In this document: positions 1 through 59,932 of the stretch, in pieces | How the letters are laid out: the number at the start of each line of letters is the position of its first letter | Numbering within the stretch: the stretch's first letter is position 1 | From: an uncultured Marvinbryantia sp. | Lineage (GTDB): Bacteria > Bacillota > Clostridia > Lachnospirales > Lachnospiraceae | Length of the DNA stretch: 59,932 bases | Assembly (NCBI GenBank): GCA_934408725.1 | Contig: CAKRVB010000015.1 | Span: 1-59,932 of the forward strand | Reading direction: 5' to 3' | Notes under the pieces: generated by a model | Databases searched by the model: none | Seen by the model: the letters and a program-made list of their open reading frames with translations, nothing else | Told to the model about the DNA's origin: nothing | Translations under genes and position numbers: made by a program

Positions 1-38
1 CTTTGTGTTTCTTGCTGTCTCTGTCAGACAGCTTCATT

Positions 39-67
39 ATATTATCACCCGTTCCAGCATTTGTCAA
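39..67 (-). promoter_or_regulatory. Leftward sigma-A promoter leaving the window
   Basis: Reading the minus strand, TTGACA (62-67), a 17-bp spacer and TAATAT (39-44) form a near-consensus housekeeping promoter pointing off the left edge. The transcript would begin near a small hairpin (GCTGTCT / AGACAGC, 14-32). The gene it serves lies outside the window. Confidence 0.65.
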
Positions 68-88
68 CAACTTTTTTTATTTTTTTAC

Positions 89-136
89 AAAATCCCCCAT
101 TCTGGAATTTCTTCTGGATTCCAGATGAGGGATTTC
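89..136 (-). terminator. Hairpin after the pfl operon
   Basis: Long imperfect inverted repeat: AAATCCC with CTGGAAT arms pairs with ATTCCAG and GGGATTT. On the minus strand it follows pflA by about 120 nt and ends in GGGATTTTG, a weak U tract. It probably ends the pflB-pflA transcript and insulates the leftward promoter at 39-67. Confidence 0.55.
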
Positions 137-259
137 AATTTATCTATCCAATCTTAACGCTTTATACATTCCAATTTCTTCATCCGTTGTACCTGATCGT
201 CTTCATCTTCCATACGATCAGCCGTCATTAAGTTGTGAATCAGCTCGCCCGTTTTCCCT

Positions 260-1054
260 TTATTTCTCCGTATTGCCAGAAGGGACGGATAAAAAACCAG
301 AAAACACCGTCCCCAACGGTATCCCCACAAGTGCTTCCGCTTCTTTCATTTCTTCTTCGGTTGGTGTCGGCACACCATCCAGCACATATGGGATCCCCAG
401 GTTTTCCCATTTTGCCCGGCCCATGGTGTGATACGGGAGGAGTTCGACTCTGGTAACGGTCTTCAAACTGTCAAGGAATGCTTTCATTTCCAGCAGTTCT
501 TCTCTGGAATCAGTCAGCCCCGGCACAACCACATGGCGGACCCACATTTCTTTTCCATGATCGGAAAGCCATCTCGCCATCTCCAGTATGGGTGCATTTT
601 CCATTCCGGTAAGCTTCTTATGCTTCTGTGGATTCATTTCTTTTAAGTCCAGCAAAATCAAATCAGTGACTTCCATCAGCCGCTCAAAGCCTTTCACAGG
701 AAGTCTGGCTGAGCCGAAGATACTGCCCGCTGTATCCAGTGCTGTGTGCACCTTTTTTTCTTTGGCCAGGGTGAACAGTTCTGTCACAAATTCCCACTGC
801 AGAAGTGGTTCTCCTCCGCTGACGGTGATACCGCCATGAGCCTGGCCTTTTTTCTTCCAGTAATTCTTATACCGGTATGCCTGCCGGAACAGCTCCTCTG
901 CACTCCACCAGCTGCCGTCCTCTGTCGTCCAGGTCTCTGGATTGTGGCAGTACTGACAGCGCATGGGACAGCCCTGAAGAAAGATCACATAACGTACTCC
1001 CGGTCCATCCACCAGACCGAAGCTTTCTAATGAATGTACCTTTCCTCTTGTCAT
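260..1054 (-). CDS. pflA: Pyruvate formate-lyase activating enzyme
   Basis: A 264-residue radical-SAM enzyme that installs the glycyl radical on pyruvate formate-lyase under anaerobic conditions, using S-adenosylmethionine and a [4Fe-4S] cluster. The cluster motif is C29-x3-C33-x2-C36 (GCPMRCQYCHNP), followed by the SAM-binding stretch TVSGGEPLLQ near residue 80. Length is typical for PflA. It starts 2 nt after the stop of pflB on the same strand, so enzyme and activase are made from one transcript. The start ATG directly precedes TRGKVHS. Family assignment is from sequence; the partner is inferred from adjacency. Confidence 0.95.
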   Translation of the reverse strand: MTRGKVHSLESFGLVDGPGVRYVIFLQGCPMRCQYCHNPETWTTEDGSWWSAEELFRQAYRYKNYWKKKGQAHGGITVSGGEPLLQWEFVTELFTLAKEKKVHTALDTAGSIFGSARLPVKGFERLMEVTDLILLDLKEMNPQKHKKLTGMENAPILEMARWLSDHGKEMWVRHVVVPGLTDSREELLEMKAFLDSLKTVTRVELLPYHTMGRAKWENLGIPYVLDGVPTPTEEEMKEAEALVGIPLGTVFSGFLSVPSGNTEK

Positions 1055-1056
1055 GA

Positions 1057-3321
1057 TTACACTCTGGTATGGCAGGTTCTTGCCAGAACATCCATCTGCT
1101 GTTCTCTTGTCAGGTCAATGAATTTCACAGCATAGCCTGATACACGGATGGTGAAGTTGGCATATTCTTCTTTTTCCGGATGTTCCATGGCATCGATCAG
1201 CTTTTCTCTGCCAAATACATTCACATTCAGATGATGTGCGCCCTGATCGAAGTAACCGTCCATGATCTGTACCAGATTATCGATCCGCTCCTGTTCACTA
1301 TGGCCCAATGCATCCGGGTTCATGGTCTGTGTATTGGAGATACCGTCCAGTGCCCATTCATACGGAAGCTTTGCAACAGAATTCAGCGAAGCAAGCAGAC
1401 CATTCTGTTCTGCACCATAGGACGGATTAGCTCCCGGTGCCAGCGGTTCTCCTGCTTTTCTGCCATCTGGCATACTGCCGGTTGCTTTTCCATATACCAC
1501 ATTGGAAGTAATGGTCAGAATCGATGTGGTCGGTTCTGAATCCCGGTAGGTATGCTGCTTTTTCAGCTTATCCAGGAAGGTCTTTAACAGCCATACTGCA
1601 ATGTCGTCAGCCCGGTCATCATCGTTTCCATAACGTGGGAAATCTCCTTCTGTCTCATAGTCCACTACCAGACCAGACTCATCACGGATGGTCTTTACCT
1701 TTGCATATTTGATAGCACTCAGGGAATCTACCACATGGGAAAATCCGGCAATACCAGTTGCAAAGGTTCTTCTTACATCCGTATCAATCAAAGCCATCTC
1801 TGCTGCTTCGTAGTAATATTTGTCATGCATATACTGAATCAGGTTCAGAGTATTGACATAAAGCTCTGCCAGCCAGTCCATCATCTGATCATATTTTCGA
1901 ATCACTTCGTCATAATCCAGATATTCCGATGTAATCGGCTTATAGTCCGGTCCTACCTGTTCTCTGGACTTCAGATCAATACCGCCATTGATGGCATAAA
2001 GCAGGCACTTGGCCAGGTTCGCTCTTGCTCCGAAGAACTGCATTTCTTTTCCGGTCTGTGTCGCAGACACACAGCAGCAGATGGAATAATCATCCCCCCA
2101 TATCGGCTTCATCACATCGTCATTCTCATACTGAATGGAACTGGTACGGATGGAAATATCAGCCGCATAGTCCTTGAAATGCTCTGGCAGGGAAGAGGAA
2201 TACAGTACGGTCAGGTTTGGTTCCGGTGACGGCCCCATATTTTCCAGAGTATGCAGGAAACGGAAATCATTTTTCGTTACCATAGAACGTCCATCCATGC
2301 CCATGCCGCCCACTTCCAGAGTTGCCCATACCGGATCTCCGGAGAACAGCTGATTATAAGAAGGAATTCGTGCAAATTTCACCATACGAAATTTCATAAC
2401 CAGATGATCAATCAATTCCTGTGCTTCTGTCTCTGTCAGTGTGCCATTTTCCAAATCTCGTTCAATATAGATATCCAGGAACGTAGAGATTCTTCCCACG
2501 CTCATCGCTGCACCATTCTGTGTCTTAATCGCTGCCAGGTAGCCAAAATACAGCCACTGTACTGCTTCTTTTGCATTCTTTGCCGGCTGGGAAATATCAT
2601 ATCCATAAGCAGCTGCCATTTCTTTCATCTCGCCCAGTGCCTGATACTGTCTGGAGATCTCTTCTCTTTGGCGGATGATATCATCGGTCATGGTTCCATT
2701 TCCGCAGTTGACAAAGTCTTCTTTCTTCTTTTCCATCAGGAAATCTATGCCGTACAAAGCCACACGACGGTAGTCACCTACGATACGGCCTCTTCCATAA
2801 GTATCTGGCAGGCCGGTGATGATCTTGTTGTGGCGGGCTTTCTTCATCTCCGGTGTATAAGCATCAAATACCCCCTGATTGTGGGTTCTGCAGTATTTTG
2901 TAAAAATCTCATGAAACTGCGAATCTGGTTCGTATCCGTTGGTAGTGCAGGCCTGTTCTGCCATCTTGATCCCGCCAAATGGCATAAACGCCCGCTTCAG
3001 AGGCTTGTCTGTCTGAAGTCCGACCACCTGCTCCAGCTCTTTTAATTCTTCGCTGATATACCCCGGCTTGTGGGCGGTAATCCCGGATACAATATGGGTA
3101 TCCATATCCAGGACACCACCTTTGGCCCGTTCTTCTTTCTGGAGCTCAGAAAGTCTGCCCCAGAGTTTATTGGTTGCTTCTGTTGGATCTGCCAGGAAGG
3201 ATTGATCTCCTTCGTATGGCTGATAGTTTTTCTGTATGAAATCACGGGTGTTGATCTCTTCTTTCCAGATACGGCCCTCAAAGCCGTCCCATTGTGTAAA
3301 TTCTTTCATGCTGCTATCCAT
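1057..3321 (-). CDS. pflB: Formate C-acetyltransferase (pyruvate formate-lyase)
   Basis: A 754-residue glycyl-radical enzyme converting pyruvate and CoA to acetyl-CoA and formate, the main anaerobic pyruvate branch. The active-site cysteines lie in ICCCVSAT near residues 414-416, and the radical glycine is in RVSGYAVKF near residue 729, 25 residues from the C-terminus, as in PflB. Length matches the family. It is first in a two-gene operon with pflA. The upstream region is long and holds the palindrome GTTAG-N6-CTAAC (3455-3470), also found before eno, plus a second inverted repeat CTCTAAT / ATTAGAG (3413-3435). Confidence 0.97.
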
Positions 3322-3454
3322 CCTTTCTCATTTACCTAATGCTACATTTCCCTGTCTAGGTGATGTCACCTGGGCAGATCATGCCATCACATCATTTGAT
3401 CTTTAGTATTTCCTCTAATCATATTATTATTAGAGTTTTAAAAGGCTTTCCGCA

Positions 3455-3470
3455 GTTAGTATTGTCTAAC
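3455..3470. promoter_or_regulatory. Palindromic operator candidate upstream of pflB
   Basis: GTTAGTATTGTCTAAC is a GTTAG-N6-CTAAC palindrome about 135 bp upstream of pflB, just downstream of an A/T-rich stretch (TATATT on the minus strand) that could be a -10 box. The same 5-6-5 arrangement occurs twice before eno and, with one mismatch, in the ZIP transporter promoter. The regulator is unknown. Confidence 0.5.
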
Positions 3471-3531
3471 CTTTCTACACGAATATACCATAACTGTTTT
3501 CTATTTTCTACATCAATTTCTTATGTTTTTC

Positions 3532-3575
3532 GAAAAAAACAAGGACAGTGAAATTCGATTCCACCGCCCTGTCCT
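3532..3575 (-). terminator. Terminator of eno
   Basis: On the minus strand, AGGACAG and CTGTCCT form a stem followed by TGTTTTTTT. It lies about 40 nt after the eno stop codon, with the arrangement of an intrinsic terminator. Confidence 0.7.
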
Positions 3576-3615
3576 ATGCTGTCATGTTCGATTTTTCATC
3601 CGCTGTCTGACCATT

Positions 3616-4932
<1,317 letters not shown>

Positions 4933-4937
4933 TTATT

Positions 4938-4990
4938 GTTAGTCTTTTCTAACCAGTTGTTAGTATATACTAACTTAAATTTTCTTGCAA
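4938..4990 (-). promoter_or_regulatory. eno promoter with two phased palindromes
   Basis: Minus-strand promoter TTGCAA (4985-4990), 17-bp spacer, TATACT (4962-4967). A perfect palindrome GTTAGTATATACTAAC (4959-4974) covers the -10 box, and a second, GTTAGTCTTTTCTAAC (4938-4953), lies over the transcript start. Their centres are 21 bp apart, two helical turns, so two dimers could sit on the same DNA face. The geometry suggests repression, but the regulator cannot be named. Confidence 0.65.
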
Positions 4991-5094
4991 CAGTTTTATG
5001 AATTTTATCTTTTCAAATTTGACATTTTTCTATTCATGAAGTAAACTAGATTTAATTATTTTTATAAAGATTTTATATTTTGTGCGGAGAAAAT

Positions 5095-5529
5095 ATGATG
5101 TGGAAAAATGAGGTATATCGTCAGCTGCGCAGTCAGCATTTGTTTGAAAATGAAGCTCATCAATCACGTTTTAAAGAATTACTGGACTGTTATTCCCAGG
5201 CAGGTTTTTTCACCCCAGGCCTATGCAAGTGTATGTATCTTTCCTGTTGGGACGAGGAGCACTTTGTTATCATGCTGGATATGTTGAATCAGTTAAAGTT
5301 GAAAGATCATATGACGCTTTCTGATATGAACGAGAACGGAAAGCTGATGGCCGACGAAATGCCGGACGATGATTATGAGGCTACGATCATGCAGTTATCC
5401 TGTGATTTTCTTTCCGGTACGCCTTTTGATCAAACCAGCCTGCCAGAAAATTTTGATCCAAAAGGTCGCCACATTATCGAACAGGCTCTGAAGGCCTCTG
5501 CTGTGATTGACAGCATTCCAAGATCGTAA
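5095..5529 (+). CDS. Acidic hypothetical protein, first gene of zinc-ribbon operon
   Basis: A soluble protein of 144 residues with no signal peptide, membrane segment or motif that I recognise. It is acidic in its middle (DMNENG, DEMPDDDYE) and has scattered Cys and Phe. I chose ATG 5095, five nt after GCGGAG; ATG 5098 is an alternative, and an upstream in-frame TTG has no ribosome site. It leads a run of four plus-strand genes: the next starts 17 nt downstream and the last three overlap by 4 nt. This suggests it is co-expressed with the zinc-ribbon membrane proteins and may be their soluble partner. Function unknown. Confidence 0.7.
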   Translation: MMWKNEVYRQLRSQHLFENEAHQSRFKELLDCYSQAGFFTPGLCKCMYLSCWDEEHFVIMLDMLNQLKLKDHMTLSDMNENGKLMADEMPDDDYEATIMQLSCDFLSGTPFDQTSLPENFDPKGRHIIEQALKASAVIDSIPRS

Positions 5530-5546
5530 TCCATCAGGAGGTTCTT

Positions 5547-6350
5547 ATGTATTGCAAGAACTGTGGGGCAAAACTTTCCAGGAAAGATACCGCCTGCCCT
5601 TATTGCGGTTACACCAGCCCGGAGAAGGACGAGGCCGTCTATATGGAACATCTAAATGATCTGCTTGAAAAAACAAAAGATCTTGCAGATGTCCCTGCCA
5701 GAGAATATAAATCCGAAATAAAACAGCAAAGCCGCCGTGCACTGAAGATTTTTCTGATTGTGGCGGCTGTTTTTCTGATTCCTGCCGGCCTTTTTTCTTT
5801 GTACCGACTTTATGATTCTTATCGATCTCATCAGGAATATCTGGAAGAAACCCGGTTTGAGAAAAAATATTTTCCACAGCTAAACGAGTTATACCAGAAT
5901 GGTTCTCTTCAGGAATCTTACGAACTGATGATTTCTCTTTCCGATAAAAGGGGATATGGTGCCATTTTCCACTGGAAGCATTATCCATTCTTGTCTTTTT
6001 ACGGTGATCATCTTCTTTTGCAGGAAGTCCAAAAAGATCTGGATACCGGTCAGTCCCTGACAGAATCCGATCTGTGCGTTGCCTTTTACCATGCGATGGC
6101 TATGACTCGTGAAGCGCCATCTTCCAGAGATTATCGCAATTTTTCCGAGAAAGAGAAGTCCGACTTTCTGATCTGGCAAACAGAGTGTAACGATTTTTTA
6201 CAGGCGGTGTTTGATTTATCTTCCGGTGAAGCGGATACCCTGTATCCTTCCCTTTGCGATTACAACGCACTGATGTATTCTGAATGCAAAAAATATGTCC
6301 ACTCCGTTTTTACAGATGTCATAACAAACACTGATGGAGGAATCTTATGA
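5547..6350 (+). CDS. Zinc-ribbon protein with one membrane segment
   Basis: A 267-residue protein with an N-terminal zinc ribbon (CKNCGAKL...CPYCGYTS, residues 3-22), a charged linker, one transmembrane helix (about 70-90, ALKIFLIVAAVFLIPAGLF) and a C-terminal domain of unknown fold, probably outside the membrane. The arrangement, ribbon inside and domain outside, is seen in many Firmicute zinc-ribbon membrane proteins of unknown role. The ribosome site AGGAGG lies 7 nt before ATG. Its stop overlaps the next gene by 4 nt, suggesting translational coupling. No enzyme motif is visible. Confidence 0.8.
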   Translation: MYCKNCGAKLSRKDTACPYCGYTSPEKDEAVYMEHLNDLLEKTKDLADVPAREYKSEIKQQSRRALKIFLIVAAVFLIPAGLFSLYRLYDSYRSHQEYLEETRFEKKYFPQLNELYQNGSLQESYELMISLSDKRGYGAIFHWKHYPFLSFYGDHLLLQEVQKDLDTGQSLTESDLCVAFYHAMAMTREAPSSRDYRNFSEKEKSDFLIWQTECNDFLQAVFDLSSGEADTLYPSLCDYNALMYSECKKYVHSVFTDVITNTDGGIL

Positions 6351-7093
6351 AATGTCCACATTGTGGTTCTCCTATTCGTCTGGAAGATAAGTATTGCAGC
6401 TATTGCGGACTCCCAAACGATCTGGCCACCCAGCACCAGAAGGATATGAACCGTTATCAGAAAAAATTTAATCAGACACGTTCTGAAGTTCTGAACAGTA
6501 CCAGAAAAGCAAAGAAAAACCTGGCTTCTTTTCTTGTTCTTGCTGTCATGATGCTGCTCATCATCGCCTCTTACCGGTTCGAAGACATATCCTGGCGTCT
6601 GGGACGTTACCTGACGACCCGGCAGATTCAATCTCACAAGGCAGAACACCTTGCTGCTCTGGAAACTATCATTGCCGACCAGGCTCCTCTTCGGTTTACG
6701 GATTACTACGACCGTTATTCTCTGTACCTGTCCGATGACTTTGATTCCTATTATGCAGTGAAGGCTATTTCTTCCTCTTTTGAGAATGTGTTCCAGTACG
6801 TCTCGGATCGGCTGAGTAACCCGGAAACTTATGACAAAGATTCCGAATCCCGCAGACTTCGTACGCTCGCCAGTGATCTGAATGATATCTTTCAGATCGA
6901 AGATGCTTACACTTATCATCAGGAGCTCTATTTTTCCGAAGAAAATCTGGAATACATTCATGCTGTTCAGGATGATGCCCGTGCTATTCTGATCGCTTAT
7001 CTTGGTCTTACCGAAGAAGAAGCAGACACCTATGCCAATCTTTCTTCTTCCCGTCAATATGACTTGCTGGAAAGGAGTGTGTCAGCCTCATGA
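6347..7093 (+). CDS. Second zinc-ribbon membrane protein
   Basis: A 248-residue protein with the same plan as its upstream neighbour: zinc ribbon CPHCGSPI...CSYCGLPN (residues 3-24), a basic linker, one transmembrane helix near residues 58-75 (LASFLVLAVMMLLIIAS) and a helical C-terminal domain of about 165 residues. Outside the ribbon the two proteins show no clear identity by eye, so they may be diverged paralogues or convergent in layout. Start and stop overlap both neighbours by 4 nt, so stoichiometric production is likely. Function unknown. Confidence 0.8.
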   Translation: MKCPHCGSPIRLEDKYCSYCGLPNDLATQHQKDMNRYQKKFNQTRSEVLNSTRKAKKNLASFLVLAVMMLLIIASYRFEDISWRLGRYLTTRQIQSHKAEHLAALETIIADQAPLRFTDYYDRYSLYLSDDFDSYYAVKAISSSFENVFQYVSDRLSNPETYDKDSESRRLRTLASDLNDIFQIEDAYTYHQELYFSEENLEYIHAVQDDARAILIAYLGLTEEEADTYANLSSSRQYDLLERSVSAS

Positions 7094-7503
7094 AACGAAT
7101 CAAAGCCAAAAAGAAGTTTTCTTTTTTCACACTGGCGGTGTTGCTTCTTTCTCTGGTGCTCGTCAGTCGCGCAGCCTCCTGTGTCGAAGATCTTCGATAT
7201 AGTTTTTTCTACCATACCAGCTATTCTGCTCAGGATTACCAGTATGCCTTGCAATATAAGGAATATCCTTATCTGAACCGTATCTGCCGCAGAGATACCA
7301 GTTCCAGTTCTGATCCCTTTATTCAGGCCTGTCATGGCATCTCAGATTACTATGAGGCAGCGATTCTTTATCACGCATATGACAAGGCAAAAAATAACGC
7401 TGCAGCTCAATCTGAACTGCAGCGTATGAAGACCTGCGAAGCTTCTTATCCCGACTACGAAGAGTACTTCCGGGATATTGACCAGCTTTTTACTTCTTAC
7501 TGA
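7090..7503 (+). CDS. Small membrane-anchored protein of the zinc-ribbon operon
   Basis: A 137-residue protein with a basic N-terminus (MKRIKAKKKFS) and one hydrophobic helix (about 11-30, FFTLAVLLLSLVLVS) acting as uncleaved signal or anchor, then a Tyr-rich exported domain of about 105 residues. It has no zinc ribbon, unlike the two genes before it. ATG overlaps the previous stop (ATGA). The last 7 nt overlap the end of the convergent gene at 7497, so there is no room for a dedicated terminator between them. Function unknown; the operon context suggests a membrane complex. Confidence 0.75.
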   Translation: MKRIKAKKKFSFFTLAVLLLSLVLVSRAASCVEDLRYSFFYHTSYSAQDYQYALQYKEYPYLNRICRRDTSSSSDPFIQACHGISDYYEAAILYHAYDKAKNNAAAQSELQRMKTCEASYPDYEEYFRDIDQLFTSY

Positions 7504-8483
7504 TTCTCATTCTCCAGTCTCTCATAGAGATTGGAGATTTTTGTTTCTGACGATGCAATGACATACCCCTTCGGAGCCCAGATCACATCCTTTTTCAGAC
7601 ACAAACTCACTTGATACCGATATTCACCAGGTTCCGCAGGACACTGAAATGGGATATCCACAAATTTACTGGTTCCTGCCGGTACGTCTGTGCACAACTC
7701 ATTTTCTGAGCATTTTTTGCCGGAACTGTCCAGGATCTCATAGTGAATGTTATACTCCGACGCATTAACAAATGTACTACGATTTTCAATCAATACACCT
7801 GTCTGTATCACCTGAAGTTGAAAATCTGGGTTCTTCTCATTTTCCCGATTCAGATCCAATCTGGCACGCAGCCACCCTGCATCTGCATCCCGTCCGTCTT
7901 CCAGCAAATAAATCCCATATTCCCTGCACCATCTCTCCAGCTGGGAACTTCTTTTATCTGAGTTTATCAAAAGTGTGTTCTTATAAGTCTGTTTCATTAT
8001 CCGAAGAAACTGCTGTACTTCCGATGCCTTTTTCCCCTCCGGCAGCGCAGCCGCACGAAAATCCACCTCTTTTCCATTGATACAGGTCTGTCCCCCCACG
8101 ATCTTCCAATCACAAAAAGCCAACGACTCTGTTCTGCGATCATGACTGAAATTCTCTCCTTCCAGAATCTCAAGAATAAGTTGATAACAGTAAGGATCTT
8201 CTGCATTCCAGAGCTTCGGCTGTTCTACTCTCATGCAGAAAGAGATTTCATTCTCCAGGGGAAGTGGAAAAATCCGATCTTTTTCCTTCCCCTCCGCATC
8301 CATAACGCAGGCGCATAGCACAGGCTCTGTGTAAGCTTCCGGTCTGGTCAGATACAATCCGGTTTGATTTTCCAAAGCCTGCTTTTCCATACCATCAATC
8401 CAGGTGGTCACTTCCACATTTCCCGTACAAGTCAGTTCATCCCATGTCACTTTTGTTGCAATCTTATCTATTCTGTATTTCAT
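7497..8483 (-). CDS. GH2 beta-galactosidase-like protein lacking the catalytic barrel
   Basis: About 328 residues. The first ~115 resemble a glycoside hydrolase family 2 immunoglobulin-like domain (PKLWNAEDPYCYQL). Residues ~125-190 resemble the start of the GH2 TIM barrel (INGKEVDFR, RWCREYGIYLLEDG). The sequence then jumps to a domain-4-like sandwich (VNASEYNIHYEILDSSG, WAPKGYVIASSETKI). The barrel part that carries the acid/base and nucleophile glutamates is absent, yet the frame is open throughout. A full GH2 beta-galactosidase is about 1000 residues. It may be a non-catalytic carbohydrate-binding protein or a decaying gene. Start ATG 8483 follows AGGTGAAT; GTG 8489 is possible. Confidence 0.6.
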   Translation of the reverse strand: MKYRIDKIATKVTWDELTCTGNVEVTTWIDGMEKQALENQTGLYLTRPEAYTEPVLCACVMDAEGKEKDRIFPLPLENEISFCMRVEQPKLWNAEDPYCYQLILEILEGENFSHDRRTESLAFCDWKIVGGQTCINGKEVDFRAAALPEGKKASEVQQFLRIMKQTYKNTLLINSDKRSSQLERWCREYGIYLLEDGRDADAGWLRARLDLNRENEKNPDFQLQVIQTGVLIENRSTFVNASEYNIHYEILDSSGKKCSENELCTDVPAGTSKFVDIPFQCPAEPGEYRYQVSLCLKKDVIWAPKGYVIASSETKISNLYERLENENQ

Positions 8484-8494
8484 ATTCACCTGTC

Positions 8495-8525
8495 AAAAAA
8501 ATCCCCGGCAGTACCGGGGATTTTC
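8495..8525 (-). terminator. Terminator of infC-rpmI-rplT
   Basis: ATCCCCGG and CCGGGGAT form a perfect stem with loop CAGTA, followed on the minus strand by seven T. It lies 28 nt after the rplT stop and directly before the GH2-like gene. Confidence 0.9.
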
Positions 8526-8552
8526 TATTTCTTCTATGATTCTTTACTATAA

Positions 8553-8909
8553 TTATGCAAGCTTGCTCTTTGCAAGTTCTGCCAGTGTTGCGAATCCTTC
8601 TGCATCATTAACAGCCATATCAGCCAGAACTTTTCTGTTCAGTTCTACACCTGCAAGCTTCAGACCATACATAAATTTGCTGTAGGACAGTCCATTGATT
8701 CTTGCTGCTGCATTGATACGAGCGATCCACAGCTGTCTGAACTGACGTTTTTTCTGCTTACGTCCTGCATATGCGCTGGTAAGTGCACGCATTACAGACT
8801 GTTTTGCGATCTTATACTGTTTGGAACGGGCTCCTCTGTAACCTTTCGCCAGTTTTAATACTCTGTTATGTTTCTTTTTAGCGTTCATTCCGCCTTTAAC
8901 TCTTGCCAT
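8553..8909 (-). CDS. rplT: 50S ribosomal protein L20
   Basis: A 118-residue, strongly basic protein that binds 23S rRNA early in large-subunit assembly. [16 protein letters not shown] and the [11 protein letters not shown] and [10 protein letters not shown] segments are diagnostic. It is third in infC-rpmI-rplT. In Bacillus-type operons L20 also represses its own operon by binding the leader RNA, and such a leader is visible at 9731-9880. Ribosome site GAGGAGG precedes the start. Complete and normal length. Confidence 0.98.
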
Positions 8910-8935
8910 GTCTTATATTCCTCCTCAAACTCTTC

Positions 8936-9133
8936 TTATAAATACGGTAAAATCTTCTTCATGTTCTTGAAGTTTGTAGCATCTGTCATAGTTGCTTTTC
9001 TAAGATTTCTCTTTCTCTTAGTGGACTTCTTTGTTAAGATATGGCTCTTATAAGCTTTATTTCTTTTTAATTTACCTGTACCTGTTTTTTTGAAACGTTT
9101 TGCAGCTGCTCTGCTTGTTTTAATTTTTGGCAT
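8936..9133 (-). CDS. rpmI: 50S ribosomal protein L35
   Basis: A 65-residue basic ribosomal protein of the large subunit ([20 protein letters not shown], then the KRKRNLRKA region). It lies between infC (53 nt away) and rplT (26 nt away), the usual order. Ribosome site AAGGAGGAAT precedes ATG. Complete. Confidence 0.98.
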
Positions 9134-9186
9134 TGTGAATTCCTCCTTAAATAAATGGTTATTTTACCTGTTCGTCAGTCCGATGT

Positions 9187-9693
9187 CTAACGTTTTTCAG
9201 TTAAAAACATTGTCATGCTTCTGCCCTCAACCTTTGGAGCTTTATCGATCTGAGCAATATCCTCCAGCTCTTTGGCAAAATCATCAAGAATGTGCTTGCT
9301 GGCCTGCATATGAGCCATCTCACGACCACGGAAACGTAAGGTAACTTTTACCTTGTTGCCCTTCGTCAGGAACTTTCTGGCTGCTGAGATCTTTGTATTT
9401 AAATCATTCACATCAATGTTTGGAGAAAGACGCACTTCTTTTACTTCAATGGTCTTCTGCTTCTTCTTTGCTTCTTTTTCCTTGCGAAGCATTTCATAAC
9501 GATACTTTCCATAATCAATAATCTTGCATACCGGTGGCTTTGCCTGCGGTGCAACCTTAACCAGGTCAAGATCCGCTTCTTTTGCAAGCTTCAACGCATC
9601 TCTGGAAGACATAATCCCCAGCTGTTCTCCATGTTCCCCGATCAGACGGATCTCTTTATCTCTGATCTGCTCATTAATCATTAAATCGCTAAT
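9187..9693 (-). CDS. infC: Translation initiation factor IF-3, AUU start
   Basis: A 168-residue IF-3, which binds the 30S subunit, prevents premature 50S joining and checks start-codon identity. The N-domain has MINEQIRDKEIRLIGEHGEQ, the linker is Lys-rich (RKEKEAKKKQK), and the C-domain has VTLRFRGREMAH. I place the start at ATT 9691-9693: GGAGG lies 9 nt upstream, and the N-terminus ISDLMINEQIRD matches the family. A longer frame to an ATG at 9774 would run through the attenuator. AUU is the classic discriminated start that lets IF-3 limit its own synthesis. Confidence 0.93.
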   Translation of the reverse strand: MSDLMINEQIRDKEIRLIGEHGEQLGIMSSRDALKLAKEADLDLVKVAPQAKPPVCKIIDYGKYRYEMLRKEKEAKKKQKTIEVKEVRLSPNIDVNDLNTKISAARKFLTKGNKVKVTLRFRGREMAHMQASKHILDDFAKELEDIAQIDKAPKVEGRSMTMFLTEKR

Positions 9694-9730
9694 TGTAGTA
9701 CACCTCCATACATTGTGGCTGCAGCACCCT

Positions 9731-9880
9731 TTATCCACACATGAAAAAAAAGTGGATAAATACATCCACTCCATAACATACTTATAGCTTACCTTCTAAT
9801 GCTATAAATCATATGAACCGACAGTCATATCCTTTCATGCTGCGGTGAGAGTGGATCCTCTGCTTTGATTTCTTTCATAC
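9731..9880 (-). promoter_or_regulatory. L20-type leader with terminator/antiterminator
   Basis: Minus-strand leader of infC. AGTGGAT (9764-9770) pairs with ATCCACT (9751-9757) and is followed by a run of T (9744-9750), an intrinsic terminator. The downstream segment GTGGATAA (9731-9738) can pair instead with TTATCCAC (9752-9759), which breaks the terminator. Upstream, GAGGATCCACTCTCACC (9844-9860) resembles the conserved part of Firmicute L20 leaders. In Bacillus, L20 binding promotes premature termination. Mechanism here is inferred from the family. Confidence 0.8.
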
Positions 9881-9886
9881 TTTGAC

Positions 9887-9915
9887 ATCATACCATGTGT
9901 TTTTCTGGTTGTCAA
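9887..9915 (-). promoter_or_regulatory. infC operon promoter
   Basis: TTGACA (9910-9915), 17-bp spacer, TATGAT (9887-9892) on the minus strand. Transcription from here would start near 9880 and include the whole L20-type leader. Confidence 0.8.
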
Positions 9916-9986
9916 CAGATTTTTGTATTTTTTATGTAACAGTCCAGCCATTCGGTTGGATAAATACAGATGGCTGAACTGTTGTT

Positions 9987-10301
9987 TTACTGTTTTTCAA
10001 ACGTACTGCATTCCGTCTGGTTACAGGTACATGCTGACTGTCCGGAGATATCTACCTGACCTGCCATACAGCGGTTGTTTTCATTATAATGGCATTTGCA
10101 TGCAGTACAGTCAATCTGTACCGTTGCAGATGGGGTTCCCACAGAGTTTTTATAGCTTCCTTCTCCCGCCTCTTTAAAACTGGAGCAACAGGTTTCGCAG
10201 GCAGTCTGGGCCTCATCTCCCTGAACCAGGATATCTCCTTTGGAACAGTATTTGTCTTCATTATATACACAGTTCTGTGCACTACATGATAATAACGGCA
10301 T
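9987..10301 (-). CDS. Cysteine-rich protein with two DUF1540 repeats
   Basis: A 104-residue protein made of two copies of a cysteine-rich module of about 45 residues: CSAQNCVYNEDKYCSKGDI...CETCCSSF and CTACKCHYNENNRCMAGQV...CNQTECSTF. This is the DUF1540 pattern, common in anaerobic Firmicutes and presumed to bind metal; role unknown. There is no signal peptide. It is a single gene between thrS and the infC operon, on the minus strand, with ribosome site AAAGGAGG before ATG. The two modules probably arose by duplication. Confidence 0.85.
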   Translation of the reverse strand: MPLLSCSAQNCVYNEDKYCSKGDILVQGDEAQTACETCCSSFKEAGEGSYKNSVGTPSATVQIDCTACKCHYNENNRCMAGQVDISGQSACTCNQTECSTFEKQ

Positions 10302-10384
10302 GCTATTACCTCCTTTTCTTTTTATAAGAGATAGTATCTGCCGTTATCATCTTTTTATACAGCTTCCTGATTTTTCCAGTCAGA

Positions 10385-12346
10385 TTATTTCTGTTCTTCT
10401 ACTTCGATCTTACGGATCTCTTTCGTGCGGATCTCTTTACACAGTGCATCGATGAATTCGCCCAGATCCTTCTGACCTTCATCGCCCAGGTATCTGCTTC
10501 TTACAGAAATCTTCTGCTCTTCTTCCTCTTTTGCTCCAACCATGACCATATATGGTACACGAGCCATACGCGCATCACGGATCTTCCAGCCGATCTTTTC
10601 AGAACGGTTGTCCACAGAAGTACGGATTCCATTTTTCTTAATCTCTGCATTTACTTTTTCTGCGTATTCTGCATATTTTTCAGAAATAGGCAGTACACGT
10701 ACCTGTTCCGGGCAAAGCCATGTCGGGAACTTGCCGCCATAGAACTCGATCAGCCATGCCAGTGTTCTCTCGTAGCATCCGATGGATGTTCTGTGGATAA
10801 TGCATGGACGGATCTTTTCACCATTCTCATCAATATAGTACATATCAAACTGTTCCGCCAGCAGAGCATCCCACTGCACAGTAATCATGGTATCTTCTTT
10901 TCCGAATACATTCTTCGCATTAATATCTACTTTTGGTCCGTAGAATGCAGCTTCTCCTACATCCTCTACAAATGGAACTTTCAGATCAGTCAGAATCTGA
11001 CGAATATCTTCCTCTGTCTCATTCCATACATCTGCATCGCCAATGTATTTGTCTCTGTTATTTGGATCCCATTTTGACAGATGATAAGTAACTTCTCCAT
11101 CCAGTCCCAGTGTCTCAAGGCAATATTTTGCCAGGGCCAGACAACCCTTAAACTCTTCTACCATCTGATCTGGTCTTACAATCAGGTGGCCTTCTGAAAT
11201 AGTGAACTGACGTACACGGGTCAGACCATGCATTTCACCAGAGTCTTCATTACGGAACAGGGTAGATGTTTCGCCAAGACGAATTGGCAAATCACGGTAG
11301 GAATGCTGTGTTGCCTTGTATACATAATACTGGAATGGGCAGGTCATTGGACGAAGTGCAAATACTTCTTTATCTTTTTCTTCATCACCCAGAACAAACA
11401 TACCGTCCTTGTAATGATCCCAGTGTCCGGAGATCTTGTACAGATCGCTCTTGGCCATCAGAGGTGTCTTGGTTCTTACATAGCCCCATTCGTTATCCTC
11501 CAGATCTTCAATCCATCTCTGAAGTTCTTTTACCATGATCACACCCTTTGGCATCAGCAGAGGCAGCCCCTGTCCAATGACATCCACGGTTGTGAACAGT
11601 TCCATTTCACGGCCCAGTTTGTTGTGGTCACGCTTCAGTGCTTCTTCTCTCTGTTCCAGATATTCTTTTAATTCATCCTTGCTTGCAAATGCAGTTCCGT
11701 AAATACGGGCCAGCATCTTGTTTTTCTCATTTCCTCTCCAGTATGCACCTGAGGATGAGATCAGCTTAAACGCCTTGATATGTTTGGTATTCATCAGATG
11801 TGGTCCTGCACACAGATCTGTGAATTCTCCCTGACTATAGAAAGAAATGGTTGCATCCTCCGGCAGATCCTGAATCAGTTCTACTTTATATGGTTCTCCC
11901 TTTTCTTCCATGAATTTAATAGCTTCTGCTCTTGGAAGTGTGAATTTTTCCAGACGTGCGCCTTTCTTGATGATCTTCTTCATCTCTTTTTCGATGTTAT
12001 CCAGATCTTCTCTGGAGAATGGTGCATGGTCAAAATCATAATAAAATCCGTTTTCAATAGATGGTCCGATCGCCAGCTTGGCTTCCGGGAAAAGATTCTT
12101 CACTGCTTCTGCCAGTACATGGGATGTGGTATGGCGAAGTGCTGCCAGACCTGCCGCATCTTTTGCAGTCAGAATATTCAGTTCACAATCTTTGTCAATT
12201 ACAGTTCTTAAATCCACTACCTCACCGTCTGCTTCTCCGGCGCAGGCTGCTCTTGCCAGTCCTTCACTGATATCTAATGCAATGTCATATACGGATTTGC
12301 TTTCTGCATATTCTTTTTTTGATCCATCTTTTAATGTGATAATCAT
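10385..12346 (-). CDS. thrS: Threonyl-tRNA synthetase
   Basis: A 653-residue class II aminoacyl-tRNA synthetase charging tRNA-Thr. Domain order: TGS (residues 1-60), editing/SAD domain with RHTTSHVLAEA near residue 70, the class II catalytic core (FALRPMTCPFQYYVYK, RLGETSTLFRNEDSGEMHGLTRVRQF, and RTSIGCYERTLAWLIEFYGG as motif 3), and the C-terminal anticodon-binding domain (WLCPEQVRVLPI onward). Full length. It starts 3 nt after a 67-residue membrane protein gene, and both lie downstream of a T-box. Uncharged tRNA-Thr should therefore raise expression of both. Confidence 0.97.
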   Translation of the reverse strand: MIITLKDGSKKEYAESKSVYDIALDISEGLARAACAGEADGEVVDLRTVIDKDCELNILTAKDAAGLAALRHTTSHVLAEAVKNLFPEAKLAIGPSIENGFYYDFDHAPFSREDLDNIEKEMKKIIKKGARLEKFTLPRAEAIKFMEEKGEPYKVELIQDLPEDATISFYSQGEFTDLCAGPHLMNTKHIKAFKLISSSGAYWRGNEKNKMLARIYGTAFASKDELKEYLEQREEALKRDHNKLGREMELFTTVDVIGQGLPLLMPKGVIMVKELQRWIEDLEDNEWGYVRTKTPLMAKSDLYKISGHWDHYKDGMFVLGDEEKDKEVFALRPMTCPFQYYVYKATQHSYRDLPIRLGETSTLFRNEDSGEMHGLTRVRQFTISEGHLIVRPDQMVEEFKGCLALAKYCLETLGLDGEVTYHLSKWDPNNRDKYIGDADVWNETEEDIRQILTDLKVPFVEDVGEAAFYGPKVDINAKNVFGKEDTMITVQWDALLAEQFDMYYIDENGEKIRPCIIHRTSIGCYERTLAWLIEFYGGKFPTWLCPEQVRVLPISEKYAEYAEKVNAEIKKNGIRTSVDNRSEKIGWKIRDARMARVPYMVMVGAKEEEEQKISVRSRYLGDEGQKDLGEFIDALCKEIRTKEIRKIEVEEQK

Positions 12347-12349
12347 CTG

Positions 12350-12553
12350 TTAGTCCTCCTCGTCCTCAAATTCGTCTTCGTCGTAATAATTCTCGTTGTT
12401 TGATCCTAATACATTGTTACTGAATAATCCCCCCTTGAACGGGGCTGTCAGCCACCCGATCAGAACACCTGCCAGAAGCAGATCTGCGATCAGCAGAGTC
12501 TTTTCTGTCATGGTCCAGTCCTGATGCAGAAATTCTTTTACTTTTTCCAGCAT
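12350..12553 (-). CDS. 67-residue membrane protein co-controlled with thrS
   Basis: A small protein with an amphipathic N-terminus (MLEKVKEFLHQDWTMTEK), one transmembrane helix (about 18-38, TLLIADLLLAGVLIGWLTAP) and a very acidic C-terminus (YYDEDEFEDEED). AAGGTTATG with an upstream AAAGGAG supplies the ribosome site. It sits between the T-box and thrS, ends 3 nt before thrS, and has no promoter of its own that I can see. It should therefore respond to threonine starvation. I do not recognise a family; a role at the membrane during amino-acid limitation is only a guess. Confidence 0.75.
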   Translation of the reverse strand: MLEKVKEFLHQDWTMTEKTLLIADLLLAGVLIGWLTAPFKGGLFSNNVLGSNNENYYDEDEFEDEED

Positions 12554-12637
12554 AACCTTCTCCTTTCGATTGCCATTGTAACTGCGACTGTCAAAAACTC
12601 CAGGAACATTTCTTTCTATTTTTCATAAAAATGAAAT

Positions 12638-12880
12638 AAAAAAACGCCTCCTACAGCTTTTGACATACTGTAAGGGACGATATACTCGCGGTTCCACCCT
12701 GATTGCTCTTCATAAAAAACTATCTGAAAAGCCACTTCATTAAGATGATAACGGAATCACCGGGCTGGATTAGAGCCACTCAGAGCTGGTCTTCAAATGC
12801 TTCCTCATCAGAATACTCTCACCAATCTGTATTCCTCTCTGGGAGATTCCACATTCTACTCTTCTCTTCAACGTTTTATC
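12638..12880 (-). promoter_or_regulatory. T-box riboswitch controlling orf67-thrS
   Basis: The minus strand carries the T-box core AGGGTGGAACCGCG (12687-12700), which pairs with the NCCA end of uncharged tRNA. An intrinsic terminator follows: CGTCCCTTACAG against CTGTAGGAGGCG with seven T (12638-12679). Upstream Stem I features include AGAGAG and GGTGAGAG motifs. ACC (revcomp of 12788-12790) is a candidate threonine specifier. The leader starts after the promoter at 12888-12916. Confidence 0.93.
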
Positions 12881-12887
12881 TTTTTCG

Positions 12888-12916
12888 ATCATATCCCTTT
12901 CTTATTTATTTGTCAA
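12888..12916 (-). promoter_or_regulatory. Promoter of the T-box/thrS transcript
   Basis: TTGACA (12911-12916), 17-bp spacer, TATGAT (12888-12893) on the minus strand, directly upstream of the T-box leader. Confidence 0.8.
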
Positions 12917-13028
12917 GGATAGATTTTTTCTTCTTTCTATGATATCTTACTCTATAAAGAAAGAAAAAACGTATCTGGGAAGGTACTGAACAGATACAAA
13001 AAACTTTTATGTATTTTAGGAGGGTATC

Positions 13029-14267
13029 ATGAAGAAAAAACTTGTCACATGCCTGCTTGCAGCTATGTACGGATCTATCGTTCTATCTTTTTCCGCATTT
13101 GCTGCTGAAGCAGACACCAACACTGAGACCGAGCTTACTACTGAGGCAGAATCTGCATCGGAAACAGAATCCGAAGCAGTTGACAGTGGCTCCTCTGAAT
13201 TATCAGATGATCTTTACAGCTTCCAGCTCAAGATTAATTCTGACGTATATTCTTTTCCAATGTCTTACGACGATTTTCTGGCTCTTGGATGGACCTACAA
13301 AGATGATGAGACTATGGAGATCCAGCCTAACAGCTATTCTCCATCCGAACGTTTCTCCCTGGATGATCTGGAGATTTATGCAACTGTCGTAAATCTTGGC
13401 ATCAATACCGAGCCGGTTACCAAATGTACGATCGCCGGTATCTCTGTTGATTCTTTCCAGATGGCAGATGCTACAGATGTGACCATTGAACTCCCTGGCG
13501 GCATTCAGTACGGTGTCTCTACTTTAGATGACATCACAGCTGCATATGGCACCCCAAGCGACACCTACGAAGGTGACCTGTATACAAAGGTAACCTACGA
13601 GAAAGATTATTATCAGGATGTGGAACTGTATGTAGATTCTGAGACAGGATTGCTGAATGAAATCGAGATGCGCAATATGGTGGCCGACGATGAGGCAAAT
13701 GAAGCCGCTGCCGCTGATGTCAGTGACGAACCGACTCCGGAAGTACTTGCATACAAAGCACCAGCTGAACTGGGAGATGACCTTACCTCTTTCATCGTAG
13801 AATATGCCGGTGACCTGTACCAGCTCCCAGCTCCTGTTTCCGAATTCGTGAAAAATGGCTGGACCATAGATAAAGATAAATCCGCTTCCGTGATTGCCGG
13901 AAAAGGATATGACTGGGTGTATATGAGCAAAGATAACCAGAATTACCACACCATCGTGCGCAATTACAATGCGAATGCTACCGTCGTGGAGAATTGTTTT
14001 GTTACCGATGTGGAAGGAAATGTGAATGATACCAACCTTCCGATCACCGTACAAAAAGGTCTGACTCTTGGTCTGACAGAAGACGAAGTCGTGACTGCAC
14101 TGGATGGTGTAAAATACGAACTGGATGACAGCAGCTCCAGCTTCCACTATTATAATATTGAAGGTCCTGACAGCAGTCTGGATCATGTACAGATCATTGT
14201 AAATACAGAAGAAGATACTGTCATTGGTATTGAAGTATCTTACACACCAAAAACTCTGGATTCATAG
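13029..14267 (+). CDS. Secreted acidic protein with two related domains
   Basis: A 412-residue exported protein. It has a signal peptide (MKKKLVTCLLAAMYGSIVLSF...AFAAEA, cleavage near residue 26), then a Thr/Glu/Ser-rich linker to about residue 60, and two similar domains of about 150 residues. Both domains start with a DDLxSFxxxxxxxxYxxP pattern followed by an FxxxGWT motif (residues ~60-215 and ~250-410). Each ends with a strand that reads like a PepSY or SmpA-type fold; this is a guess. AGGAGGG precedes the ATG. A hairpin GTATCTG/CAGATAC (12971-12997) lies in the 5' region. It is monocistronic with a strong terminator. Function unknown; a cell-surface role is likely. Confidence 0.8.
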   Translation: MKKKLVTCLLAAMYGSIVLSFSAFAAEADTNTETELTTEAESASETESEAVDSGSSELSDDLYSFQLKINSDVYSFPMSYDDFLALGWTYKDDETMEIQPNSYSPSERFSLDDLEIYATVVNLGINTEPVTKCTIAGISVDSFQMADATDVTIELPGGIQYGVSTLDDITAAYGTPSDTYEGDLYTKVTYEKDYYQDVELYVDSETGLLNEIEMRNMVADDEANEAAAADVSDEPTPEVLAYKAPAELGDDLTSFIVEYAGDLYQLPAPVSEFVKNGWTIDKDKSASVIAGKGYDWVYMSKDNQNYHTIVRNYNANATVVENCFVTDVEGNVNDTNLPITVQKGLTLGLTEDEVVTALDGVKYELDDSSSSFHYYNIEGPDSSLDHVQIIVNTEEDTVIGIEVSYTPKTLDS

Positions 14268-14277
14268 TTTTTTCACT

Positions 14278-14323
14278 AAAAATCAGGGGTGCTATCTTTT
14301 TTCAGATATCACCCCTGATTTTT
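14278..14323. terminator. Bidirectional terminator
   Basis: AAAATCAGGGGTG pairs with CACCCCTGATTTTT, with further pairing of TATC/GATA around the loop. T runs occur on both strands, so it serves both the secreted-protein gene and the convergent ydcF-like gene, whose stop codon at 14302 lies inside the hairpin loop. Confidence 0.9.
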
Positions 14324-15090
14324 GCTTTTATCACTGCAAAATATTCCCTCACCATATAATGAATCTGCAGCTTCCAGTCTGAAGGTGCTGCTATCCCATA
14401 CACCTTTTGGTAACCGGCTTTTTCTGCCAGTTTCACTGCCCGGTAAATATGAAAATTATTGGATACCAGTCCGACACCGCAGTTCCATACCTGATCCGTA
14501 TTCTGCTCTTTTCGGCTATCTGCAATTACCTGGGCACTATATACCAGATTTTCTCTGGTGGTAGTCGAACGTTTTTCCAAAAGTAGCTGTGACTTCGGAA
14601 TACCCGCTTCTGTCAGATACTGGTACATGCATGCTGCTTCTGTGATCTCTTCTCCTGATCCCTGTCCGCCGGACAACACCGCTCTGGTATTCGGATGTTC
14701 CTCCAAATATTCACATGCTGTCTCAAGTCGAAGCCGGAGTGCTTTACTGGGAACTGTCTTCTTCACCTGTGCCCCCAGTACGATCAGATATTCCAGGTTT
14801 TCTTCCGTATGGGATGACATGGCCGCAATCATCTTCCCTTCCGTTATGACAAAAGATACTCCTCCGGCAAGCAAACCGACTACCAGGAGGGCACTGATCA
14901 CTGTCGGAATCGTCCAGCCTTCCGGATGTAACATTCGATGTCTGAGATAACCGCCCCACGCATAAAGCGCTATTGCTCCCAATAGCCAGATAATACAGAA
15001 GTCCACATGCTTCATCGCAAGCAATAGAAAATACAGCAGGCAAATACTGCCTGCTGCAAATAATATACTGTTCATTATCTTCCGCAGCAT
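14302..15090 (-). CDS. YdcF/SanA-family DUF218 membrane protein
   Basis: A 262-residue protein with three to four N-terminal membrane helices (residues ~8-100) and a C-terminal DUF218 domain: [23 protein letters not shown], then [15 protein letters not shown] and [12 protein letters not shown]. The family includes SanA and ElyC, which affect envelope integrity; the biochemical activity is unsettled. The N-terminus overlaps the end of the SEC-C gene by 16 nt, so the two are probably cotranscribed. Complete. Confidence 0.88.
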
Positions 15091-15575
15091 TTTTTATACT
15101 TCTTGCCGCTTCCGCAAGGACAAGGATCATTTCTTCCGATCTTTGGTCCCTTTACAATGGTATTGGCTTTCTTTGCTTCTCTGTACAGTTCTTTTAACTT
15201 CTCCTCAGAGAAAATCTTCTGCCATGCAGGAAGTCCATACAGCCAGTCTGCCTTTGCATCTACCATGTTCTTGTAAAGAAGCTCTTTATCAAACGCAAGA
15301 CTTACTACGCTGTCTTCTGTCATCTCTTCAATGTTATTCTTGATCTTCAGGCTGTCATCGATACCATCCAGGAATCCAACCATAGTCATAACGGAAATGC
15401 CATATTTATCAGCCAGTTCCTTTACGGTACCTTTTACTTCCTCATCAGGATTTGCCAGCAATTTCTCATAAATGCCTTTTTCGATCATGAAATAGTCTGT
15501 CCAGAACTTCTGGAGCTGTCTTTTATCTGTCTGCTGAGAGTACGCCATGTCTCTCCAATCCTGTAATAAACTCAT
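15075..15575 (-). CDS. SEC-C zinc-motif protein
   Basis: A 166-residue cytosolic protein ending in the zinc-binding SEC-C motif [20 protein letters not shown], as at the C-terminus of SecA, where it binds zinc and contacts SecB or ribosomes. The upstream 140 residues are helical and of unknown role. It overlaps the ydcF-like gene by 16 nt. Ribosome site AAGGATGG lies before ATG. Its promoter region (15580-15750) separates it from the integrated element; without the element it would follow the ykgJ-like gene and its terminator. Confidence 0.88.
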
Positions 15576-15754
15576 GTTTTAACCATCCTTTTTTTCTGTA
15601 AATATTGAAACGGGATCTTTTGTCAAATCTGCGTACTTCGCCCGTTTAAGTTATAGTATATAACACTTCTCCTGTTTTTTCAAACTTTTTTACCGCAAAC
15701 TGCATAAACTTCCGTTATCCGGCTATACTAGGAACATACCAAAGATAAATTTTA

Positions 15755-15816
15755 ATACTTATCCTCCCCTTGCAAGCCCTGTAGATGCGGAAAATCACCG
15801 TATTTGCAGGGCTTTT
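15755..15816. repeat. Left attachment site (attL)
   Basis: Direct repeat of 21804-21865. The shared 32-bp core (15755-15786) ends within the 5' arm of a terminator-type hairpin (AAGCCCTG / CAGGGCTT). The integrase stop codon (15795-15797) lies inside the repeat, so its last residues are encoded by the att site. Confidence 0.88.
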
Positions 15817-17174
15817 TGATGTACAGGTTCCGTTTTTGGGGTGTTGCCAAGTGTTGCCAGATTTATAGCGCTCATTGTTTCACCATATACCTGATTAAAT
15901 ACGTCATTCTTCATCTGCAACACCTCCTCTGTTTGCTTCTTTGCTCTGTAATATGTATCCAAGGTTGTACTAACTTTTTTGTGTCCGAGGTCAGCGGATA
16001 CCTGACTGACCGGAACACCGCCATCAATCATAACTGTGGTATAGGTGCGTCTGCACGTATGGGATGTTTTGTAAGGAATACCTGCGTTTTTGCACATCCG
16101 TTTGAATGATGTTGCCAGTTGGTCTTCTTTCGGGATTCTCCCTGTTTTTGTCACAACTACATTAGGGCTGTCAATCCCGTTTTCTTCGTTTCGCCGTTTA
16201 ATTTCCTTTAACCAAAACATTGCTCCGTCATTCATATATACAGTCCGTCTAGAATCTGGTCGTTTTGGTGCGTCAACAGTTCTGCACTTCTGGTGTGTCT
16301 CATAATCTGTATACTCTATGATCGTCTTATCAAAAGTTACTGTCCTGTTCACGAAATCCACATCTTTCCATGTTAGCGCACTCAATTCACCAATTCTACA
16401 GCCAAGGAATATCAGCGCAGGTAACAGCGCACTGTGGCGAAACTTTCCAGACTGCCACCATTCTAATGACTTCTGGCATAAAGTAACTACTTCATCATCT
16501 TCCCAGACTGTCTTTTCACGTTCTTTCTTTGTCGAACATAAAGAGCCATTAATTGGGATACTTACCATATAGTTCTTGTCTGCCAGATCTCGTGAAACGG
16601 CATAATCAAAAGCTGTCTTTATCAACGACTTAATTTGTGTCACATATCCCACGCAAATTTCTCGTCCATACAGATATTGGATAAAATCCTCACAATGATA
16701 ACTCTTGACCGTCTGCATCCTCATACTGCCAAATTCTGTATTTTCAACGTAATTATAATAAATACGAAAATACCGTTCGATAGTAGCACGCTTTCTTTTT
16801 CCTGTCTGCGTGACTTTTTGAGGCTTTAATGAATCCAGATACTTCTTCACCACTTCCTGTACCGTAATAGATTCTTTCACGCTTTTCTCCACCACATAAT
16901 TAAGCGTATTGTACGCCTCCTGTAAGAACTGTCTTTTTACCTCTTCTTCTGATTTTCCCACTATTTGATGACGTTTGCCCGTCTTACTATATCGAGCTGG
17001 CATTGTGGTATAGTACTGCACCACATTTCCTTTTATCCGGCTTGCAATCGCCGGAACTGAAACATTATTCTCTATCAAAAAATCCTCCATAATCGAGAAT
17101 AATGCGTTACTTATGTCGCTCTCTTCAATTTTACCATTTCTTTGCAAAATGGCAAGTAATTGCTTGTCCGTCAT
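15795..17174 (-). CDS. Tyrosine integrase of the element
   Basis: A 459-residue phage-type integrase catalysing integration and excision between the flanking att repeats. It has an N-terminal arm-binding region (residues ~1-100), a core-binding helical domain (~105-200), and a catalytic domain with Arg in LGCRIGELSALTWKDV, HxxR in SHTCRRTYTT, the second His in DLGHKKVSTT and nucleophile Tyr in TLDTYYR. All catalytic residues are present, so it is probably active. ATG 17174 follows AAGGAAG by 7 nt; ATG 17180 sits too close to that site. Its gene abuts attL, and no classical excisionase gene lies beside it. Confidence 0.95.
   Translation of the reverse strand: MTDKQLLAILQRNGKIEESDISNALFSIMEDFLIENNVSVPAIASRIKGNVVQYYTTMPARYSKTGKRHQIVGKSEEEVKRQFLQEAYNTLNYVVEKSVKESITVQEVVKKYLDSLKPQKVTQTGKRKRATIERYFRIYYNYVENTEFGSMRMQTVKSYHCEDFIQYLYGREICVGYVTQIKSLIKTAFDYAVSRDLADKNYMVSIPINGSLCSTKKEREKTVWEDDEVVTLCQKSLEWWQSGKFRHSALLPALIFLGCRIGELSALTWKDVDFVNRTVTFDKTIIEYTDYETHQKCRTVDAPKRPDSRRTVYMNDGAMFWLKEIKRRNEENGIDSPNVVVTKTGRIPKEDQLATSFKRMCKNAGIPYKTSHTCRRTYTTVMIDGGVPVSQVSADLGHKKVSTTLDTYYRAKKQTEEVLQMKNDVFNQVYGETMSAINLATLGNTPKTEPVHQKALQIR
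15840..15863. repeat. Integrase arm-type sites, left end
   Basis: GGTGTTGCCAA followed by TGTTGCCAGATT. The same pair recurs at 21724-21748 near the right end, in the same orientation. Two short direct repeats near each att core are typical arm-binding sites for this integrase class. The left copy lies in the integrase coding sequence. Confidence 0.7.
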
Positions 17175-17301
17175 ACACATTCTTCCTTATGGAAGAGTGC
17201 ATCTCATTTTATAGAGCTTTTCAGCTTTAGGTTTCATTTCTATCTGTACATATCTCTTAAAGGTTCCTCGTGTGCACTCTCAAACTCTTTATTCCGGGAA
17301 T

Positions 17302-17332
17302 TCAGTGGGAGTCACTACGACACTCCCACTGA
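17302..17332 (+). other. Double-strand origin hairpin with pMV158-type nick sequence
   Basis: A perfect 11-bp stem (TCAGTGGGAGT / ACTCCCACTGA) presents the 9-nt loop CACTACGAC. RepB of plasmid pMV158 nicks TACTACG/AC in such a loop; this loop differs by one base. Cleavage would fall between G17319 and A17320. The Rep encoded 220 bp away belongs to the pMV158 family, so protein and site agree. On the minus strand the hairpin has no U tract, which argues against a plain terminator. Confidence 0.8.
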
Positions 17333-17351
17333 GTAGTTCATTGTTCAATGT

Positions 17352-17597
17352 TCATTTTATTACTTTCACATTAAGAACAGATACTGTTGCATAATCTCTA
17401 GTAATAATTATGCTTAATTCGAAATCAGCAATTGTTCCAATATTATAATATTTTTTATTTTCTAAGTTTCTGTCAATTACATTAATCCATGTTTTCTCTT
17501 CGTCTTCAAGTCTGAGTACAACATAATCATTCCCGGTCTTTTTCGAAGTTTTAACTTCTATCGCTTTGATCTTCAAGCTCTTCCCCATTAACTTCAT
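17352..17597 (-). CDS. Small beta-rich protein next to Rep
   Basis: 81 residues from ATG 17597 (GGAG 9 nt upstream; ATG 17603 is possible). It is rich in alternating beta-type residues (LKIKAIEVKTSKKTGNDYVVLRLEDEEKTWINV) and has no Cys or membrane segment. It overlaps the 3' end of rep by about 47 nt, so it is translated from the same message. The pattern resembles small OB-fold or phage-type single-strand DNA-binding proteins, and a rolling-circle module would need one, but I cannot confirm the family. Confidence 0.65.
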   Translation of the reverse strand: MKLMGKSLKIKAIEVKTSKKTGNDYVVLRLEDEEKTWINVIDRNLENKKYYNIGTIADFELSIIITRDYATVSVLNVKVIK

Positions 17598-18195
17598 TTC
17601 CATCTTCTCCTATCTCTTCTGAAATTCCACAGTCCCAAGCTAATGATTTAATATATTGAAAAAAGAAATATGATGTTTTTTTCAATACAATAACCCTCAG
17701 CCATTCCTTATTCTTGTTTTTACAAACATTTACCAGTCTCGCAAAGCTTCTTATCTGGTTCTTGTAAATATAGTCTATAATATCCACAATAACCGATAAT
17801 TCATCTGGCGGAATATATGTAATGGTCTCATAATCTGCACCAGATAAAGCTACTACATCATTGGCACTGTATTGTGCCTTATCAGGATTATCTTCATGAA
17901 TTAAATATCTAGCATATGCTGTAAGACTATTTACTGCTTCAGCACCTACTCCCCCAATTTTAGTCATAATATCTTTTGCCTGTTTTTGAGTCTTAACACC
18001 ACTAAACATTACAATTACATGATAATGTGGTTTTTTTATCTCTCCATCTGCTGTCATATCTCTATCATGCAATGGACTTATTAATGCTGGAATATGCAGT
18101 GAAGCCAATATCTCCTGCCAATCCTGTGGTGCAGATTCACTGTACACTATTGTTGCATAATTACGAGTTCTGCTTACTGTCTCTTTATTCTTCAT
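17551..18195 (-). CDS. pMV158/RepB-type rolling-circle replication initiator (Rep_2)
   Basis: About 214 residues from ATG 18195, which follows AAAGGAGG. HUH endonuclease domain: TIVYSESAPQDW, metal motif SPLHDRD (His43, Asp44), HUH motif KKPHYHVIV (His57, His59) and YARYLIHED with the candidate catalytic tyrosine at 94 or 97, then PDKAQYSANDV. This parallels pMV158 RepB closely. It nicks the origin and starts rolling-circle replication of the excised circle; in some mobilisable elements such proteins also act as relaxases. The C-terminal third is divergent. Transcribed from the duplicated promoter module at 18299-18327. Confidence 0.88.
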   Translation of the reverse strand: MKNKETVSRTRNYATIVYSESAPQDWQEILASLHIPALISPLHDRDMTADGEIKKPHYHVIVMFSGVKTQKQAKDIMTKIGGVGAEAVNSLTAYARYLIHEDNPDKAQYSANDVVALSGADYETITYIPPDELSVIVDIIDYIYKNQIRSFARLVNVCKNKNKEWLRVIVLKKTSYFFFQYIKSLAWDCGISEEIGEDGNEVNGEELEDQSDRS

Positions 18196-18298
18196 TTTCT
18201 GCTTCCTCCTTTCTTTAAACAATCTCATACGGACTGTCTATTTGAAGTTTTTTATGAACATATAAATAATTCGTACGTTCATTAGATTCTTCAGTATT

Positions 18299-18327
18299 AA
18301 TATGTAAGATTTTTTTCATAATAGCAA
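18299..18327 (-). promoter_or_regulatory. Promoter module before rep
   Basis: TTGCTA (18322-18327), 17-bp spacer, CATATT (18299-18304) on the minus strand. It lies in a stretch of about 45 bp that recurs imperfectly at 18828-18875 before the 128-residue gene, with the same 17-bp spacing. The two genes may share a regulator. Confidence 0.5.
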
Positions 18328-18356
18328 AAATTCTCTTACGTTATGTGATTTTGTTT

Positions 18357-18403
18357 CAAAAGGCACTTTATATTAGTGTTACTAACAAACAATATAAAGT
18401 ACC
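18357..18403 (-). terminator. Terminator after the 128-residue gene
   Basis: GGTACTTTATATT pairs with AATATAAAGTGCC on the minus strand (one G-U) and is followed by TTTTG. It lies 15 nt after the gene's stop codon. Confidence 0.6.
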
Positions 18404-18417
18404 TTTCCAAATACTTC

Positions 18418-18804
18418 CTACAGCATCGCCAACGGATTCATGAATTCTTCATTGTTTTCAACCATTACAAAAATCATCCACCATGTTCTTGTTGATGAAT
18501 TGGCAAAAATAGAAATGATTCCTGCTACGATAGGCTTCTGGTCTTTCTGCACACTGACAAGCCACTCATACTCCTCATACTGCTTAACAGTAAATGCATT
18601 CCAGCTATTTGGTTTTTTTTGTACTTCCCACGCTTCTACCACACGGTCAAGATGTGTGCCTGTATACATATTGTACATTTTTCGAAGGTCTGTCTTTATG
18701 ACTTTTTCAGCCTGTGTATAATTGACTGCCATCTTAACCCCTGTATCCACAGTTACCGTTGTTACATATTTTCTATCTGTTGCTTCTTTTTTTAAAATTC
18801 TCAT
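18418..18804 (-). CDS. Hypothetical protein of the element
   Basis: 128 residues, soluble, basic N-terminus (MRILKKEATDRKYV), with no motif I recognise. The C-terminal half is Trp/Phe-rich (RTWWMIFVMVENNEEF). Ribosome site AAAGGAGGTT precedes ATG. It lies upstream of rep on the same strand and has its own copy of the TTGCTR-N17-CATATT promoter. Its place beside rep fits a copy-control, DNA-processing or excision role, but that is context only. Confidence 0.65.
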   Translation of the reverse strand: MRILKKEATDRKYVTTVTVDTGVKMAVNYTQAEKVIKTDLRKMYNMYTGTHLDRVVEAWEVQKKPNSWNAFTVKQYEEYEWLVSVQKDQKPIVAGIISIFANSSTRTWWMIFVMVENNEEFMNPLAML

Positions 18805-18826
18805 TATCGCAACCTCCTTTCATTTC

Positions 18827-18898
18827 TAATATGTAATTTTTTTTTGAAAACAGCAAAAAAAGGATTCTTCGTTGCAACTTATCAGAAATTACATATTA
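18827..18898. repeat. 13-bp inverted repeat over promoter copy 2
   Basis: TAATATGTAATTT (18827-18839) and AAATTACATATTA (18886-18898) are perfect inverted repeats 46 nt apart. Between and over them lies the second promoter module (TTGCTG 18851-18856 on the minus strand, CATATT 18828-18833). It could be an operator looped by a dimer or a structured leader. Confidence 0.6.
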
Positions 18899-18958
18899 AG
18901 AATGAAACGTTATTTACACATACATAAAAATTTTTTGAGGAAAGGAGATAAACAGCGA

Positions 18959-19090
18959 ATGGTTATTCTATGCAGAATGTAGAGAATAACCAGTTAGCGG
19001 CAACTTTTATAGAATTGTCCGGTGATAACACCACTTCTTAAAAGTTGAAAAAAGATTTACATAACCACAGAAGAAACTGATTAAGTTTCT
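18959..19090 (+). promoter_or_regulatory. Structured leader with possible 7-codon leader peptide
   Basis: This is part of the 474-bp non-coding stretch 18805-19278. AAAGGAGA precedes ATG 18959, opening a 7-codon frame (MVILCRM, stop 18980-18982). That frame sits in a 9-bp hairpin GGTTATTCT / AGAATAACC (18961-18991). Next come CAACTTTTA / TAAAAGTTG (19001-19047) enclosing GGTG-ATAA-CACC, and AGAAACT / AGTTTCT (19072-19090). The array precedes the second recombinase by about 190 nt and resembles a translational attenuator; untested. Confidence 0.5.
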
Positions 19091-19278
19091 AGGAAGTGCT
19101 CATATTTTATTTGCAAAAGAGCTACATAGGGGACTGACCCTGACCGCAACTTCCGAATCTTCAGACAGAAAGGAGTCATAAAAATCCCTTTGAAAAGCGG
19201 CAGTTAACCATCAAGTCCGATCAGTAGCGGCTAAATTTTTTTTACTGAATTTAATTTAAAAAGGAGACTCGCTATAAT

Positions 19279-20220
19279 ATGGGAAAAGAATCTATCCAGC
19301 ATTTTTTATGTCAAAACTCTCTCTGCGGTATAACTGACGATCATACAGTTACAGTTTATAAAAGAGATTGCAAACGTTTTGCCACGTATTGCCGCACCAA
19401 TGGCATCAAAACACCCGCACAATTAAAAAGCCATGCTATGTATATATTGCAAAAATATGAGCATTCCTTAGAACGGTCTGGGTATAGTCCACAGACCATA
19501 CATAGATACCTGTCTTCCCCGTGTAAAGCACTCAATATCAGCATGGCTGAAATATCTAAACCCAAACGTTCTGCTGATTTAATTATAAGAGGACGAAACA
19601 TAGAGGCAAATCAGCAAGGCCAACGTGAATCTAAACAAGAAAGGTTTCAACGTCTTTTGACTGTACAGCGTATCACCGGATGCCGTCGTTCCGAACTTGC
19701 CCGACTTCATGGTCGAGATCTCCGCAATGATGAAAGCGGTTATCTGTGTGTTTTTGTACATAATGGTAAAGGTGGAAAAGATCAATTTCAACGCATTCTC
19801 CCAGATGATATTGAACATATTAAATCTATTTTCAAAGATGTCAAACCAGATGAAAAAGTATTTTCGTATGCAGAAATGAATAATAAAATAAATTTACATG
19901 GCATCCGTGCTGAGCAAGCACAGCGAGCATATTTATATTATGAAAAGCGGTTAATGACAGAACCAGATTACAAGTACACTTGTCGAAAAGAATTAGCTTT
20001 ACGTTATAAGGCCATGCATACTGTATCTCATTCAACAAATAAGCGTTTTTTACACGATATATGCAATGAAAAACCTTATGTTCTTCGAGGGTCTAACAGA
20101 GCTAAAGCCATAGCGCAGGGAAAACCTATTATTTATAACCGCTTAGCTATGATGATGGTTTCTGTATTTCATCTATCACATTGGCGTTTGGATGTTACAA
20201 GTGTCAATTATCTTGTATAA
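19279..20220 (+). CDS. Second tyrosine recombinase
   Basis: A 313-residue site-specific recombinase unrelated by eye to the integrase at 15795. The N-terminal core-binding domain (DDHTVTVYKRDCKRFATYC, residues ~20-95) is followed by a catalytic domain with Arg in TGCRRSELARL, Lys in GKGGKDQFQ, HxxR in NLHGIRAEQ, His-Trp-Arg in LSHWRLDVTS and Tyr in VNYLV. The usual Gly before the second His is Ser. AAAAAGGAG precedes ATG. It is flanked upstream by a hairpin-rich leader and downstream by a 179-nt nested structure that could be its target. It might act as invertase, resolvase or a second integrase. Confidence 0.85.
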   Translation: MGKESIQHFLCQNSLCGITDDHTVTVYKRDCKRFATYCRTNGIKTPAQLKSHAMYILQKYEHSLERSGYSPQTIHRYLSSPCKALNISMAEISKPKRSADLIIRGRNIEANQQGQRESKQERFQRLLTVQRITGCRRSELARLHGRDLRNDESGYLCVFVHNGKGGKDQFQRILPDDIEHIKSIFKDVKPDEKVFSYAEMNNKINLHGIRAEQAQRAYLYYEKRLMTEPDYKYTCRKELALRYKAMHTVSHSTNKRFLHDICNEKPYVLRGSNRAKAIAQGKPIIYNRLAMMMVSVFHLSHWRLDVTSVNYLV

Positions 20221-20238
20221 TATCTAATGCCTAAAAAA

Positions 20239-20417
20239 CAATTTGCGTAAGTGATGTTTCATGTATTGACATTAGGGGCGACCATGCTAGGCTGGCACCA
20301 GATGCCAACAGGCTTACGCTCCCGACATCAGGAGGGAATCAAGCCTGTTTCTAAGCCTTTCAAGCATGGAAGCGGGTTCATGATGTCAATACTTTAATCA
20401 TAACTGAACGCAAATTG
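20239..20417. ncRNA. Nested multi-stem structure: ncRNA or single-strand origin candidate
   Basis: Perfect complementary arms nest in order: CAATTTGCGT (20239-20248) with ACGCAAATTG (20408-20417); GTATTGACAT (20263-20272) with ATGTCAATAC (20383-20392); CCATGCT (20282-20288) with AGCATGG (20363-20369); TGGCA/TGCCA (20293-20307); and ACAGGCTT (20308-20315) with AAGCCTGT (20341-20348) around CTCC/GGAG. It has no open frame of note. It lies between the recombinase and a minus-strand gene. Such folding suits an RNA, a single-strand origin of a rolling-circle replicon, or a recombination site. Confidence 0.6.
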
Positions 20418-20472
20418 CTTCAGATTAAATTTAACATCTAAGCAAACCAACAACTCCTCTTATTTTCATAGA

Positions 20473-20796
20473 TTACTCTACTAAAATATGTTCTGTATCA
20501 TTACCATAATTAAACACTACTGTTCTATATTGCTTTTTTACCAATGGAAACAATAATTTTAATATTAATTTATCAGGCTCTCCATTAACTCTTATATACT
20601 CACTTTCAATAGCTTCATACAGTTCACTGCTAAATAGCTTTTTATATACAATCACATTTACTGTCGATTCAACATAATTATCAAATGCCAGTCTGTTACT
20701 GCTCCTTACTTCATAATCTGGCAATTTGGCATATTTCCATAATGCCAACGCCAATACCACCACTATTCCCAATCGTAGCCATTTCTTTTCGTTCAC
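20473..20796 (-). CDS. Small single-pass membrane protein
   Basis: 107 residues if it starts at GTG 20796, which has GAGAGGG 6 nt upstream; an ATG 33 nt upstream (20829) lacks a clear site. One N-terminal transmembrane helix (WLRLGIVVVLALALWKYA, residues ~5-22), then an exported domain rich in Tyr, Val and charged residues. No family recognised. It is divergent from the XRE regulator, with two repeated operators between them, so it is probably repressed by that regulator. Possible roles include immunity, exclusion or stress on the host membrane; unproven. Confidence 0.65.
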   Translation of the reverse strand: MNEKKWLRLGIVVVLALALWKYAKLPDYEVRSSNRLAFDNYVESTVNVIVYKKLFSSELYEAIESEYIRVNGEPDKLILKLLFPLVKKQYRTVVFNYGNDTEHILVE

Positions 20797-20821
20797 TTCA
20801 TTCCCTCTCATTCTCATAATA

Positions 20822-20864
20822 TAGCCCAATTATGGGTAATATTATTCTAGCCCACATACGGGTA
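20822..20864. promoter_or_regulatory. Paired operators between divergent genes
   Basis: Two 17-bp sites, TAGCCCAATTATGGGTA (20822-20838) and TAGCCCACATACGGGTA (20848-20864), spaced 26 bp start to start. Both are imperfect palindromes of the form TAGCCCA-N2-TA-N-GGGTA. They occupy the whole space between the small membrane protein gene and the XRE gene, as expected for autoregulation by the XRE protein. Confidence 0.7.
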
Positions 20865-20888
20865 TCATGCAAGTAAGAGGTGACAACA

Positions 20889-21092
20889 TTGATTACTTAT
20901 GATCCGTTATGGAAGACCATGAAAGAAAAAGACATTTCACAATATAAGCTTATTAAACAATACGGATTTTCTACCGGACAGCTTTCACGGCTTCGGGCGA
21001 ACCAACACGTTTCTACACATACGCTCGACCGTCTCTGTTCTATTCTGGATTGCGAAATTGCTGATATTATTCAATATGAAAAAGAAGACTGA
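20889..21092 (+). CDS. XRE-family regulator (Cro/CI-like, short)
   Basis: A 67-residue single-domain helix-turn-helix protein (YGFSTGQLSRLRANQHVSTHTLDRLCSILDCEIADII), the type found as control gene in small mobile elements. The TTG start at 20889 has AGAGGTGA 5 nt upstream and gives MITYDPLWKTM, a normal N-terminus for the family. GTG 20880 would add three residues but lacks a site. It is divergent from the small membrane protein, with paired operators in between. Likely represses that gene and itself. Confidence 0.85.
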   Translation: MITYDPLWKTMKEKDISQYKLIKQYGFSTGQLSRLRANQHVSTHTLDRLCSILDCEIADIIQYEKED

Positions 21093-21186
21093 ACAGCATT
21101 ATCATTCCTATATGTATGATGATGTTGTTTTTTTCTATTAAAAATGATTTAATAGATTTACAAATCGGAAGTTGAAGGTGTGATTA

Positions 21187-21630
21187 ATGAAAATTGTTGA
21201 AGTTAAAGAGAATAAAAAACAATATCTGGATTTGCTCCTATTAGCAGATGAGCAGGAAGATATGGTTGACCGTTATCTTGATAAAGGCAAGATGTATGTA
21301 CTTGATGACATTGGGGCAAAGTGCGAGTGTGTCATAACCGATGAAGGAAATGGCATACTTGAAATCAAGAATATTGCTACAGTTCCAGAATATCAAAGCA
21401 AAGGCTATGCAAGAGCCTTAATTGAGTTTGTTATTAATAATTACAGGGGAAAATACTCAATTCTGCAAGTGGGAACAGGAGATAGTCCGCTTTCAATCCC
21501 GTTTTATGAAAAGTGTGGTTTTGTTCGCTCACACAGCATACCCAATTTTTTTACAGATAATTACGACCACCCAATCTATGAAAGTGGAATACAGTTGGTA
21601 GATATGGTGTATTTGCAAAGACCTTTATAA
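21187..21630 (+). CDS. GNAT-family N-acetyltransferase (cargo gene)
   Basis: 147 residues with the GNAT fold: acetyl-CoA-binding motif A in IKNIATVPEYQSKGYARALIEFV (pyrophosphate loop Q-x-x-G-x-A), followed by LQVGTGDSPLSIPFYEKCGFVRSHS (motif B). Substrate unknown; relatives acetylate small molecules or antibiotics. It is the last gene before the right end of the element and has its own terminator, the usual place for cargo. Ribosome site GAAGGTG before ATG. Complete. Confidence 0.9.
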   Translation: MKIVEVKENKKQYLDLLLLADEQEDMVDRYLDKGKMYVLDDIGAKCECVITDEGNGILEIKNIATVPEYQSKGYARALIEFVINNYRGKYSILQVGTGDSPLSIPFYEKCGFVRSHSIPNFFTDNYDHPIYESGIQLVDMVYLQRPL

Positions 21631-21659
21631 TCCAACTTCCAGTTTGTCTATGCATTAAA

Positions 21660-21699
21660 ATCCCAGTAAACGGATTTCTATTTCCATTTACTGGGATTT
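21660..21699 (+). terminator. Terminator after the GNAT gene
   Basis: ATCCCAGTAAA (21660-21670) pairs with TTTACTGGGAT (21687-21697); a short T run follows. Perfect 11-bp stem. Confidence 0.75.
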
Positions 21700-21713
21700 G
21701 GCTTTCTCCTATC

Positions 21714-21748
21714 TGGCAACAGGGGTGTTGCCAAACTGTTGCCAGATT
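21714..21748. repeat. Integrase arm-type sites, right end
   Basis: TGGCAAC (21714-21720), then GGTGTTGCCAA and TGTTGCCAGATT (21724-21748). This matches the pair at 15840-15863 except for one extra base between the two short repeats, and lies 56 bp from attR. Confidence 0.7.
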
Positions 21749-21803
21749 GTTTGAGACGGCATAAACAGCGCATATTCTCAGCCTTTTTCATGCGGGTCTG
21801 GAT

Positions 21804-21865
21804 ATACTTATCCTCCCCTTGCAAGCCCTGTAGATACGAAAAATCATCGTATTTGCAGGGCTTTT
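21804..21865. repeat. Right attachment site (attR)
   Basis: Direct repeat of 15755-15816. It forms a hairpin AAGCCCTG...CAGGGCTT that is the terminator of the minus-strand ykgJ-like gene and overlaps its stop codon (21864-21866). Integration here leaves the gene intact. Confidence 0.88.
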
Positions 21866-22547
21866 ATGATTCTTTCTTCTGTTTGAGCACCTGAAGAAGT
21901 TTTTTCATTCTGTGGTATCGTTCTTCGAACTGATCATAAAAATCCACATTTTCTTTATATACAGTCAGGTAACAGGTATTCAAAAGATAGACTGTCAGTT
22001 CTTTGGTCAGCTGTTCATCCTTTGCCTTCTCTGTAAGATCTCGCACCTCTTCCAATAATCCATGCCACTTGCCAATGAATGCTTCGTATTTTTTCAGATT
22101 TGGAATACCCAGCCACTTGCTTACTTTCACCTTTGTCTTATTTTCCTTTGGGCATTCCTGGCTCTGAAGGAAATAATGAAAGCTGCCGTCTTCTTCATAA
22201 TAGCGTCCAAGCGGAAACATCCTGCAGATTCCTGGGCGGCATTCATGGATACAGCATCTTCCTTCTTCTGTCAGAAAAGCACATGTTTCTTCTTTTCCCT
22301 GCATCATAAGATTCGGCAGCACTACTCCATCCACCACATTCCATTCTACAAATTTTCCAACCAGATCGGGGAATGCAATCCCAATTCCTCTCGAAAGGCT
22401 ATAGGCATCATAAGGATCCAGCACAATGGATTCTCCCATTCCACTGCAGCACTGAGAGCACCCTATGCATCCTCCACAATCCGTTTTTGCCATATCGTTT
22501 GCTGTATATAATTTTTTCAAATCTTCTGTTAATACTTCTCGTCTCAT
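21864..22547 (-). CDS. YkgJ-family cysteine-cluster protein
   Basis: A 227-residue protein of the YkgJ/UPF0153 family, thought to bind zinc or iron. Two cysteine clusters are visible: CGGCIGCSQCCSGMGES (residues ~20-36) and the pattern CAFL...RCCIHECRPGICRMFP (residues ~88-112). The C-terminal 110 residues are helical and charged. The activity is not established. Its stop codon and terminator form the integration site of the adjacent element. Start ATG has no strong site but gives a typical N-terminus. Confidence 0.88.
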   Translation of the reverse strand: MRREVLTEDLKKLYTANDMAKTDCGGCIGCSQCCSGMGESIVLDPYDAYSLSRGIGIAFPDLVGKFVEWNVVDGVVLPNLMMQGKEETCAFLTEEGRCCIHECRPGICRMFPLGRYYEEDGSFHYFLQSQECPKENKTKVKVSKWLGIPNLKKYEAFIGKWHGLLEEVRDLTEKAKDEQLTKELTVYLLNTCYLTVYKENVDFYDQFEERYHRMKKLLQVLKQKKES

Positions 22548-22720
22548 ATTTTTCTTTTCTGTCAGCTGCCTACGCAGCTGTCCTTTTCTCTGTTATTTTC
22601 TTTAGTGTACTGTATCTTTCCCGTTCCGTCAAATTAGTTTTCATTCTTTTCGTTGACCTGCTTTCTCCAAAATGCTAGAATAAATTAACGAAAGAAATCT
22701 CATACAAGGAGTTGATGTAT

Positions 22721-23401
22721 ATGAAGAAAAAAGTACTTTTACTTTATATTCTTGCTTTTTCTATGATGTTTGCTTTCAGTGGCTGTCGCTCCAGGGTGGC
22801 AGAGACCGAATCAGAGAGTGAAACAATCAGTGAAACAGAAAAGCAAACAGAAAAGAAAACCGAAAAAGAAACACAGAAACAGTCCGAGACGCAAAAAAGT
22901 ACAGAGAAGAAAACTTCTACTCAGTCTGGCACGAAGAAGAACACCTCTTCCACCGATAAAACAACCGTGAAGCCGTCTACTGTGAATGGTTCTTCCAAAA
23001 CACAAACCTCTGAAAGTCAGGCAAAGACCAATCAGACAGATGCCTCTGCCGGAACACAGATGTGTCCATACTGTTATCAGCAGATCTCTCTTGCTTCCGA
23101 TGGTGAAGGCAGCACGATCTATGCTGATCATGTCGCACAGGAAAAGGCATGGGCAGATTATATGGCTTCTTCCAATACACAGACAACACCGTCTACCGAA
23201 GCACCATCCTCCAGCAGTGATTCTGCACAATGTCCATATTGTGGACAATGGTTTTCCATCTCCGATGGAAGCTATAATTCACATATCAGCGCAGAGACTT
23301 CTGGCACTTCTGATTACATTACCTGCCCGCTTTGTGGCAATACCTATCAGAAGGGTGTAGAATACGATACCCATTATTGTACAGGAATTAATCACGAATA
23401 A
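22721..23401 (+). CDS. Lipoprotein with Ser/Thr/Lys-rich linker and zinc-finger-like motifs
   Basis: About 226 residues from ATG 22721 (AAGGAG 9 nt upstream). The signal peptide ends in a lipobox (AFSGC, Cys near residue 22), so it is probably anchored outside. A low-complexity linker of Glu, Thr, Ser and Lys follows (~25-105). Three Cys-x2-Cys units then appear: CPYCYQQI...H, CPYCGQWF...H and CPLCGNTYQKG...THYC. Zinc fingers on a secreted lipoprotein are unusual. Promoter -10 and leader not resolved; a perfect terminator follows at 23410. Function unknown. Confidence 0.8.
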   Translation: MKKKVLLLYILAFSMMFAFSGCRSRVAETESESETISETEKQTEKKTEKETQKQSETQKSTEKKTSTQSGTKKNTSSTDKTTVKPSTVNGSSKTQTSESQAKTNQTDASAGTQMCPYCYQQISLASDGEGSTIYADHVAQEKAWADYMASSNTQTTPSTEAPSSSSDSAQCPYCGQWFSISDGSYNSHISAETSGTSDYITCPLCGNTYQKGVEYDTHYCTGINHE

Positions 23402-23409
23402 TACCACGC

Positions 23410-23436
23410 AAAAAGGCTCCCAAACGGAGCCTTTTT
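23410..23436. terminator. Bidirectional terminator
   Basis: AAAAAGGCTCC, loop CAAAC, GGAGCCTTTTT: a perfect stem with T runs on both strands. Serves the lipoprotein gene and the convergent yfcE. Confidence 0.92.
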
Positions 23437-23453
23437 CTCTATAATTTTGTATT

Positions 23454-23996
23454 CTATAATTCTATCTCCTTTAACACCTGTCCATCCAGATCTTTGATGG
23501 AAAATACTCCATCTTCCAAAATAGCATATGTTGGCGGATTACCGCCCTTTGGAATAGATACTGATCCTGGATTCAGAATCACGTGTTCTCCTGACTTCTT
23601 TGCTTCATAGATATGAGTATGTCCATGAATCAGAATATCCCCAGGCATCAGTGGTAACATATGCTGTTCATTGTATACATGTCCATGTGTCGCATACAAT
23701 CTTAATCCATCCACAGACAGTAGACTATAGTCAGCCAGGATCGGGAACTCCAGTACCATCTGATCCACTTCTGTATCACAGTTTCCCCGTACCGCACAGA
23801 TTTCTTCTTTGATTTCATTGAGCATGACAATGACTTTTTTCGGTGCATATTCCTTTGGCAGATCATTTCTTGGTCCATGATACAGAATATCGCCCAGAAT
23901 CCACAGCCGCTCTGCCTGTTCCCTGCGATAACACTCCAGCATCTTCTCACAGTAATAGGCTGATCCATGTATATCAGACGTAAACATCAGCTTCAT
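23454..23996 (-). CDS. yfcE: YfcE/MJ0936-type metallophosphodiesterase
   Basis: A 180-residue calcineurin-like phosphoesterase binding two divalent metals. The motifs are FTSDIHGS (D-x-H), LGDILYHGPRND (GD), VRGNCDTEV (GNCD), THGH and GHTHIYE. The family hydrolyses phosphodiesters in vitro; the natural substrate is unclear. The start ATG 23996 has GGGAGGA 6 nt upstream and overlaps the stop of the MATE gene (ATGA), so the two are translationally coupled. Complete. Confidence 0.92.
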   Translation of the reverse strand: MKLMFTSDIHGSAYYCEKMLECYRREQAERLWILGDILYHGPRNDLPKEYAPKKVIVMLNEIKEEICAVRGNCDTEVDQMVLEFPILADYSLLSVDGLRLYATHGHVYNEQHMLPLMPGDILIHGHTHIYEAKKSGEHVILNPGSVSIPKGGNPPTYAILEDGVFSIKDLDGQVLKEIEL

Positions 23997-25321
23997 TTCT
24001 TTTCCTCCCACTTGCAGGTTTTATAAAAATAAACAGATAACAGGGTTCCAATGATCCAGCCTACCGGCCATGCACACCAGATTCCCACTATACCCATTTG
24101 GGATGCCAGCACTATTGCAAATCCCACACGCAAAATCAGATCTGCGAACGTATCGATCATAAACTGCTTCATGCATCCTGTTCCACGCAGTACCCCGTCT
24201 GTGATCAGCTTCACGGATACTACAAAATAAAATGGTACCACAATTCTCAGGAACTGTACACCCGTATCCATGGCAAGTCCGGTACTTTTATCCATAAACA
24301 AATGTACTGCCTGTCTTCCGGCCAGCAGATACAGCGCCACCACAGGCACACATAACATCCAGATCATCTTGATTCCCGCCTTACACCCCTGACGAATTCG
24401 TTCCATCTTTCCTGCCCCATAATTCTGAGCAGTAAAATTAGACATTCCATTTCCCAGTGTCGTAAAAGAAGTAATCACCAGATTATTCAGCTTAATTGCA
24501 GCTGCATACCCTGCCGTAATACTGGCGCCAAAGCTGTTAATCAACCCCTGAATGATAATATTTCCAAAGGAAACAAAGCTCTGCTGCAAAATACTCGGTA
24601 CAGCAATCACCACCAGTTTTCTAAAGATGGGAAGGGAAAACCATTTTGGTTTTTCCGCAGTCTGTATGGTTTTCAGTCGCTTCATCAGATAATACACCGA
24701 CAACACACAACTGATACTCTGGCAAAGAAATGTGGCCCAGGCCACACCGGCAACGCCCATATGAAAAGCTATAACGAACAACATATCTACAAAAATATTT
24801 GCCACGGAAGAAAATGCAAGGAATAGAAATGGTGTTCTGGAATCACCCATAGCGGAAAAGATACCGGTTGTAATATTATAAAAGAATAAAAAAATCAGCC
24901 CCGCTGTATAAATATTCAGGTATAACAGGGAACTATCAAAGATCTCTTCCGGTGTATGGATCAGATGCAGCATCTGCGGTGCAAATAAAAATCCTGTCAG
25001 CATCAACAGTCCGCATAAAACAGCACTGGACAGATAAGTCGTATGTACTGCCGTCTTCATATCTGTCCAGTTCCTGGCTCCAAAGAGCTGGGATACAATC
25101 ACGGAGCATCCGATGTTGCACCCAAACCCAAAAGCCAGATAAATTAATGTAATCTCATAGGAATTTCCCACTGCCGCCAGAGCAGTCTCACCAACAAATT
25201 TGCCCGCCACCAGGCTGTCAGCAATATTATACAGTTGTTGGAATACGATGCTTCCAAACAATGGCAATGAGAACTTCCATAATACTTCGTCCGGTCTTCC
25301 AACCGTCAAATCTTTATTCAA
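23993..25321 (-). CDS. MATE-family efflux transporter
   Basis: A 442-residue integral membrane protein with twelve predicted helices in two bundles. It begins with LPLFGSIVFQQLYNIADSLVAGKFVG, the typical first helix of the NorM/DinF-like MATE group, and contains AVGNSYEIT and the second-half start VAVPSILQQSFVSFGNIIIQGLINSFG. These export drugs or metabolites with a sodium or proton gradient. Substrate unknown. Coupled to yfcE through a 4-nt overlap. Confidence 0.93.
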   Translation of the reverse strand: MNKDLTVGRPDEVLWKFSLPLFGSIVFQQLYNIADSLVAGKFVGETALAAVGNSYEITLIYLAFGFGCNIGCSVIVSQLFGARNWTDMKTAVHTTYLSSAVLCGLLMLTGFLFAPQMLHLIHTPEEIFDSSLLYLNIYTAGLIFLFFYNITTGIFSAMGDSRTPFLFLAFSSVANIFVDMLFVIAFHMGVAGVAWATFLCQSISCVLSVYYLMKRLKTIQTAEKPKWFSLPIFRKLVVIAVPSILQQSFVSFGNIIIQGLINSFGASITAGYAAAIKLNNLVITSFTTLGNGMSNFTAQNYGAGKMERIRQGCKAGIKMIWMLCVPVVALYLLAGRQAVHLFMDKSTGLAMDTGVQFLRIVVPFYFVVSVKLITDGVLRGTGCMKQFMIDTFADLILRVGFAIVLASQMGIVGIWCAWPVGWIIGTLLSVYFYKTCKWEEKK

Positions 25322-25351
25322 ATTGTAACGCCTTCTTTTTTCCTCAAAAAA

Positions 25352-26620
25352 TTATACTTCCTCCAGAGGAATCACATGTCTCATCAAATCCTCCAGCACT
25401 TCTCTTTCTCTGGTAAGTACTACCTGTCCATTTTCCCGAATCATAATCTCTGCCGGGCGCAGACGATTGTTGTAGTTGGAAGCCATGGTAAATCCATATG
25501 CGCCTGCATCCAGAATGCCCAGAATATCTCCTTTTTTTATCTCAGGAAGTTCTCTGTCTTTTGCCAGAATATCTCCACTTTCGCAAATGTTTCCGACAAT
25601 GGTCACAGTCTCTGTCTGCTCAGACGGTTCCTCTGTTCCACGGTATACTTCTACCCCATGATAAGAATCATACATAATCGGTCGCTGAAGTACATTGAAT
25701 CCACAGTCACAGCCTACAAACTTCTTCTCGTGGTTGTGCTTTACTGAGTGCACTGTAGACAGGATCACATTACTCTCTGCTGAGATGTAGCGTCCCGGTT
25801 CAATACGAAGAGTAATCTGTTCTCCATATTCCTCTGCGAACTTGTACAGTGCCTTATCAATGGCCTGTCCCAGTTCTTTCAGATCCAGTGGTGCCTCATC
25901 AAATTCTTTCTTATATGGAATACCAAATCCACCGCCCATGTCTACAAACCGAAGGCCTTTAAACTGTTTGGCAATCTCAAATAAAGCTGCGATGCTGGCA
26001 ACGAATGCCTCTCCTGTCATAAACAGCGAACCAATATGCTGATTGATACCGATCAGTTTTAAATCATATTTTTCAAGGAGTTCTTTGACCTGTGGAATAT
26101 ACTTTGGTTCAATACCAAACTTTGTCTTCTTTCCGGCTGTTACTACCTTTTCGTGATGACCTGCCCCCACTCCCGGGTTAAAACGGACTGCCACTTCATG
26201 TCCCGGTGCAATCTGTCCAAACTGTTCCAGCTGGCTCAGAGAATCTACACTGATGACAACTCCCTCTTTCACCGCATATTCCATTTCTTCGGCCGATACA
26301 TTGTTGCAAATATAGAAAATCTGATCTGCTCTAAATCCTGCTTTCTTTTCTATATAGATCTCGCCAGGAGACATGGCATCTACTTCCAGCCCCTCTGACC
26401 TGACTACCTGCAGAAATGCCAGTCCGCAATTTGCCTTTGCAGAATAATCTACTACAAAATTCGGATAAGTTACCAGATTCTTCAAGTCACGGCAGCGTTG
26501 TCTTAAAATTCTCTCATTGGTTACATATAATGGGGTGCCGTACTTTTCAGCCAAAGCCACCGGATCCTGACCTTCCCAGAAATTCATCTGATCCGTTACT
26601 TTGGTATATATCTTATTCAT
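25352..26620 (-). CDS. lysA: Diaminopimelate decarboxylase
   Basis: A 422-residue PLP-dependent decarboxylase making lysine from meso-diaminopimelate. PLP lysine is in FVVDYSAKANCGLA, the phosphate-binding Gly-rich turn in VDMGGGFGIPY, and substrate residues in RIEPGRYISAES and CESGDILA, followed by GAYGFTMASNYNNRLRPAE. Length normal. It is divergent from a LysR regulator at 26738 with 117 bp between. Because the organism keeps lysA, it can make lysine and use DAP for the wall. Confidence 0.96.
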   Translation of the reverse strand: MNKIYTKVTDQMNFWEGQDPVALAEKYGTPLYVTNERILRQRCRDLKNLVTYPNFVVDYSAKANCGLAFLQVVRSEGLEVDAMSPGEIYIEKKAGFRADQIFYICNNVSAEEMEYAVKEGVVISVDSLSQLEQFGQIAPGHEVAVRFNPGVGAGHHEKVVTAGKKTKFGIEPKYIPQVKELLEKYDLKLIGINQHIGSLFMTGEAFVASIAALFEIAKQFKGLRFVDMGGGFGIPYKKEFDEAPLDLKELGQAIDKALYKFAEEYGEQITLRIEPGRYISAESNVILSTVHSVKHNHEKKFVGCDCGFNVLQRPIMYDSYHGVEVYRGTEEPSEQTETVTIVGNICESGDILAKDRELPEIKKGDILGILDAGAYGFTMASNYNNRLRPAEIMIRENGQVVLTREREVLEDLMRHVIPLEEV

Positions 26621-26737
26621 TCGTCATAATCCTCCTTGAAAATTCAACTCTCTATTGACTTATTATAATGATGGCTGTAAAATTTGTATAATGAATTTTA
26701 TAAAAACGTTTATTTACGATTTCGATAAGAGGGACCC

Positions 26738-27619
26738 ATGAATATAGAAAATTTAAAGACATTTATCACGCTTTCCGAACTGAAGAATTTTACCCAGACT
26801 GCTGACCGCTACTTCATCGTTCAGTCTACTGTAACCAACCGTATTATGGAGCTGGAAAAAGAGCTGGGTAAAAAGCTTTTCATCCGCAATCGCAAGAATG
26901 TAGAACTGACCGAAGAGGGACAGCATTTTCTCGCTTACGCCAAACGAATTGTTGCTCTTGAAGCATCTGCCATCGAAGAATTAAGTATGCTTCATACCTT
27001 TTCCGAGAATCTTCGTATTGGAACAGTAAATACTGTATATGACTGCTATCTCATTGATCCGATTACCGCATTTGTTAAAAATCATAAAGATATATCCGTA
27101 AAAGTAATTGTGGATCATTCCGGTCCGCTCCTTCGTATGCTTCAGGATGGCACAGTAGATGTTGCCTTTTCTTATGTACCTCTGAAGAAGTCCGGCTTTA
27201 TCTGTAAGCCTTTTATGTCAGACGAGCTGCTTCTGGTTACTTCCCCGGTACATCAGGAATATATGGACGGCATTACGCAGAACCAGCTGTCTGAGATCGG
27301 TTATCTGTACTGTGATTTTATGGTACACGATAATGGCACTTTTATCCGTGATCTGTTTCCAAAGAATTTTTCTTTCTCTTTTGAGATCGATAAGCTGACC
27401 CATCTTCCACATTATCTCATGGAGGGAATCGGCTATACTTTTCTGCCCAGAAGTCTCGTGCAGTCTTATCTGGATGATGGTTCTCTGATTTCGATTCCTC
27501 TGAAGGGCTTTGAGGCTCCGGAGGTACAAAGTTTTGTTATTATTCCTGAGAATAAAGCGGAAGTGCTATCCATCGACCGTTTTCTTCATGAATTACCGGA
27601 GGAGGAACGCATCAAATGA
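26738..27619 (+). CDS. LysR-family transcriptional regulator
   Basis: 293 residues: N-terminal winged helix (MNIENLKTFITLSELKNFTQTADRYFIVQSTVTNRIMELEKELGKKLF, residues ~1-58 in the standard LysR form) and a C-terminal co-inducer-binding domain (~90-293). Divergent from lysA, which in many bacteria is the target of such a regulator, so control of lysA is a reasonable inference. The final 4 nt overlap a small membrane-protein gene. Inducer unknown. Confidence 0.92.
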   Translation: MNIENLKTFITLSELKNFTQTADRYFIVQSTVTNRIMELEKELGKKLFIRNRKNVELTEEGQHFLAYAKRIVALEASAIEELSMLHTFSENLRIGTVNTVYDCYLIDPITAFVKNHKDISVKVIVDHSGPLLRMLQDGTVDVAFSYVPLKKSGFICKPFMSDELLLVTSPVHQEYMDGITQNQLSEIGYLYCDFMVHDNGTFIRDLFPKNFSFSFEIDKLTHLPHYLMEGIGYTFLPRSLVQSYLDDGSLISIPLKGFEAPEVQSFVIIPENKAEVLSIDRFLHELPEEERIK

Positions 27620-27840
27620 AAAAAATGAAGCGTCTGCTGGCTCTGATTACTGTAGTCATTCTGGTGGCTCTTTATGCTGCAGCTCTTATTTTTGCGCTGA
27701 TTGACAGCCCATGGGCTTTCTCCGTATTCAAAGCCTGCATTGGCATGACCGTTGTTCTGCCTTGTCTGTTGTACATTTATTTGTGGATTTATAAAGTCCT
27801 GAACAAGGAGTCTCACAATGAAACGTCTTCTGAAAAATAA
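27616..27840 (+). CDS. Small two-helix membrane protein
   Basis: 74 residues with a basic N-terminus (MKKMKRL) and two hydrophobic helices (about 8-30 and 38-60), then a polar tail. ATG overlaps the LysR stop by 4 nt, so the pair is translationally coupled, and a terminator follows at once. No family recognised. It could be a membrane partner of the regulator, but there is no direct sign of this. Confidence 0.7.
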   Translation: MKKMKRLLALITVVILVALYAAALIFALIDSPWAFSVFKACIGMTVVLPCLLYIYLWIYKVLNKESHNETSSEK

Positions 27841-27843
27841 ACC

Positions 27844-27879
27844 AAAAAGTCGATTTGCAAATCTGCAAATCGACTTTTT
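27844..27879. terminator. Bidirectional terminator
   Basis: AAAAAGTCGATTTGCA and TGCAAATCGACTTTTT form a perfect 16-bp stem with loop AATC. It separates the LysR operon from the convergent purA. Confidence 0.93.
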
Positions 27880-27904
27880 CTTTTCTCAGAGCCCGTGCCC
27901 TGTA

Positions 27905-29188
27905 TTATTTTACATTTCTATAAATGATATCATGCCTTCCCGGACCATTGGATACCATTGTGATTGGGAATCCAATCTGTTCTTCGATGAACTCAATATA
28001 TTTTCTGCAGTTTTCCGGAAGTTCTTCGTAGTTCTTAATGCCACGAATATCCGCCTTCCAACCCGGAAGCTTTTTCAGAACTGGTTTTGCTTTTTCCAGC
28101 TTCGCTGTAGTAGGGAAATCTGTGGTCACTTCTCCATCAATCTCGTAACCAACACAAACAGGAATCTCATCCAGATACCCCAGCACATCCAATACGGTAA
28201 ATGCTACATCGGTTGTTCCCTGAATACGACAGCCATACTTGGATGCAACACAGTCAAACCATCCCATACGTCTTGGACGTCCTGTAGTTGCTCCGAATTC
28301 TCCGCCGTCTCCGCCTCTCTTACGCAGTTCATCGGCTTCGTCGCCAAAGATCTCACTGACAAATGCACCTGCTCCAACAGCACTGGAATATGCCTTTACT
28401 ACCGTCACAATCTTCTTAATCTCATATGGTGGAATACCTGCACCGATCGCACCATATGCTGCCAGTGTAGAGGATGATGTAACCATTGGATAAATACCAT
28501 GATCCGGATCTTTCAGAGATCCCAACTGGCCTTCCAGCAGAATCTTCTTACCTTCCTTAATCGCATTCCACAGGTATGCAGATGTATCACATACGAACGG
28601 TTCTACCATCTTCTTATAATTATGCAGTTCTTCCAGTAAATCTTCCGGTTTCAGTTCCGGCTTGTGATAAAGATGCTTCAAAGTCACATTCTTCTGTTCA
28701 CAGATACGAACTACTTTCTCTTTTAACAGATCTTCATCAAACAATTCGCTTACCTGGAAACCGATTTTTGCATATTTATCTGAATAAAATGGGGCAATTC
28801 CTGATTTTGTGGAACCAAAAGACTTACCACCCAGACGTTCTTCTTCGTACTGATCAAATAAAATGTGATAAGACATCACCATCTGTGCTCTGTCAGATAC
28901 CAGAATCTTTGGCATTGGAACACCACGATCCACAATACTCTTTACTTCATTGAACAAAACAGGAATGTTCAGGGCCACGCCATTTCCAATAATGCTGGTT
29001 GTGTGATTATAGAAAACACCTGACGGTAATGTGTGTAATGCGAACTTACCATAATCGTTCACGATCGTATGTCCGGCATTCGCTCCACCCTGGAAACGTA
29101 CAATAATATCCGCTTCTTCTGCAAGCATATCTGTGATCTTTCCCTTACCTTCATCTCCCCAGTTTGCTCCAACTACTGCCTGTACCAT
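27905..29188 (-). CDS. purA: Adenylosuccinate synthetase
   Basis: 427 residues. Joins IMP and aspartate using GTP in the first step to AMP. Motifs: VGANWGDEGKGKITD (phosphate loop and catalytic Asp), FQGGANAGHTIV, ILLEGQLGSLKD, TTGRPRRMGWFD and the C-terminal VSNGPGRHDII. The usual bacterial sequence near GQLG ends LLDID; here it reads GSLKDPDHGIYP, which is within family variation. Full length. It is followed downstream on the strand by a terminator and preceded by a promoter with a palindrome. purB and purF lie upstream. Confidence 0.96.
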   Translation of the reverse strand: MVQAVVGANWGDEGKGKITDMLAEEADIIVRFQGGANAGHTIVNDYGKFALHTLPSGVFYNHTTSIIGNGVALNIPVLFNEVKSIVDRGVPMPKILVSDRAQMVMSYHILFDQYEEERLGGKSFGSTKSGIAPFYSDKYAKIGFQVSELFDEDLLKEKVVRICEQKNVTLKHLYHKPELKPEDLLEELHNYKKMVEPFVCDTSAYLWNAIKEGKKILLEGQLGSLKDPDHGIYPMVTSSSTLAAYGAIGAGIPPYEIKKIVTVVKAYSSAVGAGAFVSEIFGDEADELRKRGGDGGEFGATTGRPRRMGWFDCVASKYGCRIQGTTDVAFTVLDVLGYLDEIPVCVGYEIDGEVTTDFPTTAKLEKAKPVLKKLPGWKADIRGIKNYEELPENCRKYIEFIEEQIGFPITMVSNGPGRHDIIYRNVK

Positions 29189-29319
29189 AATTTCCTCCGT
29201 TTAAACATTGCTAACTACCCGGAACAGATACGTCCCAGGCAGTCTACATAATCACGTTACTTGTATCATCAGTGTATATGCTCCGTTCATGGTCCTGCAC
29301 AGGACACATACACATGGGT

Positions 29320-29349
29320 ATTATAACCTATCGTGTACTGATTGTACAC
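29320..29349 (-). promoter_or_regulatory. purA -10 box with overlapping palindrome
   Basis: TATAAT on the minus strand (29320-29325), 132 bp before purA. The expected -35 region carries the palindrome GTGTAC-TGATT-GTACAC (29333-29349) instead of a good -35 hexamer. This could be an activator or repressor site. The rest of the 218-bp gap shows no gene. Confidence 0.4.
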
Positions 29350-29406
29350 CCTTTTTTTTGATACCCTACGGATTGCTCCGTGCTATGCATTCCCGCAATC
29401 CTGATA

Positions 29407-30837
29407 TTATACATTAATTTCAGCTTTCATTCCCAGTACTTCTTTATTGGCTTCCAGTACCGGATTTACCACATCTCTTAAGAAGACATCCACCTGGCGT
29501 GGTGCTCTTCCCACATATTTGGATGGATCCATAGACTTTTTCAGGTCTTCCAGAGTAAGGTTGAACGCCGGATCTGATGCGATCAGTTCCAGCAGATTGT
29601 TGTCTTTTCCTTCTACCTTGACGGTCTTTCCTGCTTCCATGGACAGTTCACGGATTCTTTCATGAAGTTCCTGTCTGTCTCCGCCTGCCTTCACTGCATC
29701 CATCATGATATTCTCAGTTGCCATAAATGGCAGTTCTGCCATCATATGTTTCTCGATTACCTTTGGATATACCACCAGACCATCTACTACATTCAGGCAA
29801 AGATCCAGAATACCGTCAATAGCAAGGAACCCTTCCGGAATGGACAGTCTCTTGTTAGCGGAATCATCCAGTGTCCGCTCAAACCACTGAGTAGCAGATG
29901 TAATCGCCGGATTCAAAGCATCACACAGTACATAGCGGGACAGAGAAGCAATCCGTTCACTTCTCATCGGATTTCTCTTATAAGCCATGGCTGAGGAACC
30001 AATCTGCGTCTTTTCAAATGGTTCTTCCACTTCTTTTAAGTGCTGCAGCAGACGGATATCATTGGACATTTTGTGGGCACTTGCTGCAATACCAGCCAGG
30101 ATATTCAGAACTCTGGTGTCCACTTTTCTGGAATAGGTCTGTCCAGATACCGGATAGCACGCTTCAAATCCCATCTTCTTTGCAATCATCGGATCAATTT
30201 TATCGATCGTTTCCTGATCTCCTTCAAACAGTTCCAGGAAGCTGGCCTGTGTTCCTGTGGTTCCCTTGCTTCCCAGAAGCTTTAAAGTTCCCTGTACATA
30301 AGTCAGATCCTCCAGATCCATCAGGAATTCCTGCAGCCACAGAGTTGCTCTCTTTCCAACTGTTGTCGGCTGTGCCGGCTGGAAATGAGTGAATGCCAGT
30401 GTTGGCTGCTTCTTATAGGTATCGGCAAATTTTGCCAGCTCCGCAATAACATTCACCAGTTTTTTGCGAACCAGCTTCAGAGCCTCTGACATCACGATAA
30501 TATCTGTATTATCTCCTACATAGCAGGAAGTTGCGCCCAGATGAATAATCCCCTTTGCTTTTGGGCACTGCACGCCATATGCGTATACATGAGACATTAC
30601 GTCATGGCGGACAATCTTTTCTCTTTCTTTTGCCACATCATAGTTAATATCTTCTGCATGGGCCTTCAGTTCATCGATCTGTTCCTGTGTGATGTTCAGT
30701 CCCAGTTCTTTTTCTGTCTCTGCCAGTGCAATCCACAGCTTTCTCCAGGTGCGGAACTTCATGTCAGGTGAAAAAATATACTGCATTTCCCTGCTTGCAT
30801 ATCTCTCTGATAATGGGCTCTGATATCTGTCGTTCAT
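29407..30837 (-). CDS. purB: Adenylosuccinate lyase
   Basis: 476 residues. Cleaves SAICAR and adenylosuccinate in purine synthesis. Signature GSSAMAYKRNPMRSERI carries the catalytic Ser; HLGATSCYVGDNTD and AFTHFQPAQPTTVGKR are family motifs. I chose ATG 30837 (AAAGGAT 7 nt upstream, MNDRYQSPLSERYASREM) over an upstream in-frame start that would add 20 non-conserved residues. It follows purF by 66 nt on the same strand, probably one transcript. Confidence 0.95.
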   Translation of the reverse strand: MNDRYQSPLSERYASREMQYIFSPDMKFRTWRKLWIALAETEKELGLNITQEQIDELKAHAEDINYDVAKEREKIVRHDVMSHVYAYGVQCPKAKGIIHLGATSCYVGDNTDIIVMSEALKLVRKKLVNVIAELAKFADTYKKQPTLAFTHFQPAQPTTVGKRATLWLQEFLMDLEDLTYVQGTLKLLGSKGTTGTQASFLELFEGDQETIDKIDPMIAKKMGFEACYPVSGQTYSRKVDTRVLNILAGIAASAHKMSNDIRLLQHLKEVEEPFEKTQIGSSAMAYKRNPMRSERIASLSRYVLCDALNPAITSATQWFERTLDDSANKRLSIPEGFLAIDGILDLCLNVVDGLVVYPKVIEKHMMAELPFMATENIMMDAVKAGGDRQELHERIRELSMEAGKTVKVEGKDNNLLELIASDPAFNLTLEDLKKSMDPSKYVGRAPRQVDVFLRDVVNPVLEANKEVLGMKAEINV

Positions 30838-30903
30838 ATTCGTTATCCTTTCGTATCTGTTCTTGTATAATATTGGTATTAGCTTCTGCCGTTTCACCGG
30901 CCT

Positions 30904-32352
30904 TTATTTTTCATATTCTCCACGAATATCATCCTCTGGCGGTTCCATCGGATACTTTCCTGTAAAACAGCCCTGGCAGATATCCAGGCCATTTACCAGT
31001 TCTTTCAGCCGGTCGATCTGCAGATATCCAAGACTGTCTGCACCGATCATCTGCCGAATTTCTTCCACTGAACGATTATAGGCAATCAGCTGCTCTCTCG
31101 CCGGTACATCGGTACCGAAATAGCATGGCCACAGAAATGGCGGTGAGCTGACGCGCATATGCACCTCCCTGGCTCCCGCATCCCTGAGCATCTTTACAAT
31201 ACGGTCGCTGGTCGTTCCACGGACGATGGAATCATCTATCATGATGACTCTCTTCCCTGCAACAGCTTCTCTGAGTACATTCAGTTTAATCTTTACACTG
31301 GACTCTCTGGTACTCTGCTTCGGCTTAATAAAGGTACGTCCCACATAACTGTTTTTCACAAATGCTGTTCCATATGGAATGCCAGATTCCATTGCATAGC
31401 CCATGGCTGCTGCATTACCAGACTCTGGTACTCCTACTACAATATCTGCTTCCACCGGTGAATCCATGGCAAGGAATCTTCCTGCCTTGATTCTGGATCC
31501 ATACACACTGACACCATCGATATGGCTGTCCGGTCTTGCAAAATAGATATATTCAAAAATACAGCGTGCCTGCTGTTCCTTTGGCAGACACATGGAGGTA
31601 TCTGACTTCATACCATCTTTGGTAATGGTCACCACTTCTCCCGGCTCAATATCCCGGATATATTCTGCCCCCAGAGTCTCCAAAGCACAGGTCTCCGAAG
31701 TGATGATATAAGCATTATCTCTTCTTCCGATACAAAGCGGCTTAAATCCGTAAGGGTCTCTTGCTCCAATCAGCTTTCTCGGTGACATAATCACCAGTGA
31801 ATAGGCTCCCCTGATCTTCTTCATGGCATTGAGCACAGCACTCTCTACATTTTTCGTCTTCACACGTTCCCGTGCAATATGATAAGCCACAACTTCTGAA
31901 TCAATGGTTGTCTGGAAAATCGCACCGGAGTAGGCAAGTTCTTCTCTCAGTTCCGGTGCATTAATCAAATTTCCATTATGAGCAAGTGCAAGCGTACCTT
32001 TTACATAGTTTAAAACCAATGGCTGTGCATTCTCCCGGGTACTTGCTCCTGCAGTAGAATACCGGACATGTCCCACTCCGATATCCCCTTTCATCTGCTC
32101 CAGCTCATCACCGGTAAATACCTCATTTACCAGCCCCATTCCTTTATAGGAAGTTACCTTTCCCTTCGGACCATTGGTCTCACTGACTGCAATACCACAA
32201 CTTTCCTGTCCACGGTGCTGAAGTGCAAACAGTCCATAGTAAATCGATGCCGCTACATCTTTTCCATCCAAGTCATACATCCCAAATACGCCGCATTCTT
32301 CACGCAGCTTTTCCTCTACTTCCATCTGCTGATGGACCCCTGGTTTTTTCAT
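30904..32352 (-). CDS. purF: Amidophosphoribosyltransferase
   Basis: 482 residues. First committed step of purine synthesis: PRPP and glutamine to phosphoribosylamine. The N-terminal glutamine-hydrolase domain begins at the Cys in EECGVFGMYD (Cys20), so a short propeptide must be removed. LQHRGQES and GHVRYSTAG are glutaminase motifs, and VIMIDDSIVRGTT binds PRPP. Cysteines for an Fe-S cluster (CYFG, CQGCFTGKYP) are present as in the Bacillus type. ATG 32352 has GAGGAGAT upstream. Confidence 0.95.
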   Translation of the reverse strand: MKKPGVHQQMEVEEKLREECGVFGMYDLDGKDVAASIYYGLFALQHRGQESCGIAVSETNGPKGKVTSYKGMGLVNEVFTGDELEQMKGDIGVGHVRYSTAGASTRENAQPLVLNYVKGTLALAHNGNLINAPELREELAYSGAIFQTTIDSEVVAYHIARERVKTKNVESAVLNAMKKIRGAYSLVIMSPRKLIGARDPYGFKPLCIGRRDNAYIITSETCALETLGAEYIRDIEPGEVVTITKDGMKSDTSMCLPKEQQARCIFEYIYFARPDSHIDGVSVYGSRIKAGRFLAMDSPVEADIVVGVPESGNAAAMGYAMESGIPYGTAFVKNSYVGRTFIKPKQSTRESSVKIKLNVLREAVAGKRVIMIDDSIVRGTTSDRIVKMLRDAGAREVHMRVSSPPFLWPCYFGTDVPAREQLIAYNRSVEEIRQMIGADSLGYLQIDRLKELVNGLDICQGCFTGKYPMEPPEDDIRGEYEK

Positions 32353-32426
32353 AAGACATCTCCTCGCTGAATAGTTACTTTCCAACCTACTATAACTTAT
32401 GAATTTTCAAAATACAAGCCATAATT

Positions 32427-33227
32427 TCACATTCCAAAAGCAGTATTTCTGAGATATTCGTCTTTTCTGCTCTGAATTTCTTTCTCTGCACCTTCTTTTT
32501 GTGCCCTTTCTTTCTCGGTCAGTTCCATGCCTTCCTGTATCAGTGCCCTGGTATCTTCCCACAATTCCATAGCGTCACTTCGGTCTGCCCGAATCTGGGT
32601 CAGCCTTTGCTGATACTGTTTCTCCGACAGAAACAAAGGCAGGATCCGCAGGTATTTTTCATATACTTTTTTGGACTTCATAACCTGGTAAGAATTCCAC
32701 AGACAGTCCGCTGCTTCTTCAAACTCAAACAGATGTGCATAGGCTGCAGCCATATTTTCCAGTACCGCTGCATAAAACTGCATTCCCATCTTTCCGTTTT
32801 TCTGCTGCTGCGTAATCTTTTCGTATTCTCTTAATGCAATCACATAGCGGCCAAATTCCACAAGGTAATCCGCTTTCATTTTTCTTCTGACTTCTTCCGG
32901 CTCTGTGAGGATCTCTGTGAACTGCTCCTGAAAAAGACGAAATTCCTGCTTATCCAGATAGCCACATTCCTGGAAAATCGGGAATAAAAACTCCGTATAA
33001 GTCTCCCGTTCCAGCGCACGAAGCAGACGATTCTGCAGTTTCACCAGCCCAAGCTCTGTCCCAATCCATCTGCACAGGGATACATTTACCACAGCTTCAT
33101 CAACCAGATATACATAATGGCTGAAATAATAACACAATTCTTCCAGTGAGTATATATTCCTTCCGATGCTCTCTATGTAGAATGGTCTCACGGCACATTC
33201 TGTTCTGCATAGATAATATCCACTCAT
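32427..33227 (-). CDS. Helical protein of the DUF5716/DUF5717 operon
   Basis: 266 residues from ATG 33227 (AAAGGAG 10 nt upstream). It is all-helical by composition, with repeated aromatic and Leu/Glu patterns (SLEELCYYFSHYVYLVDEAVV). A C-terminal coiled-coil-like tail (EKERAQKEGAEKEIQSRKDE) follows a TPR-like middle (FYAAVLENMAAAYAHLFEFEEAADCLWNSYQVM). No catalytic motif. It follows the ATPase-like gene by about 33 nt on the same strand. It may be an adaptor for the 1185-residue protein. Function unknown. Confidence 0.75.
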   Translation of the reverse strand: MSGYYLCRTECAVRPFYIESIGRNIYSLEELCYYFSHYVYLVDEAVVNVSLCRWIGTELGLVKLQNRLLRALERETYTEFLFPIFQECGYLDKQEFRLFQEQFTEILTEPEEVRRKMKADYLVEFGRYVIALREYEKITQQQKNGKMGMQFYAAVLENMAAAYAHLFEFEEAADCLWNSYQVMKSKKVYEKYLRILPLFLSEKQYQQRLTQIRADRSDAMELWEDTRALIQEGMELTEKERAQKEGAEKEIQSRKDEYLRNTAFGM

Positions 33228-33260
33228 TTTTGCCAAGCTCCTTTCTCACACCTTCCGGCA

Positions 33261-34406
33261 CTATTCCATATTCAGGACACTCTCCCAGGTCAGACCGGAA
33301 GATGGGAAGAACTCTCCAAATCCCAGATCTTTGATTCTGACTCTGCAGGTTGTTGCTGATTCAAATTCCAGCTGCAGACGCAGTCTGGTCGTCTTAGGCG
33401 GCCGGTCCGGCAGGCCATCCAGTGTAATACTGAAGCTTGATGCATCTCCGCCCCGCAGAGAACGCGCATACAGCACCAGCTCTTTGCCTTCTTTCAGAAG
33501 GATCTCACAACTGCACTGTGCTTCATACCAGTTGATTCCCGCACTGATCAACATGTAATCTGTATTCTGCCCTCTGATATCCATCTGCATACCGATATTG
33601 TATTCCACCATATCTTCACTGGCATACAAATAATTGTCCAGATTCTTTCCGATGTGCAGCTTTCTGCACATGGCATAACATGCCCCTTTTGTATACAGAT
33701 TCCTTCCCTGAAAGACATGGCGTTTTCTGCACAGATACTGAAGAGACTCCACAGCCCAGGTCTTGTCAAAACTATCTCCGATCAGGAAAGTGGACGACAC
33801 TACTTCTTCCCGGAAAGTGTTCTGAATCAGCTCCAGAAACTTCTGGTCTCTTCTGGTATCCCATTCTTCACTGCTTCGTCCTGATGGATAGCCCAGTTCC
33901 ACTTTTTCTCCTGGCAGAACACGCACCAGCGCAGGCTTCGTTCTGCTGTCTGTCTTCATCAGCCAGGAAGAAATATGAGACTGATTATATTCAAACAAAG
34001 CAGATGCGTGATACCACAGTTCTTTTTTCTGATTCAGCACATAATAGAAAAAACTCTCCCGATAACTTTGCAGAAAAAGATTTTCTCCTGGAATACCCAG
34101 TTTTTCTGCTGCACTGCGAATACGGCCAATCCATGGCTGCCGTATCTCCCGCATCGTTATCATCATATATATTTCTGGCATCTCCATCGCAGGATTCAGA
34201 TATCCCAGGCATTTTTTTATAAAATCTGCCAGTTCTTCGATCCGTTCCTTCCCCTTTTCTGTCAACAGCCCGTCTGGAGTAGGAATCAGATATTTGTCCT
34301 GATTTTCTGCAATGCTGACCGATTCCGGTTCTCCGGTTCGTTCACTGTAATAAGAAATCTGTGAATATTCCTTTTCCAGATCCAGTCCTATGATTGTTCT
34401 TCTCAT
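33261..34406 (-). CDS. Actin/Hsp70-like ATPase (DUF5716 family)
   Basis: 381 residues. The N-terminus RRTIIGLDLEKEYSQISYYS reads like the phosphate-1 loop of the Hsp70/actin/sugar-kinase fold. A second segment, FLIGDSFDKTWAVESLQYLC then QGRNLYTKGACYA, sits where the phosphate-2 and adenosine motifs occur. The last ~100 residues are a beta-type domain (SLRGGDASSFSITLDGLP) that might bind a client. I believe this is DUF5716, but cannot run a search. ATG follows GGAG by 6 nt. It lies 13 nt after the 1185-residue gene, hence the same transcript. Substrate and partner unknown. Confidence 0.7.
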   Translation of the reverse strand: MRRTIIGLDLEKEYSQISYYSERTGEPESVSIAENQDKYLIPTPDGLLTEKGKERIEELADFIKKCLGYLNPAMEMPEIYMMITMREIRQPWIGRIRSAAEKLGIPGENLFLQSYRESFFYYVLNQKKELWYHASALFEYNQSHISSWLMKTDSRTKPALVRVLPGEKVELGYPSGRSSEEWDTRRDQKFLELIQNTFREEVVSSTFLIGDSFDKTWAVESLQYLCRKRHVFQGRNLYTKGACYAMCRKLHIGKNLDNYLYASEDMVEYNIGMQMDIRGQNTDYMLISAGINWYEAQCSCEILLKEGKELVLYARSLRGGDASSFSITLDGLPDRPPKTTRLRLQLEFESATTCRVRIKDLGFGEFFPSSGLTWESVLNME

Positions 34407-34419
34407 GTTTCGCTCCTGT

Positions 34420-37400
34420 TTAATTCAATCTGAAAATTTCTTCCACCAGGTACTGCATCCCGGCATATCTTGCATTCAATTCCCGGTACTTTGCTTCTTC
34501 CCCGCTCTCATTTGCCTGTATCATCTGGTTAATCAGATCATAACGAGTCACGCCATGCTGGGATAACGATCCTTGGAAAGTATAGGACTGCCGGGTGGTC
34601 TCGATCACATTTTCTGCTTCTTCTATGGTGAAATACCATTCCAGTGTATCTTTGTAAAACATGGTAAATTCTTTCGTATAGATACCCTCGAATGCCTCCT
34701 CCATACGGACACTCTTTTCCGGCTGTCCCTGATAGCTGTAATGCAGTGTGACATTGGTCTGTGGTCTGCCGCGATATTCCAGAATATACTTATCATACAG
34801 ATGATATTGTTCACGAATCTTCTTTGGCAGCTTCATCATAAATGCAAATCTCATTCCCATGCTCAGATATTTTTCCAGGAAATAACGCATCCATTCCTGC
34901 TGCCCTGCACTTTTCTCCTTGCGTTCGGTATAACGCTTCAGCAGCGCCAGCTTGCAGATATCCGGTGTTCCCACTACCCCAAGCATATTCTGTTCCATAT
35001 AGGCAAATACACACCAGTCTGTCTTCTTATCTCTCACAAAGGATTCGTAAGCCATCCAGGTAACATAAGCACGGCAGAGCCATGCTTTTCCCATCTTTTT
35101 CTCATAGGAATCGAAGATCGGCTCTGTATCTTCGGATCCATCCATCAGAAACAGCACCAGGATCAGTATCCGCTCTTCCAGTTCAAAAGAAGTCAGCCGA
35201 AACGTTCTTCCCGTATACCAGATCTTCTTCATCAATTCCAGCGAGCCCTCATAATGCTTCATCAGAAACGCAAGCATTTTCTCATCATAAAGTTCTTGTT
35301 CAAAGCAGTAAACACAGACAGCCAGCAGCATCTTATCTTCTTCTCTGTCTTCTTCTGTCAGCAGTGTACTGCACATATGAACCAGAATGGAAAGATCGAC
35401 CTTCTCCATTCCATAGATGCTGATCAGCTCATACAGTTCCTGATAGTGATCCAGTCCTGCCAGAAGCTTCGCCATCTCTCCCATATGCTCTTCGGCCATC
35501 TTGCGGCAGTCTATCTGCCGCAAAAAATGCTCTGCCTCCGGATGATCCGGATGCGCTGCAAACCAGTCCAAAAGCTTCTCCTGCAATTCTCTGCGGTAAA
35601 CTGCCTTGATCTGCTTCAGATTCATAAGCTGCAGATAATTTGCCATCTGGCTTCCTTCTACAGGGAATTCTTTTTCTCCTATCATACAATCATGCATCAG
35701 GAACCGTTCTTTGGACGGCAGATAATTTCTGCACAAAGTTTCCAGTTTTTCACTCTCCAGAAGCTTTTTCTTATGACAGAATGGTTCTGCTGCATATCTC
35801 TGTCCTTCCCGGTCTTCTGCCAGCAGGACATGCTCGCCATTTAATATCTGCACCAGCGCTTTGCCATCCTGAAGCACAACCTGCTGTTCCTGTTCCAGAG
35901 CCTTATGGATCACGATCAGATGACGCAGTCCCGGCATATCGCAGGTCACTTCGTACGTAAACAATGCTTTCTCCAGCCCTGCTGCCAGTCTTTCATTCAT
36001 CACATCTTCTTCCAGAAGGGTCTCATATAAAAGAGCCAGATCCTGACTGATCTTTCCGTCTGCCAGCTGTTCCTCCATGAATAATTCCATCACTTTCCGA
36101 TAGCTGGCATAGCTTTCCTCATCCTGTTCCCGGTTGCGGACAATTGCTGCATAAATAGCAGCCTTACGTGCTGTGTCCAGTGTATTGTGGTATACAAAAT
36201 ACAGTCTGATCGCTTTTGGAAGTTCTCCAGCATCCAGATGATCCGCTGTTTCTACAAAATATTCATATAAACCGGTAATCCGGACATCCTGCATCACACC
36301 AAGGGCAAACCATCTGGCATATTTCTTTTCCCCTTTTCTTCCTTCCATCAGTAATCTGCAGATTGCTGTCAGCAGATTGCCAGTCGGTGCTGCTTCATAA
36401 CATGCTGTCAGCACCCGGAATAATACAGGATGAAAATTTTGCATGCGTCCGGCCAGCTGTGCTGCCTGACCACTGATCTCCGGATCAAACAGCTTCTCTC
36501 TGCACAGGAAAGCCAGCAGATGTATCTCAAATTCTTCCAGTCTGCGCAGCATCAGAGGTTCTTTTTTCAAAATCTCCCAGGCTTCCAGATACATCACCGG
36601 ACTGGTGCATCCATGCTGATATTTATTTCTGATCTCTTCCAGACGTTCTCGGTCATTCCGGTACATCTGCCCGTTCACACGGAACATCAGCCACTGAAGA
36701 ATCCAGCTTTCCTGTTCCTCCAGATATAGCTCTGCAATCTTGTTTTTCACATATTCCAGGTACTCTTCGTCTTTGTTCTGCATCGTAGTCAGATACAGAT
36801 AACAGCTCTGCCAGCGGGGATCCTTCAATTCTTCTTTTCGTTCCTGCGTCTGTCCCAGAATCAGTTCTGCATGGATGGTATCCTGCATCTGAAACAGTAC
36901 ATAGCTTTCATACAAATCATAGAAAATATGCTTTCCATCTGCCCTGCGATAGCGATCCAGTGATTGCAGTGTTTCTTTACCCCAGATCTTCTGCCCAATT
37001 CTTCCTGTTCGATAATCGATATAACTTTTCAGTATCTGGGCTGTCTCTTTTTTCTGTCGATGCAGTATCCCGGAAGTTTTGCTTTTCTTTTCTCTCTGTA
37101 CTTCTACTGTACAGCAGGTTTCTTCCTGGCCTGTGGAAATAGAAATCCGTGCGAACTGTTTTCCGGCATGCAGCTTTTCTCTGTGAATCACAAATCCAAC
37201 ATGGCAGACACTTCCCAGGAACTCTTCTGTCGTAATCTGTGTCTTCTCTAATGTCAGGAACGGTGCATCACAGGAAATATGCAGCGTGGCAAATCCCCAG
37301 GTATTTTTCCGTATCACCAGTTCTTCTTTTCTGGTCTCTGCAACATGTGAAAGAATTATATAGTCCTGCTCCGGTTCCAGTGTAATTGCTTCCTTCTGTC

Positions 37401-37977
37401 CTATTCCTACCAGGAACTGTTCCAGGCAGCGATAGGAAGCTCCCTTAGCCAGCAGCCCGTCATACAGACTCGTACTGCCATCTGCCCAGCCGTGAATCTG
37501 ATTGCGGAATTTCCCTGACAGAAACAGTACATAGGCCCGTCCAAAATCTTCTTTGGCCAGTGCAGTAAATTCCTCCCTGGTAAGTGGCGGCATCACAGTT
37601 TCATTTTTTTCTTCTTTTCTTCCTTCGATGGCAATCCGATAAGGCAGGTGATATTCACTTGCCGAAGTATTCAGTATAAATTCTCCTGTCAGTACTTCTC
37701 CTGCTGCCAGACCTGTCACATCTGCCTCATAGCGGATGGTCTCTCCAATCCCATTGAAACTGTCCGGCTTTACTCCCAATCTGGGATTGGTGGAATACAC
37801 AAATCCCTGTATACTTTTTTCATTCCTGGACAGGACTGAGAATCTTCCACAGAAGTTCTCTTTTTCCACCGCCTTTCCGCTGATCTCCTTCTCTGACAAT
37901 TCCAACGTATTCTGAAGATCTTCAAATTTTCCGTTTCGTATTTCATTTATTCTTTTCTTCAATCGAATCTTCCTCAT
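34420..37977 (-). CDS. Giant helical-repeat protein (DUF5717 family)
   Basis: 1185 residues, among the longest in the window. Residues ~40-320 look beta-rich: FSVLSRNEKSIQGFVYSTNPRLGV and LTGEFILNTSASEYHLPYRI resemble immunoglobulin-like or plug domains. From ~330 to ~1090 it is helical and repetitive in TPR/HEAT fashion (YLYLTTMQNKDEEYLEYVKNKI and similar). A short beta domain (VTLHYSYQGQPEKSVRM) ends it. No signal peptide or membrane segment, so cytosolic. No enzyme motif. It heads a three-gene operon downstream of nrdR. The start at 37977 has no obvious ribosome site. I assign DUF5717 from memory of layout, not by search. Confidence 0.72.
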   Translation of the reverse strand: MRKIRLKKRINEIRNGKFEDLQNTLELSEKEISGKAVEKENFCGRFSVLSRNEKSIQGFVYSTNPRLGVKPDSFNGIGETIRYEADVTGLAAGEVLTGEFILNTSASEYHLPYRIAIEGRKEEKNETVMPPLTREEFTALAKEDFGRAYVLFLSGKFRNQIHGWADGSTSLYDGLLAKGASYRCLEQFLVGIGQKEAITLEPEQDYIILSHVAETRKEELVIRKNTWGFATLHISCDAPFLTLEKTQITTEEFLGSVCHVGFVIHREKLHAGKQFARISISTGQEETCCTVEVQREKKSKTSGILHRQKKETAQILKSYIDYRTGRIGQKIWGKETLQSLDRYRRADGKHIFYDLYESYVLFQMQDTIHAELILGQTQERKEELKDPRWQSCYLYLTTMQNKDEEYLEYVKNKIAELYLEEQESWILQWLMFRVNGQMYRNDRERLEEIRNKYQHGCTSPVMYLEAWEILKKEPLMLRRLEEFEIHLLAFLCREKLFDPEISGQAAQLAGRMQNFHPVLFRVLTACYEAAPTGNLLTAICRLLMEGRKGEKKYARWFALGVMQDVRITGLYEYFVETADHLDAGELPKAIRLYFVYHNTLDTARKAAIYAAIVRNREQDEESYASYRKVMELFMEEQLADGKISQDLALLYETLLEEDVMNERLAAGLEKALFTYEVTCDMPGLRHLIVIHKALEQEQQVVLQDGKALVQILNGEHVLLAEDREGQRYAAEPFCHKKKLLESEKLETLCRNYLPSKERFLMHDCMIGEKEFPVEGSQMANYLQLMNLKQIKAVYRRELQEKLLDWFAAHPDHPEAEHFLRQIDCRKMAEEHMGEMAKLLAGLDHYQELYELISIYGMEKVDLSILVHMCSTLLTEEDREEDKMLLAVCVYCFEQELYDEKMLAFLMKHYEGSLELMKKIWYTGRTFRLTSFELEERILILVLFLMDGSEDTEPIFDSYEKKMGKAWLCRAYVTWMAYESFVRDKKTDWCVFAYMEQNMLGVVGTPDICKLALLKRYTERKEKSAGQQEWMRYFLEKYLSMGMRFAFMMKLPKKIREQYHLYDKYILEYRGRPQTNVTLHYSYQGQPEKSVRMEEAFEGIYTKEFTMFYKDTLEWYFTIEEAENVIETTRQSYTFQGSLSQHGVTRYDLINQMIQANESGEEAKYRELNARYAGMQYLVEEIFRLN

Positions 37978-37985
37978 AAAGAGCA

Positions 37986-38006
37986 GGGAGCTGCATAACA
38001 GCTCCC
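37986..38006 (-). terminator. Hairpin between nrdR and the DUF5717 gene
   Basis: GGGAGCT (37986-37992) pairs with AGCTCCC (38000-38006). On the minus strand TGCTCTTT follows, a poor U tract. It may partly terminate nrdR messages or act as a barrier before the next gene. Confidence 0.5.
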
Positions 38007-38019
38007 CACTTCACCACTT

Positions 38020-38469
38020 TTATTTTAACAACTTTTTCAGTTCATCCATAAAGGTATTCACATCTTTAAATTCACGATATACCGATGCAAACCGTACATA
38101 GGCAACCGGATCCAGCTCTTTCAGCTGATCCATGACAATCTCCCCGATCACTTCACTGCTGACTTCCCGTTCCTCTCTGCTGAACACCAGTGTCTCAATC
38201 TGATCTACCACTGCAGTAATCTGCTGTGCAGATATCGGCCGCTTGTAGCATGCACGAATCACTCCGTTCTCAATCTTTCTGCGATCGTACTGCTCCCGGT
38301 TCTGATCTTTCTTGATCACAATCAGAGGTATCGTCTCTACCTTCTCATAAGTGGTAAACCGCTTCCCACATGCATCACACATACGCCGGCGGCGAATGGA
38401 GCTGTTGTCATCCACCGGTCTGGAGTCCACTACTCTGGTGTCATCCTGATTGCAAAATGGACACTTCAT
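38020..38469 (-). CDS. nrdR: Transcriptional repressor NrdR
   Basis: 149 residues. Zinc ribbon (MKCPFCNQDDTRVVDSR...RRRMCDACGKRFTTYE, residues 1-45) and ATP-cone domain (VIKKDQNREQYDRRKIENGV, residues ~50-140). It senses ATP/dATP and represses ribonucleotide reductase genes. Complete and normal length. Transcribed from a promoter at 38509-38538. The next minus-strand gene is the DUF5717 protein after a weak hairpin. Confidence 0.96.
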   Translation of the reverse strand: MKCPFCNQDDTRVVDSRPVDDNSSIRRRRMCDACGKRFTTYEKVETIPLIVIKKDQNREQYDRRKIENGVIRACYKRPISAQQITAVVDQIETLVFSREEREVSSEVIGEIVMDQLKELDPVAYVRFASVYREFKDVNTFMDELKKLLK

Positions 38470-38508
38470 CTTTATTTTTCCCCCTGTTTCGTTTCATTCC
38501 CGAATTTA

Positions 38509-38538
38509 AGTATAGCCTAATAGAAGTCTCTGTGTCAA
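38509..38538 (-). promoter_or_regulatory. nrdR promoter
   Basis: TTGACA (38533-38538), 18-bp spacer, TATACT (38509-38514) on the minus strand, 40 bp before nrdR. Confidence 0.7.
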
Positions 38539-38578
38539 TTGCATATACTGATAGAGAGAAAATTTTTTCAGGTGTCCT

Positions 38579-38830
38579 ATGAGATTATGTGAACTCCGTC
38601 AGAAAGAGGTTATTAACGTATGTTCCTGCGCATCCCTTGGCTGTGTCATTGACGTGGATATTGACCCGAAAAGCGGTCAGGTACTGGCACTGATCGTTCC
38701 TGGCCCGGGTCGTTTTTCTTCCTGGTTCGGGAGAGAACATGAGTGTCGGATTCCCTGGCGCTGTATCTGTCAGATTGGGGAAGAAATCATTCTTGTGGAA
38801 CTGGAAGATTCACATCCACCCAGGCACTGA
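38579..38830 (+). CDS. YlmC/YmxH-family PRC-barrel sporulation protein
   Basis: 83 residues, MRLCELRQKEVINVCSCASLG start, PRC-barrel-like beta fold (VIDVDIDPKSGQVLALIVPGPGR...RIPWRCICQIGEEIILVEL). The family is conserved in endospore formers and its small proteins are linked to sporulation; the mechanism is not known. AGGTGT lies 3 nt before ATG, a short spacing. Located beside sigG and sigE on the opposite strand. Complete. Confidence 0.88.
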   Translation: MRLCELRQKEVINVCSCASLGCVIDVDIDPKSGQVLALIVPGPGRFSSWFGREHECRIPWRCICQIGEEIILVELEDSHPPRH

Positions 38831-38876
38831 CTCACAGCCGTCCTTTTCTGACCGGGAGCCTATACCTCTGGCCTCG

Positions 38877-39656
38877 TTATGCTTTCAGATAATTTCTCAT
38901 AATCTTCAATGCATTTTTTTCCAGTCTGCTGACCTGTGCCTGGGAAATCTGTATTTCTTCTGCTACTTCCATCTGTGTCTTTCCCTCATAAAAACGCATA
39001 TCTATAATACGGCGTTCCCGGTCATTTAAACGATCCATGGCATCTTTTAAGGCAATAGACTCTACCCAGTTTTCTTCTTTGTTCTTCTTGTCACTGATCT
39101 GATCCATGACATAAAGTGCATCCCCGCCCTCGGAATAGACCGGTTCATACAGACTTAACGGATTTTGTATAGCATCCATTGCGTATACAATCTCTTCTTT
39201 TGCGATTCCAATTTCTTCGGCTATTTCATTGATGGTTGGTTCTTTTAAATGTTTTCTGGTGTATGCTTCTCTTGTATACAATGCCTTATAAGCTGTATCC
39301 CGAAGAGAACGGCTGACCCGGATCACATTGTTGTCCCTGAGATACCGTCTGATTTCTCCTATAATCATGGGAACCGCATAAGTACTGAACTTTACATCCA
39401 GTTCTGTATTGAAATTGTCAATCGCTTTCATCAGTCCAATGCACCCGATCTGAAACAAATCGTCTGCATTTTCATTGCTTCCGGAAAATCTTTTGATTAC
39501 ACTGAGTACCAGTCTTAAATTTCCCCGGATATATTCTTCTCTTGCCTCCCGGTCACCCTGCTTGATTTTGCAGAACAATGCTTCCTTTTCTGCTTCTGTA
39601 AGAACCGGTAATTTTGCTGTGTTTACTCCGCATATTTCTACTTTATTCAGTGCCAT
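38877..39656 (-). CDS. sigG: RNA polymerase sporulation sigma factor G
   Basis: 259 residues. Late forespore-specific sigma factor. The N-terminus MALNKVEICGVNTAKLPVL is typical of sigma-G. Region 2 is RLVLSVIKRFSGSNENADDLFQIGCIGLMKAIDNF, region 4 has YEGKTQMEVAEEIQISQAQVSRLEK. ATG 39656 has AGGAGG 9 nt upstream; an upstream in-frame ATG adds seven unlikely residues. Follows sigE on the same strand with a 111-bp gap, the classical spoIIG order. Expected to be made in the forespore. Confidence 0.96.
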   Translation of the reverse strand: MALNKVEICGVNTAKLPVLTEAEKEALFCKIKQGDREAREEYIRGNLRLVLSVIKRFSGSNENADDLFQIGCIGLMKAIDNFNTELDVKFSTYAVPMIIGEIRRYLRDNNVIRVSRSLRDTAYKALYTREAYTRKHLKEPTINEIAEEIGIAKEEIVYAMDAIQNPLSLYEPVYSEGGDALYVMDQISDKKNKEENWVESIALKDAMDRLNDRERRIIDMRFYEGKTQMEVAEEIQISQAQVSRLEKNALKIMRNYLKA

Positions 39657-39767
39657 TGCAAGAATCCTCCTGAACATTTTTCTATTAAAAGAATTCTCAC
39701 AAAAAACACTGATTATTCGATTTGACGTAAAATATAAAAATTAATAGTCCTTGACAATTTGTTTTTC

Positions 39768-40508
39768 TTATTCAAACCGAACGATTTCTTTTCTCAGCCG
39801 TCCAATAATCCGCTTCTCCAGTCGGGAAATATAAGACTGGGAAATTCCCAGCATATCTGCCACTTCTTTCTGTGTTTTTTCTTCCCCGTCTCTGTTTCCA
39901 AGTCCAAATCTCAGTTGGATAATCAGCCGTTCCCGGTCAGACAGCTTGGATATGGCACGGCGTAAAAGCCGGTATTCTACCTCCATTTCCATATCCCGGT
40001 AGATCACATCTTCATCTGTTCCCAAAATATCAGAAAGAAGGAGTTCATTTCCATCCCAGTCCACATTCAGAGGTTCATCAAAAGATACCTCCATGCGAGT
40101 TTTATTGGTTCTGCGCAAATGCATTAGAATTTCATTTTCGATGCATCTGGATGCATACGTAGCCAGTTTAATATTTTTGTCTGGATTGTAGGTGTTGATG
40201 GCTTTGATCAGTCCAATCGTTCCGATGGAGATCAGATCTTCTACCCCGACTCCCGTATTATCAAATTTTTTTGCTATGTATACAACCAGACGCAGATTGT
40301 GTTCAATCAGCATTTCACGGGCTTCTGTCTGAGTCTCTCCGTTCAGCCCGGCAATCACTTTCGCCTCTTTCTCTGGTTCCAGTGGCGGCGGCAATACCTC
40401 ACTGCCTCCTATATACCAGACCTCTTTCGGTCTTCTCCACATGAATTGTGATGCCGGTGCCAGCATACGCATCTGCATGGCGTCCGGAATTCTTACATTT
40501 GCAAACAT
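39768..40508 (-). CDS. sigE: RNA polymerase sporulation sigma factor E (pro-form)
   Basis: 246 residues. Mother-cell sigma factor made as an inactive precursor; SpoIIGA removes the N-terminal pro-sequence. Residues ~1-30 ([20 protein letters not shown]) match that segment in position but not closely in sequence. Region 2: [38 protein letters not shown]; region 4: [35 protein letters not shown]. Lies 27 nt after spoIIGA and is cotranscribed with it. Complete. Confidence 0.96.
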
Positions 40509-40535
40509 CCGCTATTCCCTCCCGCTTTCTCATTT

Positions 40536-41375
40536 CTATCTTTTCATCTGTCTGAGAGACTGGTGCAGAATCATCTGACAGCTTCCATTCTGACTAAAAC
40601 GCTGTCTGCTGACTGCCACCAGAACATTTGGTGTACTTATTATTTCTTTTTCTGTTTCCACCTGAATCTCATCCAGTTGCAGGACGGGAAGCAGTCCGTA
40701 TTTTTTGCCAATACTCTGATAAGGTACCAGTGAAAAGATCCCGGATGGCTGCTCTACTGTCTTCAGATCCATCAAAGACTGCAATTCTCTGTTTTCCTGT
40801 ACAGTTAACAAAGGAATCAGGGTTTCCAGTTCCAGAATATGTATCGGGCGTCCGGTAACCGGCTGTGTCAGCTGATTACCACTGTCCCAGAGTGCCTGGA
40901 CCTTTTTTTCTTTTCCATGAAATCTCAAAGTCACCGGATACAGGAGCTGCTCCTTTTCTTCTCTTTTTCGAATCCTTATCAGGGTAAAAAAAGGCAATAA
41001 AATACCTGCGGCCATACTGTATGGAAATGGCATGTGAAAATAATCTCTCAAAATCTGCCAGCTTCCTTCCGCCAGTAATGACAGCAGGCGAAATATCACT
41101 GCTCTATGCATGAATGTTTTCCAGCCGCTCCATGAAAACGCAGCTGTTGTCATCAGAGTCTCTACTGCCATACAAACTATGGCCGTGAGTACTCTTCCCC
41201 GGTACATTCCTAAAATCATCCCCAGACATAATACCAGGCTTCCGCCTGCTGCAGTCAGAAATCTTCTTATCCTGGGACAGTTCTTTTTTTCCAGTATTGC
41301 AATCATTCGTAATACGGTATCATTTATTACCAGATTCTCCAGAAAATAAATATCCAGATAAAACTCGTAACTCAA
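40536..41375 (-). CDS. spoIIGA: Sigma-E processing peptidase SpoIIGA
   Basis: 279 residues. Five or so N-terminal membrane helices (residues ~1-130, LDIYFLENLVINDTVLRM...) and a C-terminal aspartic-protease domain with the catalytic motif ALWDSGNQLTQP near Asp164. It cleaves pro-sigma-E in the mother cell once activated by SpoIIR. I place the start at TTG 41375 (GGGAGG 7 nt upstream; MSYEFYLDIYF), since the upstream in-frame extension of 20 residues lacks homologous character. Promoter with Spo0A-type features precedes it. Confidence 0.93.
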   Translation of the reverse strand: MSYEFYLDIYFLENLVINDTVLRMIAILEKKNCPRIRRFLTAAGGSLVLCLGMILGMYRGRVLTAIVCMAVETLMTTAAFSWSGWKTFMHRAVIFRLLSLLAEGSWQILRDYFHMPFPYSMAAGILLPFFTLIRIRKREEKEQLLYPVTLRFHGKEKKVQALWDSGNQLTQPVTGRPIHILELETLIPLLTVQENRELQSLMDLKTVEQPSGIFSLVPYQSIGKKYGLLPVLQLDEIQVETEKEIISTPNVLVAVSRQRFSQNGSCQMILHQSLRQMKR

Positions 41376-41402
41376 CGTCTGCCTCCCGCCTGTTATGCAA
41401 CA

Positions 41403-41478
41403 AGTATACCGATTTGGCTCTACGGATTTTGTCAAACCGTTGGTCGGAAAGCAATATTTTCACCGATGATTTTCGACA
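41403..41478 (-). promoter_or_regulatory. spoIIG promoter with long spacer and Spo0A box
   Basis: TTGACA (41430-41435) and TATACT (41403-41408) are separated by 21 bp. Bacillus subtilis spoIIG is known for a 22-bp spacer and Spo0A-dependent activation. A perfect 0A-box core TGTCGAA (minus strand, 41472-41478) lies about 40 bp upstream of the -35, and TTTGACAAAA at the -35 itself is an imperfect 0A box. Transcription begins close to the TTG start. Confidence 0.75.
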
Positions 41479-41481
41479 GAA

Positions 41482-41509
41482 AAGCCAGCGGGGCTCGCCC
41501 CGCTGGCTT
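41482..41509 (-). terminator. Terminator of the two-component operon
   Basis: AAGCCAGCGGGGC, loop TC, GCCCCGCTGGCTT: perfect 13-bp GC-rich stem, then TTTTCTG on the minus strand, 3 nt after the kinase stop. It abuts the Spo0A box of spoIIG. Confidence 0.92.
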
Positions 41510-41511
41510 AC

Positions 41512-43410
41512 TCAACGTTCATTCAAAACCGGAAATGTCAGTATTGCCTTGAACAAATCCCCATCTATCCTGATCGTCAGGGTTCCTTTCTGTAATTCGG
41601 TCAGGCTTCTGGCAATAGACAAGCCCAACCCATTTCCTTCTGTCGTTCTGGAAGCATCCCCTCTGACGAAACGCTCCATCAATTCTTCTTCTGATATATT
41701 CAATGCTTCTCTGGATGTATTCCGGAAGATGATCACTGCGCTGTTTCCGATCCGCTCCAGAGACAGATACACTCTGGTACCTGGCTGTGCATATTTGCAG
41801 ATATTATTCATCAGATTGTCAAATACTCTCCACATTCTTCGTCCATCTGCCATGATTCGGATCTCATTTTCTGGCTGGGATGTCACCAATGTCAGATTGG
41901 CATTTTGCAGTTTTTCCTCATACTCTCCCCCTGCCTGCGTAAGGAATACAGCCGCATCACATGCAGCCAGATTGACTTCCAGATTACCGGTGGATGCCTT
42001 GGATGCTTCCACCAGATCCTCAATCAGTCTCTTTAGCCGGACAGACTGACGTACCAGCACTTCTGCATATTCGGTGATCTTCTCATTCTCACAGGATTCT
42101 TTTCCGATGAGGTCTGCATAATTGATGATGGATGTCAGCGGTGTCTTGATGTCATGAGAAACATTGGTGATCAGCTCCGTCTTCATCCGCTCACTTTTCA
42201 GCTGTTTTTCCACAGCCAGGCTCATACCGCTGGCAATGCTGTTCAGATCTTCTCCCTGTTTCTTAAAATCTCCCCTCATGCCTTTGGTGTCAATCTGATA
42301 AGACAAATCTCCTTCTGCCAGAGCAGTTGCCCCTTTCTGAAGCCTTCTGATTATCCATGCACCATAGAATATAACAGGAAGCAGGATCAGTTTTTCCAGA
42401 AACCACAGTGTCACCAGGATGCCTGTATCATAACTGAATGCCACGATTCCCAGGAACTCAAGAAAGGAAAGAATGCCAGCTCCAAGAACTACTTTCCAGA
42501 TCATTGGAAATTCCAGCAGCATAGCCCAGATTCCAACACAGATTTTTTTCATCAGATGAAGACACCAGTAAATAACTGTATTTTTCCACAGAGTCTTTTT
42601 CTTCACACGCACTGCAATACTCATGCAAAATCCAAGAAAAATATTGCCTGCCAGAAGAACGCCCACTCCCAGAAAAACAGCATTTACTATTCCATTATCT
42701 GTCATCATACCGACCGGAATCCCAATTACTGCGCATACCAGCATTCCCAGTATCCATGTCAGCAAATCTGCCGGTATCGCATACAATGGTCCCGGACAGA
42801 TCTCGCCGGTGTCTCTCCTGCGGCCACTGACACCCATGAGCGTGACAAAACTTAAAAGTCCGAGCACAAATGCCAGTGCCATAATCACGTATATTGTATA
42901 CCGAAGCTTATATGCCATATGAACACCTTTTTCTGCCCATGCATATTTATCCGGCTTTGCCATGGAAGCATCTATATTGAAATGAATTGTGGCATATTTC
43001 TGAGAAGGATTATGTTTTACAGGCGATTCATACAACTGATAATTCCATATATCATCTCCGTCCTCATATACCATATAATATCTGGTATATTGCCATTTGA
43101 TTTTTGTATCCTTTTTCCCGGCTTTTACCTTTCCATCTGTTCCCACAATCTGCCAGGTCAGATTTCCAGTTTCCCCGTCCTCTTCTTCCGACAGCATATC
43201 ATTTTCTGCTCGCCATACCAATGACTGTCCGTCTCTGTACAACAGGCCGTCAAATACCTCTTCCCGCAGATCCGATTCTTCTCTGGTATAAAAATCCTGC
43301 TCTACCAGAACCACGGATCCTGCAACTGTCGCTGTAAATATCACCCCAAAAATTCCGCAGAGCAGAAATAAAATCGTTTTTCCTGCTGCTGTTCTGAAAA
43401 ACTGTCTCAT
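41512..43410 (-). CDS. Multi-pass sensor histidine kinase
   Basis: 632 residues. First transmembrane helix at ~10-32, an extracellular domain to ~165, then a block of four or five more helices (~170-355). A HAMP-like segment follows (ATALAEGDLSYQID), then HisKA with phospho-acceptor His near residue 418 in TNVSHDIKTPLTSIINYADLI. The ATPase domain shows N in NLMNNICKYA and Gly box in RTTEGNGLGLSIARSL. It phosphorylates the response regulator encoded just upstream (4-nt overlap). The signal is unknown; the cluster type is common in Lachnospiraceae, often for cell-envelope stress. Confidence 0.93.
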   Translation of the reverse strand: MRQFFRTAAGKTILFLLCGIFGVIFTATVAGSVVLVEQDFYTREESDLREEVFDGLLYRDGQSLVWRAENDMLSEEEDGETGNLTWQIVGTDGKVKAGKKDTKIKWQYTRYYMVYEDGDDIWNYQLYESPVKHNPSQKYATIHFNIDASMAKPDKYAWAEKGVHMAYKLRYTIYVIMALAFVLGLLSFVTLMGVSGRRRDTGEICPGPLYAIPADLLTWILGMLVCAVIGIPVGMMTDNGIVNAVFLGVGVLLAGNIFLGFCMSIAVRVKKKTLWKNTVIYWCLHLMKKICVGIWAMLLEFPMIWKVVLGAGILSFLEFLGIVAFSYDTGILVTLWFLEKLILLPVIFYGAWIIRRLQKGATALAEGDLSYQIDTKGMRGDFKKQGEDLNSIASGMSLAVEKQLKSERMKTELITNVSHDIKTPLTSIINYADLIGKESCENEKITEYAEVLVRQSVRLKRLIEDLVEASKASTGNLEVNLAACDAAVFLTQAGGEYEEKLQNANLTLVTSQPENEIRIMADGRRMWRVFDNLMNNICKYAQPGTRVYLSLERIGNSAVIIFRNTSREALNISEEELMERFVRGDASRTTEGNGLGLSIARSLTELQKGTLTIRIDGDLFKAILTFPVLNER

Positions 43411-44105
43411 ATTTCCCGTCCTTTCTCCAGCTTGTATCCCTGTCCAAATACCACCTTCAGGTATCTTGGCTCAGCCGGATTGATCTCTATTTTTTCCCGG
43501 ATATGGCGGATGTGTACCGCAACCGTATTGTCGGTTCCGATTGGTTTTTCCTTCCATACCTGAGAATAAATCTCCTTTGGTGAGAATACTTTGCCCGGAT
43601 TGGCAAGAAATAATTTCAGAATTTCAAATTCTTTTGGTGTCAGGGTGATCTGTGTACCATCCACATAGACCTCTTTTTCTTTGTTTCGCAGTTCAATGCC
43701 GCCTACACTATAGTTCTCACTGCTTTGCGTTCCTCCGCCCAGTTTCAGGTATCTGCGCAGCTGGGACCGGACTCTGGCCGTCACTTCCAGTGGATGAAAC
43801 GGCTTGGTGATATAATCATCGGCTCCCACATTCAATCCCAGTATCTTGTCCGCATCCTCACTCTTGGCGGTCAGCAGAATAATCGGAATATTACTCTTCT
43901 CCCTGATCTTTGTCATGGCTGTGATTCCATCCATTTGTGGCATCATAATGTCCATCAGGATCAGATGAATCTCTGTGTGCTCCATCAGTTCCACCGCTTC
44001 TTTTCCATTATAAGCCTCATATATCTGATAATCCGGATCAGACAGATATATTTTTAGAGCATTGACGATGTCTTTTTCATCATCACAAATCAAAATATTC
44101 GGCAT
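43407..44105 (-). CDS. OmpR-family response regulator
   Basis: 232 residues: receiver domain (MPNILICDDEKDIVNALK, phospho-acceptor Asp in HLILMDIMMPQMDG, Lys in LTAKSEDADKI) and winged-helix DNA-binding domain (GGIELRNKEKEVYVDG, then FEILKLFLANPGKVFSPKEIY). ATG 44105 follows GGGGAGGG by 7 nt. The reading frame stays open upstream through the 63-bp repeats only because the unit is a multiple of three; that extension has no ribosome site and I do not count it. Overlaps the kinase by 4 nt. Confidence 0.95.
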   Translation of the reverse strand: MPNILICDDEKDIVNALKIYLSDPDYQIYEAYNGKEAVELMEHTEIHLILMDIMMPQMDGITAMTKIREKSNIPIILLTAKSEDADKILGLNVGADDYITKPFHPLEVTARVRSQLRRYLKLGGGTQSSENYSVGGIELRNKEKEVYVDGTQITLTPKEFEILKLFLANPGKVFSPKEIYSQVWKEKPIGTDNTVAVHIRHIREKIEINPAEPRYLKVVFGQGYKLEKGREI

Positions 44106-44232
44106 AAAAAATTCCCTCCCCTTTTCTCTTGAACTCATTGTACTACAAATGACGTTTAAGAAGAAAGTAGGGGAGGGATTAAGATTTGATGAAGCTTCTG
44201 AAGAGTTTTCATTCTCCTGAACCCGGTTAGGC

Positions 44233-44558
44233 CTGAACATTCGACACCTGACCACAGATTTCGCTTGTTTCTCCTTCTCCGGGGTCACATCGTAGCTGAA
44301 TACACGGTGCCTGACCACGGATTTCACTTGTTTCTCTTTCTCCGGGGTCGCATCGTAGCTGAATACACGGTGCCTGACCACGGATTTCGCTTGTTTCTCT
44401 TTCTCCGGGGTCGCATCGTAACTGAATACACGGTATCTGACCACGGATTTCGCTTGTTTCTCTTTCTCCGGGGTCGCATCGTAGCTGAATACACGGTGCC
44501 TGACCACGGATTTCACTTGTTTCTCCTTCTCCGGGGTCGCATCGTGTCCGAACACCCA
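44233..44558. repeat. 63-bp tandem repeat array (minisatellite)
   Basis: About five tandem copies of a 63-bp unit, with the landmark GGGGTC at 44281, 44344, 44407, 44470 and 44533. The inner copies are nearly identical; end copies decay. It lies in the 476-bp gap between the ZIP transporter and the response regulator gene. Because 63 is divisible by three, open frames appear on both strands (for example DATPEKEKQAKSVV). I see no start sites and read it as non-coding. Copy number may vary between strains. Confidence 0.9.
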
Positions 44559-44581
44559 GTACATTTCCGTACACCACGGCA

Positions 44582-45358
44582 TTATCCCAGTGCCACGTCC
44601 AGAATCATCATGATACTGAAACCGATCGCAAAGAAAATGGTTCCCAGATTGGAGTGATCTCCCTGAGACATTTCCGGAATAAGTTCCTCTACTACAACGT
44701 ATAGCATAGCTCCTGCTGCGAAGCTAAGCAGATAAGGTAAGATCGGAACTATGAGACTTGAAGCCAAAATCGTCAGCACTGCTCCAATCGGTTCTACCAC
44801 ACCAGACAACACGCCACCCGCAAATGCTTTTGATTTCTTCATTCCCTCTGCCCGCAGTGGCATAGAGATGATGGCACCTTCTGGAAAGTTCTGTATGGCG
44901 ATACCCAGAGAAAGCGCCAGTGCTCCGGCTGCTGTGATCCCACTGTTGCCAAGTCGGTATCCGGCATAGACCACGCCAACTGCCATCCCTTCTGGGATGT
45001 TGTGTAACGTCACTGCCAGAATCATCATGGTCGTTCGCTGCAAATTGCTGTGAGGTCCTTCTGCCTCCTCACTGTTCTGATGTAGATGCGGAATTGTTCT
45101 GTCCAGTAACAACAAAAAAAGTATCCCAATCCAGAAGCCAGCTGCTGCCGGGATAAACTGCCATGTTCCCATCGCTGCTGACTGTTCCAGTGCCGGGATC
45201 AAAAGACTCCAGATGGATGCCGCCACCATGACTCCAGACGCAAATCCGGTCAGAGAGCGCTGCACCCGATCACTTAAACTGTGCTTCATAAAGAAAACAC
45301 AGGCCGCTCCAAGAGATGTGCCGAGGAACGGAATCAGAATGCCATATACTGTTTCCAT
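44582..45358 (-). CDS. ZIP-family divalent metal transporter
   Basis: 258 residues with eight predicted helices. Metal-binding signature in helix 4: TLHNIPEGMAVGVVYAGY (H-N-x-P-E-G) and in helix 5 AIQNFPEGAIISMPLRAEG. A His-containing loop (PHLHQNSEEAEGPH) follows helix 3. Family moves zinc, iron or manganese into the cytosol. The start is preceded by AGGAGC. The promoter carries a palindrome between -35 and -10, as expected for metal-dependent repression. No partner genes. Confidence 0.93.
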   Translation of the reverse strand: METVYGILIPFLGTSLGAACVFFMKHSLSDRVQRSLTGFASGVMVAASIWSLLIPALEQSAAMGTWQFIPAAAGFWIGILFLLLLDRTIPHLHQNSEEAEGPHSNLQRTTMMILAVTLHNIPEGMAVGVVYAGYRLGNSGITAAGALALSLGIAIQNFPEGAIISMPLRAEGMKKSKAFAGGVLSGVVEPIGAVLTILASSLIVPILPYLLSFAAGAMLYVVVEELIPEMSQGDHSNLGTIFFAIGFSIMMILDVALG

Positions 45359-45399
45359 ATGAATGCTCCTGTTATTTTACATGATATAAGTCTTTTTTT

Positions 45400-45428
45400 A
45401 TTATAGATTAGTTGTCGCTAACTGTCAA
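45400..45428 (-). promoter_or_regulatory. ZIP transporter promoter with palindromic operator
   Basis: Consensus TTGACA (45423-45428), 17-bp spacer, TATAAT (45400-45405) on the minus strand. The spacer holds GTTAG-CGACAA-CTAAT (45407-45422), a near match to the GTTAG-N6-CTAAC palindromes at eno and pflB. Position between -35 and -10 implies repression. TTAG...CTAA half-sites also suit DtxR/MntR-type regulators. Confidence 0.75.
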
Positions 45429-45529
45429 TTATTTTCCTTTCTTCACATATCAAATTTTTCTCTCGTATATCTCTATGCTGTTTTCATTTTAAAAATGCAT
45501 ATTCATTCTAAATCTTTATATCATTGTTC

Positions 45530-45568
45530 AAAAAATAGCAGGCACCTTTTTCTCTGCTAAGTGCCTGC
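45530..45568 (-). terminator. Terminator of the XRE/membrane gene
   Basis: GCAGGCAC and GTGCCTGC form a perfect stem, followed on the minus strand by TATTTTTTG, 20 nt after the gene stop. Confidence 0.85.
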
Positions 45569-45589
45569 CACCTCTATACGCTTTTTACT

Positions 45590-46585
45590 TTATTCTCCCC
45601 CTTTTACTGTTATACTGATGATGGCTGATACTGCCCCGAACAATACTCCTGCCACCGGCCACACCAGCCAGGTGAAATCCCATCTCTGTGTCCAGAAACT
45701 CCAGCCGAGATAGATGGCAGTTGCCGTGCACCAATATATACTGGCAAAGGTGTCCTTTTTCTTTTTGACCTGCTTTTCTTTTCTTGAATAGTCGCCTTCC
45801 TGCAACAACATATCATAGCTGCCTTTGATGATACAGACACGGACGATCAGATAGACACCGCTGGCTACCAGGATCAGCAAAAGAGAAACGCTGGCTGTTA
45901 CTACATAATCCGGTGCTTCCATTGCCATTACCATAAAAAGTGGAATGACTGCCAGGATACACAGCACCACTCCAATGGCCATTCCTTTTAAGAAGCAGCT
46001 TTCGTACTCTTTTCGTTTCTCTTTTACCAGTCCGGTTACTCCATAGGCTGTCTCGATCTGCTCGAACTCCAAATATTCATATGGTTTCCCCTGGAGGCCA
46101 CCCGTGATGAAAATGAAGACTGCTGCTGCCACCATAATCATCAATATGGTAAGTCCCACTCCAGTGGCCATATTTTCTCTCAGTCTCCAGATATGAGAAT
46201 CTGCCAGCCCTAACAAGAAAATCAACAACACCGGGCTTAAAATACAAAGTGCCACGGCACCGGCCATCCGTGGTGCCAATTTTCGTTTCCAGTTCAGGAA
46301 TTCATTGGCTTCTTCCATGGATACATTACGCACCGGTATTTCTTCCATACTGCCATATTCTGTATTTCCCGGATTTGATTGTGCATCCATTTCATCCCGC
46401 AGCAGATAATCAGTGCTGACCTGAAACAACTCTGCCAGCCTTATGATCTTTTGCAGATCCGGTGTAGACTGGGCGCTCTCCCACTTGGAAACAGCCTGTC
46501 TGGAAACGGATAATTTCTCTGCCAGTTCTTCCTGTGACCAGCCATTCTTTTTTCGTTCTTCTGTAATTTTTTCCGATAAAATCAT
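45590..46585 (-). CDS. XRE regulator fused to multi-pass membrane domain
   Basis: 331 residues. Helix-turn-helix at residues ~1-60 (MILSEKITEERKKNGWSQEELAEKLSVSRQAVSKWES). A linker follows, then six or so hydrophobic helices (~115-330). Such membrane-tethered XRE proteins are frequent in Firmicutes and may sense envelope or membrane signals. ATG 46585 with GGAGG 8 nt upstream is preferred over an upstream in-frame ATG that adds 25 residues without a site. No obvious target neighbour; probably autoregulated. Confidence 0.88.
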   Translation of the reverse strand: MILSEKITEERKKNGWSQEELAEKLSVSRQAVSKWESAQSTPDLQKIIRLAELFQVSTDYLLRDEMDAQSNPGNTEYGSMEEIPVRNVSMEEANEFLNWKRKLAPRMAGAVALCILSPVLLIFLLGLADSHIWRLRENMATGVGLTILMIMVAAAVFIFITGGLQGKPYEYLEFEQIETAYGVTGLVKEKRKEYESCFLKGMAIGVVLCILAVIPLFMVMAMEAPDYVVTASVSLLLILVASGVYLIVRVCIIKGSYDMLLQEGDYSRKEKQVKKKKDTFASIYWCTATAIYLGWSFWTQRWDFTWLVWPVAGVLFGAVSAIISITVKGGE

Positions 46586-46715
46586 ACTCACATCCTCCAT
46601 ACATATTTTTGAGTTCTGGCTCACCACCTGCACTTTGAGTTTCCCGGTGGGAGTTTTCATTCATTATCATAATGATTTTTCCGGTTGCATGCTACCAATT
46701 GAGGCTGGAAATCTG

Positions 46716-48182
46716 TCAACTGCTGGTTGCAACCGCTGGTTTCTCCAGCATTTCCACGGATAATCGCAGATAAAACATATCTCTTTCCATGTTCACATCC
46801 AGATGTCCCAATTCTTCCATTCTCTTTAACCGATATTTTAAAGTATTCAAATGCACATGCAATTCTTCAGCCGCCTTTTGCTGACTACATCCATTTAGGA
46901 GCCATGTACGCAAGGTCAGTAACAATTCAGTATTATTTTCCTGATCGTAATGCTCCAGTGTCCCAATCAAAGGATGCAACAGTTCCATAGCCATGTCCTG
47001 ATTCTTCAGATTCTGAATCAGGTATTCCAGTGCAAACGCTTCGCAGCGAAAAATCCCCTCTCCGTTTCCCTGTGAAATGGCAAAAAGTGCCTGACGATAT
47101 GCTGTACCGATCTGCCCTACATGCTGAATCGCCATAGAGATCCCTGCCGCATATTTTCCATATACCATTTTGTCTCGAATACAGTCTGTCAGTTCCGGCA
47201 GTAACTTTGCAGCCGTCAAAACTACAAAATGATTCTGGTATTCGCAACATATCTGCTTTCCAACCTGTTCCATATCACGTTCCAGCATGTGGTACATGGT
47301 ATAGTTCTGAATTCCCAGATTTTCAAATACCAATATTCGTCCATCGTTCTTCATATCCACCGCCTGCTCCAACTGTTGCAGCACTTCCTCATCCGGCATG
47401 GTTCCTTTCAAAATGGATTCCAGAATTGTCCGCTTCGGCATCAAACGAGAGGATGTATCTGTGAATTCTTTTGCCATCACACCGTATCTGGCAAACAGTT
47501 CCTCCAGATGAAGAGCCGCCATCGCTTCCAGTTCACTGACCGGGAACATCATGAGAAACCCTACTCTTTCTTTTTGAATGGTCAGATACATCGCTACCGT
47601 TCCCAGCATTTCGCCAGGCATAAAAAGTCTTCTCGCATAATCAGAAAGGTCATGACTGACTTTTCCCTCTTCATTCAGGAACACTCTTCCCAGTGTATAC
47701 AGTTCCATTCGGCCTTTTTTCTCTAATTCTTCATAAAGTGGATCTCCACGCAGTACCTCTTTGTGACGGACCGCAAGAAGATTGCCCTCCATGTCAAAAA
47801 ACAGGATTCCGCCTGCATAGACTGGCTCCATGATCTGGATCAGATCATCCAGTGAGCTTCCCTGTGCCGCCGAAAGAATCAGCTGCTGTTCCATCTGATT
47901 ATAATATTCAAAGGCCGACAGTACGTCATTTAGCAGTTCTTCATAATCTGCACCTCGGCACAGGATCTGATTCTGACCATTCGTCAACAACAGTGCATCC
48001 CGGTACTTTGTGTCCTGATAATATTCTCTGGCATCTCCAATATAGACATAATCCTTTGAAAATTTCCCCAGGGATGCTGACAAAAAACGCACTCCACCAA
48101 TGGACATGGTATCTTCGGAAATGTGACATTCCGGCTGATATTTTTCCAAATACGTTCCTATCAAAGACATACTGAGTTTCAT
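46716..48182 (-). CDS. PucR/CdaR-type transcriptional regulator
   Basis: 488 residues. A GAF/PucR-type sensory middle and C-terminal HTH_30 domain (NTELLLTLRTWLLNGCSQQKAAEELHVHLNTLKYRLKRMEELGHLDV) typical of PucR/CdaR activators of catabolic operons. ATG 48182 with AAAGGA upstream; an upstream in-frame ATG adds 31 residues. Divergent from the URO-D/CobW gene pair with a 15-bp palindrome in the interval, so it probably activates them. Ligand unknown. Confidence 0.9.
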   Translation of the reverse strand: MKLSMSLIGTYLEKYQPECHISEDTMSIGGVRFLSASLGKFSKDYVYIGDAREYYQDTKYRDALLLTNGQNQILCRGADYEELLNDVLSAFEYYNQMEQQLILSAAQGSSLDDLIQIMEPVYAGGILFFDMEGNLLAVRHKEVLRGDPLYEELEKKGRMELYTLGRVFLNEEGKVSHDLSDYARRLFMPGEMLGTVAMYLTIQKERVGFLMMFPVSELEAMAALHLEELFARYGVMAKEFTDTSSRLMPKRTILESILKGTMPDEEVLQQLEQAVDMKNDGRILVFENLGIQNYTMYHMLERDMEQVGKQICCEYQNHFVVLTAAKLLPELTDCIRDKMVYGKYAAGISMAIQHVGQIGTAYRQALFAISQGNGEGIFRCEAFALEYLIQNLKNQDMAMELLHPLIGTLEHYDQENNTELLLTLRTWLLNGCSQQKAAEELHVHLNTLKYRLKRMEELGHLDVNMERDMFYLRLSVEMLEKPAVATSS

Positions 48183-48295
48183 AAATATCCTGTTCCTTTC
48201 TATTTGTCCGTAACAGACAAATGACATGTTTTTCACATCCTGTGTTCTGTTGTCTGAAGCCATATTCAGATTCACATTTTTATACTATATTTTTC

Positions 48296-48310
48296 TTATG
48301 ATCATCATAA
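48296..48310. promoter_or_regulatory. Palindrome between PucR-type regulator and URO-D gene
   Basis: TTATGATCATCATAA, a perfect 15-bp palindrome around a central C, in the 201-bp divergent intergenic region. It is a candidate binding site for the PucR-type protein. Confidence 0.5.
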
Positions 48311-48383
48311 ATCAGGAATTTTTCAGATGCAACTATTATTTTTCTGTCTTGTCCTTTACAACTAAATGAAAGGTGGTACAATT

Positions 48384-49424
48384 ATGGGTGAACACACAGC
48401 TCCAGCATTTGATTTTAAGGCAAATTATCTTGATTTTCTGCATCATAAACCGACGACCTTTATTCCAAATTCCTTTGTCGGCAACAAAATTATGGGATTT
48501 GGCGCCATCAATGGTCCAGCCATCGAAAAAGGCAATCAGTTCGGTGACTGCATGGATGGATTTGGCAATAAATGGGAATATCCTTCTACCGGAGGCGGCG
48601 CAGCAGTTCCAGACTGTAACGTAACACTAATGGACGATGTCACCGAATGGCGGGAGAAAATACATATTCCGGATCCTTCCCAGTTTGACTGGAAAGCAGC
48701 TTATGAAATGGAATGTAACATGATCGGTGCTCCTGACCGGGAACACGAAGTGGTGGATTTTGGATTTGGAAACGGTGTATTTGAGCGTCTGGCTGCCCTG
48801 ATGGGATTCGAAGACGCCCTGATCGCCATGGCCATGGAACCCGAAGAAACCAATGCCCTGTTTGAAGCAATTACGGACTACAAGGTTGCTACTCTGGATT
48901 ATATCATCGAGGCTTATCATCCGGATACGATTACTTACTATGACGATGTGGCTACCGAACGCAATCTGTTCATGTCACCGGATACTTACCGTGAACTGAT
49001 CAAGCCACATCACAAACGATTTGCGCAGGAATGCCTGAAACGTGGCATTATTCCAATCTATCACTGCTGCGGACATGCAGAAAGCATTATCGAAGATATG
49101 ATTGACTGCGGATGGGCTGCCTGGACTTCTGTTCAGCTGAGCAATGATATCTGCCATCTGATCGAAACCTACGGTGATAAAATCGGTATTTGTGGCGGCT
49201 ATGACAGCAACGGTATCCCAGCCAGAGGTGATGCGCCGGATGAAGTAGTAGCTGCCGAAGTAAAACGCTGTCTGGATACCTATGGAAAATATCACAAAGG
49301 CTACTGCTTCTTTGGATTCCGTGTAGCGAATTCTCTGGATCCTGCCCAGACTGCCGCTGCTATGGCACCGGTCGTTCAGACAGCCATGGAGTATGGTATG
49401 CAGCTGCTGATGGCCGGGAAGTAA
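48384..49424 (+). CDS. Uroporphyrinogen-decarboxylase-fold methyltransferase
   Basis: 346 residues of the URO-D superfamily, whose members include corrinoid and CoM methyltransferases (MtaA, CmuA). No complete heme pathway is nearby. The metal-ligand region IPIYHCCGHAES carries the His-Cys pattern common in zinc-dependent methyltransferases of this fold, and KIGICGGYDSNG follows. ATG 48384 has AAAGGTGGT 6 nt upstream. It is 6 nt from the CobW GTPase gene. I infer methyl transfer to or from a corrinoid or thiol; substrate unknown. Confidence 0.78.
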   Translation: MGEHTAPAFDFKANYLDFLHHKPTTFIPNSFVGNKIMGFGAINGPAIEKGNQFGDCMDGFGNKWEYPSTGGGAAVPDCNVTLMDDVTEWREKIHIPDPSQFDWKAAYEMECNMIGAPDREHEVVDFGFGNGVFERLAALMGFEDALIAMAMEPEETNALFEAITDYKVATLDYIIEAYHPDTITYYDDVATERNLFMSPDTYRELIKPHHKRFAQECLKRGIIPIYHCCGHAESIIEDMIDCGWAAWTSVQLSNDICHLIETYGDKIGICGGYDSNGIPARGDAPDEVVAAEVKRCLDTYGKYHKGYCFFGFRVANSLDPAQTAAAMAPVVQTAMEYGMQLLMAGK

Positions 49425-49430
49425 CATGAT

Positions 49431-50384
49431 ATGTCAAAAATAAAGTTAGATATCTATGCCGGTATGTTAGGTGCCGGAAAAACCACACTGATCCGGCAGA
49501 TGCTGCACTCTTCTTATCAGAATGAAAAGGTGGTCATTATTGAGAATGAAGCTGGAAAACTGAATCTGGATGCCTCGGAACTGTCCGGGGCTTCCTTTTC
49601 TGTCCAGAAACTGACTTCCGGTTGTATCTGCTGTACCATCAAAGGCAGCCTGACAGCGGCGCTTTGTGATATCGTGGCAACTCAGCACCCTGACCGAATC
49701 ATTCTGGAACCATCCGGGGTAGCGGATCTGGCTGCTCTGGAGCAGGCCTGCCTGGAATGCTCCGATGTACAGATCTGCCGCTGTATCTATATCGTGCGGA
49801 CTGCTTCTGTCTTAAAGCTGCTGAAAGTAGTCGGTGACTTTTTCTATGACCAGATCCGCTGGGCTGGTCAGATCTATCTGAATTTTTCAGAAAAAGTGAC
49901 GGATACTGTCTTTGTCGATACCTGCCAGAAGCTTTATGAAATCCACCCAGATGTGACTCTGATCAATGTACCTTTTACGCAGATTGACAGCAGTATCTTT
50001 CCTGAAACATATCCTGTTGTACACTCTGATTCTGCGCAGAAGACCTCAGGATTAACGGTACGTTCCGCTGATCAGAAGCTGATCTTTCCATCCAGCCAGA
50101 AGACACTTCTCACCTGGGACTATACGTTTTCCCATACCTTTTCCCAAAACGATATTTTTCGTCTGCAGACATTGCTTGGTAATCCAGAACTGCACTGCAA
50201 CTTCTGGCGTATCAAGGGCTTCCTGACCATATCCGATACCGAAGTGATGAAACTGGATCAGGTATTCGGAGAATGGCATACCGAACTTCGCCTGAAAACA
50301 ACAGAAAACAGCCTGAATACACTGCTCTTCATAGGACCGAAAATCAATGTAAGCAGACTGTCGGAATTGATGGCTGGTTTATGA
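49431..50384 (+). CDS. CobW/G3E-family GTP-binding protein
   Basis: 317 residues. Walker A GMLGAGKTTLIRQML (residues ~10-24), metal motif SGCICCTIKG (C-x-C-C, near 65) and ILEPSGVADL, then a CobW C-terminal domain (LLGNPELHCNFWRIKGFL). The family delivers metals or cobalamin intermediates to target enzymes at GTP cost. Its gene starts 6 nt after the URO-D-type methyltransferase, so it may load that enzyme's metal or cofactor. Complete. The cognate metal cannot be told from sequence. Confidence 0.88.
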   Translation: MSKIKLDIYAGMLGAGKTTLIRQMLHSSYQNEKVVIIENEAGKLNLDASELSGASFSVQKLTSGCICCTIKGSLTAALCDIVATQHPDRIILEPSGVADLAALEQACLECSDVQICRCIYIVRTASVLKLLKVVGDFFYDQIRWAGQIYLNFSEKVTDTVFVDTCQKLYEIHPDVTLINVPFTQIDSSIFPETYPVVHSDSAQKTSGLTVRSADQKLIFPSSQKTLLTWDYTFSHTFSQNDIFRLQTLLGNPELHCNFWRIKGFLTISDTEVMKLDQVFGEWHTELRLKTTENSLNTLLFIGPKINVSRLSELMAGL

Positions 50385-50389
50385 CAGAA

Positions 50390-50793
50390 TCAACTTTTTT
50401 GTTCTTCTATAATTTCTTTTCCCCACTCTAATGCTTCCTGTGTCATTTGAAGTGCCGTTTTTGCATGTCGCTCCTCTAAAAATAGTTCATTCGGATAACG
50501 AATTGCCACTCCATACGGTGTCAACTCATCTGCATAATCATAAATTTTTTCCGGAACAGATATTCTGTTTTTCACCAGATTTAATAAAAATGACAGATCA
50601 TGCGACTTTGGCATACCACCTGGTATCTCTACTGCAATAATGATCCCTTTTATCATCTTTTCAACAGCTTGCTGGCAATGATAAGATAACATATAATCTC
50701 GTACGGCTTGGGATAATATGTTTTAAAAAGATGCTCTGCAACGCCATAATCTGTGTCTGCCATATCAATCCATTCTTTTATATTCTGCTTCAT
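50390..50793 (-). pseudogene. HEPN-domain gene, frameshifted by a 5-bp duplication
   Basis: Partner of the MNT gene that overlaps its start. The frame from ATG 50793 reads MKQNIKEWIDMADTDYGVAE...KPYEIICY and the frame from 50692 reads YHCQQAVEKMIKG..., which together make one HEPN protein of about 130 residues. The break is a tandem TTATC-TTATC (minus strand, 50680-50689); one copy would restore the frame. The C-terminal HEPN features (RYPNELFLEERHAKTAL) remain. It is either a recent loss or a slippage switch. HEPN proteins are commonly RNases inhibited by a partner MNT. Confidence 0.85.
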
Positions 50794-51097
50794 ACAACAG
50801 CACTCCTTTTTTCAGAACCTCATTTTCTACTGACGGGATATCCTTTCTGCTTTCAAACCTGCTCTCTGTTCCAACCACGATATCTACCGGTCGGTTCTTT
50901 ATCCTGCGTATAGCTCGATATGCCCTTGTTGTCATCTCTTTTAAATCTTTTATCTTGTCATCAACGACAATGTAAAAATCAAAATCGCTGTCTTCTTTAT
51001 ATGTTCCACTTGCAAAGGAGCCAAACAAATAAATTTTTAACGGCTCTAACTGATCCACAAACTGATCTTTTAATTCCTCGATCTCTTTCACTGGCAT
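50765..51097 (-). CDS. MNT-type nucleotidyltransferase (antitoxin of HEPN pair)
   Basis: 110 residues with the minimal nucleotidyltransferase signature IYLFGSFASGTYKEDSDFDFYIVV (G-S then D-x-D, residues ~25-45) and PVDIVVGTES. In HEPN/MNT systems this enzyme AMPylates the HEPN toxin and blocks its RNase activity. It is intact, and its last 29 nt overlap the HEPN start, the usual order. Because HEPN is frameshifted, the antitoxin is now probably without a partner. ATG has AAGGTGG upstream. Confidence 0.88.
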   Translation of the reverse strand: MPVKEIEELKDQFVDQLEPLKIYLFGSFASGTYKEDSDFDFYIVVDDKIKDLKEMTTRAYRAIRRIKNRPVDIVVGTESRFESRKDIPSVENEVLKKGVLLYEAEYKRMD

Positions 51098-51162
51098 ATA
51101 CTCACCACCTTCGCATTTTTGTTTTAGTATACCATATTTTCAAATCTCATTTCCACACGTAG

Positions 51163-52416
51163 CTACAATTCATCGTTTTTCTTCCTGCCATTCTCCATCT
51201 GTGCCTTTGCCTTTCTGGCAATTCTTCCTGACACGTTCATGGTACTGGCACGGCTGATCTTATCGTTACCAAATTTTTTTCGAATGTTATCCATGGCTTC
51301 ATCCAGCTTCTTCTGCTGTTCCCGCTTCTTCGGATCCTCAAAAAGGGACATCTGTATGAAGTCATCTTCTGTCAGTCCGGTCAGTGCCACCCCAATGAGG
51401 CGCAGTGGCTGACCGCTCCATGATTCCTGAAACAGCTGTCTGACATTCTGATAGATCTCATTGGTCACATCCGTAGGGTTGTCCAGCTTGCGCTGATGGG
51501 ACTTGTTCTTGAATTCCAATGTTCGAAATGATACCGCTACACAATTACATTTCTTACCTTCTCTTCGCATCCTGGCAGCCACAATATCGCACTGACTGAG
51601 CAGAATCGGAAAAATCTGCTCGTAGGAAACAATGTCTTCATCAAAGGTGGTCTCCACACTGATCCCCTTTGCTTCTTCCCGCTGTGCCTTTACCGGAGAA
51701 TCATCGATTCCATTGGCAGACAGATACAGCTGATGTCCGGCCTTTTCGCCCAGCAGCATCTGAATCTCTTTTTCATTTGCTCTGGCCAGATCTCCAATCG
51801 TACGAATGCCGTTCTGCACCAGCTTTTTTTCCGATGCTTTCCCCAGAAACAATAAATCTCGCACCGGCAGCGGCCACATCTTTCGTGGCACTTCTTCCGG
51901 GTACAGGGTATGTACTTTATTTGGCTTTTCAAAGTCGGATGCCATCTTTGCCAGAAGCTTGTTTGTAGAGATCCCCACATTTACGGTAAAGCCAAGTTCC
52001 CGGTAAATCCGGTCTTTGATCTCGCAGGCCGTCGCCACCGGGTCCGGATAAATCTGCCCGGTTCCGGTCATATCCAGAAACACCTCATCAATGGAAAACG
52101 ACTCCATCACCGGCGCATAGGATGCGCAGATACTCTTAAATGCCTTCGAACACCGGTCATACAGGGCAAAATCTGACGGTACACAGACCAGATCCGGGCA
52201 CTTCTGCAGTGCCATCCCCATAGGTTCTCCTGTCTGAATGCCGTACTTCTTCGCTGGTATGGACTTGGCCACTACGATCCCTGTCCTCTTCTTCGGATCC
52301 CCGCCGATACAGGATGGAATCTCCCGCAAATCCGGCAATCCCTGCTTTACTCTCTTCGCTGCCTCCCAGGAAAGGAAAGCACTGTTTACATCCACATGAA
52401 AAATCAGACGCTGCAT
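51163..52416 (-). CDS. dinB: Y-family DNA polymerase (DinB/Pol IV)
   Basis: 417 residues. Translesion polymerase. Catalytic residues: Asp in FHVDVNSAFLSWEA (residues ~5-18), SIDEVFLDMTG (Asp-Glu near residue ~110). Little-finger region follows. Helix-hairpin-helix segments (FLGKASEKKLVQNGIRTIGDLARA). Length normal for DinB. It sits between the HEPN/MNT remnants and an AAA remnant; ATG precedes QRLIFHVDVN. SOS control is likely in the family but no LexA box was identified. Confidence 0.93.
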   Translation of the reverse strand: MQRLIFHVDVNSAFLSWEAAKRVKQGLPDLREIPSCIGGDPKKRTGIVVAKSIPAKKYGIQTGEPMGMALQKCPDLVCVPSDFALYDRCSKAFKSICASYAPVMESFSIDEVFLDMTGTGQIYPDPVATACEIKDRIYRELGFTVNVGISTNKLLAKMASDFEKPNKVHTLYPEEVPRKMWPLPVRDLLFLGKASEKKLVQNGIRTIGDLARANEKEIQMLLGEKAGHQLYLSANGIDDSPVKAQREEAKGISVETTFDEDIVSYEQIFPILLSQCDIVAARMRREGKKCNCVAVSFRTLEFKNKSHQRKLDNPTDVTNEIYQNVRQLFQESWSGQPLRLIGVALTGLTEDDFIQMSLFEDPKKREQQKKLDEAMDNIRKKFGNDKISRASTMNVSGRIARKAKAQMENGRKKNDEL

Positions 52417-52820
52417 TTGTTAATCTCCTGCCTTTGCTGTAAAGCCAGACCAATTAATCTGTCTGCATGGTCTGCCATAAACAATGGAATATTTAACATA
52501 TCATCATCCAGTTTCAAATTGTCCAGTGAAAAACGCACTCGAAGTTTCACCTTATCTGGAAAAAGTTCTTTAAACTTCTTAAGGCTCTTACTTCCTGTAT
52601 TGTCTTCTGCTTTCACTTCTACTGGAAATCTTTGGTTATTTCAAAAAATTCTTTGTATTCTTCATTTTCATCAAAGTTAACGTATGCCGTATTTTCATAA
52701 TAACGTCTGCTAAATTCCTTTAATATCCAGGTTTTTCCAACTTGTCGAACACCTTTTATGATTTTAAGAATACTTATATACCTGTTACTTATGGTTTTAT
52801 TATAAGAAGAATTCAGTAAA
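52404..52820 (-). pseudogene. Remnant of an AAA/DUF4143-type ATPase
   Basis: Minus-strand pieces of one gene. Upstream: SILKIIKGVRQVGKTWILKEF (Walker A, translated from the region 52640-52800) then YYENTAYVNFDENEEYKEFFEITKDFQ and a stop. Downstream, in another frame: VEVKAEDNTGSKSLKKFK...RFSLDNL...ILNIPLFMAD (52404-52630). These are the first and last parts of a DUF4143-type ATPase of about 400 residues. The middle is missing, so the gene is dead. Its 3' end overlaps dinB by 13 nt. Confidence 0.8.
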
Positions 52821-52858
52821 AAAACAACAGAATCACATTTTTCTATATAATTCTGTGA

Positions 52859-54541
52859 TTACGACACTCTTCCGTTCTCCATCTCGTATACCTCATCTGC
52901 CACGTTCATGGTGGATTTCCGGTGGGATACCAGCACGACGGTTCTAGTCTTGCAGGCTTCCCGGATGGATTTGAGGATGATTCCTTCGTTCAGAGAATCC
53001 AGGTTGCTGGTTGGTTCATCCATCAGAAGAAATGGTGCATCGTGTAAAAATGCTCTGGCGATACCAATTCTCTGCTTTTCACCACCTGAAAGAGTATCTC
53101 CCAGTTCACCGACTTTCGTATCATATCCGTTTGGCAGTGTCTGAATGAAGTCATGAATGGATGCTTTCTTTGCCGCTTCGACGATCTCTTCTCTGGATGC
53201 TCCCGGCCTGCCGATGGCGATATTATTGGCTATGGAGTCATGGAAAAGATGGGTTTCCTGCGTCACATAGCTTTCCATATCTCGTAAAGTTCTGGTTGGA
53301 ATCTGACGGATCTCTGATCCATTTACTTCTAGGGTTCCCTGATTCACATCCCAGAATCGCATCAGAAGCTTTAATAATGTGGACTTTCCGCTGCCGCTGG
53401 CACCGTGGATGCCAATGATCTTCCCCGGATTCAGATTGATAGAATAATCCTTCAAGATGATTTCATTCTCATAGGCGAATGTCACATGCCGTGCGCTGGC
53501 TCCTGTAAATTCCATCACTGGCTGCTGTTTTCCTGCATCATTTTCTGGCACTTCTTCTACCATCGGTGTTTCTTCCAATATAGAGAGCACTCTCTCACCG
53601 CTGGCCAGTGTCTGATTCAGATTGTTGGATAAGCTGGACAGTGCCACCACCGGTCCAAAGGATCCCATCTGTGCAACGGTGCAGATCACTACTGCCTCAA
53701 AGCCCACAGCACCTTTCCCATATAAGGCCAGCATCAGAAACAGCATTCCAAAAGAACAGAGCAAGATTACCAGATTGGTCACGGCTCTCTGACCGCCTTC
53801 CATGCGACTTAACTCTTTCTGCATATTGACAAGGGAAACTGAACGCTCTTCCATCTGCTTCTCTCGCTCTTCTCCATATCCGTACTGAATCGTCTCGTCC
53901 AGTCCTCTCATGGATTCCAGCACGAAACTGTTCAGTTCTCCAAAGGCATTGCGGTACTCCATCCCCTGACTGCCACTGCGTCTTCCATTCCATAAGGGAA
54001 TCACCAGTCCCACACAGAGATAGGCCCCCAGTGCAAAAAGCCCGGCACACCAATGGAAATGACCTATGAATCCTATCATGACAAGGGATGTCAAGATAGC
54101 AATAGCGATGGGTGAAATCGTATGGGCGTAAAACACTTCCAAAAGTTCAATATCCGTGGTAATAATAGAGATCAGATTTCCCTTATCCCGTCCTTCCAGT
54201 TTCGCTGGACAGAGCTTTCTCAGTGCTGCAAATACTTTGTGCCGGATCACTGCCAACAGTTTAAACGCAATAAAATGATTGCAGTACTGTTCTGCATAAT
54301 GAAGGATTCCACGCAGCACCGCCAGCGCAATCAATAAGAAAAACAGCCTGCCAGAAATACCGCTTCCATCCGTTATCGTTACCACCGCCCCGGCGGCTGT
54401 AATCGTCAAAAAGATCGCACACAGATATCCGAGAGTTCCAAGAAAGATCGCTGCCAGCATGATCGGAAGCATAGGCTTTACCAGACCGATCAGCTGACTC
54501 ATGATCTGGATGCCGCTTCGTCTTTTTGTCTGCTTTCTCAT
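52859..54541 (-). CDS. ABC exporter half-transporter (CydC-like), second subunit
   Basis: 560 residues. Six-helix transmembrane domain (~1-310), then an ATPase domain: Walker A GASGSGKSTLLKLL, Q-loop YVTQETHLFH, signature LSGGEKQRIGIARAFLHD, Walker B FLLMDEPTSNLD, and H-loop VVLVSHR. It overlaps the preceding transporter by 4 nt and together they form a heterodimer, like CydDC thiol exporters and related pairs. Substrate unknown; a DtxR-like regulator pair upstream suggests a metal- or redox-related substrate. Confidence 0.92.
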   Translation of the reverse strand: MRKQTKRRSGIQIMSQLIGLVKPMLPIMLAAIFLGTLGYLCAIFLTITAAGAVVTITDGSGISGRLFFLLIALAVLRGILHYAEQYCNHFIAFKLLAVIRHKVFAALRKLCPAKLEGRDKGNLISIITTDIELLEVFYAHTISPIAIAILTSLVMIGFIGHFHWCAGLFALGAYLCVGLVIPLWNGRRSGSQGMEYRNAFGELNSFVLESMRGLDETIQYGYGEEREKQMEERSVSLVNMQKELSRMEGGQRAVTNLVILLCSFGMLFLMLALYGKGAVGFEAVVICTVAQMGSFGPVVALSSLSNNLNQTLASGERVLSILEETPMVEEVPENDAGKQQPVMEFTGASARHVTFAYENEIILKDYSINLNPGKIIGIHGASGSGKSTLLKLLMRFWDVNQGTLEVNGSEIRQIPTRTLRDMESYVTQETHLFHDSIANNIAIGRPGASREEIVEAAKKASIHDFIQTLPNGYDTKVGELGDTLSGGEKQRIGIARAFLHDAPFLLMDEPTSNLDSLNEGIILKSIREACKTRTVVLVSHRKSTMNVADEVYEMENGRVS

Positions 54542-56274
54542 GCTGTCACCGCCTTCGTATATTCCTCCAGTTTTTTCTGGCTTTCATACAGGGCATAGTA
54601 TCCTCCCTGCCGGTTCATCAGTTCCTCATGGATTCCCATTTCCCGGATTCTGCCGCCATCCAGCATACAGATAACATCGGAATCCACCACATTTGCCAGT
54701 CTGTGGGAGATCAGCAGCACCGTCCTGGTCTTTGCCAGTTCCCGGATTACCTGCATGATCAGTTCTTCGCTCTCCATGTCAATATTGGAAGTCGCCTCAT
54801 CAAAGATATAGACCGGCGTATCATGAAGCAAGGCCCTGGCCAGTGCCAGCCTCTGCCGCTGTCCACCAGAAAGATTGCCCGCCTGTTCCAGAAGTGTTGT
54901 CTGCAGTCCCTGCTGCGTCTGTAAAAACGCCCACAGGTTTACTTTTTCCAGCACCACCTTCATCTCTTCTTCTGTTGCATTCGGCCGAGCCATACAGAGA
55001 TTTTCCTTCACCGTGCCCTTAAATAAATAGCTGTTGTGTGTCACCACCGTGATATACTTCATCAGATCTGTTTCCGGGATCTGGCTGATCTCACTGTCGC
55101 CGATCCGAATGCTCCCGGTATATCCTTTGTTTTTTCCACTTAACAATCCGGAAATCGTGCTTTTTCCACAGCCGGAGGTTCCTACCAGCGATACAAAGCT
55201 TCCGGCTTTCAGTGTCAGGTCGATACCTTTTAGTATCTCCCGATCCTGTTCATAAGAAAAATGCACTGCGGATAAAGTGATGTCCTCTGCCCTGGCCGAC
55301 ACCTTTGCACTTCCCTGCTCTGGTTCTGGCAGATCCAGCAAGGCAAAGATCTTGTCGCTGGCCGCCATCCCATTCATGGCAATGTGGAAAAAGGAGCCAA
55401 GAAGGCGCAGCGGAATAAAGAACTCCGATGCCAGAAGCAGGATGGTCAACGTACCTGCCAGATCCAGACGGTCCTTGACAAATTCACTGATGGCTACGAT
55501 CATTCCCACGGCAGCACCGCCATAAGCCATGATATCCATCACACTGGTAGAATTCAGCTGCATCGTCAGCACCTTCATGGTAATACTGCGAAACTGCTGC
55601 GCCTCTTCATCCATCTCCTGTGCTTTCTGCTCATCGGCCTGATAAATTTTCAAGGTCGTCAATCCCTGCAGATTTTCCAGAAAGCTGTCACCCAATCCTG
55701 TATACACGCTCCAGTATTTATCCAGAAGCCGCTTTGCGATCTTCTGCACCACCACGATCGACAGTGGAATCAACGGCACACAGATCAACAGAACCACGCT
55801 GGCTTTCAGGCTCACTCTGGACAATACCAGAAATAAGGTCAGCGGTGCCAGCAGGCTGTAAAACAGCTGTGGCAGATATTTTCCAAAATAAATCTCCAGC
55901 TGCTCCACACCCTCTGAACTCATCTGTACAATCTCTGATGTGGAGATCTGCTCCCGGTACGATGCCCCGAGGCGAAGCAGTTTTTCATAGATTTTTTCTC
56001 TCAATATGCGCTTCACATCCACACTGGCTGCATAGGAAGCCCTCGATGCCAGCCGGTCACATACAAAGCGGATACCGATGGCAGCCACCAGTACCAGTGC
56101 TGACCGCCCCAGTGTCCTGCTGTCCGGTACACCTGAACATGCACTCTGAATCAAACCGGTCACTGAAAATACAGCAGCCATCTGCGCCAGAAGTGCCATC
56201 CACTGCCAGAAGATATTCTGTACAATGTATTTTTTTGCGTGAGAGAGAAGCGCTACCAGTCTTGTCTTAATCAT
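54538..56274 (-). CDS. ABC exporter half-transporter (CydD-like), first subunit
   Basis: 578 residues. Transmembrane domain of six helices (~15-310) and ATPase: Walker A GTSGCGKSTISGLLSG, Q-loop VVTHNSYLFKG, signature LSGGQRQRLALARALLHD, Walker B VYIFDEATSNID, H-loop LLISHRLAN. Both subunits look catalytically normal. It starts 50 nt after the second DtxR-like regulator. The order regulator-regulator-ABC-ABC indicates one operon. Confidence 0.92.
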   Translation of the reverse strand: MIKTRLVALLSHAKKYIVQNIFWQWMALLAQMAAVFSVTGLIQSACSGVPDSRTLGRSALVLVAAIGIRFVCDRLASRASYAASVDVKRILREKIYEKLLRLGASYREQISTSEIVQMSSEGVEQLEIYFGKYLPQLFYSLLAPLTLFLVLSRVSLKASVVLLICVPLIPLSIVVVQKIAKRLLDKYWSVYTGLGDSFLENLQGLTTLKIYQADEQKAQEMDEEAQQFRSITMKVLTMQLNSTSVMDIMAYGGAAVGMIVAISEFVKDRLDLAGTLTILLLASEFFIPLRLLGSFFHIAMNGMAASDKIFALLDLPEPEQGSAKVSARAEDITLSAVHFSYEQDREILKGIDLTLKAGSFVSLVGTSGCGKSTISGLLSGKNKGYTGSIRIGDSEISQIPETDLMKYITVVTHNSYLFKGTVKENLCMARPNATEEEMKVVLEKVNLWAFLQTQQGLQTTLLEQAGNLSGGQRQRLALARALLHDTPVYIFDEATSNIDMESEELIMQVIRELAKTRTVLLISHRLANVVDSDVICMLDGGRIREMGIHEELMNRQGGYYALYESQKKLEEYTKAVTA

Positions 56275-56323
56275 TTGCTATTCCTTCCTCTGTCTTTTTT
56301 CTATCTGGTAAAACTGGCTTTTT

Positions 56324-57163
56324 TCAAAGCCAGAATATCAGCAATGCTGTACTTTCCGGCATGTGGGCGCATCCCACACTACATGTGACGGTGATGGCTA
56401 CCCTGCCTTTGATGATTCCTCTGCTGTTCTGTGCAAACCTGCATGCTTCCAGCGGTATGTTGACTTTGTTTCCCCGTATCTCCGCTTTATGAAGTCTGCC
56501 GTTGCATTCGTATTTCAGGGATGATAATTTTCCTTCCATCCGGGTATGATCCAGTCTGGACATGGCATTCATCTTTCGGATGCTCAGTTCCAGCCAGTTT
56601 CCCCGCTTGTTGTGCCGGAGTATGGCCTGCCGCTCAAATCCCCGGTCTGCCATAGACCGCCTTCGCATCTGTTCTGTCCCGCTGCCGGCCTGATAGATGG
56701 TGATGCATACCGGCCAGCTGCCCCATTCCAGGACATCATTCAGAAAGGATTCTTCCTTCCAGACCAGCGGCCCTTTGGCATGCTGCACCGGTGACCGGTC
56801 ACTTCGCACGATCCGGCCAAGGGTGGCACAATCCAGATTTTCAATCAGCCTTTTTAAGGTTTCTTTCTGTGCCTCTTCCTCTACCCCGATCCGTGCCAGA
56901 TACTTTTCTGTCTCCTCCAGCAGCTTTCGATACCGCTCCAGCATCATTTTCCCTGTTACGGTAAATTCATACTTTTCATTCAAGATTCCTTTTTCACAGC
57001 AGCTTTTCAGATAACGGCTGACCGCCGGATGGCTGACACCGCATTTTTCGGCGATCTCCATAACTGCTCCACGCTTCCAGCCAATCTTTTCCAGCTCCAT
57101 CAGATACTGGATCTGAAGGAGCGATGGCAATCCTGCCTGCTGTATTTCTTCTGTCATTTTCAT
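56324..57163 (-). CDS. DtxR/MarR-like regulator B with novel C-terminal domain
   Basis: 279 residues. Winged helix at ~10-70 (LQIQYLMELEKIGWKRGAVMEIAEKCGVSHPAVSRYLKSCCEKGILN) and a helical segment to ~130 resembling the DtxR dimerisation region. A C-terminal domain of ~150 residues has no match that I recognise and contains beta strands (VCITIYQAG, WLELSIRKM). A Cys-rich turn ends it (TCSVGCAHMPES). It lies 27 nt after a second gene of the same size and layout. Both stand before the ABC exporter. Presumed to respond to a metal or redox signal. Confidence 0.75.
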   Translation of the reverse strand: MKMTEEIQQAGLPSLLQIQYLMELEKIGWKRGAVMEIAEKCGVSHPAVSRYLKSCCEKGILNEKYEFTVTGKMMLERYRKLLEETEKYLARIGVEEEAQKETLKRLIENLDCATLGRIVRSDRSPVQHAKGPLVWKEESFLNDVLEWGSWPVCITIYQAGSGTEQMRRRSMADRGFERQAILRHNKRGNWLELSIRKMNAMSRLDHTRMEGKLSSLKYECNGRLHKAEIRGNKVNIPLEACRFAQNSRGIIKGRVAITVTCSVGCAHMPESTALLIFWL

Positions 57164-57190
57164 TTCTCATTCCTTTCATCATCCATATTT

Positions 57191-58027
57191 CTACGAGAGG
57201 TGAACATTCAGTTCTCTGCATGCCTTTTCGGATGGGACTTCTCCCTCTTTTACGATGGCGATCAGAATCTCTCCTTCTATGATGGGATCAGATGGACAAA
57301 TGATAAATTCAAATGCCTGGGTGGGAATGCTTATGATCTGATCCAGTTCTTCCGCCTGGATCCATCCGGCATCCCGATCCATGTACCACAGCTTTTCGGT
57401 ACGGCTTTCCTCTTTTCTGGTCAGCTGCAGGGTACTTTGTTCCCGGCTGATCTCCAGCGTCATCCATTCCTCATACCAGTAATACTCCTGTGCCAGCTTT
57501 CTCGGACACAGCCGCTCCACCTGGTAGATTCCCATACCTGCTTCATAGGTTCCAGGCTGATACCGAAACTGCAGATCGGAATGACGCAGGGCCCGTTCAC
57601 TGGATACTCCGCTGTTGATGAACTGACAGATGCTCTCTACTGTCTTCTCTCCTGCCACATGTTCGATCCGGCAGGCATCCCCTTCTGCATCCTCCGGGCT
57701 TACCCCGGCCAGCTGCAGGAACTGGGTAAATGTCTCATGACGGTATCCCAGTTCTTCTCCTCTGGCGATTCCAAAAGAAGTCAGCTGAATCTCGTCTGCG
57801 CCGGTCAGTGGATAAATATACCCGTATTCCAGCATCTTCTTCAGGTAATAGGTGCCTTCCCGCCTGGATAACTGAAATTCTTCACACAGTCTGGCGATTG
57901 ACAGAGGCCATCCTCTTTGCCTCCATCTGCACAGCTGCTCCAGCATATCTTCTGCTTTTTCCCGTCTGGAACAGGGCATTCCACCTTCCATATCTTCTGT
58001 TAATTCCTGTCCGTTTTTATCACTCAT
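57191..58027 (-). CDS. DtxR-like regulator A with novel C-terminal domain
   Basis: 278 residues from ATG 58027 (AAGGAG 6 nt upstream). Winged helix ~25-80 (LSIARLCEEFQLSRREGTYYLKKMLEYGYIYPLTGADEIQLTSFG). DtxR-type dimerisation and metal segment: YRHETFTQFLQLAGVSPEDAEGDACRIEHV is close to the H-E-x2...D-x2-x-H pattern of iron/manganese-dependent repressors. The C-terminal half (QEYYWYEEWMTLEISREQSTLQLTRKEE) is unfamiliar. First gene of a four-gene operon with regulator B and the ABC exporter. Likely autoregulated at a palindrome by the promoter. Confidence 0.78.
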   Translation of the reverse strand: MSDKNGQELTEDMEGGMPCSRREKAEDMLEQLCRWRQRGWPLSIARLCEEFQLSRREGTYYLKKMLEYGYIYPLTGADEIQLTSFGIARGEELGYRHETFTQFLQLAGVSPEDAEGDACRIEHVAGEKTVESICQFINSGVSSERALRHSDLQFRYQPGTYEAGMGIYQVERLCPRKLAQEYYWYEEWMTLEISREQSTLQLTRKEESRTEKLWYMDRDAGWIQAEELDQIISIPTQAFEFIICPSDPIIEGEILIAIVKEGEVPSEKACRELNVHLS

Positions 58028-58061
58028 ACAAGCTCCTTGTAAGTTCAGACTAATCAAAGTT

Positions 58062-58103
58062 TTTATATCATGCGTATTTGTTAGTGTCAACAAATTTTTG
58101 TTG
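58062..58103 (-). promoter_or_regulatory. Promoter of the regulator/ABC operon with palindrome
   Basis: TTGACA (58085-58090), 17-bp spacer, TATAAA (58062-58067) on the minus strand. The 16-bp palindrome CAACAAATTTTTGTTG (58088-58103) overlaps the upstream edge of the -35, so it may be an operator for one of the DtxR-like proteins. Confidence 0.65.
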
Positions 58104-58177
58104 TTTCGTGCTTACCAGTTACGGTTTTGATTAGTACAAAATGGCTTATTTATGGGATTTTTGAAAAAAGAGACATG

Positions 58178-58214
58178 AAAAAAACGCTCAAGTTGCGTTA
58201 ATACGCATGAGCGT
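58178..58214 (-). terminator. Hairpin with minus-strand T tract
   Basis: ACGCTCA and TGAGCGT form the stem (inner TTGCGT/ACGCA), followed on the minus strand by seven T. No surviving gene on that strand directly upstream; it may end antisense or remnant transcription before the regulator operon. Confidence 0.7.
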
Positions 58215-58365
58215 TTGGCTGGTTTGTTTTTAAAGAAGCCGGTCAGGATCTGTGGTCTGTTCATCAATCAAAACAGCTTCTACCTGTATAATGGGTCGTT
58301 CTTCTGACAATCGCACATTATTTTTATATAGTTTAATGTGTGGTTGTCAAAGTGAGGTGAAAAAC

Positions 58366-58942
58366 ATGAACTACAAGGAGAAAATTGAAGAATTGTTAGA
58401 AGCATCGGTAGACGGTACGATCACCTCAGCACAGGTGACGGAAGCCGGGCTACACCGCAGCGTTTTACAAGAATTTGTCAGGAGCGGCGAAGTGTACCGT
58501 TTCGGACGTGGCCTGTATGTGCGGAGCAACACATGGGAGGACGATTTTGCCCTTTTGCAGCACAAGTATGGGCGAGGAATTTACTCACACGATACCGCGC
58601 TGTATCTGTTGGGCTATTCAGACCGTACCCCGGCCAAATATACGATGACCTTTCCAAAGGGCTATAATGCCCCATCCCTGAAGCAGGAAAATTTAATTAT
58701 CAAGCGCGTTGTGCCGACAAACTACGAGTTTGGCATAATTGAAATTAAATCCCCATCTGGCAATCCAATTCGTGTTTACGATTTGGAACGGACTCTGTGT
58801 GACATTCTGCGCGGCAACGGCAGCGATATTCAAATCGTTGGGGAAGCCATGAAACGCTATGCGGCATCCAAGACTCATGCTGTACGCAGACCAGCTTCGC
58901 GTGAAGCCCAAGGTGCTACGATACATGGAGGTATTGCTATGA
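58366..58942 (+). pseudogene. AbiEi-type antitoxin, frameshifted near its C-terminus
   Basis: The frame from ATG 58366 (AGGTGA upstream) gives an AbiEi-like antitoxin: an N-terminal winged helix (VTEAGLHRSVLQEFVRSGEVYRFGRGLYV), then YSHDTALYLLGYSDRTPAKYTMTFPKGY and VYDLERTLCDILRG. After KRYAASK the frame breaks. The expected C-terminus LMLYADQLRVKPKVLRYMEVLL reads in the +1 frame and ends at a TGA (58940-58942) that overlaps the next start. A small deletion, probably 3n+2, is the cause. Type IV toxin-antitoxin antitoxins repress their operon and phosphorylation or binding blocks the toxin; this copy is likely non-functional. Confidence 0.82.
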
Positions 58943-59085
58943 TTACAAAAAATCCAATGCAACTAAAAGCCTTTATCAAGAACAAAGCTGCAGAGAAGCA
59001 TATCTCGGCGCAACTCGTCATGCAAAATTATATGCTTGAACGGTTACTGGAACGTATTTCGATTATGGACGCAATTATGGTGTAA
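58939..59085 (+). pseudogene. AbiEii-type toxin fragment
   Basis: ATG 58939 overlaps the restored AbiEi stop (ATGA), the usual gene coupling. It reads MITKNPMQLKAFIKNKAAEKHISAQLVMQNYMLERLLERISI, the beginning of an AbiEii nucleotidyltransferase toxin. It then stops at residue 48. The catalytic domain, about 250 residues, is absent. Hence the system is dead as a pair. Confidence 0.82.
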
Positions 59086-59192
59086 ACAAGACGAAGATAG
59101 TTGCATATTACAATTTTTTGTATACTATAGTTAATAGATGAGATATATGCTTATCATGTGGGCTGACACATAAAATCCGAATTTCTTTCCAG

Positions 59193-59287
59193 ACTTCGGG
59201 TACCGGACAGTTGGCTGGCAACGGAAAAACCAGTTTTCTTATCGAACTTCGGATGCCGATCAGTTGACGGACAACAGAAAAATCAGT
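59193..59287. repeat. Two imperfect 42-bp direct repeats
   Basis: ACTTCGGGTACCGGACAGTT... (59193-59234) and ACTTCGGATGCCGATCAGTT... (59246-59287), 53 bp apart start to start. They lie in the 350-bp non-coding stretch 59086-59436 along with the hairpin at 59292-59332. Function unknown. Confidence 0.7.
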
Positions 59288-59291
59288 CATG

Positions 59292-59332
59292 AAAGGAAGG
59301 TGTCATCTGCTGCGGCAGATGAACCTTCCTTT
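59292..59332. terminator. Strong hairpin in the intergenic stretch
   Basis: AAAGGAAGGT / ACCTTCCTTT with inner CATCTGC / GCAGATG around TGCG. It is a near-perfect 17-bp stem, flanked by AT-rich sequence but with only a short T run (TTTAAATTT). It may serve as a terminator, or as a boundary of the degraded region. Confidence 0.6.
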
Positions 59333-59436
59333 AAATTTGTCAAAATATCAACATATTATGATCTTTTAATATACAACACATATTTATTTTTCTGATTTGT
59401 ACCATTCATTTAGAATTTTATTATAGAAAACCATAT

Positions 59437-59730
59437 CTACATAGTAATATGGCTACGCTTGTCCGGATCTAAAATCGTCAACAGCTCACAATAATGAGAC
59501 CAACTCAATTTGCCAGACACTGTCTGGCAAATTGGATATGCAAGATAAAACGCCCTCATGTTCTGCAAATTAGAACGTGAAAAACCTTTTCCAAATTCCG
59601 TTGTTAATTCTTTTGAAAGCTGCTTTAATGTCTGCTTTCCATATTGACTCTGTTGTGAATCTTCGTGACTTTGACTCCACATTTCCTGAAACAAAACGAT
59701 CCATTTCATAAAATGCCGAAGTTTTTCCAC
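59437..59730 (-). pseudogene. Fragment of a YhcG/DUF1016-type nuclease gene
   Basis: 97 residues resembling only the N-terminal helical domain of the DUF1016/YhcG family: QYGKQTLKQLSKELTTEFGKGFSRSNLQNMRAFYLAYP and QTVSGKLSWSHYCELLTI. Intact family members are ~330-370 residues and carry a C-terminal PD-(D/E)XK nuclease domain, which is missing. I read it as a truncated remnant. It lies among other broken defence or toxin genes. A functional short form cannot be excluded. Confidence 0.78.
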
Positions 59731-59736
59731 AAATAG

Positions 59737-59765
59737 TTTACTTTTTCACGGAAATGTATTAGAAT
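59737..59765 (+). promoter_or_regulatory. Promoter of the PFK-like gene
   Basis: TTTACT (59737-59742), 17-bp spacer, TAGAAT (59760-59765), 42 bp before the start of the last gene. Moderate match to the sigma-A consensus. Confidence 0.55.
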
Positions 59766-59807
59766 TTGAATGTATGTAAAATTATACATAAAAAGGAGAT
59801 TGAAAAA

Positions 59808-59932
59808 ATGAATATTTCACCGCTTCAGAAAGCAAGATACGAGTATACTCCAAAACTTCCTGGAATGCTGAGACACGGCATTGCAGATATCTGTGTAAAA
59901 GAGGGAGAAGCAACTCAGAGCGTAGCTGATCA
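59808..59932 (+). CDS. Pyrophosphate-dependent phosphofructokinase-like protein, partial
   Basis: First 41 codons only; the gene runs off the right edge. It begins MNISPLQKARYEYTPKLPGM and continues to VKEGEATQSVADQ, which matches the opening of large diphosphate-fructose-6-phosphate 1-phosphotransferases of Clostridia. AAAAGGAGATTG lies upstream of ATG. The catalytic core is outside the window, so the call rests on the N-terminal extension. Confidence 0.75.
   Translation, partial: MNISPLQKARYEYTPKLPGMLRHGIADICVKEGEATQSVAD

Follow-up and report, generated by a model that had tools for sequence, protein, structure and literature searches.

The window analysed here is the whole 59,932-nucleotide stretch of contig CAKRVB010000015.1 from an uncultured Marvinbryantia sp. 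On its minus strand lie three ORFs separated, from their coordinates, by gaps of 13 and 24 bp, with the end of nrdR 42 bp upstream and the start of purF 41 bp downstream; sigma-factor ORFs and spoIIGA lie upstream beyond nrdR. An earlier note on this DNA described an actin/Hsp70-like ATPase encoded between a giant helical-repeat protein and a helical adaptor, and the ORFs and their sizes are as it had them, its 266 aa for the third product being the count from an alternative ATG at residue 4 (33227). The genes and the domains of their products are as follows.

34420..37977, minus strand: scaffold gene, 1185 aa, DUF5717_N and DUF5717 (ORF, Pfam, AlphaFold2)
37618..37914, minus strand: scaffold Ig1, residues 22-120, ASH/HYDIN-, MSP- and PapD-like
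37084..37380, minus strand: scaffold Ig2, residues 200-298 (DSSP of the model; fold matches over 196-299)
35962..37083, minus strand: scaffold first alpha-solenoid, residues 299-672 (DSSP of the model; generic fold matches)
34804..35757, minus strand: scaffold second alpha-solenoid, residues 741-1058 (DSSP of the model)
34570..34803, minus strand: scaffold C-terminal beta-sandwich, residues 1059-1136 (DSSP of the model)
33261..34406, minus strand: pseudo-Hsp70 gene, 381 aa, DUF5716 (ORF, PF18980, fold searches)
33642..34406, minus strand: degenerate Hsp70 nucleotide-binding domain, about residues 1-255, subdomain IIB mostly absent
33264..33641, minus strand: Hsp70 SBD-beta-like domain, about residues 256-381, no lid (fold alignment)
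32427..33236, minus strand: TPR adaptor gene, 269 aa from TTG (ORF, TPR_2 in homologues, DUF5716 fusions)

Elsewhere in the window, residues 162-387 of a 391-aa ORF (43407-44582, minus strand) resemble response regulators, the best model being VanR-type at 255.4 of 350 bits and so far below cut-off.

The three proteins

The 1185-aa product belongs to Pfam families PF18984 (DUF5717_N; 3.7e-239, 796.4 bits, cut-off 25) and PF18983 (DUF5717; 5.8e-81, 272.4 bits, cut-off 25). Its AlphaFold2 model has a pLDDT of 86.2 and a pTM of only 0.58, which makes the overall shape provisional; the N-terminal beta domains and helical repeats that had been read from the sequence are seen in the predicted structure. 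The resemblance of the Ig domains to ASH/HYDIN, MSP and PapD-like domains is one of fold alone, as sequence searches for such kinship gave no match, and nothing points to a role in cilia or pili. Since fold searches with the solenoids return generic helical matches (IFT-A, Ski3), no function is assigned from them. A CBM_56 identity for the C-terminal beta-sandwich was rejected, its 21.7 bits being under the cut-off of 27. Two homologous scaffolds (L060 and L073) are without DUF5717 profile positions 117-492, which suggests that Ig2 and a large part of the first solenoid are dispensable.

The 381-aa product matches PF18980 (DUF5716_C; 6.2e-104, 347.5 bits, cut-off 34.7) and does contain the segments IIGLDLEKEYS and GDSFDKTW...KGACYA on which the proposal of an actin/Hsp70 fold had been based. 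Structure prediction and structural search bear that proposal out: 7kru_B superposes on the model across residues 3-381, and the predicted architecture, a nucleotide-binding domain of actin/Hsp70 fold and then an SBD-beta domain, is that of the Hsp70 superfamily. GspL/PilM-type pseudo-actins are another candidate kin to be weighed; they do not figure in the 50 fold matches listed for the protein, which excludes nothing. At the level of sequence a direct link to Hsp70 was at first missing. Hsp70 is not among the PDB matches from phmmer and profile searches with DUF5716, and none of 45 members has an HSP70 Pfam match at E 10, keeping in mind that HMMER filters drop most matches above 0.1. With hhalign against eight Hsp70s one 40-residue stretch was aligned (2.4% probability, E 0.019), and four proteins in which DUF5716 is fused to the TPR protein have no HSP70 match in Pfam, two of them having none in the PDB either. 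The gap is resolved because an order-level sample of genomes yielded bridge proteins, considered below, that match both families, and the profile of one of the cassette Hsp70s, Hsp70-C, reaches DUF5716 proteins at 5.1e-14. Kinship of the 381-aa protein with Hsp70 is thus nearly certain. Five unannotated faecal ‘Bacteriophage sp.’ records, perhaps bacterial DNA, also have 26-31% matches to DUF5716 (for instance MT835719.1:23686-24891).

The third product, described earlier simply as helical, can be identified through its homologues as a TPR protein. TPR_2 is found in 21 of 35 of them at E 0.1 or better, and a longer homologue from a sister family has a TPR match of 5e-26; in the window copy the likeness is sub-threshold and reaches no Pfam cut-off. 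A single ORF of 690-727 aa encodes both DUF5716 and the TPR protein in four genomes, with the domains in gene order, which is good evidence of physical partnership. That all three proteins form a complex is probable.

Conservation and distribution

Synteny was read in 80 loci, the best 80 of the 327 found, and the order DUF5717-DUF5716-TPR on one strand holds, for the genes present, in every one of them. The set is complete in 75 loci, and each of the other five is cut by a contig end before the gene it lacks, upstream in L036 and L080 and downstream in L037, L052 and L053. The family concerned we take to be Lachnospiraceae, and the order Lachnospirales, from the inclusion of Kineothrix alysoides (L054) and general taxonomy. 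Among 250 Lachnospiraceae genomes, whose completeness is unstated, DUF5716 is found in 244, DUF5717 in 245 and both in 242, with neither in G435, G497 and G628; the TPR protein is found in 96 of 100. Across a phylum sample DUF5716 and DUF5717 occur in the same 5 of 398 genomes, four of which are Lachnospiraceae as judged by shared samples. The pairing of the 381-aa protein with a dedicated giant scaffold and a helical adaptor is accordingly co-conserved, as synteny and genome counts agree, and the idea that the three-gene form is peculiar to Lachnospiraceae holds largely (244/250 in the family versus 5/398 in the phylum sample).

Neighbouring genes vary more. HtpG is encoded upstream on the same strand, 69-3964 bp away, in 13 of these best 80 of 327 loci and a PpiC foldase in 11 of the same 80, both names coming from one representative each. 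A fourth gene, for a protein with a coiled coil and a hydrophobic hairpin resembling two transmembrane segments, lies 3′ of the TPR gene in 22 of the best 80 of 327, and a profile of the hairpin protein has matches in 44 of 100 Lachnospiraceae genomes. Pfam gives nothing at 0.01 for one such hairpin gene (L039:6000-7223, about 394 aa). HSP70 is matched strongly (E 5e-213 or better) in each of ten genomes tested, so the general DnaK coexists with the operon.

A four-Hsp70 cassette in sister families

In other families of the order the relatives of the operon are larger cassettes. Among 56 genomes of the order, DUF5716_C has a match in 29 (27 above cut-off) and DUF5717_N in 30, with 28 in common; as to the remainder, the G655 contig ends after the gene for the GrpE-domain protein, G694 has a weak Hsp70-B (7.9e-8), and the DUF5716 match in G700 is sub-threshold only. 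Cassette loci were read in 20 of the 24 matching genomes besides G004, G152, G232, G256 and G407, with one more added; carriers include Defluviitalea phaphyphila (P0128; L121). Cassettes were seen in L121-L140 and L146-L148, for example at L129:4818-19001. The cassette genes are as follows.

DUF5717 scaffold, often split into two genes
Hsp70-A (HSP70 5.1e-76)
Protein with a GrpE domain at its end (3e-13 and 1.4e-14 in the two scanned)
Hsp70-B (DUF5716_C 1.5e-26 and HSP70 1.4e-17 in one protein)
Hsp70-C (HSP70 7.4e-63)
Hsp70-D followed by a VWA domain (4.5e-96; 1.9e-10)
TPR protein, and sometimes also the hairpin protein

With Hsp70 fragments below 430 aa dropped from the counts, and several loci ending early, every one of the 20 cassette loci contains Hsp70-B; Hsp70-C is found in 19, Hsp70-D in 17, Hsp70-A in 15 (plus one A in L137), the GrpE-domain protein in 18 (L137 by profile) and the TPR protein in 14. 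DUF5717 is in all 20 genomes. No J-domain protein is among the ten cassette proteins scanned. In Lachnospiraceae the genes that are left, DUF5717, B, TPR and hairpin, are in the same order as in the cassette, and the Hsp70-A, Hsp70-D and GrpE-domain profiles have no match at 1e-5 within the 80 loci and the window.

The catalytic set is intact in A (15/15), C (19/19), D (15/16, the exception being one fragment) and DnaK (6/6) and in none of 20 copies of B, so that what Lachnospiraceae retain is the copy found degenerate in all cassettes read. DUF5716 and Hsp70-B fall on the same side of a branch with SH-aLRT of 100 in trees made in quick mode and with long branches flagged, and the Hsp70-B nearest to DUF5716 (L125) comes from a locus where pieces of A, the GrpE-domain gene, C and D are also found. 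Without the B rows DUF5716 groups with Hsp70-C (SH-aLRT 98), and so the choice of B over C as nearest kin depends on those rows. The simpler account is that the cassette came first and was reduced by loss to the Lachnospiraceae operon, since the four Hsp70 lineages are divergent; independent expansion to four Hsp70s is the alternative and the less simple one. A second reduced locus, with only a split scaffold and Hsp70-B in 18 kb, is seen in L138 (G664; 4314-9413). Cassette, bridge proteins, trees and residue survey together speak for a chaperone ancestry of the operon, which fits the chaperone option of the earlier note.

A probably nucleotide-independent Hsp70 and its possible role

The part of the earlier description that does not survive is the word ATPase. 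None of 120 distinct DUF5716 homologues has a phosphate loop of the GGG[TS] type, and of TT, K70, the catalytic Glu E147, GGGT and D176 none is kept in any of 16 aligned members, so that DUF5716 is without the phosphate-binding and catalytic residues of an active DnaK-type Hsp70. Subdomain IIB is mostly missing, as is the lid, with a coverage of 0.02. An active ATPase identity was rejected on the loss of the ATP-site residues, and the residue survey makes it very probable that the activity is gone. For a cytoskeletal machine, the other role that had been raised, no supporting evidence was found; a filament was likewise rejected, with IIB mostly absent. That the protein is an unusual but active ATPase, its nucleotide held by non-canonical residues, is improbable in view of the lost phosphate-1 TT, K70 and GGGT and of most of IIB, even with a strikingly conserved cleft-side segment (G234, N236 and G241 invariant across 121 rows, A242 and C243 in all but one) and an acidic residue, Asp or Glu, at the position of D194 in 97 of 120 homologues to speak for it. 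The 121 rows, 120 of them distinct, comprise the window, the 4 fusions, 44 from A1, 71 loci and L111, with L112-L115 and 9 of the 80 loci left out.

The Hsp70 fold, the kinship with Hsp70-B, the loss of the ATP site, the fixed gene order and the TPR fusion can be read from sequence or prediction. They are consistent with an explanation that we hold with modest confidence, namely that a nucleotide-independent pseudo-Hsp70, an Ig/alpha-solenoid scaffold and a TPR adaptor form a stable complex that is the reduced form of a multi-Hsp70 machine. The three would bind one another, with the pseudo-Hsp70 acting as a fixed clamp between scaffold and adaptor much as Ssz1 does on Zuo1, and a segment of a partner might complete its beta domain in place of ATP-driven client cycling. 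Scaffold and adaptor could then hold clients, or present these to general chaperones or to none; in the cassette the recipients may be Hsp70s A, C and D together with the GrpE-domain protein, and where a lineage has the hairpin gene client handling may take place at the membrane.

Whether proteins are in fact handled is a separate issue, and a protein-handling role for the operon is moderately favoured. The hydrophobic linker segment and the canonical peptide-cleft residues are unconserved in both DUF5716 and Hsp70-B, which makes client binding by the beta domain doubtful, and that HtpG and PpiC are neighbours only in a minority of loci is evidence against a chaperone role. A serious but less likely rival is a purely structural hub in which the Hsp70 fold is a protein-protein module for an envelope, division or sporulation structure or pathway and has no chaperone function. 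The same lost ATP site, cleft loop and linker would suit it, as would the nearby nrdR, sigma-factor genes and spoIIGA in the window, the hairpin gene that follows in 22 of the best 80 of 327 loci and the retention of scaffold and Hsp70-B alone in L138. The ancestral type of cassette, with its three catalytically intact Hsp70s and GrpE-domain protein, and the HtpG and PpiC genes adjoining some loci argue against it. Sporulation alone is unlikely, given presence in 244 of 250 Lachnospiraceae genomes, spore formers and others counted together. More tentatively than for the stable complex itself, the cassette may be a private chaperone apparatus of Lachnospirales, made up of four tandem Hsp70s, GrpE, a VWA fusion and the Ig/solenoid scaffold, of which Hsp70-B and scaffold are the core, kept as a nucleotide-free holding complex after the ATP-dependent parts were lost.

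Among known systems, the nearest published layout seen is that of the GAP1-N2 systems of actinobacteria and firmicutes, for which PMC7159879 describes a theme of HSP70, GrpE, a second HSP70 without a peptide-binding domain and a protein of FNIII repeats joined to DnaJ or TPRs. The sister-family cassette likewise brings together HSP70, GrpE and a beta-repeat/TPR protein. The cassette differs in its four Hsp70 paralogues, of which one carries a VWA domain, and the operon in being near-universal in one family. The similar parts list in PMC7159879 allows the operon to be seen as a remnant of such a GTPase-centred conflict (defence) system, and this is very improbable. GAP1-N2 systems have a GTPase and GAP1, and no match to GAP1 or a TRAFAC GTPase was found in the ten cassette or seventeen window proteins scanned (for the window with Pfam or NCBIfam, the latter at E 1e-10). 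None of the three window proteins has a PADLOC match; four of seven cassette proteins match partially (8.7e-11 to 4.7e-5), only over stretches of longer models. Presence in 244 of 250 Lachnospiraceae genomes is also not patchy, and a defence or mobile gene set was rejected on that near-universality and the PADLOC outcome.

The impression that no known system has this layout agrees with the open-access full-text literature, whose best-ranked matches contain nothing on DUF5716 or DUF5717 function or on a four-Hsp70 cassette; DUF5716 brings up a single paper, on an unrelated matter, and DUF5717 none. Two of the proteins are already members of Pfam DUFs, above curated cut-offs and with no function given, and relatives have the larger cassettes. 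Two DUFs that are near-core in a dominant gut family can now be given a structural identity and an evolutionary origin and, if the system is essential, it would be a family-specific handle on Lachnospiraceae. Sister genomes still carry the fuller cassette, and the system makes it possible to ask what an Hsp70 does without ATP.

The nucleotide-binding and SBD-beta fold is common to DnaK and DUF5716, with the latter lacking catalytic residues, lid and linker and having little of IIB. The closer comparison is with the eukaryotic RAC (Ssz1-Zuo1). According to PMC10191838, Ssz1 binds ATP without hydrolysing or needing it, retains IIB and is locked to Zuo1 via its beta domain; DUF5716 is likewise, as its residues predict, a non-hydrolysing and lid-less Hsp70, one without most of IIB. 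The RAC partner is a J-protein on ribosomes and that of DUF5716 an Ig/solenoid giant with no detected J domain, a search of the three window proteins at E 1 having found no match to DnaJ. The two are likely to be of independent origin. No description of a nucleotide-free Hsp70 chaperone platform was found for bacteria, and the system discussed here would give bacteria an equivalent of the non-catalytic Hsp70s of eukaryotes, Ssz1 among them.
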